From Phycisphaeraceae bacterium (GTDB lineage Bacteria > Planctomycetota > Phycisphaerae > Phycisphaerales > Zrk34), in the NCBI GenBank assembly GCA_028277685.1, contig JANQFT010000599.1:1-45271 (forward strand): a stretch of 45,271 nucleotides of DNA, given 5' to 3'. Below, piece by piece: positions 1-45,271 of this stretch. The notes below the pieces were generated by a model. The model ran no database searches. It saw only the letters and a program-made list of their open reading frames with translations, and had not been told where the DNA came from. The translations under genes were made by a program, and so were the position numbers. Numbering within the stretch: the first letter of the stretch is position 1; every line of letters begins with the position of its first letter.

Positions 1-3000
1 GCCAACGCGCTCGTGGTCAGCGGTACACGCAAACATCTTGATGCGATCGAATCGCTTGTCTATCGCCTGTCGTTCGGCGTAACCAGCGTGGAAGATGAGT
101 TCCGCCTGTTCAAAGTGGAACACGCCGACCCCGCCGCGATTGCATCCTTGCTGGAACAGCTATTCAACGGTCGTACCGCGGCGAAAGCGCAGCCGGAGCC
201 GGAATCGTCCGACCGCAAAGATCGTAACCGCAAGAAAGAAGAAACCGCGAAGAAGCAGCCGAAAACTTCAGCCAAACCGCAGGCCATCTCGGCGGTGCCC
301 GATGTGCGCACCCGCACCATTCTGGTTCGTGCCAAGCCGACTGATCTGGACATGATCGGCGAACTGATCACGCAGCTCGACACCGTGACCACCCTGGTCA
401 GTGAAGTGCGCGTGTTCCCGCTGCTGAACTCCGATGCGAAGGAAGTTGCCGACAACCTGCGCGAACTGTTCCAGCTTTCCACTGCCACCTCGACCAACGG
501 CAAGAAGACCAGCCGCGCCGCCAGGCAGCGGGTGGATACCATTCGCCAACTGGTGAAATTGCGCATCGCCGATGGGAAGACGCAAGTCGATACCAGCATG
601 ATGGTCAGCATCAGCCCCAATCCGCGCACCAACGCCATTGTCGTGGCCGCGCCGGCCGACGCCATGGGTGTCATCGAACGGCTCGTTCAGGAACTGGATC
701 AATCCGCCGCCGCTGCCAGTCAGCCCATCATTCGGATGTACCCCGTGGCGCACGGCGATGTGCCCGTCATGGTGAAAACACTGAATGATGTCGTGGCGAA
801 GAAAACGCCTGCCGGCAAGGCGACCAGCATTCGCATCACCGGTGACGAACCAGGCAAGGTGATTGTGGTGGCCGCACCATCCGATCAGCACCCACTACTC
901 GCGCAAGTCATTCGCGACCTGGACAGCGCACGTGCCAGCGAGGGAGCCACCGTCAAGGTGTACCCCATTCGTCATGGTGATGCGTGGAGTCTTGCCGCCG
1001 TGGTATCAGAAACGATCGCTGCCGACCAGAACGCGAAGAAGACCACCCAGCCCATGCGCATCAGCGCCGAGGCCGGCAGCAACACGCTGGTCATCAGTGC
1101 TTCGGCCGACGATCACGATCGCATCGCCGAACTGTTGGCGCAGTTGGATCAGATGACCCCCGCGCGCGGTGTGTCGCGCATCATCAGCCTGGAACACGCC
1201 GACCCGACAGAAGTGGATACGGCCATTCAGCGTCTGTTTAACCCCACGCAGCATGGACAACCCAAAGACAGCGGCAGCAAACACCCCGGCGCACGCCAGC
1301 GCGTGCAAACCAGTGTGCTTGCCCAGCAACGCGCCCTGTTGATCAATGCCAACGATGAAGACTTCGCCACCATCACCGAACTGGTGAAGCAGCTTGATGT
1401 TCGTGCCGGCGAAGCGAAGATGGAGATGCGCGTGTTCACCCTCAAGCACGCACCCAACCAGCGCGTGCAGCAGGCGTTGAATCATGCGTTCTGGGCTTCG
1501 GGACGGGGCAAGGGCCCGCAGGATCGTTTGTACGTGAGCCTCGTGCGCGACAGCGATGCCCTGGTGGTCATCGGCACCAAAACGAAGCTGGAGCAAGTGA
1601 CGCAATTGATCGCGCAGTTGGATACCCCGGAAGTAGCCGCCGGGCCTGAGTTCCGTGTTTATCCGTTGGAAAACGCCATTCCCACCAAGGTACGTCCGCT
1701 GCTTCAGCAGATGCTCAATCAACTGGCGCGGGCGAACAACGAGCGTATCAATGTGCAAGCGGATGATCGTACCCGCACGGTGATTGTCACGGCGCGCATG
1801 AAACTGTTCGATGAAATCGACAAGGTCGTGAAGACACTCGATCAGGCACCAGCCTATGCCGAGGCAGAAGTTCTGATCATCCCTTTGAAGCGCGCCGATG
1901 CCACCCGTTTGGCCGAGGTGCTCAATCAGATGATCACGAAGGAGCCTGACGCAAAACTCTCTCCGGAAGCGAAGGCCCTGCAGGAACAACTGCGTGTGCT
2001 CAAGGTGCGCAGCAGTGATGGCTCGATTGCCCCGCCGCTCGATCTGAACAAACCCGTGAAGATCATCGCTGACCCGATCAACACCGGGGCGCAGGGGTCG
2101 AACCAGTTGATCGTTTCCTCCACGCCGGACAACCTGAAAGCGGTGCAGGCAATGGTGGCGTTGCTTGATCGCGTGCCGCTCAGTGGTGAAGCGGTGTTGC
2201 GGATCATTCGTCTGGAACACGCCGATGCGGATTCGGTGGCTGAGATTCTTCGTGATGTGTTTTCACAGGGCCGCAAAGAACTGACCGGCGCACCAGGCTC
2301 CAGTGTTGCCGGTCGCGCTGAACCGGATAGCACGACGGGTCAGGCACTGGTGGGGCCGTTGAATGTTTCGTCAGATGTGCGTTCGAACCTGTTGGTGGTC
2401 AGTGGCAGCGATGAAGCGGTGGCACTTGCCGCGATTCTGGTGGCGGATCTGGACAGTTCCCCCGGCGCCCTGACCACCGATGTGCGCGTATTTCATTTGG
2501 AGCACGCCGATCCAGCCAAACTTGCTCCCGCGCTCGAAGCGGTGTTTGCCGAATCACAAACCACCCGCGCCGGGCAACGCGCCCAGGTGACGCGCTTACG
2601 CGTGAAGATCGGCAAGAAGAGCCAGGAATCGGAAAGGCCCCGCAGTCGTGAAGCACTGGTGATTCGCGCCGATGAAAGCACGCAATCGCTCATCGTGGCC
2701 GCCCACAGTGATGTGATGCCATTGATTGCCGATGTGATCAAAACCATGGATAGCCCCACCGCCAATCAACAGCAGGCGGTACGGGTGATTCCATTGGTGC
2801 AGGGCGATGCGGAGAAGGTCGCCGCCACGCTCGACAAGGTGTTCGCTGAGAAGCGCGCCGCCGAGATCGCCGCGGGCGGTACCGGCCGTTCGTTACCCAC
2901 CAACGTGAGCGCCGACACGCGCACCAATTCGCTGATCGTCGCCGGCACAGCCGATGGGTTTGACTTGGTCGAACAGATGGTGAAAGACCTCGATACCACC

Positions 3001-4770
3001 ACCACGCCCCGGGTGGTTGAACTCCGTGTGTTCAGTCTGACCAACGCCGACGCGGAAGAACTGGCCAAGATTCTGACCGATGTGCTGACCAAGACGCCCG
3101 CAGGCGGCCCGGAAATCAGTGCGGATCGTCACACCGTGATGCAGTTCATCACTGAGTCGGCAAACGGCAAGAAGCTGATGGCCAGCGGGACGCAACAGTC
3201 TTTGCTCATCACCGCCGATAAACGCAGCAACGCGCTCATCGTTAAGGCGCCCACCGATACCATGCCGCTGTTGAAAACGTTGATCGAGTCGATGGATTCC
3301 ACGAACCCACGTACCGCGCAGGTCCGTGTGTTCAATCTGGTGAACGCCGACGCACGACAGATGGCCGATGTGCTGACCGACCTGTTCCGGTTGAAGGGCG
3401 ACACCGGAACCGACCGCGCGGTGAAATACACCTTGATGACCCCCGATGCTTCGGCGGGTAGCGATGAGGGTGCCAGCGCCATCGTGGGTTCAGCCGAGCA
3501 GCATGCGCTTGCGGTCACCGTGGATGTACGCACCAACAGCCTCATTCTTGGCGGAACGACCAACTACGTGAAGTTGGCCAGTTCCATCATCGAACAACTC
3601 GACGCCAGCCCCGCGCAACAACGCACCACGCAGGTGTATCGCTTGCGCAATGCACAGGCGACAGATATTGAAGCGTCGTTACGCAAGTTCCTCGACCAGG
3701 AACGTGCACGTGTGGTGGAGGCTCTGGGTAGCGACAAACTTGGTGCGGCACAGCGTCTGCTTGAACGCGAAGTGGCCGTGGTGGCAGAAAGCACCACGAA
3801 TACGCTGCTGCTGAGCGCATCACCGCGGTACTTCGAAACGGTGAGCAAAATTGTCAAGGAATTGGATCAACCCCCGCCACAGGTACTCATTCAAGTGCTG
3901 TTGGCCGAAGTCCAGTTGGATGATGATACCGATCTTGGTTTTGAATGGACCCTCAACAAAAGTGTTGGTGGGTTGGGTAGTCTGAGCGTCGGCACCGACT
4001 TCGGCATTCAGGATGCATTTGATCGCTTTGGCGGTGGTGCGCTCTCGGTCACCGGTGGCGACCTTTCGTTCATGCTGCGTGCACTTCAGAGCAAAGGCAG
4101 GCTGGAGGTGCTGAGCCGTCCGCAGGTGATCGCGACTGACAACCAGGTGGCGAAAGTTAATGTGGGCCAGCGCGTGCCGTTCATCACCAACAGCCGCATC
4201 GATGAAGATGGTGATGTGGTGAACACCATCCAGTACCAGAACATCGGTGTTCTGCTTGATGTGACGCCGCGCATTAATGACGACGGCTTCGTGAAGATGG
4301 ATGTGCGGCCGGAGGTCAGCAGTGTGGCTGAAGGCGGCGTCGAGATTACCGAAGGGGTGAACGCGGCAATCTTCAACGAGCGATCAGCCGAAACCACGGT
4401 CAGTGTGCAGGATGGTCATACGATCATCATCGGCGGGCTGATCACATCCGACGACAACCTTCGCGAAAACAAAGTACCGTTGCTGGGCGACCTGCCGATC
4501 GTCGGTGCATTGTTCCGCAGCACGAGTGATTCCAAGCAACGCCGTGAGTTGCTGATCATTCTTACCCCGCATGTGATTCGTGGCGTGGAAGATGCGGACC
4601 GTATGACCAAGCTGGAATCTGATCATGCTCAGTTGCTGCGTGAGATGTCGCGCGATGCACTGAAGGATCGCGTCTTCGCTCCGCTGAATGGCGAGCAACC
4701 TGTGCGACAGAACCCGCCGCTGAAACCCACCGATGTACCCTTGCTGCCGGGCCAGGGGAAAGACAAGTGA
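1..4770 (+). CDS. Giant secretin with multiple N-domains (5' partial)
   Basis: The reading frame is open from base 1 with no credible start, so the gene begins before the window; 1589 residues are visible. Residues to about 1290 are roughly fourteen and a half tandem secretin N-domains. Each has a strand like RVFxLxHAD, a helix, and a later strand like RTNxLIV followed by a helix ending in LD. Residues from about 1290 to 1540 form the C-terminal secretin beta domain: VLIQVLLAEV, SRPQVIATDNQVAKVNVGQRVPF, DVTPRIND, DGHTIIIGGLI, and LPIVGALFRSTSDSKQRRELLIILTPHVI are seen in order. Secretins form the outer-membrane gate of type II secretion and type IV pilus systems, and ordinarily carry two to four N-domains. 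The extended array could span a deep periplasm, which is inference. The stop overlaps the next start by one base. Confidence 0.93.
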   Translation, partial: ANALVVSGTRKHLDAIESLVYRLSFGVTSVEDEFRLFKVEHADPAAIASLLEQLFNGRTAAKAQPEPESSDRKDRNRKKEETAKKQPKTSAKPQAISAVPDVRTRTILVRAKPTDLDMIGELITQLDTVTTLVSEVRVFPLLNSDAKEVADNLRELFQLSTATSTNGKKTSRAARQRVDTIRQLVKLRIADGKTQVDTSMMVSISPNPRTNAIVVAAPADAMGVIERLVQELDQSAAAASQPIIRMYPVAHGDVPVMVKTLNDVVAKKTPAGKATSIRITGDEPGKVIVVAAPSDQHPLLAQVIRDLDSARASEGATVKVYPIRHGDAWSLAAVVSETIAADQNAKKTTQPMRISAEAGSNTLVISASADDHDRIAELLAQLDQMTPARGVSRIISLEHADPTEVDTAIQRLFNPTQHGQPKDSGSKHPGARQRVQTSVLAQQRALLINANDEDFATITELVKQLDVRAGEAKMEMRVFTLKHAPNQRVQQALNHAFWASGRGKGPQDRLYVSLVRDSDALVVIGTKTKLEQVTQLIAQLDTPEVAAGPEFRVYPLENAIPTKVRPLLQQMLNQLARANNERINVQADDRTRTVIVTARMKLFDEIDKVVKTLDQAPAYAEAEVLIIPLKRADATRLAEVLNQMITKEPDAKLSPEAKALQEQLRVLKVRSSDGSIAPPLDLNKPVKIIADPINTGAQGSNQLIVSSTPDNLKAVQAMVALLDRVPLSGEAVLRIIRLEHADADSVAEILRDVFSQGRKELTGAPGSSVAGRAEPDSTTGQALVGPLNVSSDVRSNLLVVSGSDEAVALAAILVADLDSSPGALTTDVRVFHLEHADPAKLAPALEAVFAESQTTRAGQRAQVTRLRVKIGKKSQESERPRSREALVIRADESTQSLIVAAHSDVMPLIADVIKTMDSPTANQQQAVRVIPLVQGDAEKVAATLDKVFAEKRAAEIAAGGTGRSLPTNVSADTRTNSLIVAGTADGFDLVEQMVKDLDTTTTPRVVELRVFSLTNADAEELAKILTDVLTKTPAGGPEISADRHTVMQFITESANGKKLMASGTQQSLLITADKRSNALIVKAPTDTMPLLKTLIESMDSTNPRTAQVRVFNLVNADARQMADVLTDLFRLKGDTGTDRAVKYTLMTPDASAGSDEGASAIVGSAEQHALAVTVDVRTNSLILGGTTNYVKLASSIIEQLDASPAQQRTTQVYRLRNAQATDIEASLRKFLDQERARVVEALGSDKLGAAQRLLEREVAVVAESTTNTLLLSASPRYFETVSKIVKELDQPPPQVLIQVLLAEVQLDDDTDLGFEWTLNKSVGGLGSLSVGTDFGIQDAFDRFGGGALSVTGGDLSFMLRALQSKGRLEVLSRPQVIATDNQVAKVNVGQRVPFITNSRIDEDGDVVNTIQYQNIGVLLDVTPRINDDGFVKMDVRPEVSSVAEGGVEITEGVNAAIFNERSAETTVSVQDGHTIIIGGLITSDDNLRENKVPLLGDLPIVGALFRSTSDSKQRRELLIILTPHVIRGVEDADRMTKLESDHAQLLREMSRDALKDRVFAPLNGEQPVRQNPPLKPTDVPLLPGQGKDK
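97..3870 (+). repeat. Tandem array of about 14 secretin N-domain repeats
   Basis: These are protein-level repeats inside the giant secretin gene. Unit starts lie near 97, 400, 724, 949, 1168, 1423, 1651, 1864, 2191, 2482, 2779, 3019, 3316 and 3621, with the beta domain starting near 3871. Units are about 75 to 110 codons. The linkers between the two halves vary in length and are rich in charged residues, for example Lys-rich near 220-270. The repeats are strongly diverged in DNA, so the array is old rather than a recent slippage product. Confidence 0.85.
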
Positions 4771-5282
4771 TGCGGCGTGCTGGGATGATTGTGTTGGTTG
4801 CAGGTATGTGCTTTGTGCTTGGTGGTTGTGGTGCATCCACAAAGGCCAAGCCATCCACGGACATCACCGCCGGACCTGCACAACGCGTTGATGCGATTAA
4901 CATCATCGCGCCACCGACCGCGCTCGATGTGGATGGTAAAACCGGGGTGGATGGCGTGCCGGTGACCGTTTATCTGTTCCGCACGGATAAGTCACTACCG
5001 CTTACGTTACGCACCGGGGCACTATCGTTCGATCTGTACGGCGGTCGTCTGGCGGCGGGGCAATTGCACAACGCCAAGCCGCTGCGCACCTGGATGTTCA
5101 GCGCAACAGAACTGAAGCAAGGCAAAGACGAAACGATGATCGGTACGTGTTACAAGCTCATGCTGAGTTGGGGGACAGACATTCCCGCCACACCCACGAT
5201 TACCTTGGTGGCCCGCTATGTTCCCACGGCAGGCCGGCCGACGATGGCAACCCCGATTTCCCTGGCCACCCGGCCACGTTGA
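4770..5282 (+). CDS. Small predicted lipoprotein coupled to secretin
   Basis: The protein has 170 residues. The ATG at 4770 shares its A with the secretin stop TGA, which indicates translational coupling; a GTG one codon earlier is also possible. A short charged N-terminus, a hydrophobic stretch and a lipobox LGGC with Cys20 predict an outer-membrane or periplasmic lipoprotein. The mature part is mostly beta-strand in character, with no recognised domain. Secretins often need a lipoprotein pilotin for assembly, and this gene's position makes such a role plausible, but no pilotin family similarity is visible. It ends one base before the convergent acyltransferase stop. Confidence 0.8.
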   Translation: MRRAGMIVLVAGMCFVLGGCGASTKAKPSTDITAGPAQRVDAINIIAPPTALDVDGKTGVDGVPVTVYLFRTDKSLPLTLRTGALSFDLYGGRLAAGQLHNAKPLRTWMFSATELKQGKDETMIGTCYKLMLSWGTDIPATPTITLVARYVPTAGRPTMATPISLATRPR

Positions 5283-5283
5283 T

Positions 5284-7104
5284 TCAGGTATTGCCGTTGC
5301 GGCCGTGATAGGCCATGAATGAGGCACTTTCTTCTTTGCCCATGTAGCGGGCGCGCACCTTGTCGTCGATGTTCACCACATCGATGAGCACCAGGCCGTC
5401 GACCACATCGCCGAATTCGGGGTCGAGATTAAACCCAAGCAGTTTGGCGTTCAGCTTCAGGTACTGACGCAGCAGTACTGGCATGGGTTTACCATCGGCT
5501 TCAAGTTCACGCACCAGGTCGTTCACTTCATCCAGGCTGTGTACCACGGTGCTGAGTTGCGTGTCATCCACGTGTGGGGCGGCCGGCAGGTGGGGGGGAT
5601 TCTTCGGTCGCACCAGGCGGCTCAAACTGGGCAACGACTTATTCAATCGAAGAAAGCGCACGAGCAATCGTTTGGAGGTGGATGTATACAGCGCGCTGAT
5701 ACTCACCGGGCCGAACAGCATGCGGTAGCGCGGGTTGTTAGCGATGTATGCACCGATGCCACGCCAGAGCAACATCAGCGGGGCGTAGCTTTTCTGGTAG
5801 TCGGGATGCACGAATGAACGGCCGAGTTCAAGCGCCGGGCCGATCTGCTCAAGCAGGCGTGTTTTGATGTGGAACAAGGTGGTGGTGTACAGCCCGCGTT
5901 TGCCGTAGCGCCGGCGGATGCGATCGGTTTGTCCCAGACGATACGCACCGACGATGCGCCCGGCTTCGCGATCCCAGATGAACAGTTGCAGGTAATGCGG
6001 ATCGAAACGGTCGAGGTCGATCGACTTGCCCGTACCTTCGCCCACATCACGGAAGCTGATTTCACGCAGGCGGCCGATCTCGCGCAAGATCGAGGGAATC
6101 TGCCTGGCCCGCGCGTAGTAAACTTCGTAGTTGCCGTTGGTGTGGAGTTTCTGGTGACTTGGCAGGCAGTCGATTTCTTCGATCATCACCTCGGAGTCTA
6201 TCGCAGGGACGATCGGCTCCTCGTGCCGCACTGAATCAGTTTTGCGACGAAACCTATGCTTTCTGTCTCTCCTGGGTTTGAGAATGTAGGTGCGCACGCG
6301 CAGGTAGGCGATCAATTCATCGGCGTCTTCAATGCGGGAAAGTTTGCCCGCGGGGATGGGGCGGCCGATGTAAGCCTTCACCTTGCCCGAACGGCGGCGC
6401 AGCATTTCCCGCGGCAGCATGGCGGTTCGCAAACGCGGATGAATGAATCCCGCCAGTTGGAACAGGTTGCTGTTACGCCCATCGAAAAAGACGGGTGTGA
6501 CGGCGGCTTCGCTTCGTTTGACGATGCGCGCGACGGTGGGGCTCCACGCGGGGTCGAGCACGGCACGTTTACGCAAGTGCAGGTGCGATACCGCACCCGA
6601 TGGAAAGACGCCCAGCACGTGGCCCTCTTTGGCCCACTTGATGGCATCGCGCATCGCGCCAAGATTCTTTGCTGCCGAATCTTCACGACCGAACGGATCG
6701 ACGAAGAAAAACGAGTCGCGTAAATCAGGAATGCTGGACAACATGTAGTTGGCCAGGATGCGCACGTCTTTTCGCACGCGGCGTAACATCGCCAGCAGAA
6801 TCACGCCTTCGATACCGCCGAATGGATGGTTGGCCACGACGACCAGCGGGCCGGTCTTGGGGATGCGCTCGAGCATGTCATCGGGGACGATGCATTCGAC
6901 ATCAAGGGCATCCAGCACTTTGTCGGCAAAATGGCGTTCGTCATCGGTCTGATGCTGAATGTTGGCGTAGATGGCGTTGAGCGATGGAAACGCCAGCGCC
7001 CGCTCCAGCGCCGGTTTCGCCGCCCAGAAAAGGGCTTTGGTCATCGGGCGGGTCGGGTGCGCGTTGACCTCAAACGGCTTCACGGTCGAATCATCACGCG
7101 ACAC
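5284..7104 (-). CDS. OlsF-like fused PlsC/GNAT acyltransferase
   Basis: The protein has 606 residues. The start is GTG at 7104, with an AAGGA ribosome site about eight bases upstream. Residues about 70 to 270 form a PlsC-type lysophospholipid acyltransferase domain; the motif NHPFGGIEG replaces the usual NHX4D. Residues about 310 to 500 form an OlsB-like GNAT domain, with IVGAYRLG and ELGRSFVHPDYQ. This order matches the bifunctional OlsF proteins, in which the C-terminal part N-acylates ornithine and the N-terminal part adds the second acyl chain to give ornithine lipid. It is also close to proteins annotated as hemolysin. Function as an aminolipid synthase is inferred from architecture. It lies 90 bp downstream of the sulfatase gene on the same strand. 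Confidence 0.78.
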   Translation of the reverse strand: MSRDDSTVKPFEVNAHPTRPMTKALFWAAKPALERALAFPSLNAIYANIQHQTDDERHFADKVLDALDVECIVPDDMLERIPKTGPLVVVANHPFGGIEGVILLAMLRRVRKDVRILANYMLSSIPDLRDSFFFVDPFGREDSAAKNLGAMRDAIKWAKEGHVLGVFPSGAVSHLHLRKRAVLDPAWSPTVARIVKRSEAAVTPVFFDGRNSNLFQLAGFIHPRLRTAMLPREMLRRRSGKVKAYIGRPIPAGKLSRIEDADELIAYLRVRTYILKPRRDRKHRFRRKTDSVRHEEPIVPAIDSEVMIEEIDCLPSHQKLHTNGNYEVYYARARQIPSILREIGRLREISFRDVGEGTGKSIDLDRFDPHYLQLFIWDREAGRIVGAYRLGQTDRIRRRYGKRGLYTTTLFHIKTRLLEQIGPALELGRSFVHPDYQKSYAPLMLLWRGIGAYIANNPRYRMLFGPVSISALYTSTSKRLLVRFLRLNKSLPSLSRLVRPKNPPHLPAAPHVDDTQLSTVVHSLDEVNDLVRELEADGKPMPVLLRQYLKLNAKLLGFNLDPEFGDVVDGLVLIDVVNIDDKVRARYMGKEESASFMAYHGRNGNT

Positions 7105-7194
7105 GGCAACATCCTTTCGGCCACCGCGGTGAACCAGCGCCCGCGATCACCACACCAGATTACCAGCCCGGCCCACGAAAAGCGATGGCGAACG

Positions 7195-8664
7195 CTACTT
7201 GCCGTACCCAGCATTGCGATACGCCGCATCAGGGCTGTCGCCAAAGCCCAATTCGCTGCAGCGCTTGCGGAATGTCGCAATCGCGTTGGCGTACTTCGGC
7301 TCGTTGATCAGGTTGCGCCGTTCGTCCGGTTCGGCTGCCAGGTCGAACAGTACTTCGGGTTGATCGGTACAGTCCTCGCGGTCGTAGCGCTGGTACTTCA
7401 AATCGTCGCGCTTGATCATCAGGTTTGTCGCGCCGAATTGGCTGATTGATTCGTTGTGGTAGCGCGTGTGCCATTCGTCGGCCTGCCCCTGCATCAGCGG
7501 TAGCAGCGATCGGCTGTCCAGCCCGGCGCCGTTTACTGTTTTCTCGTCATCCGGCAGGGGTGTGTTGGTGATATCGCACAACGTGGCGAACAGGTCGCAC
7601 AGGTTGATGTTTTCGTTCACCACGCGGCCAGCGCGTCCATCCCACTCACTACCAGGTTGCACACCCCAGGCTTCACGAATGGCGCGAGGAGGACGAATGA
7701 TGAATGGAATACGTGCCGACGCTTCAAAGAACTTTTGTTTCTCCCAGATGCTGTGTTCACCCAACATCTCACCGTGATCGCTGGTGTAGATGATCCACCA
7801 GTCATCGGGATCTTGCCCGACGTGGTGCATATGGTCCATGACCTTGGCGTAATCGGTGTCGATTTCTTCGATCATGCCGTAGTAGGCGGCGGTGGCGCGG
7901 GTGATCTCGCGCGGGGTGACATCTTCATTCACTTTCACGCAACGCTGGGCCAGGAACGGATGGTCGAACAGTGGTTCGTTGTCGAAGATCGGCACGCGCG
8001 GCAGGTAGTAGGTGAACAGTTCTTCGGTGGTGAGATACGGATAATGCGGCCGATTGTAACTGAGCTTGAGCAATGTGGGCACGTTGGGAGAAACACGATC
8101 GTAGTATGGATCGGTATACCGCGCTTCGAGAAAACGAATGACGCCCAACGTGGAAAGCTCATCGGGTACCTGCGTGCCGGAGCCTCGTCCGACACCGGCG
8201 TTCTGGATTTCCCACACGTCTTTATCACGCAGTTTGTACGGCATGTGGCGCGTTGGATGATCCGGGGGAACGACTGCATCGGGATCGGGCGTGATCACGC
8301 GCGTGTTGCTGCCGATGCGCCGCTCCCAGCCCTGCATCTGGTCCGGTCCATCATGATGCAGCTTCCCGCAGCAAACGGTGCTGTAGCCATACTGCCCAAG
8401 TCGACGGGAGAAGGTCATGCTGAATGGCGGCAGGTCTTCGCCGTATCGTTGTGAGCCACATGTACGAGGCAGTTGCCCCGCAGCCATGCACTGCCGGGTG
8501 GGCATGCAGATGGGGCTGGCTGTGTACGCATTGCGGAACACAATGCCCTCGCGGGCAAGTTTATCCATCAGCGGTGTGCGCACGACCGGGTTACCTTCAT
8601 AGCCAGTCACATCGGGACGATGCTCATCCGACATCAGAAACAGAATATTGGGTTGATCTGTCAT
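7195..8664 (-). CDS. Cys-type S1 sulfatase without signal peptide
   Basis: The protein has 489 residues from ATG at 8664. The N-terminus PNILFLMSDEHRPD carries the metal-binding Asp13 of the alkaline-phosphatase superfamily. The sulfatase signature CMPTR starts at Cys53, the residue oxidised to formylglycine in active sulfatases. A second metal site is seen in TSDHGEMLGEHSIWEKQKFFEASARIPF. The C-terminal part, including DPEVLFDLAAEPDERRNL-like sequence, is typical of sulfatases. There is no signal peptide, unlike the divergent neighbour, so it probably acts on imported sulfated sugars in the cytoplasm. The substrate cannot be read from sequence. The 105-bp divergent gap to the next sulfatase is AT-rich and probably holds both promoters. 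Confidence 0.92.
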   Translation of the reverse strand: MTDQPNILFLMSDEHRPDVTGYEGNPVVRTPLMDKLAREGIVFRNAYTASPICMPTRQCMAAGQLPRTCGSQRYGEDLPPFSMTFSRRLGQYGYSTVCCGKLHHDGPDQMQGWERRIGSNTRVITPDPDAVVPPDHPTRHMPYKLRDKDVWEIQNAGVGRGSGTQVPDELSTLGVIRFLEARYTDPYYDRVSPNVPTLLKLSYNRPHYPYLTTEELFTYYLPRVPIFDNEPLFDHPFLAQRCVKVNEDVTPREITRATAAYYGMIEEIDTDYAKVMDHMHHVGQDPDDWWIIYTSDHGEMLGEHSIWEKQKFFEASARIPFIIRPPRAIREAWGVQPGSEWDGRAGRVVNENINLCDLFATLCDITNTPLPDDEKTVNGAGLDSRSLLPLMQGQADEWHTRYHNESISQFGATNLMIKRDDLKYQRYDREDCTDQPEVLFDLAAEPDERRNLINEPKYANAIATFRKRCSELGFGDSPDAAYRNAGYGK

Positions 8665-8769
8665 GAAACTGCACTCGCTACTAAAAGTGACGCGGCGATT
8701 TTGTCCTCATTTTGGATTACCGTAATATCTATTAGAACGCAAATACTCAGGTGAAGGATTTCAACCAAG

Positions 8770-10389
8770 ATGATGCATCGACGCACTTTCCTGCGGACGC
8801 TTTCGGTTGGGGCGGCGGCCTGCGCGGTGGCGCCATTTGAGACATTGGCCAGGCAGGCTGAACCGCAAAGGCCCAATGTGCTGTTTATTCCGATTGATGA
8901 TCTGAAACCGCTACTTGGGTGTTACGGCGCGAAGCACATCCATAGCCCGAACATCGATCGTCTGGCCAAACGCGGTGTGATCTTCAACAACGCGCAGTGT
9001 CAGTTTCCAGTCAGTGTGCCGAGCCGCGTGAGCCTGCTGACCGGTATGTATCCTGATTCAACCGGCATACAGGATTTGCGCACGCAGATGCGCGATCGTC
9101 ACCCCGATGCACTCACGCTGCCCCAGCATTTTCGTAACCGAGGCTACGCTTCCTGCGGTGTGGGTAAAACTTTCGACAGCCGTGCCGTGGATAAAGGACA
9201 CGACACACCATCATGGTCGCACGGGTATGTGAGGCATCCGGTTGAACAGCTCAATCCCAATTACCCCAGACCTGTTGGCTATGGCTACCTGCATCCCGAA
9301 ACACGAAAGCGCACTGCGGAAGTAGAAGAACTGCGCCGTAACCATAAAGGTTCAGGTAAGGAAAAATGGAAGCTGTTTCAAAAAGTTCCGGGCAGCCGAC
9401 CGGCCTACGAATCGATGGATGTGCCGGATGATGCATACATCGATGGCGCGATTGCCAACCATGGCATGATGCAATTGGAGAATCTTACGAGCCAGGCGCA
9501 GCCGTTCTTTCTGTCGGTGGGTTTCTTCAAACCGCACCTGCCATTTGCGGCCCCGAAGAAGTATTGGGATTTATATGATCCGGAAGAGATCGATCTCGCG
9601 GCGTATCAGGAATTGCCGCGGGGCGGTGCGGAGATCGCCTATCAACCTGGTTGGGAATTGCGCCACGGCTACACTGGTGTTCCCAAAGGTGACCTGCCGG
9701 AAGACTATCAACGCAAACTGATTCACGGATACTACGCATGCATCAGCTACATCGATGCGCAAGTCGGTAAGCTGTTGGACAAACTGGATGAACTGAAGAT
9801 CGCGGACAACACCATCATCTGTCTGTGGGGTGACCATGGTTGGCACCTTGGCGATCACAACATGTGGTGCAAGCATTCGACATTCGAGCAGGCAATGCGT
9901 TCACCGTTGATCATTTGCGATCCGGTATCCTCACGTACTCCGCAGGCGTCGCGAGGCACGATTGCCGATGGACCGGTAGGTTTCGTGGATGTATTCCCCA
10001 CATTGTGCGCGTTGGCGGGGTTGCCGACGCCGGAGCATCTGCAAGGTGTTGATCTCTCGCCCATGTTGCGCGATACGAAGGTGCAGCTTAAGTCCATGCA
10101 ACTCAGTCAGTATCCGCGCAGTAAAGATGGGGTGAAGTATGTTGGTTACACGCTGCGCTCGGATCGACACCGCGCCACGTTCTGGCTGAAACGTGAGGAT
10201 GCGGCGCTACCTGATGCGGCGTCTCGCGCTGAATGGGTGGAGTTATATGATTACAAAACGGATCCGGAAGAACGGGTGAATGTTGCCGGTGATGCGTCGT
10301 ATGCTGCCGTTCTGCAGGTGTTCAGCAAAGCCTTGCCACAGCAAGTGGCCCATGGGCGATCGCATCCGCCACTGCCCAAGGTCAAGTGA
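8770..10389 (+). CDS. Ser-type, Tat-exported iduronate-2-sulfatase-like sulfatase
   Basis: The protein has 539 residues. GAAGGA stands about 12 bases before the first of two tandem ATGs. The N-terminus HRRTFLRTLSVG is a twin-arginine signal, followed by a hydrophobic Ala-rich stretch. Metal ligands Asp43-Asp44 are in LFIPIDDLK. The catalytic signature reads SVPSR (Ser82 to Arg86), so the formylglycine precursor is Ser rather than Cys. Ser-type sulfatases are known to be matured by the radical-SAM enzyme anSME; none is in this window. The later segment WGDHGWHLGDHNMWCKHSTFE is typical of the iduronate-2-sulfatase group. It ends exactly against the convergent beta-helix gene: the two stops form the palindrome TGATCA at 10387-10392. 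It probably desulfates algal or animal-type polysaccharide outside the cytoplasm. Confidence 0.93.
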   Translation: MMHRRTFLRTLSVGAAACAVAPFETLARQAEPQRPNVLFIPIDDLKPLLGCYGAKHIHSPNIDRLAKRGVIFNNAQCQFPVSVPSRVSLLTGMYPDSTGIQDLRTQMRDRHPDALTLPQHFRNRGYASCGVGKTFDSRAVDKGHDTPSWSHGYVRHPVEQLNPNYPRPVGYGYLHPETRKRTAEVEELRRNHKGSGKEKWKLFQKVPGSRPAYESMDVPDDAYIDGAIANHGMMQLENLTSQAQPFFLSVGFFKPHLPFAAPKKYWDLYDPEEIDLAAYQELPRGGAEIAYQPGWELRHGYTGVPKGDLPEDYQRKLIHGYYACISYIDAQVGKLLDKLDELKIADNTIICLWGDHGWHLGDHNMWCKHSTFEQAMRSPLIICDPVSSRTPQASRGTIADGPVGFVDVFPTLCALAGLPTPEHLQGVDLSPMLRDTKVQLKSMQLSQYPRSKDGVKYVGYTLRSDRHRATFWLKREDAALPDAASRAEWVELYDYKTDPEERVNVAGDASYAAVLQVFSKALPQQVAHGRSHPPLPKVK

Positions 10390-12654
10390 TCAATCAGCCA
10401 GCACGCGCGGTCCTTCCAGGCCCCAGCGTTTGTACCAGGCGCGGGTTTCATCCAACCAACTGGCATCAAGCTGCTTCAGGGGAAGCTCTTGGCGCCGCGC
10501 GACCAGTGGGCTGGCGCCTTTGACTCGGAAGTCCAGGCGATTAGGGTTCATGAACTGAGGATCTGCTAAGGTGTTCTCACCCAGGTTCAACGCATGTTTG
10601 AACGCGGGCCACTGGATGATGTGCTGGCCCCAGTCTTTATCGTTGTAGATGTATGCTTCGTTGTTTGGTCCATGAAGAGTGTTGCCTTTCATGTACAGTT
10701 CCCACGATGCATAGTTTGGGTTCGCGCGATTCACACCGTTCTGGAAGGAGATGAGCACGAGTTGGTCTTGCCCGCCGGCAATGACGTTGCCTTCCAGCGC
10801 CGCCAATTCAGCCTTGAGCGGGTGCATCTTCGCATGGTTGTCTTTCCGCAGATACCACTGCATGTGTGCCACGGCCATGGGCAATCCGAGTTTGCCTTGA
10901 GGGAGTTTCGTATTGCCATACAACACGGAGTTGCGCACCATTGATTTGCCGGTGATCGACAGATTGAATTGCTTACTGCGATTGTGAACCAGCATGCAGC
11001 GGTCGGCCAGGTGCGGGCCGTTCGACAGTTCGAAGAACAGGCCAAACCCATAGTTCAATGCAGATACGCATTCCTCAAAGATCACGTCGAATGGATGAAT
11101 GTCGGTCCACAAGCCGCCGGACAAATTGCCGACGGCTGTATGTCGAATGAAGGTGATAGGGCCGTGGTGACCACCGATTTTCACGCCGCCCAGATTCCAA
11201 CCGTACTGACCACCAAGATGACCACGCCAGTTGTTGAAGTTGGTGATTGAATCTACGACGAGCATGTTCTTCGCGCCATTGCCGATGCCGCCGTATCCGT
11301 TGTACGACGCAACCACATTCCGTAGCGTGAAGTGGTTTCCGCCGGGTAATCGCAAGCCTGCGAAGTTATTCCAAACGAAGTGTGTCCGGTCGAGAAGGAC
11401 ATTCTCCGTTTGATCATGTAACGTTAGCGCACCGTGCCGGGCGTAGTTCTGAAAGTCGTTGGCGGCGTGGGTGAAGGTGATGTTGCGGATGACCATATTT
11501 TTCTTTGGCCCGATGATCAGCAGTTGGCGTCGCTGGGCCACCTCGATGGTGACCTGATCGATCGACTGTCCCTGTTTGAGGCGGACGTACAGCTTGTTGC
11601 CATTCTCATCGCGCTCAGCCACGCCAAACTCACCTGGCTTAAGAGCAGTAGGCGGCGAAGCATTCATGTAGTCGTAACGTCGTTTGGGATTCTTGAACAG
11701 ATCAGGGTCGCGGTTGTACTTGTAGTGTTCAAGTTCAACGTGTGTGAACAGTTCGCCATCCACAAACACCATTTCACGTCGGTGCCCGAGTGGCTTGGGT
11801 GGTCCCCAGTTGTAGGTGAAGTGCCCCCAGTCATGTGGCCAGTGTGCGGCGTACAGTCCATTGCCTAACTCTGTCCACTCTGATGCAGGATAGATGTCCG
11901 ATCCACTGAGAATGCAGGATGCAGCGTCCGTGCCTTCTATGATGAGCAACGTGTCTTGTGCCTTACCTTTACCGCATTGCAGAGAAATCGGCCCTTCGCG
12001 ATAAACACCGGGATGCACAATAACTTTCGTCGCAATGCCTGCTGTCAGACGTTTCTCCGCAGCCATCAAGCCGGCGGTGAGTGTTGGGTAAGGATTTGCG
12101 CGTGTGCCATCCGCCATGGCATGAGCTTTTGCCGGATTGACGTGCAGTGTTGTTGCGACGACCGTTTCATCAATTAATGCGCCGGTAGCGCGGCGAACTG
12201 GATAGTGCAATCCCTTGGATTGCGGGGAAGCGTGTTGCCTGGATTGTGGTGCCTGGTGCACGTTGGTTGGCTTGACGGTATCCGGCAAAGCGGTCAGGTC
12301 GAATGTCTTCCTGGAAGTACCGCGAACAGATATCGTCAAGGCCTGTTTGGGTTGCAGCGCTTCAATGAATGCGACCCGTTCCGGAGCGGGCTTGTCTGGG
12401 GCGATCCATTTGCCCACGGCTACCTGGACGCTCTTGCCCTGAATGTCTTTGAACTGCGAGTTTGATCCGTTGGTTGCGTTCGCTTCTTTCACTACGAACA
12501 CGAACCAGTTGGAGGTGTGCTTTGGCTTCCATTTCACCTGTCCGGTAAGCGTGCCTTTGAATTGCGGAGCGCTGGCGGGTTCATCCCAGAGCTTGGCAGC
12601 AAGGCTGTTGGTGGTCATCAGGCAGATAGCAGCAAGAGCGATTAGACGATTCAT
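10390..12654 (-). CDS. Secreted right-handed parallel beta-helix protein, copy B
   Basis: The protein has 754 residues. The frame is open further upstream to 12777, but the ATG at 12654 begins a clear signal peptide (MNRLIALAAICLMTTNSLAA), so this start is preferred. Residues about 25 to 130 form an N-terminal beta-rich domain absent from the neighbour. Then comes a DUF1565-like start (TTLHVNPAKAHAMADG, GTRANPYPTLTAGLMAA) and a long PbH1-type parallel beta-helix of the pectate-lyase superfold, typical of polysaccharide lyases and some glycosidases. It is paralogous to the gene 43 bp upstream: both share GNGLY or GNGLF, an HRREM or QRREM motif and the GALIDE or GAVIDE leader. The substrate is unknown; a sulfated or acidic polysaccharide fits the neighbouring sulfatases. 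Confidence 0.88.
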   Translation of the reverse strand: MNRLIALAAICLMTTNSLAAKLWDEPASAPQFKGTLTGQVKWKPKHTSNWFVFVVKEANATNGSNSQFKDIQGKSVQVAVGKWIAPDKPAPERVAFIEALQPKQALTISVRGTSRKTFDLTALPDTVKPTNVHQAPQSRQHASPQSKGLHYPVRRATGALIDETVVATTLHVNPAKAHAMADGTRANPYPTLTAGLMAAEKRLTAGIATKVIVHPGVYREGPISLQCGKGKAQDTLLIIEGTDAASCILSGSDIYPASEWTELGNGLYAAHWPHDWGHFTYNWGPPKPLGHRREMVFVDGELFTHVELEHYKYNRDPDLFKNPKRRYDYMNASPPTALKPGEFGVAERDENGNKLYVRLKQGQSIDQVTIEVAQRRQLLIIGPKKNMVIRNITFTHAANDFQNYARHGALTLHDQTENVLLDRTHFVWNNFAGLRLPGGNHFTLRNVVASYNGYGGIGNGAKNMLVVDSITNFNNWRGHLGGQYGWNLGGVKIGGHHGPITFIRHTAVGNLSGGLWTDIHPFDVIFEECVSALNYGFGLFFELSNGPHLADRCMLVHNRSKQFNLSITGKSMVRNSVLYGNTKLPQGKLGLPMAVAHMQWYLRKDNHAKMHPLKAELAALEGNVIAGGQDQLVLISFQNGVNRANPNYASWELYMKGNTLHGPNNEAYIYNDKDWGQHIIQWPAFKHALNLGENTLADPQFMNPNRLDFRVKGASPLVARRQELPLKQLDASWLDETRAWYKRWGLEGPRVLAD

Positions 12655-12697
12655 CGAGTGCAGTTCCGTTTTGAATTGGTGTGCGGAGGGGACGACC

Positions 12698-14845
12698 TTA
12701 CCTCGTCGATGCTTGTTCGTGTGGTCGAAGACCAGCCACAAAACGACGCCATTCTCTGAGCGCGGCAATGGTTTCACGACTCAGCTTCACAGAAGGTAAC
12801 TCATGCACGCGGTTGACCAATGGGCTGGTTGGGTGCAGGCGGAAGTCGTAATTGTCCGGGGCCATCAGGCGTGGATGCTGAAAGGTGGAATTCGTCTCGC
12901 CAAAGCGAGCGCTCCACTGGCCTAGCGTGAGTTCCTGCAATCGCTTGGGGCTTCCTTCCGGTGCATCGAAGTTCACAAACGCGAAGGCTTTCTCGCCCCG
13001 GTCAGAGAAGTAGGTGTTTCCTCGCCCTTCCCATGATCCTTCAAACAACGCAGCGCGGCGAATCTCAGGCGGAAGCCAGAGTCGGGCGAGCATCGCATAT
13101 CTGTTTTGCCCAGCGATGAAGACGTTTCCTTCTGCGTAAACCGGGCCGGGCAGCCAGTAGTCGTTATGGGTTTTGGGTCGGCCAAACAGTTCGGTTCCGA
13201 ACACATCCCACTGGGCGTTGCCTTTTCGAGAATCGCGATTGTAGAAGTGATAATCAAGAGCTGCGGCAATGTTATTCACCTTGCGATATATATTTTCATC
13301 AATCACCACCGCTCGTTCATCCGATCGGTCACCGCCGTGGAAGATGTTGTTCTTTAGTGTGACATGCTCGGCGCACAGCAGTTTGCCAGCCGTGCGGCTG
13401 TTGCTGGCGAACAGTGAGTTGCGGGCTTCCATGGGGCCTTTTGATATTTCGAAGAACATGGCGAAGCCGGTATTGTCGATACAGACCGCACGGTCAACGA
13501 GGAAGTTCTCACAGTTGATGTCCATCCACAGCCCGCCAGTTTCGTTGCCGATCGCGGTAAAATCTTCAAATACGGCATCACGGAACATATGCGTTTTGGT
13601 ACCTGCGATAGCCCAGCCACGTTTGTTGCCCAGTACGCCGCGCCAGTTATTGAAGTTGGCGGTCACGTTCTCAAAACGTAGATTGACCACTGTGCCCAGC
13701 CCGCCGCCGCCGGTGCCGTTGTGATGGCTGTAAACTCGGCGCAGCGTTAAACCTTGCGCTTTACCCAGACGGAAACCACCGCCACTGTTCCACGCCACTT
13801 CAACATCCTCAATGAGGACATTGCGAAGCTGGAAAAAAGGCTTCTTTCCGGGGTGACCGATTTGCAGCGTGCCGTGTCGTTGCCAGCCTTCCCAGGCAAA
13901 GAAGTGCGGTGCGTAATGCTGCACGGTGAAGTCGCGCAGGATGACATTGTCTTTGTATGCGATGCGGGCGAACTGCTTGCGGAGGGATGCCTCGATACGT
14001 TGACCCGCCGGGTGCACGCCGTATGGAAGCTTCACATACAGGCGGTTGCCGTTCTCATCCTTTTCCGCGATGCCGAACGAACCTTCCCATAAAGCGTGTT
14101 TTGGATCGCGGAAGCCGGTGTAGGCCCAGTAGCCGCGCTTGTCTTTTATGGCACCGGGTGTCTGGCCGTGTTGACCAACCTTGAGTTTAGCTTTACCAGG
14201 ACGGAAGGCATAGGTGTGGTTTTCGAGGATAACCGGGTGCAGCCACTGACCGTTGGCGAACAGCATTTCGCGGCGTTGGCCGAGCAGGCCTTTGACGTTG
14301 TGCCTGCCCATCAGCCCGGCATAGAAGCCGAAGTTATGTGGCCAGTCGGTGCTGAATAGACCATTGCCTTCATCACGCCATTTTGTGGTTACGACATCCG
14401 CACCGCTGAAGATTGTTTTGCCGGGGCCTGCACCTTCGATGATGAGCGTGGTCTTTCGCGCGACCTCATCATCAGGAAAGCGAATATCGAAATCGCCCTC
14501 GCGGTACACGCCCTCGGCTAACTTGATGCGCACGGGTGTGCCTGCTTTGAGTAACTTTGTTGCTTTAGCGAACGCCGCAGCAAAGGTGGCGAATGGTTTA
14601 CCCTCGCTGCCGTGTTCTCCAATGCCTGAAGTGGCGGATGTATCAACGTGCAGCGTTGTTTGGACGACTGATTCATCAATCACGGCACCTGTCACATGTG
14701 ATATGTCAATCGATCGAAGCGCAGGCTGTACATCGGGTTTTGGTGGATGAATAAACTCAGTGTTCTTTGATGCTGCAAAAATGGTGGAAGCTGCGGCAAA
14801 GCAAATGAGAGCCGCGCTTAGTGGAGCGACTGGGTGGTGTGTCAT
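12698..14845 (-). CDS. Secreted right-handed parallel beta-helix protein, copy A
   Basis: The protein has 715 residues. ATG at 14845 gives a normal signal peptide ending in AAASTIFAAS; the frame is open 16 codons further but that would place charged residues ahead of it. The start of the mature part, TGAVIDESVVQTTLHVDTS, matches the same region of copy B. DUF1565-like and PbH1 beta-helix repeats fill residues about 60 to 520, including NVLIEDVEVAWNSGGGFRLG, which resembles successive helix rungs. Paralogous duplication with copy B is evident, with divergence high enough to suggest different substrates. It sits 74 bp downstream of the pseudopilin gene in the same direction, so an operon lacI, PEP-CTERM, pseudopilin, A, B is likely. 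Confidence 0.88.
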   Translation of the reverse strand: MTHHPVAPLSAALICFAAASTIFAASKNTEFIHPPKPDVQPALRSIDISHVTGAVIDESVVQTTLHVDTSATSGIGEHGSEGKPFATFAAAFAKATKLLKAGTPVRIKLAEGVYREGDFDIRFPDDEVARKTTLIIEGAGPGKTIFSGADVVTTKWRDEGNGLFSTDWPHNFGFYAGLMGRHNVKGLLGQRREMLFANGQWLHPVILENHTYAFRPGKAKLKVGQHGQTPGAIKDKRGYWAYTGFRDPKHALWEGSFGIAEKDENGNRLYVKLPYGVHPAGQRIEASLRKQFARIAYKDNVILRDFTVQHYAPHFFAWEGWQRHGTLQIGHPGKKPFFQLRNVLIEDVEVAWNSGGGFRLGKAQGLTLRRVYSHHNGTGGGGLGTVVNLRFENVTANFNNWRGVLGNKRGWAIAGTKTHMFRDAVFEDFTAIGNETGGLWMDINCENFLVDRAVCIDNTGFAMFFEISKGPMEARNSLFASNSRTAGKLLCAEHVTLKNNIFHGGDRSDERAVVIDENIYRKVNNIAAALDYHFYNRDSRKGNAQWDVFGTELFGRPKTHNDYWLPGPVYAEGNVFIAGQNRYAMLARLWLPPEIRRAALFEGSWEGRGNTYFSDRGEKAFAFVNFDAPEGSPKRLQELTLGQWSARFGETNSTFQHPRLMAPDNYDFRLHPTSPLVNRVHELPSVKLSRETIAALREWRRFVAGLRPHEQASTR

Positions 14846-14919
14846 GGTGAACTCGTGTGAGACTGTGCGTGGGGTACCGGCAACGAGATACAATCAATCA
14901 TGAACCAAGGGACTGTGTG

Positions 14920-15783
14920 CTACAGGCGCGGATCGATCGAGCCTGATGCGACGATTCGATACAATTCATGCATACTTCCTGTGTTTCCATTCTGCTCGAA
15001 GTCTTCAATCATCATGGCTTCGGTGATTCGTTCGGAGTGGCCGTCGAACATCAACAGGTTTGCGCTGCGTCCGGTATGCCGCCATGCGGTACCGTTGGCG
15101 GTCGATTCATCGGTGTAAGGCATGTACGTTCTGCCGCCGGCACCGTTCCAGTAATTGAAATCATCGAAGAAGTCGTAGTTGTGTCCCCAGTCGAATGAAC
15201 CATTGGTGCGGTTGTTCTGGTGGTCGGCCATGAAGACACTGTTGCTGGGTGAGAAGACGTGGCCATCACGGAACCCTCGGATGTGAGGCACACTCGAGTT
15301 GGGCGCTAGCCAGGGGCTGAGCCCGGTGGCATTCAGGGCGTAAGCATCCCAGATCAGGCCATCATCGGGTTGGACAAAGCCGTAGGAACCAGGCCGAATA
15401 TCATCATCAGTCTTAGCGTCTGGGCAGAGCAGCTTCTGTGGTATTGCGGAACCAGAGTAGGAATCCGCAATGCCCATTCCATTGAGGAACAGCGAATTCT
15501 CACTCCACCAGACGCGCGGCCCTGCGGCTGTGGTGCGGTAGCGCTCAGGCAGGAACCAGCCGCTGGACTCTGACTGGTACATTGCGTTGGCCATGCCGTA
15601 CTGCTTCTGCAGTGAGCCGCATTGGACTGCGCGCGCAGCTTCGCGCGCTTTGTTCAGTGCCGGTAGCAGCATGGAAATCAGCAGCGCGATAATCGAAACC
15701 ACCACCAGCAACTCAACCAAGGTAAAGCCATGGTGCATCGTTCCCCGGAAGCCCTTATGTACATCGTTTGTGCAGCAGTTCAT
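14920..15783 (-). CDS. Type II pseudopilin-like protein 1
   Basis: The protein has 287 residues. A strong ribosome site GGAGG six bases before the ATG at 15783 fixes the start. After a 19-residue leader comes the prepilin peptidase motif HHG, cut before [20 protein letters not shown]; this hydrophobic helix is the standard pseudopilin anchor. The C-terminal part carries an H-X10-DG element ([13 protein letters not shown]), a slightly longer version of the H-X9-DG domain common in planctomycete and lentisphaeral pseudopilins. It belongs to the minus-strand cluster with the beta-helix proteins and PEP-CTERM protein, which suggests a minor pilin dedicated to a carbohydrate-responsive system. The Glu at position +5 of the mature protein is present. 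Confidence 0.93.
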
Positions 15784-15865
15784 GTCTGACCTCCTGCGGC
15801 GGTGGAGATAATCTGATTCAAAGCATGGCCGATACTTTCACACCGGTCATGCAAGTACAAAATGC

Positions 15866-16528
15866 TCAGCGACGACGTTTCAGTCCTACCAGACCTGCAA
15901 GACCGATCAGACTCAGCGTGGCGGGTTCGGGGATGGCGCTGCCCTCGATCACGATGTCATCCAAACCGCGCCATTTGCCGTTTACGCCGTTCCACATGCG
16001 AATACGAAATGAGATTGCTTGAACGTTCTCGAAATCGCTGCCGGTAAGCGTGGTGCCCAGGGGCGTACCGACTTCCCATGTGCTGGTGGTATCGCGGCCA
16101 CTGACGAGCGTCATCCAGTTGGCACCACCATCGGTCGAGTACTCGGCGTCGTAGTCGTAAGCGCCCTCGCCTTCACTTACGGCGTTCTTTCCATTCCAGG
16201 TAAAGGATGAAAGGTTGAGCGGCGTACCAGGATCGGCAGCGGTAATGTCCACACGTACTTTGCGTGATTGCGATGCCTGTTGACCAGGCCACACGGTATT
16301 CACTCCCAGAAACTTGTTCGTGCCCGGACCAATGAACGAAGGGTTGGACTGTCCGATGATTTTGAAGTCAGCGTCTTTGGTAAGTGTGGCATTTGCCAGT
16401 GGGCTGGTGGCCGAAGTATTCAAGGTGCTATCGTTGAAGTTGTATTCAACCAGTACGGCAGCTTGGGCAATACCTGTAACCACAACCAACGCTAATGTGA
16501 CCACAAAGATGCGTGCAATGCTTTCCAT
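15866..16528 (-). CDS. PEP-CTERM surface protein 1
   Basis: The protein has 220 residues. AAGGAGGT precedes the ATG at 16528 by about six bases. An N-terminal signal peptide (ending GIAQA) and a beta-rich body are followed by the C-terminal sorting signal IPEPATLSLIGLAGLVGL and RRR: a PEP motif, a hydrophobic helix and a basic end, as recognised by exosortases. No exosortase gene is in the window. The body contains YNFNDSTL at its start and looks like a lectin- or LamG-type beta sandwich, without a clear family match. It is located between the lacI and pseudopilin genes on the same strand. Confidence 0.93.
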   Translation of the reverse strand: MESIARIFVVTLALVVVTGIAQAAVLVEYNFNDSTLNTSATSPLANATLTKDADFKIIGQSNPSFIGPGTNKFLGVNTVWPGQQASQSRKVRVDITAADPGTPLNLSSFTWNGKNAVSEGEGAYDYDAEYSTDGGANWMTLVSGRDTTSTWEVGTPLGTTLTGSDFENVQAISFRIRMWNGVNGKWRGLDDIVIEGSAIPEPATLSLIGLAGLVGLKRRR

Positions 16529-16596
16529 ATTCGTACCTCCTTAGCAAGTGCTCTCTCTCAAGGTATCGCGTGTCCCACAGCGGGCACGGTTGTGTG

Positions 16597-17664
16597 TCAG
16601 TTCGGTGGTGCAGCGGTTGATGCACGTACGATCAATTTGCCGGTGAGTCGCACTTCGACGGGGTGTTCGAAGGGATCTGGCGCATTTGGGGCCATGTATT
16701 TGCGCAGGAGTTTCACCGCTTCAGTGGCGATACCTTCCATGGGCATGGCAATGGAAGTCAGCGGGGGCGTGCTTACCGCAGAAAGGCGGTCGTCATTGAA
16801 GGCCACCAGACTTACCTTGTTTGGCACATCGATGCCTGCCTGCCAGAGGGCATAACGCAGCGCGTGGGCATCATCGTCGGTGTAACACACGATGGCGGTG
16901 GGACGTTGGTCTTCCGGCAGGGCTTGCCAACGTTGCACCGCATCATCCGCTGACATTTCGCCGAAGCTGGTGAACTGGTCGCTCAAACCTTCCTGCGCGA
17001 GACGAAGCTGCAAGGCATCACGACGCTCCGGCCAACTGTAGTGTGTGCAGTAAGTGGCACGACGCACGTCCGGCGGCAGCGGTTGATACCATGCGATCCG
17101 ACGGTGTCCCAACTCAAGCAGATGCTCAACGATCAGATCTACATGCGCAGACTCATCCAGTAACACACGTGGTACATGGGTGATGGTGTTGTCATTCAGA
17201 ATCACTGGTGGCAGATGACGTGGTCCGAGCACACGCGCCAGATCCATGGGCACCGGCTGCATGGCAAGGCACGCATCGATGCGCTGATCCATCAGCTTGC
17301 GACCCCAGTCCTTGTCACCACCGATTGCCGGAACGAGCATCAGATCAAGGTCCGCTTTGAGCAATTCGCGGCTGAGTGTGTTGATCATCTGTCCGTAGTA
17401 GGCGCCGAACATCGGGCCTTCATCGGCGTAAACCAATCCGACACTATGCGACCGATTGGTGGCCAGGGCGCGTGCCCGGTGGTTCGGACGATAGCCCAGC
17501 TTGGCTGCCGCCTCGATCACACGCTGCCGGGTGGCCGGGGCGAGGGGGCAGTCTGCTTCGGTTGTCGATAGTGCCAGCGAGGCAGTGCTTTTGGAGACCC
17601 CGATCAGCCGCGCCAGATCGCGAATGGTGATGGGCTTTTCCGTTGACGTTGAGGTGCTGGCCAT
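16597..17664 (-). CDS. LacI-family regulator 1
   Basis: The protein has 355 residues; AGAGGT lies about ten bases upstream of the ATG at 17664. Residues about 10 to 60 are the LacI helix-turn-helix and hinge: ITIRDLARLIGVSKSTASLAL, then ATRQRVIEAAAKLGYRPN. The rest is a periplasmic-binding-protein-like effector domain with GLVYADEG, LGHRRIAWYQP and VSLVAFNDDRLS. Such proteins repress sugar-use genes until a sugar ligand binds. It is divergent from the GH20 gene and heads the PEP-CTERM, pseudopilin and beta-helix run. Palindromic boxes in the 409-bp divergent region are good candidate operators for autoregulation and for control of GH20. Confidence 0.94.
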   Translation of the reverse strand: MASTSTSTEKPITIRDLARLIGVSKSTASLALSTTEADCPLAPATRQRVIEAAAKLGYRPNHRARALATNRSHSVGLVYADEGPMFGAYYGQMINTLSRELLKADLDLMLVPAIGGDKDWGRKLMDQRIDACLAMQPVPMDLARVLGPRHLPPVILNDNTITHVPRVLLDESAHVDLIVEHLLELGHRRIAWYQPLPPDVRRATYCTHYSWPERRDALQLRLAQEGLSDQFTSFGEMSADDAVQRWQALPEDQRPTAIVCYTDDDAHALRYALWQAGIDVPNKVSLVAFNDDRLSAVSTPPLTSIAMPMEGIATEAVKLLRKYMAPNAPDPFEHPVEVRLTGKLIVRASTAAPPN

Positions 17665-17704
17665 GGACAGAAACCTCTTTCTACTTGCGAATCAGGATGT
17701 GTTC

Positions 17705-17818
17705 ACGGTCCAAGGAGGTGGGGCATCCATGCCGGTTCGCCCTGTTTTTGGACCGGTCCAATATTACACCCCAAATTATATATCATCAAGCGAAAAATGG
17801 AGATTTATGACGGTCCAA
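17705..17818. promoter_or_regulatory. Candidate LacI operator cluster
   Basis: A perfect 14-bp palindrome TTGGACCGGTCCAA lies at 17748-17761, with CG at its centre as in many LacI-family operators. Two related half-boxes ACGGTCCAA occur at 17705-17713 and 17810-17818, exactly 105 bp apart (about ten helical turns), with the palindrome between them. All three share GGTCCAA. The cluster lies between the lacI start (17664) and the GH20 start (18074), so a looped repression complex is plausible. Binding is inferred, not shown. Confidence 0.6.
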
Positions 17819-17824
17819 GAATTC

Positions 17825-17848
17825 GCGGTACAGAAATACAGGTACCGC
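17825..17848. promoter_or_regulatory. Inverted repeat upstream of GH20
   Basis: GCGGTAC at 17825-17831 pairs with GTACCGC at 17842-17848, leaving a ten-base spacer. It is seven bases after the last ACGGTCCAA box. It could be an operator or a leader hairpin. Nothing else recognisable fills 17665-18073, and no reading frame there looks coding. Confidence 0.4.
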
Positions 17849-18073
17849 AAAGGGTTATGTCCTTGCCATCTCGGCCGAAGCAGGAAATGGGTTGTTGACG
17901 ATGTTGGGAAGTGCTGAGTCGTCGGCAGCGAACGAGGCGATCAGATTCAAATCGTTACTTGTCAATCGCTGTTTCGGCGTTCACCGCGCCATCTGGTTTT
18001 GCAGAGATCGACAGTTGCTCTACCGGGTTGTAGCCTGTGGTCCAATGCCGACGGATGTTCATTCGGTACCAGT

Positions 18074-19687
18074 ATGACCATGCAGACACAATCCGATGAT
18101 GTTTCTGTTTTTCCGGAACCTCGCGCGGTGGAACGTATCCAGGGGTATTGGCAGCCGAGCCAGAAATCTGAATCGGGTGAAGGCGCTCGCATCAATGTTC
18201 ATGCGGCAGGCTTACCTGATCAGATGTCTTTGCTGCGCGACTATCTTGAGTGTGAGCAGAGCCTGCTGGTCATGCAGATGAGTGATCAGGATGCGGATAT
18301 CGAACTGAGTCTGGATCTGCCTGAACGTCCACTGACTGATCATGCTACTGCTGCAGGGCTGTGCGATGAACAGTATCACCTGAACATCACCCCGCAGAAG
18401 ATTCACCTGCGCGCGACGACATCCAATGGCGTGGCCATGGGCATTCAGACGTTGCGTCAGTTGTTTCTCTCCTGTGAAGCATCATGCGAACTGCCATGCG
18501 TGGAGATCAAGGATGAGCCCGAGCTCGCCTGGCGTGGCTTGCACCTGGACGTCAGCCGACACTTCTTTGAGGTCGAACAGATCAAGCGCTTCATTGATCT
18601 TGCAGCACTGAACAAATTCAATCTGTTCCATTGGCATCTCACGGACGACCAGGGGTGGCGTTTGCCCATCGAAGGGTATCCCAGGTTGACCGAGGTGGCT
18701 GCCTGGCGAGCGCAGACGATGATCGGCCACGATCGTGAGCGTGAGACGAATCCGTACGATGGTGTTTGCCATGGCGGTTACTACACGCACGAACAGATTC
18801 GTGAGGTGGTTGGTTATGCGGCACAACGAGGCATTCATGTTCTACCGGAAGTGGATATTCCCGGTCATGTGCAGGCGCTGGTGACCGCCTATCCGGAGTT
18901 TGGTGTGCTGGGCACACCACCGGGCGTCCGCGAGTATTGGGGCATCAGCGAGCATGTGCTCAACCTCGAGCCTGTCACCATGCAGTTCATTGAAGCGTTG
19001 ATCGACACCCTCATCGATTTGTTTCCCTTCAGGTACGTGCACCTGGGAGGAGATGAAGCGTTACCGGGCCAGTGGGCGAATTCACCGCAAGTACAAAAAC
19101 GTATGAAGCAACTGGGTATTGCTGCGGTGGCAGATGTTCAGAACCACTTCACACAATCCGCGGCAGGCTATCTGGCCAAAGCCGGGCGATGTTTAATCGG
19201 ATGGGATGAAATTATTGAGCATGATTGTTGCACAGAAAATACCGCGGTGATGAACTGGCGTGCCGGTGGGCGGACCACGCGTCGTTACCATGCGGAGGCT
19301 GCCGCTGCAGGCTTGCCCGTTGTTCTTGCTCCGCAAACACACACCTACTTCGACATGCGCGAATCAGCGGATGACGATCGCGCGACTGAAGGGTGGAACG
19401 CGGATACGTGCTTACCGTTGCAGTGCGTCTACGACTGGCAGCCGCTTGTGCACATCCAGGATGAGCACCATGACTGTGTGCTGGGTGGACAGGCGCAGCT
19501 GTGGACGGAGTACATTCCAGACTTTGATCACCTGATGTATATGACCTATCCGCGAGCCTGTGCATTAGCCCAAGTGTTGTGGACAGGTCCATCCCGCGAA
19601 GACTGGCCGACGTTCTGTCGACGCTTACTCATGCAATTGTCGCGGCTCGACCGATTCAACGTTGACTATCGTCACTGTGTGTTGTGA
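18074..19687 (+). CDS. GH20 beta-N-acetylhexosaminidase
   Basis: The protein has 537 residues. The frame opens with TTG at 17999, but ATG at 18074 (or 18080) is preferred because it precedes the family N-terminal domain. Residues about 10 to 160 form the GH20b beta/alpha domain, with GVAMGIQTLRQLF. The GH20 barrel follows: WRGLHLDVSRHFF, FHWHLTDDQGWRLPI, EVDIPGH and YVHLGGDEA, with catalytic Asp327 and Glu328. It releases terminal GlcNAc or GalNAc from glycans by substrate-assisted catalysis. There is no signal peptide, so cytoplasmic action on imported oligosaccharides is likely. It is divergent from LacI regulator 1, and the shared region contains the putative operators. It ends 64 bp before the convergent purK stop. 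Confidence 0.93.
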   Translation: MTMQTQSDDVSVFPEPRAVERIQGYWQPSQKSESGEGARINVHAAGLPDQMSLLRDYLECEQSLLVMQMSDQDADIELSLDLPERPLTDHATAAGLCDEQYHLNITPQKIHLRATTSNGVAMGIQTLRQLFLSCEASCELPCVEIKDEPELAWRGLHLDVSRHFFEVEQIKRFIDLAALNKFNLFHWHLTDDQGWRLPIEGYPRLTEVAAWRAQTMIGHDRERETNPYDGVCHGGYYTHEQIREVVGYAAQRGIHVLPEVDIPGHVQALVTAYPEFGVLGTPPGVREYWGISEHVLNLEPVTMQFIEALIDTLIDLFPFRYVHLGGDEALPGQWANSPQVQKRMKQLGIAAVADVQNHFTQSAAGYLAKAGRCLIGWDEIIEHDCCTENTAVMNWRAGGRTTRRYHAEAAAAGLPVVLAPQTHTYFDMRESADDDRATEGWNADTCLPLQCVYDWQPLVHIQDEHHDCVLGGQAQLWTEYIPDFDHLMYMTYPRACALAQVLWTGPSREDWPTFCRRLLMQLSRLDRFNVDYRHCVL

Positions 19688-19751
19688 TTGACATCGCAAT
19701 CTCGGCGATGGTCATACACAGAAAAGTCGGGTGGGGCCAGGCGCGGCTTCT

Positions 19752-20948
19752 TTATGGCTGTTCTACAAGTGATTGTGTCTGTCTGTGACAATGGATGGTT
19801 GTCGGGACGTACTGGGCGGACTCTCTTGTCTGCCGTGCGAGCATCCGTGCGGCTTCAGGTGTGGCACCAACTGCAGTCAGGTGCCCCATCTTTCGGCCGG
19901 TGTGTGGCTTCGACTTGCCATACAGATGCAGCGACGCATCAGCGTGACTCAACAAACGACTCCAACACGGATTACCGCTGCCCCACAGATCGCCCAGAAG
20001 ATTCACCATGCTTGCCGGCTGTTTCAGGTTCATGTCAGCCAGGGGCAAGCCACACAGCGCGCGCACCTGTTGTTCGAACTGACTGCTGGTGGCCGCTTCG
20101 ATCGTCAGGTGGCCGGAGTTGTGTGGGCGCGGTGCCAGTTCGTTGATCAACAGTTCACCAGTGCGGGTCAGGAACATTTCAACGCAGATCAGGCCTTCAA
20201 GCTGGACTGCGTCTGCGACATCACACGCCAAGTCAATTGCGGCTTGCGCGATGCGTTCGGGTAAAGCGGCGGGTACGGTTGATGTATCGAGGATATGGTT
20301 TGCATGTTCGTTTTCGATCGGGCCGAACGTTTTGATTGTTCGGTCGTTTGATCGCGCAACCAGAACGGATAGTTCCATCTGATAATCGACCCATGCTTCA
20401 TACATCGCTTCATTCGTGCCCAACTGATGCCATACGTCATCAAGATCGGATGGCGCGTGGATGGCAATTTGGCCGCGTCCGTCGTAACCGAATCGCGCCG
20501 CCTTCAGCACGCCAGGTGCCCCGGTGTTGTGGACGGCGGATCGCAATGCATCTGCAGAGTCGACCGTGGCATGAGGTGAAGTTGGCAGATGATGCTTATC
20601 GAGGAAAGCACGCTCGTGAAGTCGATGTTGGGCAATTGCCAGCACATCCGGCCCGGGACGAACCATGGTATGTTGCCCGGCCAGCTCGAGACAGCGCACC
20701 GGTACATTCTCGAACTCGATCGTTACCGCATCGCATCGGTTGGCGAAATCGATAATCGCTGCCTCATCCGTGAATTTGGCGCACACATGTTCATTTGCAG
20801 CTTGACCGGCTGGACAGTCGGTCTCAGGAGCAAACACCACCACGTGATACCCCATGCGTTGCGCAGCGTGGGTGAACATGCGACCGAGTTGGCCGCCGCC
20901 GAAAACACCCAGTGTCGCGCCTGGCAGGATGACTCTGTGGTTCTTCAT
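19752..20948 (-). CDS. purK: N5-carboxyaminoimidazole ribonucleotide synthase
   Basis: The protein has 398 residues from ATG at 20948, overlapping the purE stop by four bases (ATGA). An N-terminal dinucleotide-fold motif [12 protein letters not shown] is followed by an ATP-grasp domain with [17 protein letters not shown] and [25 protein letters not shown], typical of PurK. The enzyme makes N5-CAIR from AIR, bicarbonate and ATP in de novo purine synthesis, supplying PurE encoded just upstream. Its length is normal for the family. The icd-purE-purK order with two four-base overlaps indicates one transcript. Confidence 0.96.
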
Positions 20949-21463
20949 TGCATCCCCAATTCCTGACCCAGAACAGATTGGGTCTGTTGATTCATGAATG
21001 CGGCAAAGCGCGTGCGGAGTGATTCGTCATTGCGTGCCAACATGCGGACAGCAAAAAGACCAGCGTTGCGCGCCCCCGCTTCGCCGATGGCGAACGTGGC
21101 CACGGGCACACCGCCGGGCATCTGCGCAATCGACAGCAAAGAATCCCAACCGCTGAGTGCTTTGCTTTGTACAGGAACGCCCAGGACGGGAACGGGTGTC
21201 CACGCTGCAACCATGCCGGGTAAGTGAGCGGCACCGCCTGCACCCGCAATGATCGCATGCAACCCACGCGACTCAGCAGAACGCGCATACTCGCGCATCC
21301 ATTCAGGCGTGCGGTGCGCCGAGACCACTTTGGCTTCGAAGGGTACGCCAAAGTCATCCAGTACCTTGGCTGCACATTGCATCGTGGGCCAATCCGACTG
21401 ACTGCCCATGATCACACCCACAAGCGGAGCGCGATCATCATTGTTGTGGCTATCGCTGGTCAT
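20945..21463 (-). CDS. purE: N5-carboxyaminoimidazole ribonucleotide mutase
   Basis: The protein has 172 residues. The motif [14 protein letters not shown] at the N-terminus and [16 protein letters not shown] in the middle are the PurE class I active-site regions; [11 protein letters not shown] is also present. Class I PurE rearranges N5-CAIR to CAIR and works with PurK, consistent with the adjacent gene. The ATG at 21463 overlaps the icd stop by four bases, and the stop overlaps the purK start by four bases, so all three are probably translationally coupled. Confidence 0.97.
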
Positions 21464-22974
21464 TCGCCTTGCCCCAGTGAGTAACCACGTTCACCGTCGA
21501 ACGTGTAAAGGTGTTCGGTCTTGATGAAGTCGAAGCCGGCTTGTTCCAGCGCGGCCAACAATGCAATCACTTCTGCGTGCTGCACCACACCATCGGCCGG
21601 TACCGTGAAGCGACAACGCCAATGGTCGGTACAGAATGTTTCCGGCTGACCATCGGGGTACACCTTGGTGCCACGATTGGTGATCATCTTCAACTTGAGC
21701 GCCCCGCCAACCAGCGCTTCCAGTTCACGACCAAGCACGTTGGGGTTCCGTTCATGCGCATCCCAATCGAGGAATACGTCTACGCCGACAAGCTGTTTAC
21801 TTGGTTTGGCGGTTGGCGAGACGGTAATTGCAGGGGCGCTGCCATCGCCATCGTGCCGAGCGGCGGTCAGTTGTTGCGGGGTTTCGCCCAGGCGATTCGC
21901 CACCGCGCGTGCGAATGCCTCGGTGCTCACTGCCTCGGTCGATGCATCGCGCGGGGCAACATCAGCGGTAAGCACACCATCTTCGATCGTTTTCAGCCAC
22001 GCATTATGAAGTCGCTCGGCAACATCAGGCTGCCCGATATGGTCGAGCATCAGGATCGCACCGTGCAGAAGTCCTGAAGGATTCGCAATGCCCTTTCCGG
22101 CAATGTCGGGGGCTGAACCGTGCACCGCTTCGAACATTGCGTATCGTTCACCCACGTTCGCCGATCCACAGATACCCACGGAACCACTGATTTCGGCCGC
22201 GACGTCACTGACAATGTCACCATACAGATTAGGCAACACCACGACGTCAAACAGGTCAGGCTGCTTGGCCAACTTCGCCGTGGCGATGTCGATGATCATC
22301 GCGTCCGATTCGATGTCGGGATATTCATCGGCCACGCGGTCGAACACCTCGTGGAACAGGCCGTCGGTCAGCTTCATGATGTTGTCCTTCACGAAGCAGG
22401 TGACCTTCCTGCGACCATTGCGACGGGCAAACTCAAACGCATAGCGGGCAATCTTTTCTGAACCCGGCGCAGTGATAAGCTTCAAGCATTGGGTGACCTC
22501 GGTGGTTTGTCGATGCTCGATACCGCCGTATGTGTCTTCTTCATTTTCACGGATGATCACCACATCCATACCCGGGTGAACGGTGTGAATAAACGGGTGA
22601 AAGGTGGGGCACGGCCGAACGTTGGCAAACAGCCCCAAAGACTTGCGCAGCGTCACATTCAGAGACTTATAACCCTTGCCACGCGGTGTGGTGATGGGCG
22701 CTTTGAGAATGACGCGCGTCTCGCGCACCGTTTCCCATGCACTGGGCTCGATGCCAGCCGTCACTCCGCGATGATAAACCTGTTCGCCGATCTCAATGGG
22801 CCGGGCGTCGATGCGGGCCTCTGCCTGATCCAATAGAAACAGCACCGCATCCATGATTTCCGGGCCGATACCATCGCCACGTGCCACAGCGATGGGAACA
22901 GGCTTGTCAGGTGAAGCGTGTTTCATATTGACTTCCAAATCCTGGGGCGATTGATTGAGTGCTGTTGTATCCAT
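21460..22974 (-). CDS. icd: Isocitrate dehydrogenase with C-terminal extension
   Basis: The protein has 504 residues from ATG at 22974, preceded by GTGGAG at about six bases; the frame is open to 23136, but that stretch lies in the regulatory region. The fold begins [19 protein letters not shown]; isocitrate-binding and metal-binding stretches include [17 protein letters not shown], and [19 protein letters not shown] and [19 protein letters not shown] follow. The C-terminal 130 residues ([13 protein letters not shown] onward) are the extension seen in Thermus- and Rickettsia-type enzymes. It oxidises isocitrate to 2-oxoglutarate in the citric-acid cycle; NADP use is likely but not certain from sequence. 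The 104-bp upstream gap is shared with the regulator and ppc genes and contains repeats. Confidence 0.95.
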
Positions 22975-23007
22975 GACGACTCCACTTTGGGAATAACCAC
23001 CAGATAT

Positions 23008-23040
23008 ACGAAAAATATTTCGTGATTCATGTTTCACGAA
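23008..23040. promoter_or_regulatory. Inverted repeats between icd and regulator/ppc
   Basis: ACGAAA at 23008-23013 pairs with TTTCGT at 23018-23023. TTCGTGA at 23019-23025 pairs with TCACGAA at 23034-23040. Thus three ACGAA boxes in alternating orientation fill the middle of the 104-bp divergent gap. This is a good candidate operator for the adjacent winged-helix protein, with simultaneous control of icd-purEK and ppc. Confidence 0.6.
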
Positions 23041-23078
23041 TAATAGCCATGTAGAATGATCAGTCAAGGAGAACAGCC

Positions 23079-23387
23079 ATGAAACAGAATCCCCCGTCCA
23101 ACGAAAGGCAATGGACGTTTCTGACCAACCATTCACACGTGTTGATCTGCCTGCATCAGGATGTGCACATGCGTCTGCGCGATGTGGCTGATCGCGTTGG
23201 CATTACCGAGCGTGCAGTTCAACGGATTGTGCAGGAATTGGAGGGGGCAGGCGTGATCACCCGTCAGAAGGATGGCCGCCGCAATTTTTATCGCATCGCC
23301 AAGCGTAAGCCTCTGCGTCACCCACTGGAATCACACTGTAAGTTGGGTGACCTGCTCGATCTGATCAACCATGAGGTGGTGGCATGA
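23079..23387 (+). CDS. Small winged-helix regulator coupled to ppc
   Basis: The protein has 102 residues; AAGGAG lies about seven bases before the ATG. The body is one winged helix: [21 protein letters not shown] is the helix-turn-helix and [16 protein letters not shown] the wing, as in short MarR- or ArsR-like proteins. No effector domain is visible, only a short C-terminal helix. The last four bases overlap the ppc start (ATGA), and icd is divergent 104 bp away. It may sense a metabolite indirectly or simply set a level. A role in coordinating PEP carboxylase and isocitrate dehydrogenase is inferred from position. Confidence 0.85.
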
Positions 23388-26116
23388 CTGAATATGCCAG
23401 TCGCTGGTTCGACCATGAAGATCGGGCCTTGGGTCGTGACATTCGCCTGCTGGGCCTGCAGCTTCGTCATCTGGTGCGGCACCACGGCGACGAGCGCCTG
23501 TGGCAGACGATGTATGCGCTTCGTGCGTTGGCTGAGCGGCGCGTTGAAGGTGACCCGTCAGCCGAACAGGCCATGGCTGAACAGATCGCACAACTCAGTA
23601 CCGAAGAAATCGCGGAACTGACCAAAGCCGTCGGTCTGTTTTTCGACCTGGCGAATCTTGCGGAGGATCGCCACCGTGTGCGTATCCTGCGCCAACGCGA
23701 ACGGGACGGCACCAAGACGGAAACCATACCAGCCGCCGCCCGGTTACTCGATGAAGCACAACTGAGTGAAGAGGAAATCTCAGAAAGAGTCGAAGCCTTG
23801 CGGATCGAACCTGTGCTCACTGCTCACCCGACCGAAGCCAAGCGTCGCAGCATCAGGCGAGCTCTGAGAAGACTCCGCAGAGACTTGGTGGCGCTGGATC
23901 GGCCCGATCTTCTGAAGTCTCAACGGAAGGCTCAACTCACGCGGATGTACCGTGACCTGGCGGCGTTGTGGTATACCGATCCGGTGAGGGCGCGCAAACC
24001 TGAAGTCATGGAGGAACTGCGACGCACGATGTTCGCGGTTCGCACCATGTGGCGGGTGGTGCCAAAGCTGATGGCGCAGTTGCGCGAAGCCTTTCCTGCT
24101 TCTGCTGCGCATCTTGCATCACCCCATTCAACGTTGCGATTCGGTAATTGGGTAGGTGGCGATCGGGATGGCAATCCCTTTGTTACTACACCTGTCACCC
24201 GGGCCACGCTTCGTAAGTTGCGAAAGTCGGCTGTGCGTTTACATCGGCGCGAGTGCCGGCGTGTGCGTGAACGGCTCACCGTTTCCGATGCGCGTGCGGG
24301 CAAGCCTGATTCGGTGATCGAGGCGATTGCTTCTGCCCGGCGGCGTTGGCCCATGCTTGGTGTGCGCATCGATCGATTGCATCCTGACGAATGGTTTGTG
24401 CATTGGCTGGCGATCATCGACACGCGCCTGCGCTACAGCACCGCTTTAGCGGATGAACCGGCGCACGATCTGGCGTATCGATCAAGTAATGAACTCATCA
24501 ATGACGTAGAACTCCTGGCCAAAGGTTTAGAAGAAACGAGACAAAGTGAGTTGATCGGTGGTGCGTTACAGCGCTGGCGTGATCGGTTGGGCTGCTTTGG
24601 CCTTCACTTACTGCGACTTGATACTCGTGTGAATTCACAAGCTGTGCATACCGCGGCAGGTGAAATCCTTTACCAGCTCAATTTCGAGGGTGATATCAAA
24701 GCGCTGGCGCAGGAAGATTTGCTTAAAGTCTTGCGTGAACACGATGATCCTCAAGCACTGCATGCGATCGACCAGGCAACACTGTCTGCACAGACAGCCG
24801 ACATGATTGATCTGTTTGCGATGCTGCAGGTACTCGCTTCGCACGGTGGTGTTGAATCTCTTGGGCCGATCGTGTTGAGCATGACGCATCAAACCGGCGA
24901 TGTATTGTTGCTGCGCTGGCTTATGCGTGTTGCCGCATGGTGCCGGGGCCTGGGTGAACCGACACCCATGCCCATCGCGCCATTGTTCGAAACAATCGAA
25001 GACCTTGAGCGCGCTGATACCGTGCTTGATGGGTTACTTGAGAACGAACCATACCGTCACGATGTGCGTGCTGTTGGTGACGAACAGGTGTGCATGATTG
25101 GCTATTCTGACAGCGCGAAAGACGGTGGGTTCTTTACCGCGAACTGGTCGTTGCATCTGGCGCAGAAGCGACTTTGCGCTACCGCGCAATCACATGGTGT
25201 TCGGCTGACCCTGTTCCATGGCCGTGGAGGCGCGCTTGGTCGTGGGGGTGGTCCCACGGCTCGGGCAATTTTGTCGCTACCGCCTGAATCGGTTGACGGT
25301 CGCCTGCGTTTGACTGAACAAGGTGAAGTGGTGGCTGAACGGTATGACGATCCCATTGTCAGCATTCGCCACCTTGAGCAGTTGTTCTGGGCCACGCTCA
25401 CGCTCGGTGCAAACGAGACCATGAACGCAACGGATAATGGCGACCAACTGGCAAATGCGATGGCCACCACATCTCAAAAGCATTACCGCGCGTTGATCGA
25501 TGCCCCGGGTTTCACCGGTTACATGCGGAATTGCACCGCCCTTCCCCTGATCGAAACACTGCGCATCGGGTCACGTCCAAGTCGCCGTGGCGGCGCCCAA
25601 CGATTTGAAGACCTGCGCGCGATTCCGTTCACGTTTGCCTGGAATCAGGTCCGCATGCCGATCAATGCGTTCTTTGGTCTCGGTGCGGCATTTGATGCAC
25701 TGGCTGAACCTGATCAGAAACGCATGACCGAGTTGTATCGCACATGGCCCTGGTTGGCGGCAGTGATCGACAATGCAGAACTGGCACTGGCACGTTGTGA
25801 CCCGCGCCTTGCCAAGCGGTACATCCAATTATCTGACGAACCACAGGCCGCACTCGAAATCTGGCAGCGTCTGAACGAGGAGTGCCTTGCCGCAGAACGT
25901 GCCGTGCTTGCGATCAAAGGTGAATCGCACTTGCTTGGGCAGATCGACTGGTTGCGACGAACATTACGTGTACGCACGCCTTATGTCGACATCCTGAACC
26001 TGATACAGATCGAACTCCTGTCACGTCAACGTGATACCGGCACCACCTCGGAATCTGAACATGCACTTCGGCGCACGATTCAGGCAATCGCCGCGGGGCT
26101 GCGCAACACTGGTTAA
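23384..26116 (+). CDS. ppc: Phosphoenolpyruvate carboxylase
   Basis: The protein has 910 residues, normal for the bacterial family. Conserved stretches in order: VLTAHPTE with catalytic His148, [66 protein letters not shown], and the C-terminus AAGLRNTG. It fixes bicarbonate onto phosphoenolpyruvate to give oxaloacetate for anaplerosis. The first ATG overlaps the stop of the winged-helix gene, so both are translated from one message. Oxaloacetate feeds citrate and hence isocitrate, the substrate of the divergent icd product. Confidence 0.97.
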
Positions 26117-26188
26117 TTCGAAGCTTCCCCTTCAGTGGTGTGATTTGATTGACTCTGTTCTACACCAATCAGCGACCTGAGCGGGGAA

Positions 26189-26227
26189 GGCCACCATCAT
26201 GGAGTGAAAGCCATGATCTACGTGGCC
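26189..26227. other. Nested stem-loop after ppc
   Basis: GGCCAC at 26189 pairs with GTGGCC ending at 26227; inside it ATCATGG at 26196 pairs with CCATGAT ending at 26217. It has no T-run, so it is not a typical intrinsic terminator. The rest of 26117-26394 shows no gene, and stops are frequent in all frames. Confidence 0.35.
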
Positions 26228-26394
26228 CACAAACAGCGAAGCAGGGTGCTGGTTCAATATTGTTAGGTGCCGTGGCCTCTAGCTGCTCTTTTCTACAGCC
26301 CAAGCCAGATCGATGCTCTCATATTCTGCACTCTTCTCGATCACGCCCTTCTATTTGTTCGAGATCAAGTGATCAGTCTGTTAAGCAGGCGTCG

Positions 26395-26561
26395 CCATGT
26401 TGGGTAGTGGTTCCGTTTGAATTCCACGAGCCGCGACTGTGAAGGAGCGGTCGTCGGACCGCAGAAAATGCCGCCATCTTCGTGCGGTTGTGTCGACCCC
26501 TACCTCACGGGCGCGGCGCGTGGAGGACAGTCGGTGCAGACAGACCCACTACCCCATGTTG
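26395..26561 (+). mobile_element. 151-bp palindromic element, copy 1, with 8-bp duplication
   Basis: The element proper is 26403-26553. Its ends are imperfect inverted repeats with consensus GGTMGTGGNTCNGTYTGMA. Flanking direct repeats CCATGTTG at 26395-26402 and 26554-26561 are perfect, and fit a target-site duplication. Inside are further arms with ACGAGCCGCG on the left and CGCGGCGCGT on the right, and a small hairpin with stem GCGGTC and GACCGC. It has no coding capacity. Three other copies of identical length are present in this window. It looks like a MITE whose parent transposase is elsewhere. Confidence 0.85.
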
Positions 26562-26721
26562 GATTGTATTGCTTGGCCATTGAGGTCACTTGGTACTTGG
26601 TGATGGCCAGCAATTGTTTGTTCAGCTCCGCATGCCAAATCAATACCGATGCTGTTCAGGCCATCGTTTTCTCTGGTTCTTGCGACTTATTCTTGACCCG
26701 CCGAGTACGAGGTGGTAAGAT

Positions 26722-26780
26722 TACGCAACAGTTGCGTATGGTTATCCACTTTTGTACCTTTATTTCGCAACAGTTGCGTA
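26722..26780. promoter_or_regulatory. Twin LacI operators before regulator 2
   Basis: A perfect 17-bp inverted repeat TACGCAACAGTTGCGTA lies at 26722-26738, and its core CGCAACAGTTGCGTA recurs at 26766-26780. The two start points are 42 bp apart, four helical turns. Each is made of CGCAAC and GTTGCG arms around one A. The second ends 14 bases before the lacI start. They are typical of autoregulated LacI-family genes, and the matched helical phase favours cooperative binding. Confidence 0.7.
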
Positions 26781-26794
26781 TCTGAGGTGGTTGA

Positions 26795-27775
26795 ATGACT
26801 GATACCCAAACGGTTTCCATCTACCAGCTTGCTGATCGCTTGGGCGTGTCGGCTACCACGGTATCGCGGGTGCTGAACGACCGAAAAGGCATTGGTGCTC
26901 CCACGCGAGAGCGGGTCTGGGCGGCGGCACGTGAGGCAGGGTATCGCCCCAAACAAAGTGTACGGCGGATGACCATTGGCCTTCTGCTCGACCACGTGTG
27001 CGGCGATGCAATGGGCACGTTGGTCTATCGATTGGCCACGCAGGTCATCGCGGAGCTGGCTCATCACGATCTATCACTCGAGGTCTTTTCCGAAGGGAAC
27101 CTCGACACGATTTCGCAGCGGTACATTGATGGTGTTCTCGCTATTGCGTGGGAGCCTGATTCGATCAAGGCGTTGAAGCAGGTGCAAGGTGTTCCGATTG
27201 TGATCTTCAACCGGCCGGAGTGTGAAGCCTTTTCGCAGGTAAGTTCGAATTATCGCGGGGGTGGTCGTGATGTCGCCCAAATGATGTTGGACCACGGTCA
27301 TCGTCGGGTGGGATTTCTGTCGGCCGTGCCTGACATGCCGGTGCTTGAAATGCTAGAGGGCTTCCGGGGTCGGCTTTCTGAAGCGGGATGTGCTTTGCCG
27401 ACATCATCAGTGGCATACACGAAGTTTCAATCACCCGTCGAGCCAATAAAACAGTTGATCAACGAACAAGTGACGGCGATATGGGTGTGCCATCCGGACC
27501 TGAGCTATATGGTGCCTCACGTTTGTCGTGAAGAGTTTGGTCTCGATCTGCCGCGCGACTTGTCCATCGTAGGCTTGGATGATTCTTCCCGTCATCAATA
27601 CGCTTACCCACCGCTCACAGTAGCAACAGAAGGTGTGTCTGCGTTGGTGGATCGCGCGATGACATTGCTGCTGGATCAGTTGCAGAAACGAAAATGTAAT
27701 CCAGGCAAGGCCGCCATTCCCATGGAGATGGTACTGCGCAAGTCGCTGGTGAACATAAACGAAGCGGGGGAGTAA
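26795..27775 (+). CDS. LacI-family regulator 2
   Basis: The protein has 326 residues. GAGGTGG five bases upstream of ATG 26795 sets the start. Residues about 8 to 55 contain SIYQLADRLGVSATTVSRVLNDRKG and RERVWAAAREAGYRPK, the LacI helix-turn-helix and hinge. The effector domain has IGLLLDHVCGD, GHRRVGFLSAVPD and LSIVGLDDSSRH. It belongs to the same family as regulator 1 but differs strongly in sequence. Two palindromes immediately upstream suggest autorepression. It begins the second PEP-CTERM, pseudopilin and glycoside hydrolase module, 43 bp before the next start. Confidence 0.95.
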   Translation: MTDTQTVSIYQLADRLGVSATTVSRVLNDRKGIGAPTRERVWAAAREAGYRPKQSVRRMTIGLLLDHVCGDAMGTLVYRLATQVIAELAHHDLSLEVFSEGNLDTISQRYIDGVLAIAWEPDSIKALKQVQGVPIVIFNRPECEAFSQVSSNYRGGGRDVAQMMLDHGHRRVGFLSAVPDMPVLEMLEGFRGRLSEAGCALPTSSVAYTKFQSPVEPIKQLINEQVTAIWVCHPDLSYMVPHVCREEFGLDLPRDLSIVGLDDSSRHQYAYPPLTVATEGVSALVDRAMTLLLDQLQKRKCNPGKAAIPMEMVLRKSLVNINEAGE

Positions 27776-27817
27776 CACGATTCTTTGATTTTGAGGACGA
27801 AAAATGGAGGTCTGGTT

Positions 27818-28474
27818 ATGATCACTTTTTTGAAAACACCATGGTTCGCAAGCATTATTGTTCTGAGTATCGCGTCCATTGCCACTGCGGCCCCAATTAG
27901 TCTGGGCGATGAACTGGATGTCGGTGGTTTGAACAACAACCAGACTGTTGACCGCACGATTCTGAGCACATCGCATTCTGATTTCGATGGCATCAACGAC
28001 ACCTTCGACGGTGTGTTTCAGTACAAGTTCACGGTTACCTACGATGCCACCGATGGCAACGGAGAATTTGCAGCACTGCAGCTATACAACGGTGGATCTC
28101 AGAACTTGGGGATCACCAACAATTTCAATAGCGGTAACTGGAGCTACTTCCGGGCTGCATTCAACTCGGGAAATGAAGCGGACCTGCTCAATGCCGGTGA
28201 CAACACGGTGCCGATCGTGGCAGGTGTACCACAATCGTTCATCGTGACGATCAACTATGTTTCTGGTGGCAATGATTCAGCCACGGTCACCTTCGCCGGC
28301 AAAACAACCGATCTGCCTGATGGGCAATACAGCTTCAATAACATGCGGGTACGTGCTCGTAATGCCCAGGTAGATTTCACGGACATCTCGTTTGAGTTCA
28401 ACCCCATTCCTGAACCGGCGTCGGTGGCCTTGTTGGCATCAGGTGTCATGTTGATCGCCCGCCGTCGCCGGTAA
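27818..28474 (+). CDS. PEP-CTERM surface protein 2
   Basis: The protein has 218 residues. GGAGGT about six bases before ATG 27818 and the signal peptide starting there (MITFLKTPWFASIIVLSIAS) exclude the longer frame. The mature body is rich in Asn, Gly and Thr, with beta-strand pattern and no known domain. The C-terminus, IPEPASVALLASGVMLIA followed by RRRR, is the PEP-CTERM sorting signal that needs an exosortase. It sits in the same position relative to lacI and pseudopilin as PEP-CTERM protein 1, although the two bodies share little sequence by eye. Confidence 0.93.
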   Translation: MITFLKTPWFASIIVLSIASIATAAPISLGDELDVGGLNNNQTVDRTILSTSHSDFDGINDTFDGVFQYKFTVTYDATDGNGEFAALQLYNGGSQNLGITNNFNSGNWSYFRAAFNSGNEADLLNAGDNTVPIVAGVPQSFIVTINYVSGGNDSATVTFAGKTTDLPDGQYSFNNMRVRARNAQVDFTDISFEFNPIPEPASVALLASGVMLIARRRR

Positions 28475-28551
28475 ACAATCTACCTGTTCCGCGACGTTTG
28501 ACGACGTGGCGGGGCATTGCCTTGCTTGGTTTTCGCCGTGGGAGCCACTCC

Positions 28552-29280
28552 ATGTCCCGCCATAAGCAAAGCGCATTTACGCTGGTGGAATTGCTGGTGG
28601 TCATCAGCATCATCGCGGTGCTGATCGCATTGCTACTGCCCGCGTTACAGAGCGCTCGCGCAACGGTACGTGAGGTGACATGTAACGCAAGCTTGCGACA
28701 GATCGGATTAGTGTGGCGATACTACACGGGCGACCACAATGGGGGTTGGCCGCTCATGCAATGGCGAGCTGGTGGCAGTGTTTACGACAAGTGGAATACA
28801 TTCGAGAAGCGCGGTTTGGAGGTGGCGCTCGATCCGTACTACACCGAGGAAGTTGTTCTCGGGAAAACGGATACGCGACCTATCTGGATTTGTCCACAGC
28901 GCGAACAGATCGACTCGACGCTTCATGATGACAACTCGTATACCGGCCTGCATTACCACTTTTTGCATAATGTTGTTTATCGCATCAAAGCAAACGAGTC
29001 CGTCATGCTGTGGAGAGACGCTTACTTTACACATCACGGCTCCGTGCCGATTCAATGGTGTTCACAGCGCAGCCCGGTCTTGCTTCAAGGCGATACATGG
29101 CATGAGCAAAGCGGCGGCCGTCCCACGCTCTTCATGGATGGGCATACAACGTCATTAACTACGCCACGCTACGCTGGTACCTACGAAGATATCTTCAGTT
29201 CGCAGTCAGCTTTGCACGCGTTGCGAGGCGAAGGACCGCACGGCAACAAATCTGGGGACTTCGCATTGTCTGAAAATTGA
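28552..29280 (+). CDS. Type II pseudopilin-like protein 2
   Basis: The protein has 242 residues from ATG 28552, preceded by GGGAG at about eight bases. The mature start [20 protein letters not shown] is the pseudopilin helix; the residue before the cut is Ala rather than Gly (HKQSA), which prepilin peptidases can tolerate. Near the C-terminus lies HEQSGGRPTLFMDGHT, an extended form of the H-X9-DG region. It is encoded between PEP-CTERM protein 2 and the glycoside hydrolase. The pseudogene at 32635-32841 preserves a close relative of its C-terminal section. Confidence 0.93.
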   Translation: MSRHKQSAFTLVELLVVISIIAVLIALLLPALQSARATVREVTCNASLRQIGLVWRYYTGDHNGGWPLMQWRAGGSVYDKWNTFEKRGLEVALDPYYTEEVVLGKTDTRPIWICPQREQIDSTLHDDNSYTGLHYHFLHNVVYRIKANESVMLWRDAYFTHHGSVPIQWCSQRSPVLLQGDTWHEQSGGRPTLFMDGHTTSLTTPRYAGTYEDIFSSQSALHALRGEGPHGNKSGDFALSEN

Positions 29281-29355
29281 TCCGATCAGATTTCACACCA
29301 GCAGCATCTATATCAAGCCAAGTACCACTTACCAAAGAAGCCACAGGATTCATCT

Positions 29356-32300
29356 ATGTTGACGTCCCGCTTGTTCAATACCTGCATAACGACCTGTTCC
29401 GCCTTTCTACTGATAACCCAGACAGCGATTGCTCAGGTACCGCCGGCTAGCCGCCTGGCACGTTCATCAGATCTTCAACGCCAACTGATCGCACCTTGCG
29501 ATTCCTTTTTGGAAGTGCGTGGTGAGGGATGGCGAATGACGTCACTGCGGGCTGAACGTGATGAGTCTGTAAAAGCGAAGCTTCCACCAACCTGTCTAAG
29601 ACTGACTGGCCATGCACATGCCGCAGGCGCCAAGGCAGATTTTACATTCACTGTCGCGCCGCACGAAGCGTGGGAGCAAGTGGGCGTGTGGGTTCATCTT
29701 GAGGACGATGCAAACGTTGATCGTTTGGGTTTCCAGGTGAGTGACCATCATGGCGAAGCATTCATCTTCACCAAACCGGTTACATCAACAGGTTGGCAAT
29801 GGGTTGAGTTCGATCTGACCACTGCAACACTAAAACACGCTTATCCACAAACCAAAGGAAACCGAAAAATTGATGGCTCGATTAAACGTCTTTCGGTTGT
29901 ATGGTTTGCGAGGCAGGCTGGTAAAACATATCTGACCATCGATGCCGTTACCGGCGGCGTGCGTACGAAACAATCAACGAATCTTCTAGGCATGCAAGCC
30001 CTTGGCAATGATACACTGCCGCGTCACCACGGACTGCAAAAAAGCCTACTGTTGACCAATCGTTCTTCAAAGCCAATCACTGTTGATCTGAGCCATCATC
30101 TACAACGTGACTCGATCTACTACGATTACCCCGCGCCGCATGCTGTGCATGGTAGTGATCATGCATTGGATGGTATTTCACGGACGATCGCTTACGGTCA
30201 AGCAATCGCCCACGACACACTGACCGATGGCATTGGTTGGTCAAAGGCGGATGCGAATGCACGCAAGGAAGAACGGCTTGAAGTGACGCAACTTGTAGAA
30301 CTGTCCCGCGAGCGCAAGATCACACATCTTGCGTTTACGGGAGACGACGCGAATTGGACATGGAACTGTGAGATGACTTCCTCACGAGATGGGAAAACCT
30401 ATCGTCCGATCGAAGGGCTTGGCGCGATTGATCTGCATCGCAAATGGGGTCGTGTTGATGTCAACGTTCCTCAACCGTTTGTCGCACGGTACCTGAAACT
30501 GCGCTACTGGAAGGATGGCCAACCTGCGCCGCGCATGCGCATGCCTTCCGCGTTGTCGATTTACGATGGATTAGAAGATGAAACTTTTGAGCCACCTGCG
30601 CTCAGTCACACGATCACATCAGGCAGGCAGCAAGTACGTATTCCCGCGCGATCTTTTACTGTAGTTACTTTGAAAGACCAGCAACCTTTGGAAACAGGGC
30701 GCTATCTGCTAACGCTCATTGCAGAACAAAATGGTCGTAAGCAGATGATCTACGCTCCGGTCTATGTGCAACTGGCTGAGGTGGCACAGATTGATGCAAG
30801 TTCACGCTTTGGCATGAACACATCGAACATCAAGCTTGCCTCCATGATTCGCCAACTCGGCGTGGGTTGGGTGAGATTCGAGAATATGAAGTGGCCACAC
30901 TGCGCCCCTGAACCGGGCCGTTTTGCGTTTGACGGCAGTGTCTCGCCGTGGAACGTGCCGCATGACGAAATCTTTAAACGCTACCATGATCTGGGTATGA
31001 CAACGCTGCCATACTTGTATCAGGTTCCGGTGTTCGAAAGTACGCATCCGCCCAGCGCCAAACGTGGACGTCGACTCGTCTATCCGCCGAAAGACAACGC
31101 AAAATACGGTGAATTCACTTTCCAGGTGGCAGCGCGATATGGCTCAAAAAAGCATCCACCCAGCGTATTGCTGACTGATGACAAAGTCAGCGGACTTGGA
31201 TACATGAATACATTTGAGCTGTGGAACGAGGCGAACCTGAACAACCCCAAGTGGGGGCACTTTGTTGGAACGCTGGGTCAATACTTTGAAATGTACAAAG
31301 TGGGCGCACTCGGGGTTAAACGAGCTGACCCCACTGCCAGGGTAGCAAGTACGGGATGGGCGGGAATCAGCCTTGATTTCATCGATCGGATGCGCACCTA
31401 TCGGTACGCCGACGGCACCACGCCGCTGGATTACACCGATGTGCTGAGCGTTCACTATTACACCGGCCGATCGACCCCTGAACTGAACACGCTGAACACC
31501 AACATCGACAGGTCTGGCAAGAGTAAAGGCGGCAAGCCATTTGAAGACCAACTACAGCGTTTGGTTGATTGGCGTGATCAATATCGTCCCGGCATGCGCA
31601 TCTGGATGACTGAAACCGGCTACGACGCCAACGGCGGATGGGGCGTGGGCGAACGGCTGAAAGCCGCATGGGTGCCACGGGTGAGTATGGTCTGCCTGGC
31701 CGCAGGCATCGATAAGGTGATGCTGTTCCGTGAGCGAGGGTCGGGCAACACGCGCTTTGCCGCCAGTGGCGTTTTGCGAAACGACAACAGTCACGATCCG
31801 TCATGGTTCACATTCGGCACGATGCTGCGTCAACTGCGCGGCGTGGACGTACCTGCTGACCAATTTGATCTGGGCAACACCAATGTGCGTGTTTATGCAT
31901 GGCAAACGGATCAAGAAACGATCTTGACCGCATGGGCAGTCAAGGGAACTGATATGCTGAAACTGAAGCTGGGGCGATGCACGGTTACCGATGCCTTCGG
32001 CCACACGCGCACCATCAATGTGGATGGCAACCTGCCCCTCAGCGAGATGCCGTTGTACATTCGCAACATCCCAAATCAAAACGTCATTCACCCGCTGATC
32101 GACCAGGCACGCAAGCGAGAGAAGCAACGCGTCATCGATCGCGACCGACAGGCGAAGAAGCGTGTTGTTTTGTTCGATTTCGGATCGACCGAAGATGTGG
32201 GAGCAGTTCATGTGGGAACGCATCGCCCCGCCGTGGCTGTTACGAAGAACAACGTGTGGAGCACCAGCCTTGGGTATGGCTTCACGCCCGGTGTCGCTTT

Positions 32301-32601
32301 GCGCGATGAGAATGGCCGTTGGCAACGTGAACCACTTGAACAGGATACGACCCGCATCAATGCCGAGACCGCTTTCCAATTCACCCTGCCACCGGGCAAG
32401 TATCAATTGCAAATCAAGGCAGCGCTCACTTCAAATCAAGCAGCACTGCATGTCACCGGTATTCACAGTGAGACCTCGCTCAACGTGACGAAGGAAAAAC
32501 CTCTCGCAGAACTCATCATCACAACCACAGGCGGACCGATTCGCATCCAGCCGAATCGCCCAATCGGTTTACGATGGATTGCGGCGATAGAAAATGACTG
32601 A
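29356..32601 (+). CDS. Large secreted clan-A-like glycoside hydrolase
   Basis: The protein has 1081 residues. A signal peptide ends near TAIAQ; an AGGA site precedes the ATG. Residues about 30 to 200 resemble a beta-sandwich carbohydrate-binding domain, and about 280 to 400 a discoidin-like domain. The catalytic TIM barrel runs from about 490 to 840. Two glutamates occupy typical acid/base and nucleophile positions: FELWNEANL with Glu625, and IWMTETGYD with Glu753. This pattern fits clan GH-A (for example GH39- or GH5-like enzymes), but I do not recognise an exact family. A C-terminal beta-rich domain follows. It is encoded after pseudopilin 2 in the LacI-2 module. A role in degrading an extracellular polysaccharide is inferred. 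Confidence 0.82.
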   Translation: MLTSRLFNTCITTCSAFLLITQTAIAQVPPASRLARSSDLQRQLIAPCDSFLEVRGEGWRMTSLRAERDESVKAKLPPTCLRLTGHAHAAGAKADFTFTVAPHEAWEQVGVWVHLEDDANVDRLGFQVSDHHGEAFIFTKPVTSTGWQWVEFDLTTATLKHAYPQTKGNRKIDGSIKRLSVVWFARQAGKTYLTIDAVTGGVRTKQSTNLLGMQALGNDTLPRHHGLQKSLLLTNRSSKPITVDLSHHLQRDSIYYDYPAPHAVHGSDHALDGISRTIAYGQAIAHDTLTDGIGWSKADANARKEERLEVTQLVELSRERKITHLAFTGDDANWTWNCEMTSSRDGKTYRPIEGLGAIDLHRKWGRVDVNVPQPFVARYLKLRYWKDGQPAPRMRMPSALSIYDGLEDETFEPPALSHTITSGRQQVRIPARSFTVVTLKDQQPLETGRYLLTLIAEQNGRKQMIYAPVYVQLAEVAQIDASSRFGMNTSNIKLASMIRQLGVGWVRFENMKWPHCAPEPGRFAFDGSVSPWNVPHDEIFKRYHDLGMTTLPYLYQVPVFESTHPPSAKRGRRLVYPPKDNAKYGEFTFQVAARYGSKKHPPSVLLTDDKVSGLGYMNTFELWNEANLNNPKWGHFVGTLGQYFEMYKVGALGVKRADPTARVASTGWAGISLDFIDRMRTYRYADGTTPLDYTDVLSVHYYTGRSTPELNTLNTNIDRSGKSKGGKPFEDQLQRLVDWRDQYRPGMRIWMTETGYDANGGWGVGERLKAAWVPRVSMVCLAAGIDKVMLFRERGSGNTRFAASGVLRNDNSHDPSWFTFGTMLRQLRGVDVPADQFDLGNTNVRVYAWQTDQETILTAWAVKGTDMLKLKLGRCTVTDAFGHTRTINVDGNLPLSEMPLYIRNIPNQNVIHPLIDQARKREKQRVIDRDRQAKKRVVLFDFGSTEDVGAVHVGTHRPAVAVTKNNVWSTSLGYGFTPGVALRDENGRWQREPLEQDTTRINAETAFQFTLPPGKYQLQIKAALTSNQAALHVTGIHSETSLNVTKEKPLAELIITTTGGPIRIQPNRPIGLRWIAAIEND

Positions 32602-32634
32602 GATCACAAACGCCGTCCCCTAGTTTTCATCGAT

Positions 32635-32841
32635 TCAGAACTCGTATGGGCGATGGCTCGGCGTTCCTCGTCCATTGGCCAACTCCCACGTGCTGTATTC
32701 GCCGACGCGCAGGTGTCTCAGTCGTCCGAATCCACCGGGGTCGTAGCCGCGTGAATCGGTATAGCGCCGATCGCTCAGCGCTTTGGTGTGTCCGTCCAGG
32801 AAGAGCGTTGGGCGACAGAGACGTTCAGTAGCACGCAGCTT
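32635..32841 (-). pseudogene. Remnant of a pseudopilin gene
   Basis: On the minus strand the frame from a stop at 32844-32842 to TGA at 32637-32635 encodes a fragment containing CRPTLFLDGHTKALS and SHRPYEF at the end. RPTLFLDGHT nearly equals RPTLFMDGHT of pseudopilin 2. No pseudopilin leader or helix remains upstream, so only the C-terminal quarter survives. It lies between the glycoside hydrolase gene and mobile copy 2. Confidence 0.75.
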
Positions 32842-32876
32842 TCAAAACAGGAACATGCGATCAACACACGGAAACA

Positions 32877-32917
32877 GAAAAAGGGGCGGGGCGATGAGAC
32901 CATCGACTCCCGCCCCT
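32877..32917 (-). terminator. Orphan intrinsic terminator
   Basis: Read on the minus strand, a nine-bp stem AGGGGCGGG / CCCGCCCCT (32882-32890 with 32909-32917) is directly followed by five T residues. The loop contains an extra CGATG/CATCG stem. No intact minus-strand gene ends just before it, so it probably belonged to a gene now lost; the pseudopilin remnant lies beyond it. Confidence 0.65.
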
Positions 32918-32968
32918 AGGGGGGGTGGTAATAGAGATGCTAACCTGTTGGCACCGACGTTTCAACCA

Positions 32969-33119
32969 GGTAGTGGGTCAGTTTGAACCCTACGAGCCGC
33001 GACTGTGAAGGAGCGGTCTTCGGACCGCAGGACATACCGCCATCTTCGTGCGGTTGAGCCGACCGCTACCTCACGGGCGCGGCGCGTGGAGTCCGGTCGG
33101 TGCAAACGGACCCACGACC
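32969..33119 (+). mobile_element. 151-bp palindromic element, copy 2
   Basis: It has the same orientation and length as copy 1. The left end reads GGTAGTGGGTCAGTTTGAA and the right end TGCAAACGGACCCACGACC. Internal GCGGTC, TTCG, GACCGC at 33013-33028 would give a cUUCGg tetraloop if transcribed. No flanking duplication is visible (TTCAACCA before, AGTTTTCC after), so the site may be old or rearranged. By eye it agrees with copy 1 at well over 80 percent of positions, without gaps. Confidence 0.83.
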
Positions 33120-33121
33120 AG

Positions 33122-33139
33122 TTTTCCCGATAGGGAAAA
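33122..33139. other. Perfect hairpin beside element copy 2
   Basis: TTTTCCC and GGGAAAA flank GATA. It begins three bases after the mobile element end. Function is unknown; both strands carry T or A runs, but the stem is too weak for a confident terminator call. Confidence 0.3.
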
Positions 33140-33426
33140 TGATCCGGGTCAGTCACGGACGTCTACGCATTTTGCTTAACACCTCGGAGTTAGGGTTTCG
33201 TGTGCAGATGAAGCCTGAATGCTTTTCTGAATTCTACTTTTTCTGTTCATCAGGCGCAGGATTGGAATACTGCGGTCGTAGTAATTAGGTGTAATGCCTA
33301 CCGTTGCGAGGGGGGCGGCGGTACCCGGCGGGATGTGTGGCTGGCAGGTGGGGCGGTATGCAGTCGTTCGGGCATCTTACGGGGCCTGCCTGAGAACGCT
33401 GCCCGCTGTTGGGGGGGACACTGCGT

Positions 33427-33476
33427 AAGCCTTCGGCATTGAGCCGAGGGCTTCGCTTGTTTTGCGAGAAAACAAG
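33427..33476 (+). terminator. Double hairpin, terminator-like, before pseudopilin 3
   Basis: AAGCCTTCGGC at 33427-33437 pairs with GCCGAGGGCTT at 33443-33453 around ATTGA, with one G-U pair. It is followed by a second hairpin, CTTGTTTT at 33456-33463 with AAAACAAG at 33469-33476. The T-rich start of the second stem immediately follows the first, so the pair could act as a terminator or a switching leader. The pseudopilin 3 start is 158 bases downstream. The stretch 33140-33426 shows nothing recognisable. Confidence 0.4.
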
Positions 33477-33634
33477 CCCATTTACGAATGCTCATTGAAC
33501 AGCTATTTGTTGCATGAGTGCTGCTGGTCGGCTAGAGTTGACCAACAAGCCAGTGGGCAGTGCCGGTGACGCGTCGGCATGCCCGCGGTTTCTTGTCTGA
33601 TGCACTTCACAGGAACATATGGGGAGAATATCTT

Positions 33635-34363
33635 GTGGGCATGAAGTGTCGTTCTGCCTTCTCTTTGACCGAACTGATTGTTGTGGTGGCGGTCGTGACG
33701 CTTTTGCTCGGTGTGTTGGTGCCTTCGCTGCAGGCAGTTAGGGAAACGTCCCGCGCGGTCGTGTGTAACTCAAATCTGCATCAGATTCAGGCGGGGTGGT
33801 TGCTTTTCATCGGGCAAGAACCTGGAGGACGTATTCCATACACGGTCAATTACGGCAGGTACATGCTGTCTACAACAGGAAACCACAACTGGCTGGAAGC
33901 GCTCGCGGTTGTATTTCCGGAAATGCCCCAGCAATACAGTCAGAATACGAATTCATTCAACGTATGCCCCCAAGCCTTGGCTGAATACGGCAGTATCAAT
34001 TACAACGCTGCCTACTGGGGCTATGCAATCAATATGTGGTGGTCGAACCGGACTCAGGAGTACAACGAGCATAAGAGCTGGTATGCCATCGCACAGCCAC
34101 ACCGTTACCCTTGGTTCGTGGATAGCCATGTTTACGAGTCGACCACTGGATTCAAGGGAACTGCCTGGACACCACACAGGAAATATGATCCCAGCAAGTT
34201 CGATGAGGACGAGCAGGTGTATTGGGGTATCGGGGCCATACACGCGAACGGCACCAGGACGAACGTCGCATATGCTGATGGCAGTTCGAGGTCCGCGCCG
34301 ATGAGCCGAGTCCGTGAGGGGCTCATTGAAAAGGGAAACTATCCCTGGCTGTCACATGACTGA
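33635..34363 (+). CDS. Type II pseudopilin-like protein 3
   Basis: The protein has 242 residues if it starts at GTG 33635, which has GGGGAG eight bases upstream; an ATG two codons later lacks that spacing. A pseudopilin helix begins AFSLTELIVVVAVVTLLLGV, with Ala before the cleavage site and Glu at mature position 5. The C-terminal part carries HANGTRTNVAYADGSS, an extended H-X9-DG element. There is no LacI or hydrolase gene on this strand nearby, unlike pseudopilins 1 and 2. Its last 25 bases overlap the 3' end of the convergent PEP-CTERM gene. Confidence 0.91.
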   Translation: MGMKCRSAFSLTELIVVVAVVTLLLGVLVPSLQAVRETSRAVVCNSNLHQIQAGWLLFIGQEPGGRIPYTVNYGRYMLSTTGNHNWLEALAVVFPEMPQQYSQNTNSFNVCPQALAEYGSINYNAAYWGYAINMWWSNRTQEYNEHKSWYAIAQPHRYPWFVDSHVYESTTGFKGTAWTPHRKYDPSKFDEDEQVYWGIGAIHANGTRTNVAYADGSSRSAPMSRVREGLIEKGNYPWLSHD

Positions 34364-35028
34364 CTGCATCTTGGCCGTCTGCCAACAGTCGTCAGCCCCG
34401 CTACCGCCAGCAGCAGTGTCGTTGGCTCAGGGATGGGCATGTGACGGATGGTGAAATGATCCACATCCGGAATATCCAGCGAAAAGTTTAAGCTGAGAAA
34501 ACTGACCGGCATTGACCAAGCTGCCGGTTCAATCATGATTAAATGGGCATCATGCGTGGTCACTGCCATGTCATTTGAAATCGGAGACACGCTGTTGCGG
34601 GTAGGGGTATCGAAATCGGGTGTGCCAGCGCCAGTGAATGCTGTGAAATCTCCTCCGGTTCCCGTGCCCAACATCAACATAACGCCTGGCCAGTGGTTAC
34701 CAGGCTCAAGTTGCAGGTCCGCGATCACGTCATATTCAGACGTGCCGCCTGTCTGGCTGACCGTGAAGACGAGATCGATGATGCCGTTGGTGGGATGTGT
34801 TGATCTACAGGCCAGGGTGTAATAAAAAAAGTTATTAGTGAAATCGGGGTCAGCAAGAGGGTTACTTCCGCCATCATTGTTGGGTTCCGGCCCATCAATG
34901 GAGCCGATGTTTGTGCGTATGTGCCCTGGGCCGACACCGTCAGCAATACTCACAATCGATCCAGCAAATGTACTTGTTGACAAGGTCAGCAGGACAACAC
35001 AGATACCGCCAAGTACGAATTTTGACAT
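34339..35028 (-). CDS. PEP-CTERM surface protein 3 with extra tail
   Basis: The protein has 229 residues. ATG 35028 gives the signal peptide MSKFVLGGICVVLLTLSTSTFA; the longer frame to 35256 would bury it. The body is beta-rich. The PEP-CTERM signal PIPEPTTLLLAVAGLTTVGRRPR is intact except that a Cys- and Ser-rich tail (CSQSCDSQG) follows, and the tail codons overlap the end of pseudopilin 3. This may reflect loss of the original stop, so processing could be altered. The 434-bp gap 35029-35462 upstream contains one short stem-loop (GGCCAC 35274, GTGGCC 35287) and no gene that I can support. Confidence 0.87.
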   Translation of the reverse strand: MSKFVLGGICVVLLTLSTSTFAGSIVSIADGVGPGHIRTNIGSIDGPEPNNDGGSNPLADPDFTNNFFYYTLACRSTHPTNGIIDLVFTVSQTGGTSEYDVIADLQLEPGNHWPGVMLMLGTGTGGDFTAFTGAGTPDFDTPTRNSVSPISNDMAVTTHDAHLIMIEPAAWSMPVSFLSLNFSLDIPDVDHFTIRHMPIPEPTTLLLAVAGLTTVGRRPRCSQSCDSQG

Positions 35029-35462
35029 GGGATCACTCTCTCTCCAGGTTTTCGGCCGGTGCAATACGGGAATACGTGCATCTGGCCACATACTTTTCCT
35101 GATAGAAATGATATCAGCCGAGAAACACCTGTCAAGCATAACCAGGGCTGATTGACCTTGCCAGCAAGTGTGCAGAAGCAGTGTTTGCCCGTTTGCACAG
35201 TATGTATGGGCGACTGCATTATGTAACTGCCAGGACGCAAATCTTGTGTCATCCACGTAAGCATATCATCAACGGCCACGTTCTAAGTGGCCCGAGTCCG
35301 AGACCGCGCCGGCCGCGTTGTTGTGTTTTAGATCGGGTCAACGTCTATCTTGCCGGGTGCACCGGATGCCCTGGGGACAAGCGGTGGGCCACACGGCTTG
35401 CTCTCAACGTTGACAGGCTACGCCCAAGCGCATGATGCCGGCTCGCATGAGTTGATCAATCC

Positions 35463-36839
35463 TCACTTTCCATCAAGCGATCCGCCAATGATGCGTTCGA
35501 GGTCGACCACAGCCAGATGATAGACGAGCAGGGCGTCGAGGCGTTGGTTCTGTGTGTCCAGCAAGGTACGTTCGGCATCGAGCACCGTGAGGTAATCGGT
35601 TAACCCGGCAGTGTAGGATTCGAGCGATGCTTCGTAGGCTGCCTTCACCGCGGGCAACGCCTGGTCGTCCAACGTCTTTAACGCAAAGGCGGCTGCCTCC
35701 TTCCGCGCATGGGCGCGAACGAGGATGCGACTCGCTTCGGTCTGCGCTTGCTGACGTTCTGCGTGGGCTTTGGTGATGCGCAGTCGCGCTGCCCGCGTGG
35801 CGAAACGGTTGTCGTCAAGCACAGTAAGCGGAACACTGACTTCCACCAGGCCCGCGGTGTCGTCAATATCAGGGAAGTAGCGCATGCCCACACCGATGGT
35901 CGGATCGGCCACGGCCTTGGCGCGCTCCAACTCAAACGCCCGCCACCGCTGAGCAATCTCATCGTTCCACCGCGCCACGAACGGGCTGGTGGCAAGATGA
36001 TCCTGCAAGACTTCAAGCGAAGGCATGATCACGCGCATGTTAAGGTCGCCGATTGCAGTTTCGAAGCCGGGTTGGTCGGCTCCCCACGTGGCGACAAGAT
36101 CAGCACGGGAAGCGACGAGCACCTGGCGAGATTGCTCCAGCGCAATACGCCCCAGCGCCACACGAGCTTCAGCCTGGTCGCGCTCGAGTCCAGGCGATTC
36201 ACCGTTGGTCGCGCGGTCGTTGGCAATTTCGTATCCCGCTTCCGCAATCTTGAGTTGCTTCTTTGTCAGCGCGAGGCGCTGCTGAGCCACGACAACTTTG
36301 ATGTATCGGGCGGTGGTTCGGGCGGCGAGATCGACGCGCTTCTGCTCGTAATCCCAGGCGCGCAAGCGTTGCGTGGCTCGGCCGAGTGCCGTACGTTTGC
36401 TTCGCTTGTCTGCGAGTTCGATCACTTGACTGAGGCGCAGTGTTTGTCGTTCGAACGTATCGCCGGCGTTCGGGCCGGCGAAGTTTTCTGCGGCAAAAGT
36501 GGCGCGCGGGTTGGGCGATTGACCCATCTGCGTGGCATCAAGCTCAGCGGCGGTGACTTCCCATCCTGCGGCCGATAGTTCCGGGTTGTGCCGCAGGGCC
36601 AGGCCGACCGCCTGATAGAGCGTGATGGTGCCGACCGGGTTGGTTGGTGCGGAAGAAGGAGAAGGTTCATCCGTCTGCGTTAATGCCGTGGCACCCGGTC
36701 GTGTGGTGGTTTGGTCCGCATGATAGGGTCGGGGATCAACCCAAAGGTCTGCATACGGCCGGGGCTGGGCGCAAGCCGACAGCGCGCACACACAGGCGAT
36801 GATCAGGGCCGCTCGCACCAACCAGGGAGATGGATTCAT
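35463..36839 (-). CDS. TolC-family outer-membrane efflux lipoprotein
   Basis: The protein has 458 residues. A lipobox LSAC with Cys23 marks a lipoprotein, as in several TolC and CusC relatives. The two repeats of the outer-membrane efflux fold are visible: TLYQAVGLALRHNPELSAA near residue 75, and the second starting about 260, with VGMRYFPDIDDTAGLVEVSVPL and the closing YTAGLTDYLTVLDAERTLLDTQNQ. Helices of alternating hydrophobic residues fit the periplasmic tunnel. The ATG overlaps the stop of the preceding lipoprotein gene by four bases. It is the outer-membrane part of the efflux operon. Confidence 0.92.
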   Translation of the reverse strand: MNPSPWLVRAALIIACVCALSACAQPRPYADLWVDPRPYHADQTTTRPGATALTQTDEPSPSSAPTNPVGTITLYQAVGLALRHNPELSAAGWEVTAAELDATQMGQSPNPRATFAAENFAGPNAGDTFERQTLRLSQVIELADKRSKRTALGRATQRLRAWDYEQKRVDLAARTTARYIKVVVAQQRLALTKKQLKIAEAGYEIANDRATNGESPGLERDQAEARVALGRIALEQSRQVLVASRADLVATWGADQPGFETAIGDLNMRVIMPSLEVLQDHLATSPFVARWNDEIAQRWRAFELERAKAVADPTIGVGMRYFPDIDDTAGLVEVSVPLTVLDDNRFATRAARLRITKAHAERQQAQTEASRILVRAHARKEAAAFALKTLDDQALPAVKAAYEASLESYTAGLTDYLTVLDAERTLLDTQNQRLDALLVYHLAVVDLERIIGGSLDGK

Positions 36840-37390
36840 GGTTGCTCCGTTGGCTCAACGAAGATGCCGGTTGCATTGATGGTGAGGACTTGTGCATCAG
36901 GACGCGGACCGACCACGCCCCGCACCACGAGGATTGACAGGGGTTGGATGCGGTCGGACAGGTCGGCAGCTTTCACGCGACCGTTGGGTTCCACCACCTG
37001 CAGCGTCGCAAGGTGTGCGGACAATTCCTCACGCGGTGAACAGCAATAATCCCAAGGGGTTTTGCAGTGATCGTCGCCGCTCAGACAGGGATTCGATTGT
37101 GCGGTATCCACGATCGTCAGCGACGCGCGGCCTTCGACGATCGGCGCGACACTGCCGCCCACCACCGCACGGACAACCACCTCATCACCCTGCTTGGCGG
37201 CCTGCTTGAGAGTGGCAATGGGTTGAACGCCACCAGGTGCGGAGGCAAGGAAGTAGCTGCCGGGCAGGGACGGAACGGTGTTGTTCGATGTGGATTGCGT
37301 GGCATCTTCTCGGCCACATCCACTGATGATCAGCACGCCGGTTGTGAGCAACACAGCAAGTGTGCGAGAAACAATCTTTCGGGTAATCAT
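36836..37390 (-). CDS. Cys/His-bearing lipoprotein of efflux operon
   Basis: The protein has 184 residues. Lipobox ISGC with Cys25 predicts a lipoprotein. The mature part has an OB-fold-like beta pattern and the motif CLSGDDHCKTPWDYCC, a dense group of Cys, His and acidic residues suited to metal binding or disulfides. No domain name can be assigned with confidence. The stop overlaps the TolC-like start by four bases, and the permease gene lies 28 bp upstream, so it is part of the operon. A metal-related function is inferred. Confidence 0.75.
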   Translation of the reverse strand: MITRKIVSRTLAVLLTTGVLIISGCGREDATQSTSNNTVPSLPGSYFLASAPGGVQPIATLKQAAKQGDEVVVRAVVGGSVAPIVEGRASLTIVDTAQSNPCLSGDDHCKTPWDYCCSPREELSAHLATLQVVEPNGRVKAADLSDRIQPLSILVVRGVVGPRPDAQVLTINATGIFVEPTEQP

Positions 37391-37418
37391 GATGACTCCT
37401 TTTATGAACGCAGGTGAT

Positions 37419-38585
37419 TCAGGTTGCCTTGAGTGCTTCGGCGATGGGCATACGCAAACAGCGCAACGCGGGGGGGATGGACCCGATCAGCCCGAGCATC
37501 AACCCCATGGTGATGCCAAAGCCCACGGTGGTTCCATCCAGCCGCAACCCAAACGCGCCCATGGAAAAGCGGATGGCCACACCGTCGAGCAGGACCAGAC
37601 AAATCACTGCCCCAAGTACAGCGCCGGCGGCGGCAGCGAGAACAGACTCCTGCACGAAGCTGACCATGACGGCTCGTCGGGGATAGCCCAACGATTGCAG
37701 CGTGCCGACTTCACGGATGCGCGAGGCGAATGCAGCATACATGGTGTTCAGTCCGCCAAGCAGCCCGCCGGCCCCGATGAGAATCGCGGTGATCCACACC
37801 ATCATCTTCACCGGTTGGTAGAACGCACTGAGTTGGTCGTAGTATGCGGTTTCGGGGATGGCGCTGAGTTCGAGATCGACACGGTTCTTCACGAACACAT
37901 CGACGTCGGCAAACTCGCCTTCGTCCAGTGTGAGCACGACGCAGGAAAGCGATTCGCGACGCGTGAGGGTTTGCAGGCTGGTCAGCGGCACCCAGATCTC
38001 CGCGTTCATCACGGTGTTAGGGGCGACGAACCTACCGACGATGGTGAAAGGGCGACCATCGACCCACAGTTGTTCACCCACAGCGAGACGTTGATCCGGG
38101 ATGCCCAGCCGCGTGGCGGTGAGCGCACCAACGATGATTTCATCCGCGCCGGTGTTCATGGCACGTCCTTCAGTGATGCGCACTTGTGGGTGCACGCTGA
38201 ACGCAGCCGCCGTGACGCCGCGGAACACGGCCTGGCCGATGGGCTGGGCGTCCGGCTGAATCCCGACCCCAAGCGCGGCGTGCACTTCCGGCGAAACAAA
38301 CGCCTGGCCAGCGCTCGACTTGATGCCGAACACGCTGGCCTGAACCTGGCTGGTGACGCCGGCGCTGATCTCGCTGCGTTCGATGCTTTCTTCACTGCCC
38401 GCGCCCAGCAGGATGATGTTGCCCGGCGTGCCGGAGCCGGCCAGCGATTGATCCATGCCACGCACGAACGCAAAGGCGGCCGTGGCCAGTACCACCACCA
38501 GCATGCTGCCCACCACGCTGATCAACAGGCGCAGGGGCGAGCGGCCAAGGTTCCGCACCGCATATTCGAAAGGTAGTCGTTGCAT
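37419..38585 (-). CDS. FtsX/MacB-type ABC permease 2
   Basis: The protein has 388 residues from ATG 38585 (MQRLPFEYAVRNLGRS), chosen over an open frame extending to 38693 because it begins with the usual cytoplasmic basic segment. One N-terminal membrane helix, LISVVGSMLVVVLATAAFAF, is followed by a periplasmic MacB-PCD-like domain, then three C-terminal helices of the FtsX type. Such permeases use ATP to drive periplasmic substrate handover rather than classical transport. It is paired with permease 1; the gap is only 14 bp. Confidence 0.9.
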   Translation of the reverse strand: MQRLPFEYAVRNLGRSPLRLLISVVGSMLVVVLATAAFAFVRGMDQSLAGSGTPGNIILLGAGSEESIERSEISAGVTSQVQASVFGIKSSAGQAFVSPEVHAALGVGIQPDAQPIGQAVFRGVTAAAFSVHPQVRITEGRAMNTGADEIIVGALTATRLGIPDQRLAVGEQLWVDGRPFTIVGRFVAPNTVMNAEIWVPLTSLQTLTRRESLSCVVLTLDEGEFADVDVFVKNRVDLELSAIPETAYYDQLSAFYQPVKMMVWITAILIGAGGLLGGLNTMYAAFASRIREVGTLQSLGYPRRAVMVSFVQESVLAAAAGAVLGAVICLVLLDGVAIRFSMGAFGLRLDGTTVGFGITMGLMLGLIGSIPPALRCLRMPIAEALKAT

Positions 38586-38599
38586 GATTGTTTCGTTCC

Positions 38600-39751
38600 T
38601 TACACCGCTCGGAAGCATGCCGCGATGGGGCGACGGGCAGCCTGGATCGCCGGGAAAATGCCCGCGACCACGCCAAGCATCACCGTCAACCACATGCCGG
38701 TTGCCAGTAATGTCAGATCAGCATGGATCGGAATGCTCAATCCATCCACGGAGAAACTCACTCTTGTTAGCCTGATGGTCAGCATCGCTGCGAGTGCGCC
38801 AGTAAGTCCACCGATCACGCCGAGCAGCACAGCTTCGGTCACGATGAGTCTGCCGATCAACGAACCGGAATAGCCAAGCGTTTGGAGGATGGCATGTTCC
38901 TTAATACGGTCTTGCACGCTGAGCACAATCGCATTGGCAACGAGCGCCAGCACGGCCACCAGGCAACCCCAGCCGAGGTAACGGGTGAAACCGATCAGTT
39001 CGATCATCTCACCGGCAATCTGTGCGACGAATGCTTTCTCCGAGCGCGTGGTGGTTGGTGCTTCGGCGGCGGCGAACACCGCATCAATCTCACCGGCAAC
39101 ACGGTCGAGTGCGCCGGCGTCATTCACCTTCACGTTGAACTGGGTCACGGTGCCCAGTCGTCGGTCGGCCTGTTGTTGGAGGAAATCCAGGTGAACGTAT
39201 GCGACGTTCTGATCCTGCGGTTCATCGGATTGGATGATCCCCGCGACATACGCGGTGATGCCGGCCGCATCGAACTGATCGCCCAACTTCAGCCCACGCC
39301 GCGCGGCAAGTGTTTCGCCGAGTACTGCGGCGTCGGATCGGCGTTGCCATTGTTCAAGCGAACCGGACATGAAGTTCACCTGCTGAGCGATGGTGGCGGC
39401 AAAGCGGTCGCGCGGTACGCCACGGAACGTAACCACATCCAGTGAGGCGCGGCAGTTGCTCACAACCACACGCAGGGGAACGACCGACGTAACACCTTCG
39501 ATCCGTTCGATCTTCGGCAGGTAATATTCCGGCAGCCGACTGGTGAACGGGCAGAACCGGTCTTCACGGTAGACCACCAACGTGGTGTCTGCGGCAGTGG
39601 CCTGAGTGGTTTCCGCAACGCCGCGCTGCATGGCTTGAATCGCCACGAACAGGTACATGGCAATCGCCACACCGCCGACCGTCAGCAGCGATCGCACGCG
39701 ATGACGCAGTACCTGCTTGAATACCAGTGGCCAATACTTGCCGGCGATCAT
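38600..39751 (-). CDS. FtsX/MacB-type ABC permease 1
   Basis: The protein has 383 residues. The ATG at 39751 overlaps the ATPase stop by four bases. The N-terminal helix near [21 protein letters not shown] is followed by a periplasmic domain with Cys residues ([19 protein letters not shown]). FtsX-type C-terminal helices occur around [20 protein letters not shown] and [18 protein letters not shown]. The two permeases differ and probably form a heterodimer on one ATPase dimer, unlike MacB, where both parts are fused. Confidence 0.9.
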
Positions 39752-40485
39752 GTTGCTACTCCTTCTGAGTCGCGGTTCGTCACGGCATCACCTGAGAATG
39801 GAACGGTGACCGATTGCTCCACCAGGCGTCCTTTGTCGAGGTGCAGTGTCTGGTCGGCGTATTCAGCGGTCGCAGCGTCATGCGTGACCATGATCAGCGT
39901 CTTACCCAATTCACGATTGAGCCGAACGAGCAGTTCCATCACGGCATGGGCGGAAGGTTTATCCAGGTCACCCGTGGGTTCGTCCGCCACGAGAATGGCG
40001 GGGTCACTCACAATAGCGCGGGCAATCGCCACGCGCTGTTCCTGCCCGCCGGACAGTTGACGAGGGTAGTGGTCGTGCCGATCCGTCAGGCCCACCAGAC
40101 CCAGTGCCGTGGCCACGCGTTCGTGACGTTGCTTGCGGGTGATCGGTTGGAGCAGCAGCGGCAGTTCAACGTTCTCATATGCGGTAAGCACCGGCACCAG
40201 GTTGTACAACTGGAAAACGTAACCGACATGATCAGCCCGCCATGCAGCAAGCCTGCTGCGCGACAGGCTTGCGATGTCCTGCCCGTCGATCGTGAGTGAT
40301 CCGGATGTGGGTTGATCGATGCCCGCGATGAGGTTCAGCAGGGTGGTCTTGCCGCTGCCGCTTGGCCCCATGAGCGCCAGGAAGCGGCCCCGCTCGACAT
40401 CAAGGTCCAACTGGTCGAGTGGACGAATCGTTTCCGCTGCTTTGCGATAGGTTTTGGTCAATGCTCGGCATTCAATGAGTGCCAT
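39748..40485 (-). CDS. ABC transporter ATPase of efflux system
   Basis: The protein has 245 residues. Walker A is GPSGSGKTT at residues 40-48, the signature LSGGQEQR begins at 144, and Walker [11 protein letters not shown] has Asp168 and Glu169; the H-loop is in [12 protein letters not shown]. The sequence is of the MacB/LolD type. It powers the two permeases encoded downstream. It lies 54 bp after the membrane-fusion gene. Confidence 0.95.
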
Positions 40486-40539
40486 GGTTCAAACTCCGGC
40501 GAGGCTCGTGACGGTTTCTGCACGAGTTCGCATATTGGT

Positions 40540-42078
40540 TCATGGTTTGATGCGGACGCGCTGGCCCTCGGTGAGAGAGTCATCGGGTTGATTCACCACC
40601 ACGTCGCCGGGATTCAAGCCACGGCGGATCACGACTGCATCTTGATCCAGCGCTCGGCCCACAGTAACGGTGCGGCGTTGTAGTCGGTTGCCGCTTGGTG
40701 ACACCCACCAGACGAATTGGTCTGCATGACTATCGGCAACAATCGCGCTGCGTGGCAGTGCGACGTTTGCGCCAGAAGCCGCGCTGCTGGCGGCATTGCC
40801 AGTGTTGTTGCTGGATCGGCCGAGAAACTTCACACGTGCGAGCATGTCGGGCTTGAGCAGCGGTGATGGATTGCTGATGGCAACCTTGAATTGCACGGTG
40901 TTCTTTGCGATGTCAGCCTGGTGCACGAGTCGGGTGACCACACCATCGAATTCCACATCGGGCAATACGTCGACCACGATGATGGCACGTTGGTCTGTGC
41001 CCACGGCCGCAGCGTCCGCAAGGGGCACATCGACACGCACCTGAAGCGAGGCAGGATCATAAAGATGAATCGGGTGCGCGGTGTGTTTACCTTCGATGGC
41101 AAGTTTGAGCTTGCTGCCCGGTGCGACCCGTCGCTCCATCACAATGCCGTCTGCGGGACTTTGGATGGTCATGCGTTCGAGACGAAGTTCCGCTTCCGCG
41201 ACGGCTGTCCGAGCAGCCTCGACAGCCGCTGCCGCTTCATCTCGTCGGCGTTGCAATTCGGTTTTCAATTCAAGATCGCGCTGCGCTGCCGCGTGTTCAG
41301 CCTTGGCCGCATCGATCATCGCTTGCAGTTGCGGACGGCGCTGCTGGGTGGCGTTGACCACGGCACGCTGGCTTTCGACCTGAAACTTCGCCGCCTCAAC
41401 CTTCAAAGCAGAAACGGATCGGGCAGTGAGATTGGCCAAACGTTCGTAGGTGACGGTCAGTTCGCCCAGACGTGCCTGTTCCCTGGCGACTTCGGCATCC
41501 AATCGTGTGAGCGCTGCCTGCGCTTCGGCATGTCGCGCGGCGGCCACGGCCTCAGTTCGTTGAAGTGCAATGGGTTCCTTGTAGTCGGTTTCTGCTGCGG
41601 CGAGCGATGCTGCGCGACGGTTCAACTCGGCGCGTGCGGCGGCAAGGGCCAACTTCGCATCATCATCGACAAGTTGAACGAGCACCTGGCCGGTTTTGAC
41701 CGTTTCACCCTCCAACACATGCACGTGTTTGACCACGCCGTCGGCCAGGGCGGTGATGTAGATGGGATAGGGATCAGGTTCGACCCAACCCGGTGCCTGA
41801 GCGACAACCGTGTTGGAGAAGGTCCGCTGGGACCCATCAGCGCCAACGTTGCTTTGAGGTTGACCCGCCAGGGCGGTCGCGCGCACAACGTTTACCTCGG
41901 TCGCGAAGAGGAGCCAGTCACTCGCCGCGTAGACCAGCAGCAGTAACAACGCCAGGGCGATGGAACCGGGTAATGCCACACGCGTGGCCCAACGTCGTCG
42001 CGGTGGTGGCAGGGGCGTGGTGTCGTGCGCATGGTTGGCCAGGTTGCCTTCGTTACGAGATAGCGTCTGAAGATCCAT
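40540..42078 (-). CDS. HlyD/RND-type membrane-fusion protein
   Basis: The protein has 512 residues from ATG 42078 (MDLQTLSRNEG); an open frame upstream to 42162 adds a Cys-rich stretch that does not look real. One membrane helix lies at about 34 to 56. The biotinyl-lipoyl halves are near 105-135 (ADGVVKHVHVLEGETVKTGQ) and 305-330 (SPADGIVMERRVAPGS). Between them is a long Ala-, Glu- and Arg-rich coiled-coil hairpin. The C-terminal beta-barrel part ends near SLTEGQRVRIKP. It links permeases to the TolC-like channel. Confidence 0.93.
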   Translation of the reverse strand: MDLQTLSRNEGNLANHAHDTTPLPPPRRRWATRVALPGSIALALLLLLVYAASDWLLFATEVNVVRATALAGQPQSNVGADGSQRTFSNTVVAQAPGWVEPDPYPIYITALADGVVKHVHVLEGETVKTGQVLVQLVDDDAKLALAAARAELNRRAASLAAAETDYKEPIALQRTEAVAAARHAEAQAALTRLDAEVAREQARLGELTVTYERLANLTARSVSALKVEAAKFQVESQRAVVNATQQRRPQLQAMIDAAKAEHAAAQRDLELKTELQRRRDEAAAAVEAARTAVAEAELRLERMTIQSPADGIVMERRVAPGSKLKLAIEGKHTAHPIHLYDPASLQVRVDVPLADAAAVGTDQRAIIVVDVLPDVEFDGVVTRLVHQADIAKNTVQFKVAISNPSPLLKPDMLARVKFLGRSSNNTGNAASSAASGANVALPRSAIVADSHADQFVWWVSPSGNRLQRRTVTVGRALDQDAVVIRRGLNPGDVVVNQPDDSLTEGQRVRIKP

Positions 42079-42193
42079 GGTGATCCGTTCCTGCAATGTG
42101 GATGGCCCGCGCTGCACTGCACAGCGCGCAAAACACACATCAGGGCAACGATGGCAAAGCAACAGCGCCCGCCACCGCGTTCAGCACAATGGA

Positions 42194-42589
42194 TCAGGAA
42201 ATGGGAGGTCGTAGCGGCACCCCGAGCCAGACGGTATCCGGATGCAGCGTTTCAGACAGACAGAGCATCTGGCAGGCACCGTCGTGGGGGACAACCGAAG
42301 GCGCAATGCCCAACATCATCGGAGACACGAGTACGATGCAGACGCAACAACTGCAGTCGCACGACTTGTCATCGGGCATGCTGGAGCTGCAGCAATCGTG
42401 CGTCGATGAACTGGTTTGGATGACTTGGCGTGGCGTGGTTGAATCGGCACAACAGGAGTGGTCGTTCTTCTGGCCGCAAAGATGATTGCCAGGCACCGCA
42501 GCAGCATGCACCTGTATCGAAAGCAACGCCATTGCCGTGACGACACAGGCGGGCTTCTGAAACACCAGAATGACTGACTCCAGTGACAT
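42194..42589 (-). CDS. Small Cys-rich secreted protein
   Basis: The protein has 131 residues. The N-terminus is signal-peptide-like (VVTAMALLSIQVHAAA); the ATG at 42589 has only a weak ribosome site (AAGG directly before it). About twelve Cys residues remain after cleavage, many paired: SCCA, HDCCSS, CDCSCCVC. The middle hydrophobic patch may be a membrane segment. The pattern suggests metal binding, as in small proteins preceding copper or zinc efflux genes, but no family is recognised. It is 115 bp before the membrane-fusion gene and is probably the first gene of the efflux operon. Confidence 0.6.
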   Translation of the reverse strand: MSLESVILVFQKPACVVTAMALLSIQVHAAAVPGNHLCGQKNDHSCCADSTTPRQVIQTSSSTHDCCSSSMPDDKSCDCSCCVCIVLVSPMMLGIAPSVVPHDGACQMLCLSETLHPDTVWLGVPLRPPIS

Positions 42590-42691
42590 CCTTATTCATG
42601 TTATCGACCGAATCCAGGTCAGATCAAGGCAACATCATCCACAATTGTTCGTTCCCAGCCCCTGGCGGTGGCCCGCAAACAACCAAATTCA

Positions 42692-42842
42692 GGTAGTGGA
42701 TCAGTCTGCACCGACTGGCCTTCACGAGCCGCGCCCGTGAGGTAGCGGTCGGCTCAACCGCACGAAGATGGCGGGTATTCTGCGGTCCGAAGACCGCTCC
42801 TTCACAGTCGCGGCTCGTTAAGATTCAAACGGACCCACGACC
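42692..42842 (-). mobile_element. 151-bp palindromic element, copy 3
   Basis: It is the reverse complement of the same element as copies 1 and 2, with ends GGTAGTGGATCAGTCTGCA and TTCAAACGGACCCACGACC on the plus strand. Internal stem bases preserve the cUUCGg hairpin. The flanks CAAATTCA and TACATTCC agree at five of eight bases, so a target duplication is possible but unproven. The rest of 42590-42957 contains no gene. Confidence 0.82.
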
Positions 42843-42899
42843 TACATTCCGGACGCAACATCATCAGGTGGTATTCCTTGCCGACCATCTGGTACACTT

Positions 42900-42916
42900 G
42901 ACAAGTTATGCTTGTC
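42900..42916. promoter_or_regulatory. Inverted repeat before sigma factor gene
   Basis: GACAAG at 42900-42905 and CTTGTC at 42911-42916 flank TTATG, 42 bases before the sigma start. A TTGACA at 42898-42903 could be a -35 box within the repeat, although no good -10 box was found at the standard distance. An operator or promoter is possible. Confidence 0.4.
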
Positions 42917-42957
42917 TGGCGCATTTACCCCGAAGTTAAGTGTTTGTGGTGGCCGAT

Positions 42958-43698
42958 ATGTGTGCGATGAATCACCCGGCATCTCGCTTCCCCTCGACAC
43001 AATGGTCCATGATTTCGAGGGTCAGAGGTAAGGATCCAGAAGCCGCACAAGCGGCCCTGATTGAGCTTCTGCAACGTTACCTGCCTGCCCTGCGTTCGTT
43101 CCTGCGTGACACCGTCAGCGTTCCGGAGCAGGAAGTTGATGACATTCTGCAGGGCTTTGTGTTGGATCGGGTTATTCTCGAAGAATTGCTCAGCAAGGCC
43201 AAACAGGGGCGCGGGCGGTTCCGCAATTATCTGATGAAGGTGGTTAAGAACTACTTCCTTCAAACGCTAAGACATCGCAAAGCCAAAGTGCGATCAGCAT
43301 CGGGGCAGCAGGTAGAGTTGGATGCAAACACCTCGACTTCAGATTCCCTTCAGCCAGACTTTCTGTTTGATGTTGCCTGGGCGCGGCGGATCATCGAGTT
43401 GACAACAGAGCAAATGCGAGCTGAGTGCCAGGCATCGGGTATGGAACGTGTCTGGGATGTGTTTGAAGCGCGTGTTCTCAACCCAACACTGGCGAATAAA
43501 TCACCCATTGCATACGAGGTGCTGGCCAGAGAGTATGGCTTCGAAAGTCCGATACAAGCGGGAAATGCGTTAATCACCGCGAAGCGAATGTTTGCCCGAA
43601 ATTTACGTGTTGTGGTTGGCGAATATGTCTTGGAAGGCGACGAGATTGAGGAAGAGATCCTTGCGCTACGAAAGATTCTCGCCGCCAGCGGCGCATGA
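42958..43698 (+). CDS. ECF-type RNA polymerase sigma factor
   Basis: The protein has 246 residues from ATG 42958, preceded by GGTGG at six bases; a GTG at 42940 is less likely. RFPSTQWSMI begins the region; sigma region 2 is seen in LQGFVLDRVILEELLSKAKQGRGRFRNYLMKVVKNYFLQTLRHRKAK, and a C-terminal helix-turn-helix-like part follows at about residues 170-225. The type resembles planctomycete ECF sigma factors encoded near Ser/Thr kinases, and a kinase gene is found 785 bases downstream, past a small gene and mobile copy 4. Region 4 is atypical, so the exact subgroup is not called. Confidence 0.82.
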   Translation: MCAMNHPASRFPSTQWSMISRVRGKDPEAAQAALIELLQRYLPALRSFLRDTVSVPEQEVDDILQGFVLDRVILEELLSKAKQGRGRFRNYLMKVVKNYFLQTLRHRKAKVRSASGQQVELDANTSTSDSLQPDFLFDVAWARRIIELTTEQMRAECQASGMERVWDVFEARVLNPTLANKSPIAYEVLAREYGFESPIQAGNALITAKRMFARNLRVVVGEYVLEGDEIEEEILALRKILAASGA

Positions 43699-43743
43699 TA
43701 TTCATGAAGAGCGCATAGTTTTTGTAAGAACATACCGGGAACA

Positions 43744-44244
43744 ATGGTGGTGGCGATGGCAAATACACATTCAATGACTCCGCAATCATTAGCTCAATTG
43801 TTTGCCGTGAGTTCAGACACGGAAGACGCTTGGCATCCGTCAGAGTATGCCGCGATACTCGCGCATCAGCTCCAATCGTCACTCGCGCAAAGTCTGCAGC
43901 GCGTCGGCTTTGATCACTCTTCGGATCTCTGCGGGCATGAAGGCGATGTCAGCAAGACTTTGACATTCAACGATGTGCTCACCGCAACCGTTCCTGCGCT
44001 TGATGATGTAAAACGCGTCAAGTTGTTTGCGAGTCTGTGCTCATCACTGGCCGAGCCTCCGTTACCCAAAAGTGTCTGTACATTCTTGTACTACTGGGCG
44101 GTTGCGCTCGCACTCACTCACCACAGCGCGACAATCACATCCCTGTCGCAAGACGCCGTCCAAACCGGTTTAGCGTGGGCGGCTGACCAATCTTGGGCAG
44201 ATGCGACAGGCCGCAAGGCATGTCGGCAAGCCATCGCGGCTTAG
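43744..44244 (+). CDS. Unknown protein between sigma factor and kinase
   Basis: The protein has 166 residues; ATG 43744 is preferred but ATG 43756 (MANTHS) is also possible. No signal peptide, and one mildly hydrophobic stretch VCTFLYYWAVALALT is not a convincing membrane helix. Repeated Ser, Ala and Leu residues suggest an all-helical fold. It shows no similarity that I recognise. The direction and the 45-bp gap after the sigma gene suggest co-transcription, so it may be a regulator or substrate of the downstream kinase. Confidence 0.7.
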   Translation: MVVAMANTHSMTPQSLAQLFAVSSDTEDAWHPSEYAAILAHQLQSSLAQSLQRVGFDHSSDLCGHEGDVSKTLTFNDVLTATVPALDDVKRVKLFASLCSSLAEPPLPKSVCTFLYYWAVALALTHHSATITSLSQDAVQTGLAWAADQSWADATGRKACRQAIAA

Positions 44245-44256
44245 GCCCCGAACAAG

Positions 44257-44423
44257 CCAGCCCGGGTAGTGGTTCATTTCGAATCGATAGGCCTCAACGA
44301 ACCGCGCCCGTCAGGTAGCAGTCGGCTCAACCGCTTAAAGAAGACCGTATTGCCTGCGGCCCGACGACCGCTTCTTCACCGTCGCGGCTCGTAGGATGCA
44401 AACTGAACCACGACCCCAGTCCG
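44257..44423 (-). mobile_element. 151-bp palindromic element, copy 4, with 8-bp duplication
   Basis: The element proper is 44265-44415, in the same orientation as copy 3. Flanks CCAGCCCG (44257-44264) and CCAGTCCG (44416-44423) differ at one base, in the same register as the perfect duplication of copy 1. One terminal repeat has two extra changes from the consensus, so this copy is the most diverged. It is inserted between the unknown gene and the kinase, 67 bases before the kinase start. Confidence 0.82.
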
Positions 44424-44482
44424 GCACACAGCTCCAATCTCCGATATCCTCTAAAGATGTCGCAAGGTCATGGGAGGCGTGC

Positions 44483-45271
44483 GTGCCTTACGTCGAAATA
44501 CGACATGGGGATCAGGTCATCGAGCGATTGCCCGTCGGTCCTGAAGAAGCCGACCGTGGCCCTGTCGTCACATTCCCCGGTGGGACACAGGCACATCTGC
44601 CACCGAACCAAGTCGTGTGCCGCGGCGAGTATGAGGCGCGATGGGTGAATGACGATATGCACGAGTCACCATCCGTCGAACTACCCCCCATGACAACGTT
44701 CGACGCGCTCACCAACAACATGCGCCAGGCTGATCCGGTCGGCCATCTGATTGACCTGCCGGGCTACCATTTATTTGAGAAGCTTGGTGCGGGAGGGATG
44801 GGTACGGTCTGGCGGGCCGAGCAGGCAGGGACCAAGCGACAGGTTGCCATCAAATGCATGCAGATGACATCCGTCAACACGGTGAAGGCGCGAGTCAGGT
44901 TCGAGCGCGAGGTCGAACTTGCCAGCCGGCTTAAACACCCCCATATCGCACGGGTGTACGACAGTGGTCTTCATGAGGGCGTTTACTTCTACGCCATGGA
45001 ATTGGTCGAGGGCCAGCATCTAGACAAGTACGTTAAGTCGCGAAAGCTGAAAATCCACCAGATCGTGTCGTTAATGCAGATCGTCTGTCAGGCCGTCCAC
45101 CACGCGCACCAGCATGGTGTGCTGCATCGCGATCTGAAGCCATCCAACATCATGGTTAGCGGTGATGGGACCCCACACGTACTTGATTTCGGCTTGGCCA
45201 AGAGTCAGGACGACAGCCCCAACGGCATGACCATCTCGCAGGATGGGGAACTGGCGGGCACCATCGATTAC
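44483..45271 (+). CDS. Ser/Thr protein kinase (3' partial)
   Basis: The first 263 codons are visible; the gene continues past the window. GTG 44483 is chosen because GGGAGG lies five bases upstream and the frame from there begins MPYVEIRHGDQVIERLPVG. The first 93 residues form an N-terminal segment, possibly a beta-rich sensor domain without a firm name. The kinase domain then starts: glycine loop GAGGMG, VAIK with Lys124, Glu in FEREVELASRL, HRDLKPSN with Asp217, and DFG with Asp235. These are the full set of catalytic residues of Hanks-type kinases, though the activation segment is cut off. It probably phosphorylates proteins linked to the sigma factor encoded upstream, which is inferred. 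Confidence 0.92.
   Translation, partial: MPYVEIRHGDQVIERLPVGPEEADRGPVVTFPGGTQAHLPPNQVVCRGEYEARWVNDDMHESPSVELPPMTTFDALTNNMRQADPVGHLIDLPGYHLFEKLGAGGMGTVWRAEQAGTKRQVAIKCMQMTSVNTVKARVRFEREVELASRLKHPHIARVYDSGLHEGVYFYAMELVEGQHLDKYVKSRKLKIHQIVSLMQIVCQAVHHAHQHGVLHRDLKPSNIMVSGDGTPHVLDFGLAKSQDDSPNGMTISQDGELAGTIDY

Follow-up and report, generated by a model that had tools for sequence, protein, structure and literature searches.

The window, by which we mean the whole stretch of 45,271 nucleotides analysed here, is an entire contig (C404) of an assembly in 651 contigs. Its first frame (1-4770, + strand) is open from base 1, ends with a stop at 4768-4770 and comprises 1589 codons; it is the 3' portion of a giant secretin gene, gspD, that is open at the contig edge. 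Pfam recognised 14 Secretin_N stretches in the product (whole-protein E 3.3e-157) and a single Secretin gate, PF00263, at residues 1361-1527 (4081-4581, +; E 1.6e-51, 174.7 bits against a cut-off of 27.5). With a repeat model built from the domains of the window and refined by iteration on relatives, 14 complete N-domains are delimited across residues 34-1291, preceded at residues 1-23 by the last 23 residues of a fifteenth that is cut by the contig edge (1-69, +; model positions 51-72, E 0.0055). Numbered back from the gate, the complete domains lie on the + strand at 100-387 (-14; residues 34-129), 406-705 (-13; 136-235), 730-930 (-12; 244-310), 952-1155 (-11; 318-385), 1174-1404 (-10; 392-468, the first domain of the array whose structure was predicted), 1426-1629 (-9; 476-543), 1651-1848 (-8; 551-616), 1870-2175 (-7; 624-725), 2197-2460 (-6; 733-820), 2482-2757 (-5; 828-919), 2779-3000 (-4; 927-1000), 3022-3303 (-3; 1008-1101), 3322-3609 (-2; 1108-1203) and 3628-3873 (-1, adjoining the gate; 1210-1291). 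The initial annotation had reported about fourteen N-domains and more than 1290 residues of repeats ahead of the gate. Both figures are exact for the window, where the domains end at residue 1291 and the gate begins at 1361. As the window is the whole of C404, the gene lacks its 5' end here, and fourteen is a minimum, not the total.

The front of the gene probably lies on a second contig of the same genome, C280 (6187 bases). There, a 701-aa frame that runs off the contig end begins with a signal-peptide-like stretch, followed by an N0-like domain (type_II_gspD_N0, E 2.1e-5, 24.7 bits, just below the cut-off of 27) and seven Secretin_N domains. Upstream of it are encoded GspK (T2SSK) and a PilM/GspL-like protein, as well as a protein of 361 aa that occupies the GspM position. 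In the best alignments on the 4213-aa protein of the relative G013, the C280 frame falls on residues 137-763 (37% identity) and the window protein on residues 2610-4155 (34%). Judged by this content, the two contigs are probably parts of one gene. The full-gene recovery that the initial annotation proposed went only part of the way: no overlap between C280 and C404 was found, so that joining by overlap failed, and a search of the genome for a missing middle piece gave Secretin_N matches only on C404, C280, C6 and C553. The gap between the two contigs may span anything from part of one domain up to about eleven domains.

Several lines of sequence evidence identify the system. The window protein scores 654 bits against TIGR02517 (type_II_gspD; cut-off 351), a score raised by repeated matches over seven stretches, whereas the PilQ and SctC models remain below their cut-offs (258 bits against 284, and 231 against 238, respectively). 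Its best PDB sequence matches are solved GspDs, with 5wq7 matched over residues 1171-1534 (E 2.7e-53). Type II secretion genes adjoin the secretin on C280, as described above, and in the relative G040, where GspE, F, G, J and K and a weak PilM/GspL match lie next to the giant gene; no GspC was recognised in the G040 operon scanned, and neither GspC nor GspM was recognised by profile in the neighbouring type II genes. The N0-like N-terminal region aligns in all 13 giants, mostly below the cut-off of the Pfam N0 model: six of ten relatives match type_II_gspD_N0 at E 0.0027 or better, one of them above the cut-off. By these sequence measures, the protein encoded by the window, probably together with C280, is the GspD of a type II secretion system. 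It resembles E. coli and Vibrio GspD, Klebsiella PulD and Pseudomonas XcpQ in its gate, N-domain fold, N0-like start and gspK/gspL-type neighbours. It differs in the length of its array. Solved GspDs have N0 and three N-domains, against at least 21 complete N-domains over the two contigs here (14 + 7, a number that would rise if a middle piece were missing).

Directly behind gspD, and overlapping its stop by four bases, is a gene for a 171-aa lipoprotein (4767-5282, +) with the lipobox LGGC; lipobox and overlap were both judged by inspection. Nothing in Pfam, NCBIfam or the PDB matched it. Identity with a known pilotin of the GspS/AspS type was considered and rejected, since no homology to known pilotins was found, and the product is therefore not assigned to a known pilotin family. 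Like a pilotin, it is a small lipoprotein encoded with a secretin, with a putative outer-membrane location. Elsewhere in the window, two sulfatases and a GH20 glycosidase are encoded near the secretin gene (7195-8664, 8770-10389 and 17999-19687), possibly for polysaccharide use, and a 1081-aa frame at 29356-32601 has no Pfam match.

Giant secretins in the Phycisphaerales

Relatives from the same order in which the gene is uncut on one contig encode frames of 3100-5073 aa with 30-52 N-domains, and these very long frames end in the gate. Comparison of N-domain numbers among other planctomycetes, which the initial annotation had suggested, bears out its picture of an exceptional array and shows it to be understated. 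With the iterated repeat model (domain E 0.5) we count 30 domains in G023, 37 in G028, 43 in G013, 45-46 in G055 and G002, and 49-52 in G010, G014, G018, G019, G035, G040 and G043; a stricter count with the seed model (E < 1e-3) gives 24-42 in the dissected giants. Two of these genomes, G018 and G035, are single contigs with the giant frames (4623-4848 aa) inside them.

Among the matches listed from a search of 270 Phycisphaerales genomes, at least 119 rows have a gate frame of at least 2000 aa, 77 of these frames reaching 4000 aa or more; the median length is 4382 aa. In a sample of 294 genomes drawn from across the phylum, no frame outside the order was longer than 2331 aa. The named carriers are metagenome-assembled genomes such as Phycisphaeraceae IP29b_bin.9 and Phycisphaerales bin220 (CP070772.1). 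Among the matches listed, no giant frame came from Phycisphaera mikurensis, Mucisphaera calidilacus or Poriferisphaera corsica, and the P. mikurensis gate protein that was examined has six N-domains. Giant gspD genes also occur in bins labelled Verrucomicrobia (Loclat_bin-20771, L071) and Cyanobacteria (CYA N2, L122), which may reflect mis-binning, mislabelling or transfer, and G002 seems to hold two giant-type gspD genes (L045 and L046). Our search of the literature for giant secretins or planctomycete Secretin_N arrays found nothing relevant.

The arrays are regular in their spacing. Linkers between domains have a median length of 7 aa (n=591), with 88% falling between 5 and 9 aa; those of canonical short homologues, which have three or four N-domains, are mostly 6 aa. 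Many N-domains of the giants carry long inserted loops. Single N-domains were compared between proteins, and the reciprocal best pairs were tested for colinearity against shuffles, in which the longest colinear run was 16. Between G018 and G043, 48 of 50 domains are reciprocal best matches and all are colinear, and G035 and G019 share 50 reciprocal best pairs. The same holds between families, with 39/39 reciprocal pairs colinear for f2 and f3 and 36/36 for f5 and f3. Domains at the same position in different proteins are 47% identical, compared with 27% for off-position domains and a mean of 27% among the domains of one protein. We interpret this position-by-position conservation between families to indicate that the array is old and under selection. 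With every position kept, the array is not a tandem repeat that arose recently or is drifting. The group to which the window belongs (with G013, G002 and L064-L066) shows less colinearity with the other giants: in the one pair compared, only 11 of 15 pairs were colinear (shuffle maximum 9), which suggests that the two sets diverged early or expanded partly independently.

In one genus (G031, G056 and G174) and also in L076, which is distantly related, two adjacent genes encode the giant GspD, with the break inside one N-domain (L057:2661-15053 in G031, L168:771-12610 in G056, L169:2327-15008 in G174 and L076:2-7250). The first gene closes with the first half of this N-domain (up to about model position 30); the second opens with a signal-peptide-like stretch of its own, after which come the second half-domain (from about position 30-38), the remaining array and the gate. 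The first gene likewise has a signal-peptide-like start, except in L076, where that start was not seen. All signal peptides were identified by eye. That one N-domain is common to two exported chains suggests that its halves meet again in an ordered assembly. L054, a relative in which the gene is not split, carries a hydrophobic stretch that resembles a signal peptide in the same loop (protein residues 2092-2227), a hint of a past fusion or a coming fission. Two further candidates for split genes were rejected as apparent frameshifts: the pieces of G024 overlap out of frame, and the second piece of L071 has no signal peptide.

A homologue profile finds the family of the downstream lipoprotein directly behind nearly every expanded secretin for which there is downstream sequence, with one clear exception (G002 C34). 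It is present behind all four expanded secretins from Planctomycetia (L105, L107, L134 and L142) and in none of the 15 canonical gspD loci. Its members share a motif like DxDGNGxPDxxxVxxYLF ... PLxxWxF ... GPxY. Position, lipobox and co-occurrence together make the product of 4767-5282 a candidate pilotin or anchor, and it represents an undescribed lipoprotein family.

A proposed stacked conduit and its rivals

Secretins have been viewed as short devices fitted to a periplasm 20-35 nm wide, a picture from which a conserved GspD bearing tens of N-domains departs by nearly an order of magnitude. Given that solved gates have up to about six rings, arrays of about 25 to 52 ring domains, as found in dozens of related planctomycetes, imply either a tube of more than 100 nm or a new use of N-domains.

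Structure prediction supports a secretin N-domain fold for the repeats. AlphaFold2 models of the last five N-domains with the gate (pLDDT 72, pTM 0.41) and of six inner N-domains (pLDDT 69, pTM 0.45) show each repeat as a KH-like beta-alpha-beta-beta-alpha unit. The best fold matches of the repeats are GspD, ExeD and XcpQ: in Foldseek searches, domains plus gate best matched GspD (E 6.9e-28), and the array without the gate best matched ExeD/GspD (E 4.9e-9). The orientations of the domains within the monomer models do not match stacked GspD, with TM of about 0.1-0.3 (TMq 0.11-0.27) and rmsd above 25 A in the top full-length matches. The check by structure prediction proposed in the initial annotation supports the domain fold of the repeats, but the chains as modelled singly do not show the arrangement of a ring stack.

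What the sequences themselves offer is an N0-like start, a run of N-domains with linkers some 7 residues long between them, a normal gate and a translationally coupled lipoprotein gene, with gspK, gspL/pilM and a gspM-like gene upstream. With somewhat more confidence than doubt, we read these features as a ring-stacked periplasmic conduit of the type II secretion system, built from tens of N-domains and roughly 100-200 nm long, for which the lipoprotein serves as pilotin or anchor. The periplasmic N-domain array of a GspD would have grown to tens of copies. Oligomerisation of the subunits would take place through the gate, with N-domains from adjacent subunits forming stacked rings as in GspD and PilQ. 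The conduit would then run from the inner-membrane platform to the outer-membrane gate through 43-52 rings at 3-4 nm each, with the lipoprotein acting as pilotin or outer-membrane anchor, and its length would suit a system that bridges an enlarged or invaginated periplasm.

The nearest precedent is Thermus thermophilus PilQ, whose six rings were called unusual and whose length of 350 A is the longest in the literature that we found (PMC5745081). Scaled from six PilQ rings plus gate at that length, 43-52 rings correspond to about 100-200 nm. PilQ likewise has a longer-than-usual array, explained there by the wide Thermus periplasm, most of which its rings span (PMC5745081). It differs in being the secretin of a type IV pilus and DNA uptake system, and in having six rings instead of tens.

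Uniform linkers, domain-by-domain conservation and the secretin fold make a channel several times longer than in GspD or PilQ, as the initial annotation had proposed, the most natural inference. That proposal gains from N-domain numbers far beyond any solved secretin and is weakened by monomer models that lack stacked geometry. The split genes are also most easily explained if the two halves of the broken domain rejoin in one ordered stack. Counted against a tube are the low pTM, the non-stacked orientations, the lack of a recognised GspC in the G040 operon and the long inserted loops. A more specific picture is possible, but we hold it more tentatively: some 40-50 stacked rings, 100-200 nm long and several MDa in mass, with a new pilotin of their own and, in some lineages, two proteins joined by a split ring domain, would form the longest known periplasmic secretion conduit.

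The chief rival to a stacked tube is a flexible tether. Here only the gate-proximal rings of GspD would stack, and the other domains would form a beads-on-a-string arm by which N0 reaches the inner-membrane platform even as the depth of the periplasm varies. Monomer models without a fixed inter-domain orientation agree with such an arm, as do the great length that a straight tube would have and the variation in domain number from about 24 to 52 between lineages. It would also fit that, between groups A and B, the domains that still pair are the last two. However, a tether would not need to retain the identity and order of each of about 50 domains across families, and if a gene were split inside one domain, retention of both halves would not be expected. 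We consider the tether unlikely. Less probable still is that the N-domains hold substrate or bind the wall, and were selected for surface area and not for reach. The N-domains of canonical type II systems contact substrate and partners, and domains as diverse as those within one giant could bind different cargo, but an axial structure is favoured by the uniform linkers and by the order from N0 to gate. An artefact of mis-assembled repeats, chimeric frames or gene decay can practically be set aside: the window gene is broken over two contigs and some relatives (G024, L071) have frameshift-like breaks, but uncut frames of 4600-4850 aa occur in single-contig genomes and across many independent assemblies, and the domains are colinear between families and too diverged for an assembler to collapse or duplicate.

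At 100-200 nm, a straight tube would be several times as long as a normal periplasm is wide. In planctomycetes the periplasm can be very large and invaginated (PMC5394234), and it is plausible that the array is an adaptation to a wide periplasm; for the species that bear giants, we found no measurement of periplasm width in the literature. The initial annotation had also connected the array with the craters and fibres of planctomycetes, and neither connection is supported; both were rejected for this clade. Described Phycisphaeraceae are without crateriform structures (PMC8882080), and in Planctopirus craters occur at places where the inner membrane lies close to the wall, with none at invaginations (PMC5394234). 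For fibres there is no evidence, the operon being that of a type II secretion system. Taken as a conduit, the giant GspDs make it possible to test how secretion machines adapt to an enlarged planctomycete periplasm, over what distance pseudopili are able to push and which factors set the number of rings. Position-specific conservation indicates that domain number and order matter, and the linked lipoprotein family and natural split genes are direct handles for experiments.

Origin of the expanded array

In a tree of gate domains, the giants and the Planctomycetia proteins with 7-12 N-domains fall together on one side of a well-supported branch (99/93), and this expanded side adjoins a clade of canonical short GspDs; two seemingly short rows within it are cut by contig ends. 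Among short gates, those closest to the gate of the window (43-47% identity) belong to canonical GspDs of 720-940 aa from other Phycisphaerae and PVC bacteria (for example, G003, G005 and G054), which differ from the giants in their few N-domains and in the absence of the downstream lipoprotein family. The four Planctomycetia secretins (from Gemmataceae, Thermoguttaceae and others; 1250-2320 aa) share both the gate-tree clade and the lipoprotein family with the giants. They differ in having only 7-12 N-domains, with long spacers of 100-300 aa between some of them. Three further proteins (L177, L178 and L179) were considered as intermediates and rejected, as their frames of 1500-1600 aa have a gate with no N-domain array detected before it. 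They represent a separate secretin class of this size that is common in planctomycetes.

Follow-up and report, generated by a model that had tools for sequence, protein, structure and literature searches.

The closest described relatives of the element analysed here are the REPINs of Pseudomonas fluorescens, defined as pairs of inverted REP sequences separated by a less conserved spacer, predicted to form a hairpin in single-stranded DNA or mRNA, and linked to a Y1 transposase, the RAYT (Bertels and Rainey 2011, PMC3116915). In E. coli the RAYT needs mismatches in the REP stem; indeed, its activity is lost once a regular stem is restored (PMC8266576). REP dimers lying regularly inside a second palindrome have been described in A. 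variabilis and H. neapolitanus, a report which found no such palindrome without its REP (Di Nocera 2013, PMC3733652); the class 3 TnpA-Y1 proteins, which have Planctomycetes among their hosts and carry HxH and Y----Q motifs, are encoded by genes that have repeats of atypical secondary structure on their flanks (Quentin 2018, PMC6006769).

The window (the whole stretch of DNA analysed, 45,271 nucleotides) is one contig, C404, of a Phycisphaeraceae genome (G000; 4.29 Mb in 651 contigs, 88% complete), and it contains four copies of a short element whose features are collected in Table 1. This element is probably a composite, in which an IS1-like MITE multiplies a REPIN lodged within it, the hairpins being the recognition structure of a RAYT, and a Y1 domain found inside valyl-tRNA synthetase (ValRS) being the likely cognate enzyme. 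As a nested element it is a variation on a known kind, REP dimers in palindromes having already been reported (PMC3733652).

Table 1. Features of the composite element, of the long elements sharing its ends, and of the inverted repeats hosting this REPIN family (positions in the window unless a contig is named).
Feature	Position or source	Strand	Remarks
Focal element, copy 2	32969..33119	+	IS1-type MITE with REPIN inside; target duplication not recognisable
Left terminal inverted repeat of focal copy	32969..32987	+	GGTAGTGGGTCAGTTTGAA
Right terminal inverted repeat of focal copy	33101..33119	-	GGTCGTGGGTCCGTTTGCA (as read on -)
REP arm A of focal copy	32992..33018	+	ACGAGCCGCGACTGTGAAGGAGCGGTC; in other Phycisphaerales without MITE ends
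REP arm B of focal copy, inverted	33061..33087	-	GACCGCTACCTCACGGGCGCGGCGCGT on + strand
Outer stem, left side	32992..33001	+	ACGAGCCGCG; partner 33078-33087, one mismatch in focal copy
Tetraloop hairpin	33013..33028	+	GCGGTC-TTCG-GACCGC; 3' edge of arm A and first spacer bases
Copy 1 of composite element	26403..26553	+	exact 8-bp target duplication CCATGTTG each side
Copy 3 of composite element	42692..42842	-	target duplication not recognisable
Copy 4 of composite element	44265..44415	-	target duplication CCAGCCCG / CCAGTCCG, 7/8
Long IS1-like element L047	C209:3922-6390		duplication TAAAGCAC
Long IS1-like element L048	C543:1014-3587		no duplication seen
REPIN host kind 1	own genome, L112, L139		IS1-type ends; L139 with one REP arm and 7/8 duplication
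REPIN host kind 2	G005		TAGAGCGGTTTCA
REPIN host kind 3	own C245 and other loci		CTGAGAACGCGTGTGAGAAG
REPIN host kind 4	G006		GAGCATTCTCAATCCAA
REPIN host kind 5	L135, L146, L106		ATACCGCGCACGAAAAGTTAATGCGAT-like

The outer layer is delimited by 19-bp terminal inverted repeats of the form GGT[A/C]GTGG[G/T]TCAGTTTGAA, a pattern which, with up to two mismatches allowed, is matched 52 + 58 times, the backward control giving 3 + 7. Segments of the element number 50 in its own genome, and both ends are present in 31 of them; counted instead as segments with a terminal end and more than 60 bp (contig-end fragments counted), they number 42. These full-length copies, about 141-152 bp long with their 19-bp ends, are non-coding, and one is truncated by a contig end; all 31 two-ended segments were aligned, and 30 were used for the study of target duplications, the remaining one sitting at a contig end. 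Exact 8-bp duplications flank 14 of the 30 copies with flanks and none of 870 cross-pairs, and agreement at 7 or more of the 8 positions is seen in 19 of the 30 and in a single cross-pair of the 870.

A search for the end pattern retrieved two elements of about 2.5 kb bounded by the ends of the MITE, on contigs C209 and C543, whose IS1-type transposases score 34.6 and 52.4 bits with PF03400 (cut-off 24.1). In the genome-wide search with this model the C209 match alone gave 21.1 bits, under the 24.1 cut-off, and beyond these two contigs no further PF03400 match was found in the own genome. With the NCBIfam IS1 model (NF033558) the two transposases reach 70 and 82.1 bits, below its cut-off of 100; the elements are termed here IS1-like, a name resting on sequence models of which the Pfam cut-off was passed and the NCBIfam one was not. 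Members of the IS1 family duplicate 8-9 bp of their target, a length which the 8-bp duplications of the MITE copies and of the C209 element fit, the C543 element being without one. Judged by its sequence, the repeated element qualifies as a MITE, being short, non-coding, bounded by terminal repeats, flanked by duplications of fixed length and accompanied by candidate autonomous partners with the same ends (C209 and C543). Like the MITEs of the IS1 family, it is short and non-coding and has the ends and duplication length of a resident IS1-type transposon; it differs from them in that its cargo is a REPIN. In this scheme the outer MITE would be moved in trans by an IS1-like DDE transposase making 8-bp duplications. 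Passenger genes are present in both long elements: the one on C209 encodes a Fic protein, and the one on C543 has ORFs with no Pfam match, two of which overlap. The IS1595 family was considered as a source of the ends and rejected: PF12762 matches occur only on contig C387, with a stop in frame, and the C387 stretch examined contains no match to the ends.

The inner layer consists of two inverted, non-identical REP arms of about 27 bp around a spacer, and its distribution differs from that of the ends. A search of 61 genomes with the element gave matches in 16 (own included), those outside the own genome being short and chiefly confined to the REP arms (e.g., ACGAGCCGCGACTGTGAAGGAGCGG); in genome_contigs, the exact arm pattern was found in at least 100 stretches. 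Among the 80 loci listed, one bears the label Cyanobacteria, and the titles of the other 79 read Phycisphaerae, Phycisphaerales, Phycisphaeraceae, Planctomycetales or Planctomycetota. These 80 loci (613 kb) hold 158 REP motif sites; of the neighbouring sites no more than 200 bp apart, 45 pairs are inverted (+-), 4 are ++, 2 are -- and none is -+, giving 45 inverted against 6 tandem pairs at short distance, as in a REPIN, and the commonest spacer between them is 26 bp. In six relatives, picked for having matches, the REP counts are 69, 78, 21, 52, 98 and 15 (backward control 0 each), so that the high copy number of a REPIN, 15 to 98 matches per genome, is also observed, some of them in arrays. 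Tandem-like REP arrays, many with 84-bp steps, are seen in G035 (L075, L076, L077).

The own genome contains 82 matches to the REP motif (backward control 5), of which 71 belong to MITE copies. Of the other 11, C69 has one, C186, C245 and C460 have two each, and the last four are matches with two mismatches, a number close to chance expectation. The REPINs on C186, C69 and C245 have their first spacer bases in common with the MITE copies, so that the REPIN passenger of the MITE looks local. By reading, the motif does not belong to the GTAG-tagged REP superfamily, since GTAG precedes CGG only in arm B of the own genome, arm A having GGAG and the arms B of the relatives CAAG or GAAG. The likeness to the REPINs of P. 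fluorescens, as described in PMC3116915, extends to the inverted REPs, the less conserved spacer, the hairpin and the tie to a Y1 transposase (RAYT); here, in contrast, the sequence is different, most of the genomic REPs are carried by a MITE of DDE type, and a tRNA synthetase houses the likely RAYT.

The two layers are thus found apart as well as together, a separation established by comparing sequences. The REP is absent from both long elements, on C209 and C543, and REPs devoid of the MITE ends occur in other genomes and on C186 and C460 of the own genome. These observations weigh against one alternative, in which the element would be a single plain MITE whose inverted repeats are of unusual length, its interior deriving from the insertion sequence and its hairpins being a by-product of palindromy; it accounts for the near-palindromic interior, and the target duplications and common ends do show a spread of MITE type, but an interior motif missing from both candidate parents and living elsewhere without the ends makes it highly improbable. 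The composite reading proposes instead that at some point a REPIN belonging to this lineage settled between the ends of the MITE, as the spacer type common to other REPINs of the own genome suggests, and that the MITE then multiplied it, most of the own-genome REP matches now residing in MITE copies. Among 50 inward-facing end pairs (45-800 bp, in 77 own-genome loci) none could be recognised as an empty MITE of the family: 43 contain the REP, and the seven without it, 392-620 bp long and with flanks that do not match, look like chance or decayed pairs. No empty MITE being seen in these stretches, the entry of the REPIN into a pre-existing MITE is a proposal.

Nesting of this REPIN family is recurrent, yet it is a minority state. 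By reading, the hosts are five kinds of inverted repeat (Table 1), of which the IS1-type one is the only kind whose transposon nature is shown here. Outer inverted repeats above the 99% control surround 4 of 50 REPIN doublets in the genome_contigs sample (60-bp flanks), 3 of 44 with 110-bp flanks, and 3 of 11 doublets in the sample from the six relatives; in loci chosen as MITE matches the yields are 16/29 in the own genome, 3/21 in G005 and 5/14 in G006, low figures which indicate that the test misses worn ends, for example those of L112. The situation resembles that of A. variabilis and H. neapolitanus (PMC3733652) in that a REP dimer lies in a second palindrome, empty ones being unrecognised in the stretches examined; the host palindromes of that report, as far as its cited parts go, were not identified as transposons, whereas here inverted ends, 8-bp duplications and matching elements with a transposase are present. 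In the open-licence literature searched, nothing was found uniting REPIN, RAYT and MITE, nor anything on repetitive extragenic palindromes in Phycisphaera.

That inverted repeats of at least five kinds serve as hosts to the REPIN family also raises the possibility of a mutualism, complementary to the composite reading, in which binding of the REP by a RAYT would help the composite, for instance in repair or replication at the palindrome, and the REPIN would be more to its carrier than a passive passenger. The conservation of the element, which is highest in the REP arms, would agree with this; strong conservation may equally mean recent amplification, however, and 46 of the 50 REPINs from genome_contigs show no outer repeat above the 99% control (in a test which misses worn ends), so that such a benefit appears doubtful.

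A preliminary description of the focal element had drawn attention to its hairpins, and their letters are as it gave them: copies 2 and 3 read GCGGTC-TTCG-GACCGC, while the loop is GTCG in copy 1 (GCGGTC-GTCG-GACCGC) and in copy 4 (GCGGTC-GTCG-GGCCGC, where one pair is T.G). Of the 31 full copies in the genome, only a minority of 6 have the TTCG loop, the others having GTCG (14), GTCA (5), ATCG (3), GCCG (2) and GTTG (1). The hairpin is also not part of the order-wide REP motif, its 3' half being spacer, which differs in L112 and L233. The conservation beyond the termini, likewise claimed, is borne out by the mean column identity over the 31 copies: the left REP arm (arm A), the best conserved stretch of the element, reaches 97.6% and the right one (arm B) 92.5%, the spacer 88.3% and the terminal repeats 87.9 and 85.3%. 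The larger stem formed by ACGAGCCGCG and CGCGGCTCGT, with variants, is present, but its arms are not compensated as had been stated: CGCGGCGCGT in copies 1 and 2 and CGCGGTTCGT in copy 4 amount to a mismatch and a wobble.

The alignment of copies that the same description had proposed as a check on covariation gave a negative answer, none of the 21 interior pairs of its structure varying on both sides among the 31 copies. In that structure the paired cells (96.0%) equal those of column shuffles (96.0%), and the covariation score is 0.077 against 0.076; sliding the structure by 1-3 columns lowers pairing to 28-55%, as expected of a structure read off these very sequences. An alternative hairpin tested on the 31 copies had the same negative outcome, and RNAalifold, applied to the same alignment, predicted 33 pairs with one double change, in one sequence and near the terminal repeat. 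The covariation test on 31 copies therefore lends no support to selection on pairing, being in any case a test of little power, as the stems vary little and are conserved in sequence. The mismatch requirement of the E. coli RAYT (PMC8266576) suggests that perfect pairing need not be selected, a possible reason for the absent covariation.

These data bear on the proposal that the interior acts as RNA, a transcribed hairpin whose role in terminating transcription or protecting the upstream mRNA would explain the conservation, a role hypothesised for REPs in the literature (PMC3733652). Folded as RNA, the focal copy is indeed very stable (-84 kcal/mol, z = -4.66, equalled by 0 of 200 shuffles), its opposite strand folded as DNA giving z = -2.84 (equalled by 1 of 200), and the four window copies sit between long ORFs taken as genes, though a 122-codon ORF of uncertain standing overlaps copy 1. 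Against an RNA role stand the 31 copies without compensatory change, the lack of any Rfam match reaching the gathering score in the window, and the departures from pairing, which show no clear strand bias: GU-type departures affect 10 of the 21 interior pairs (33 cells) and AC-type ones 8 of the 21 (9 cells), and with both types occurring neither strand can clearly be singled out as the transcribed one, the cell counts, which share ancestry, being left unused as evidence of strand bias. A purely intergenic RNA role is moreover difficult to reconcile with REP arms translated in frame as ValRS peptides in other genomes. On this balance the RNA proposal is quite improbable, and the hairpins, whose stems lack compensating mutations, are better read as a recognition sequence for a DNA enzyme than as a conserved RNA. 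The suggestion of a transposase substrate in the preliminary description holds in kind, the interior being a REPIN, tied to HUH/Y1 enzymes; the enzyme concerned would be different from the IS1-like DDE mover of the element. In the composite reading, a RAYT-like HUH transposase would recognise the hairpins in folded single-stranded DNA, as suggested by the REPIN form, the REP-flanked Y1 genes and the known RAYTs.

Five Y1_Tnp matches, one of them below cut-off, were found in the own genome, and this REP accompanies solely the one on C460, where it lies on both sides, the other four loci having none. The C460 reading frame is a ValRS, Pfam tRNA-synt_1, Y1_Tnp and anticodon domains being contained in a single open frame, 969 residues long and cut by the contig edge. 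Corresponding ValRS-Y1 frames in G008 (1037 residues, start missing) and G005 (1268 residues) both include the Val tRNA-binding arm, and in all three genomes the Y1 gene is flanked by the same REPs. A Y1 search covering 201 genomes from the order, with the own genome among them, gave a match at 1e-10 in 53, and 30 loci were fetched from this set, to which the smaller counts of Y1 loci refer. In 15 of the 30 (own included), belonging to five families, the Y1 domain lies at one and the same synthetase position, with 227-280 residues between two synthetase anchors; in the other 15 a synthetase flank was not found, one of them having no readable frame. The REP motif is present at all 15 embedded loci against 6 of the 15 others, and within the ValRS it is translated in frame, giving peptides such as SRDREGA and PLPHGRGS; PLPHGRGS or PLPDGRGS is found in 14 of the 15.

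All 15 embedded proteins match the valS model, and RAYT and IS200 models weakly; with the NCBIfam RAYT model NF047646 the embedded domains all match, with E up to 0.001, and the own-genome domain, at 38.1 bits, falls under the curated cut-off of 80. The HxH motif and the tyrosine are found in 15/15 domains and Y----Q in 14/15. In the AlphaFold model of the Y1 domain the mean pLDDT is 67.6, with a core near 90, and the best Foldseek match of this model is 4er8, a RAYT with the REP hairpin bound (E 8e-5, TM 0.50 by target); the predicted fold, together with the HxH and catalytic tyrosine residues of all 15 domains, points to an HUH fold. By their described features, the class 3 TnpA-Y1 proteins (PMC6006769) have in common with these domains the Planctomycetes hosts, HxH, Y----Q and flanking structured repeats; the embedding in a tRNA synthetase seen here goes unmentioned in the main text of that study, from which the terms 'tRNA synthetase' and 'valyl' are absent, and which discarded a few unexpectedly long proteins. 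In the open-licence literature searched, nothing was found linking valyl-tRNA synthetase or valS with REP sequences or RAYT.

Eight further genomes were taken for having no match in the Y1 search or for having REPs, and synthetase frames were readable in seven of them (none in G006). Five of the seven have a linker of 36-44 residues and no insert; the other two carry a different RAYT at the site, at 85 and 94.9 bits, above the curated cut-off, with flanking peptides TGILPV / RQDACATG in G060 (L321) and TGVSPV / GRDARATD in G024 (L324). Inserts, empty linkers and a second RAYT indicate that the synthetase site is polymorphic and was entered by two RAYT classes. In a FastTree of the 30 Y1 domains, midpoint-rooted and read for topology only, the embedded domains are not one clade, a pattern compatible with single as well as multiple insertions, between which this tree cannot decide. 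The abundance of REPs does not follow the distribution of this Y1 clade: G024 (98 REPs) and G006 (78) have no match at 1e-10, while G001 and G007, which do match in the Y1 search, have no match to the element. This speaks against a simple pairing between enzyme and REP, the presence of REPs at all 15 embedded loci speaking for it.

The likely cognate enzyme of the REP would be the in-frame Y1 domain of ValRS, REP-flanked in the own genome, a pairing which is predicted. Tentatively, a two-enzyme arrangement may be envisaged for the Phycisphaerales, in which REPINs recognised by a ValRS-housed HUH transposase are spread further through DDE-type MITEs, the ValRS loop being a recurrent docking site for at least two RAYT classes. 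A REPIN, mobile DNA of the single-strand HUH kind, multiplied by a DDE-type element would have a route for spreading without an enzyme of its own. The synthetase-embedded transposase, a side result, may outweigh the nested element in importance: if expressed as one protein, it would tie the survival of the transposase to an essential gene, and the long-standing puzzle of RAYT persistence would become directly testable.

A few minor observations can be added. Some copies of the element contain, or have beside them, another palindromic repeat, which is GTAGGTCGGGGCCTGCCCCGAC-like (L014, L019, L022, L027, L283, L099), and a variant of it, GTAGGTCCGGGCCTGCCCGGAC, occurs three times near the weak, below-cut-off Y1 match on C361 (L099). 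The derivative L051 (C4:2695-2780) is 86 bp long, with both ends and an 8-bp duplication, CAAGCGCT, its REPIN being cut down to scarcely more than one arm. Finally, two ORFs of the window near the elements, 33560-34363 and 28498-29280, have a prepilin-type N-terminal methylation motif, that of the former scoring slightly under the Pfam cut-off.
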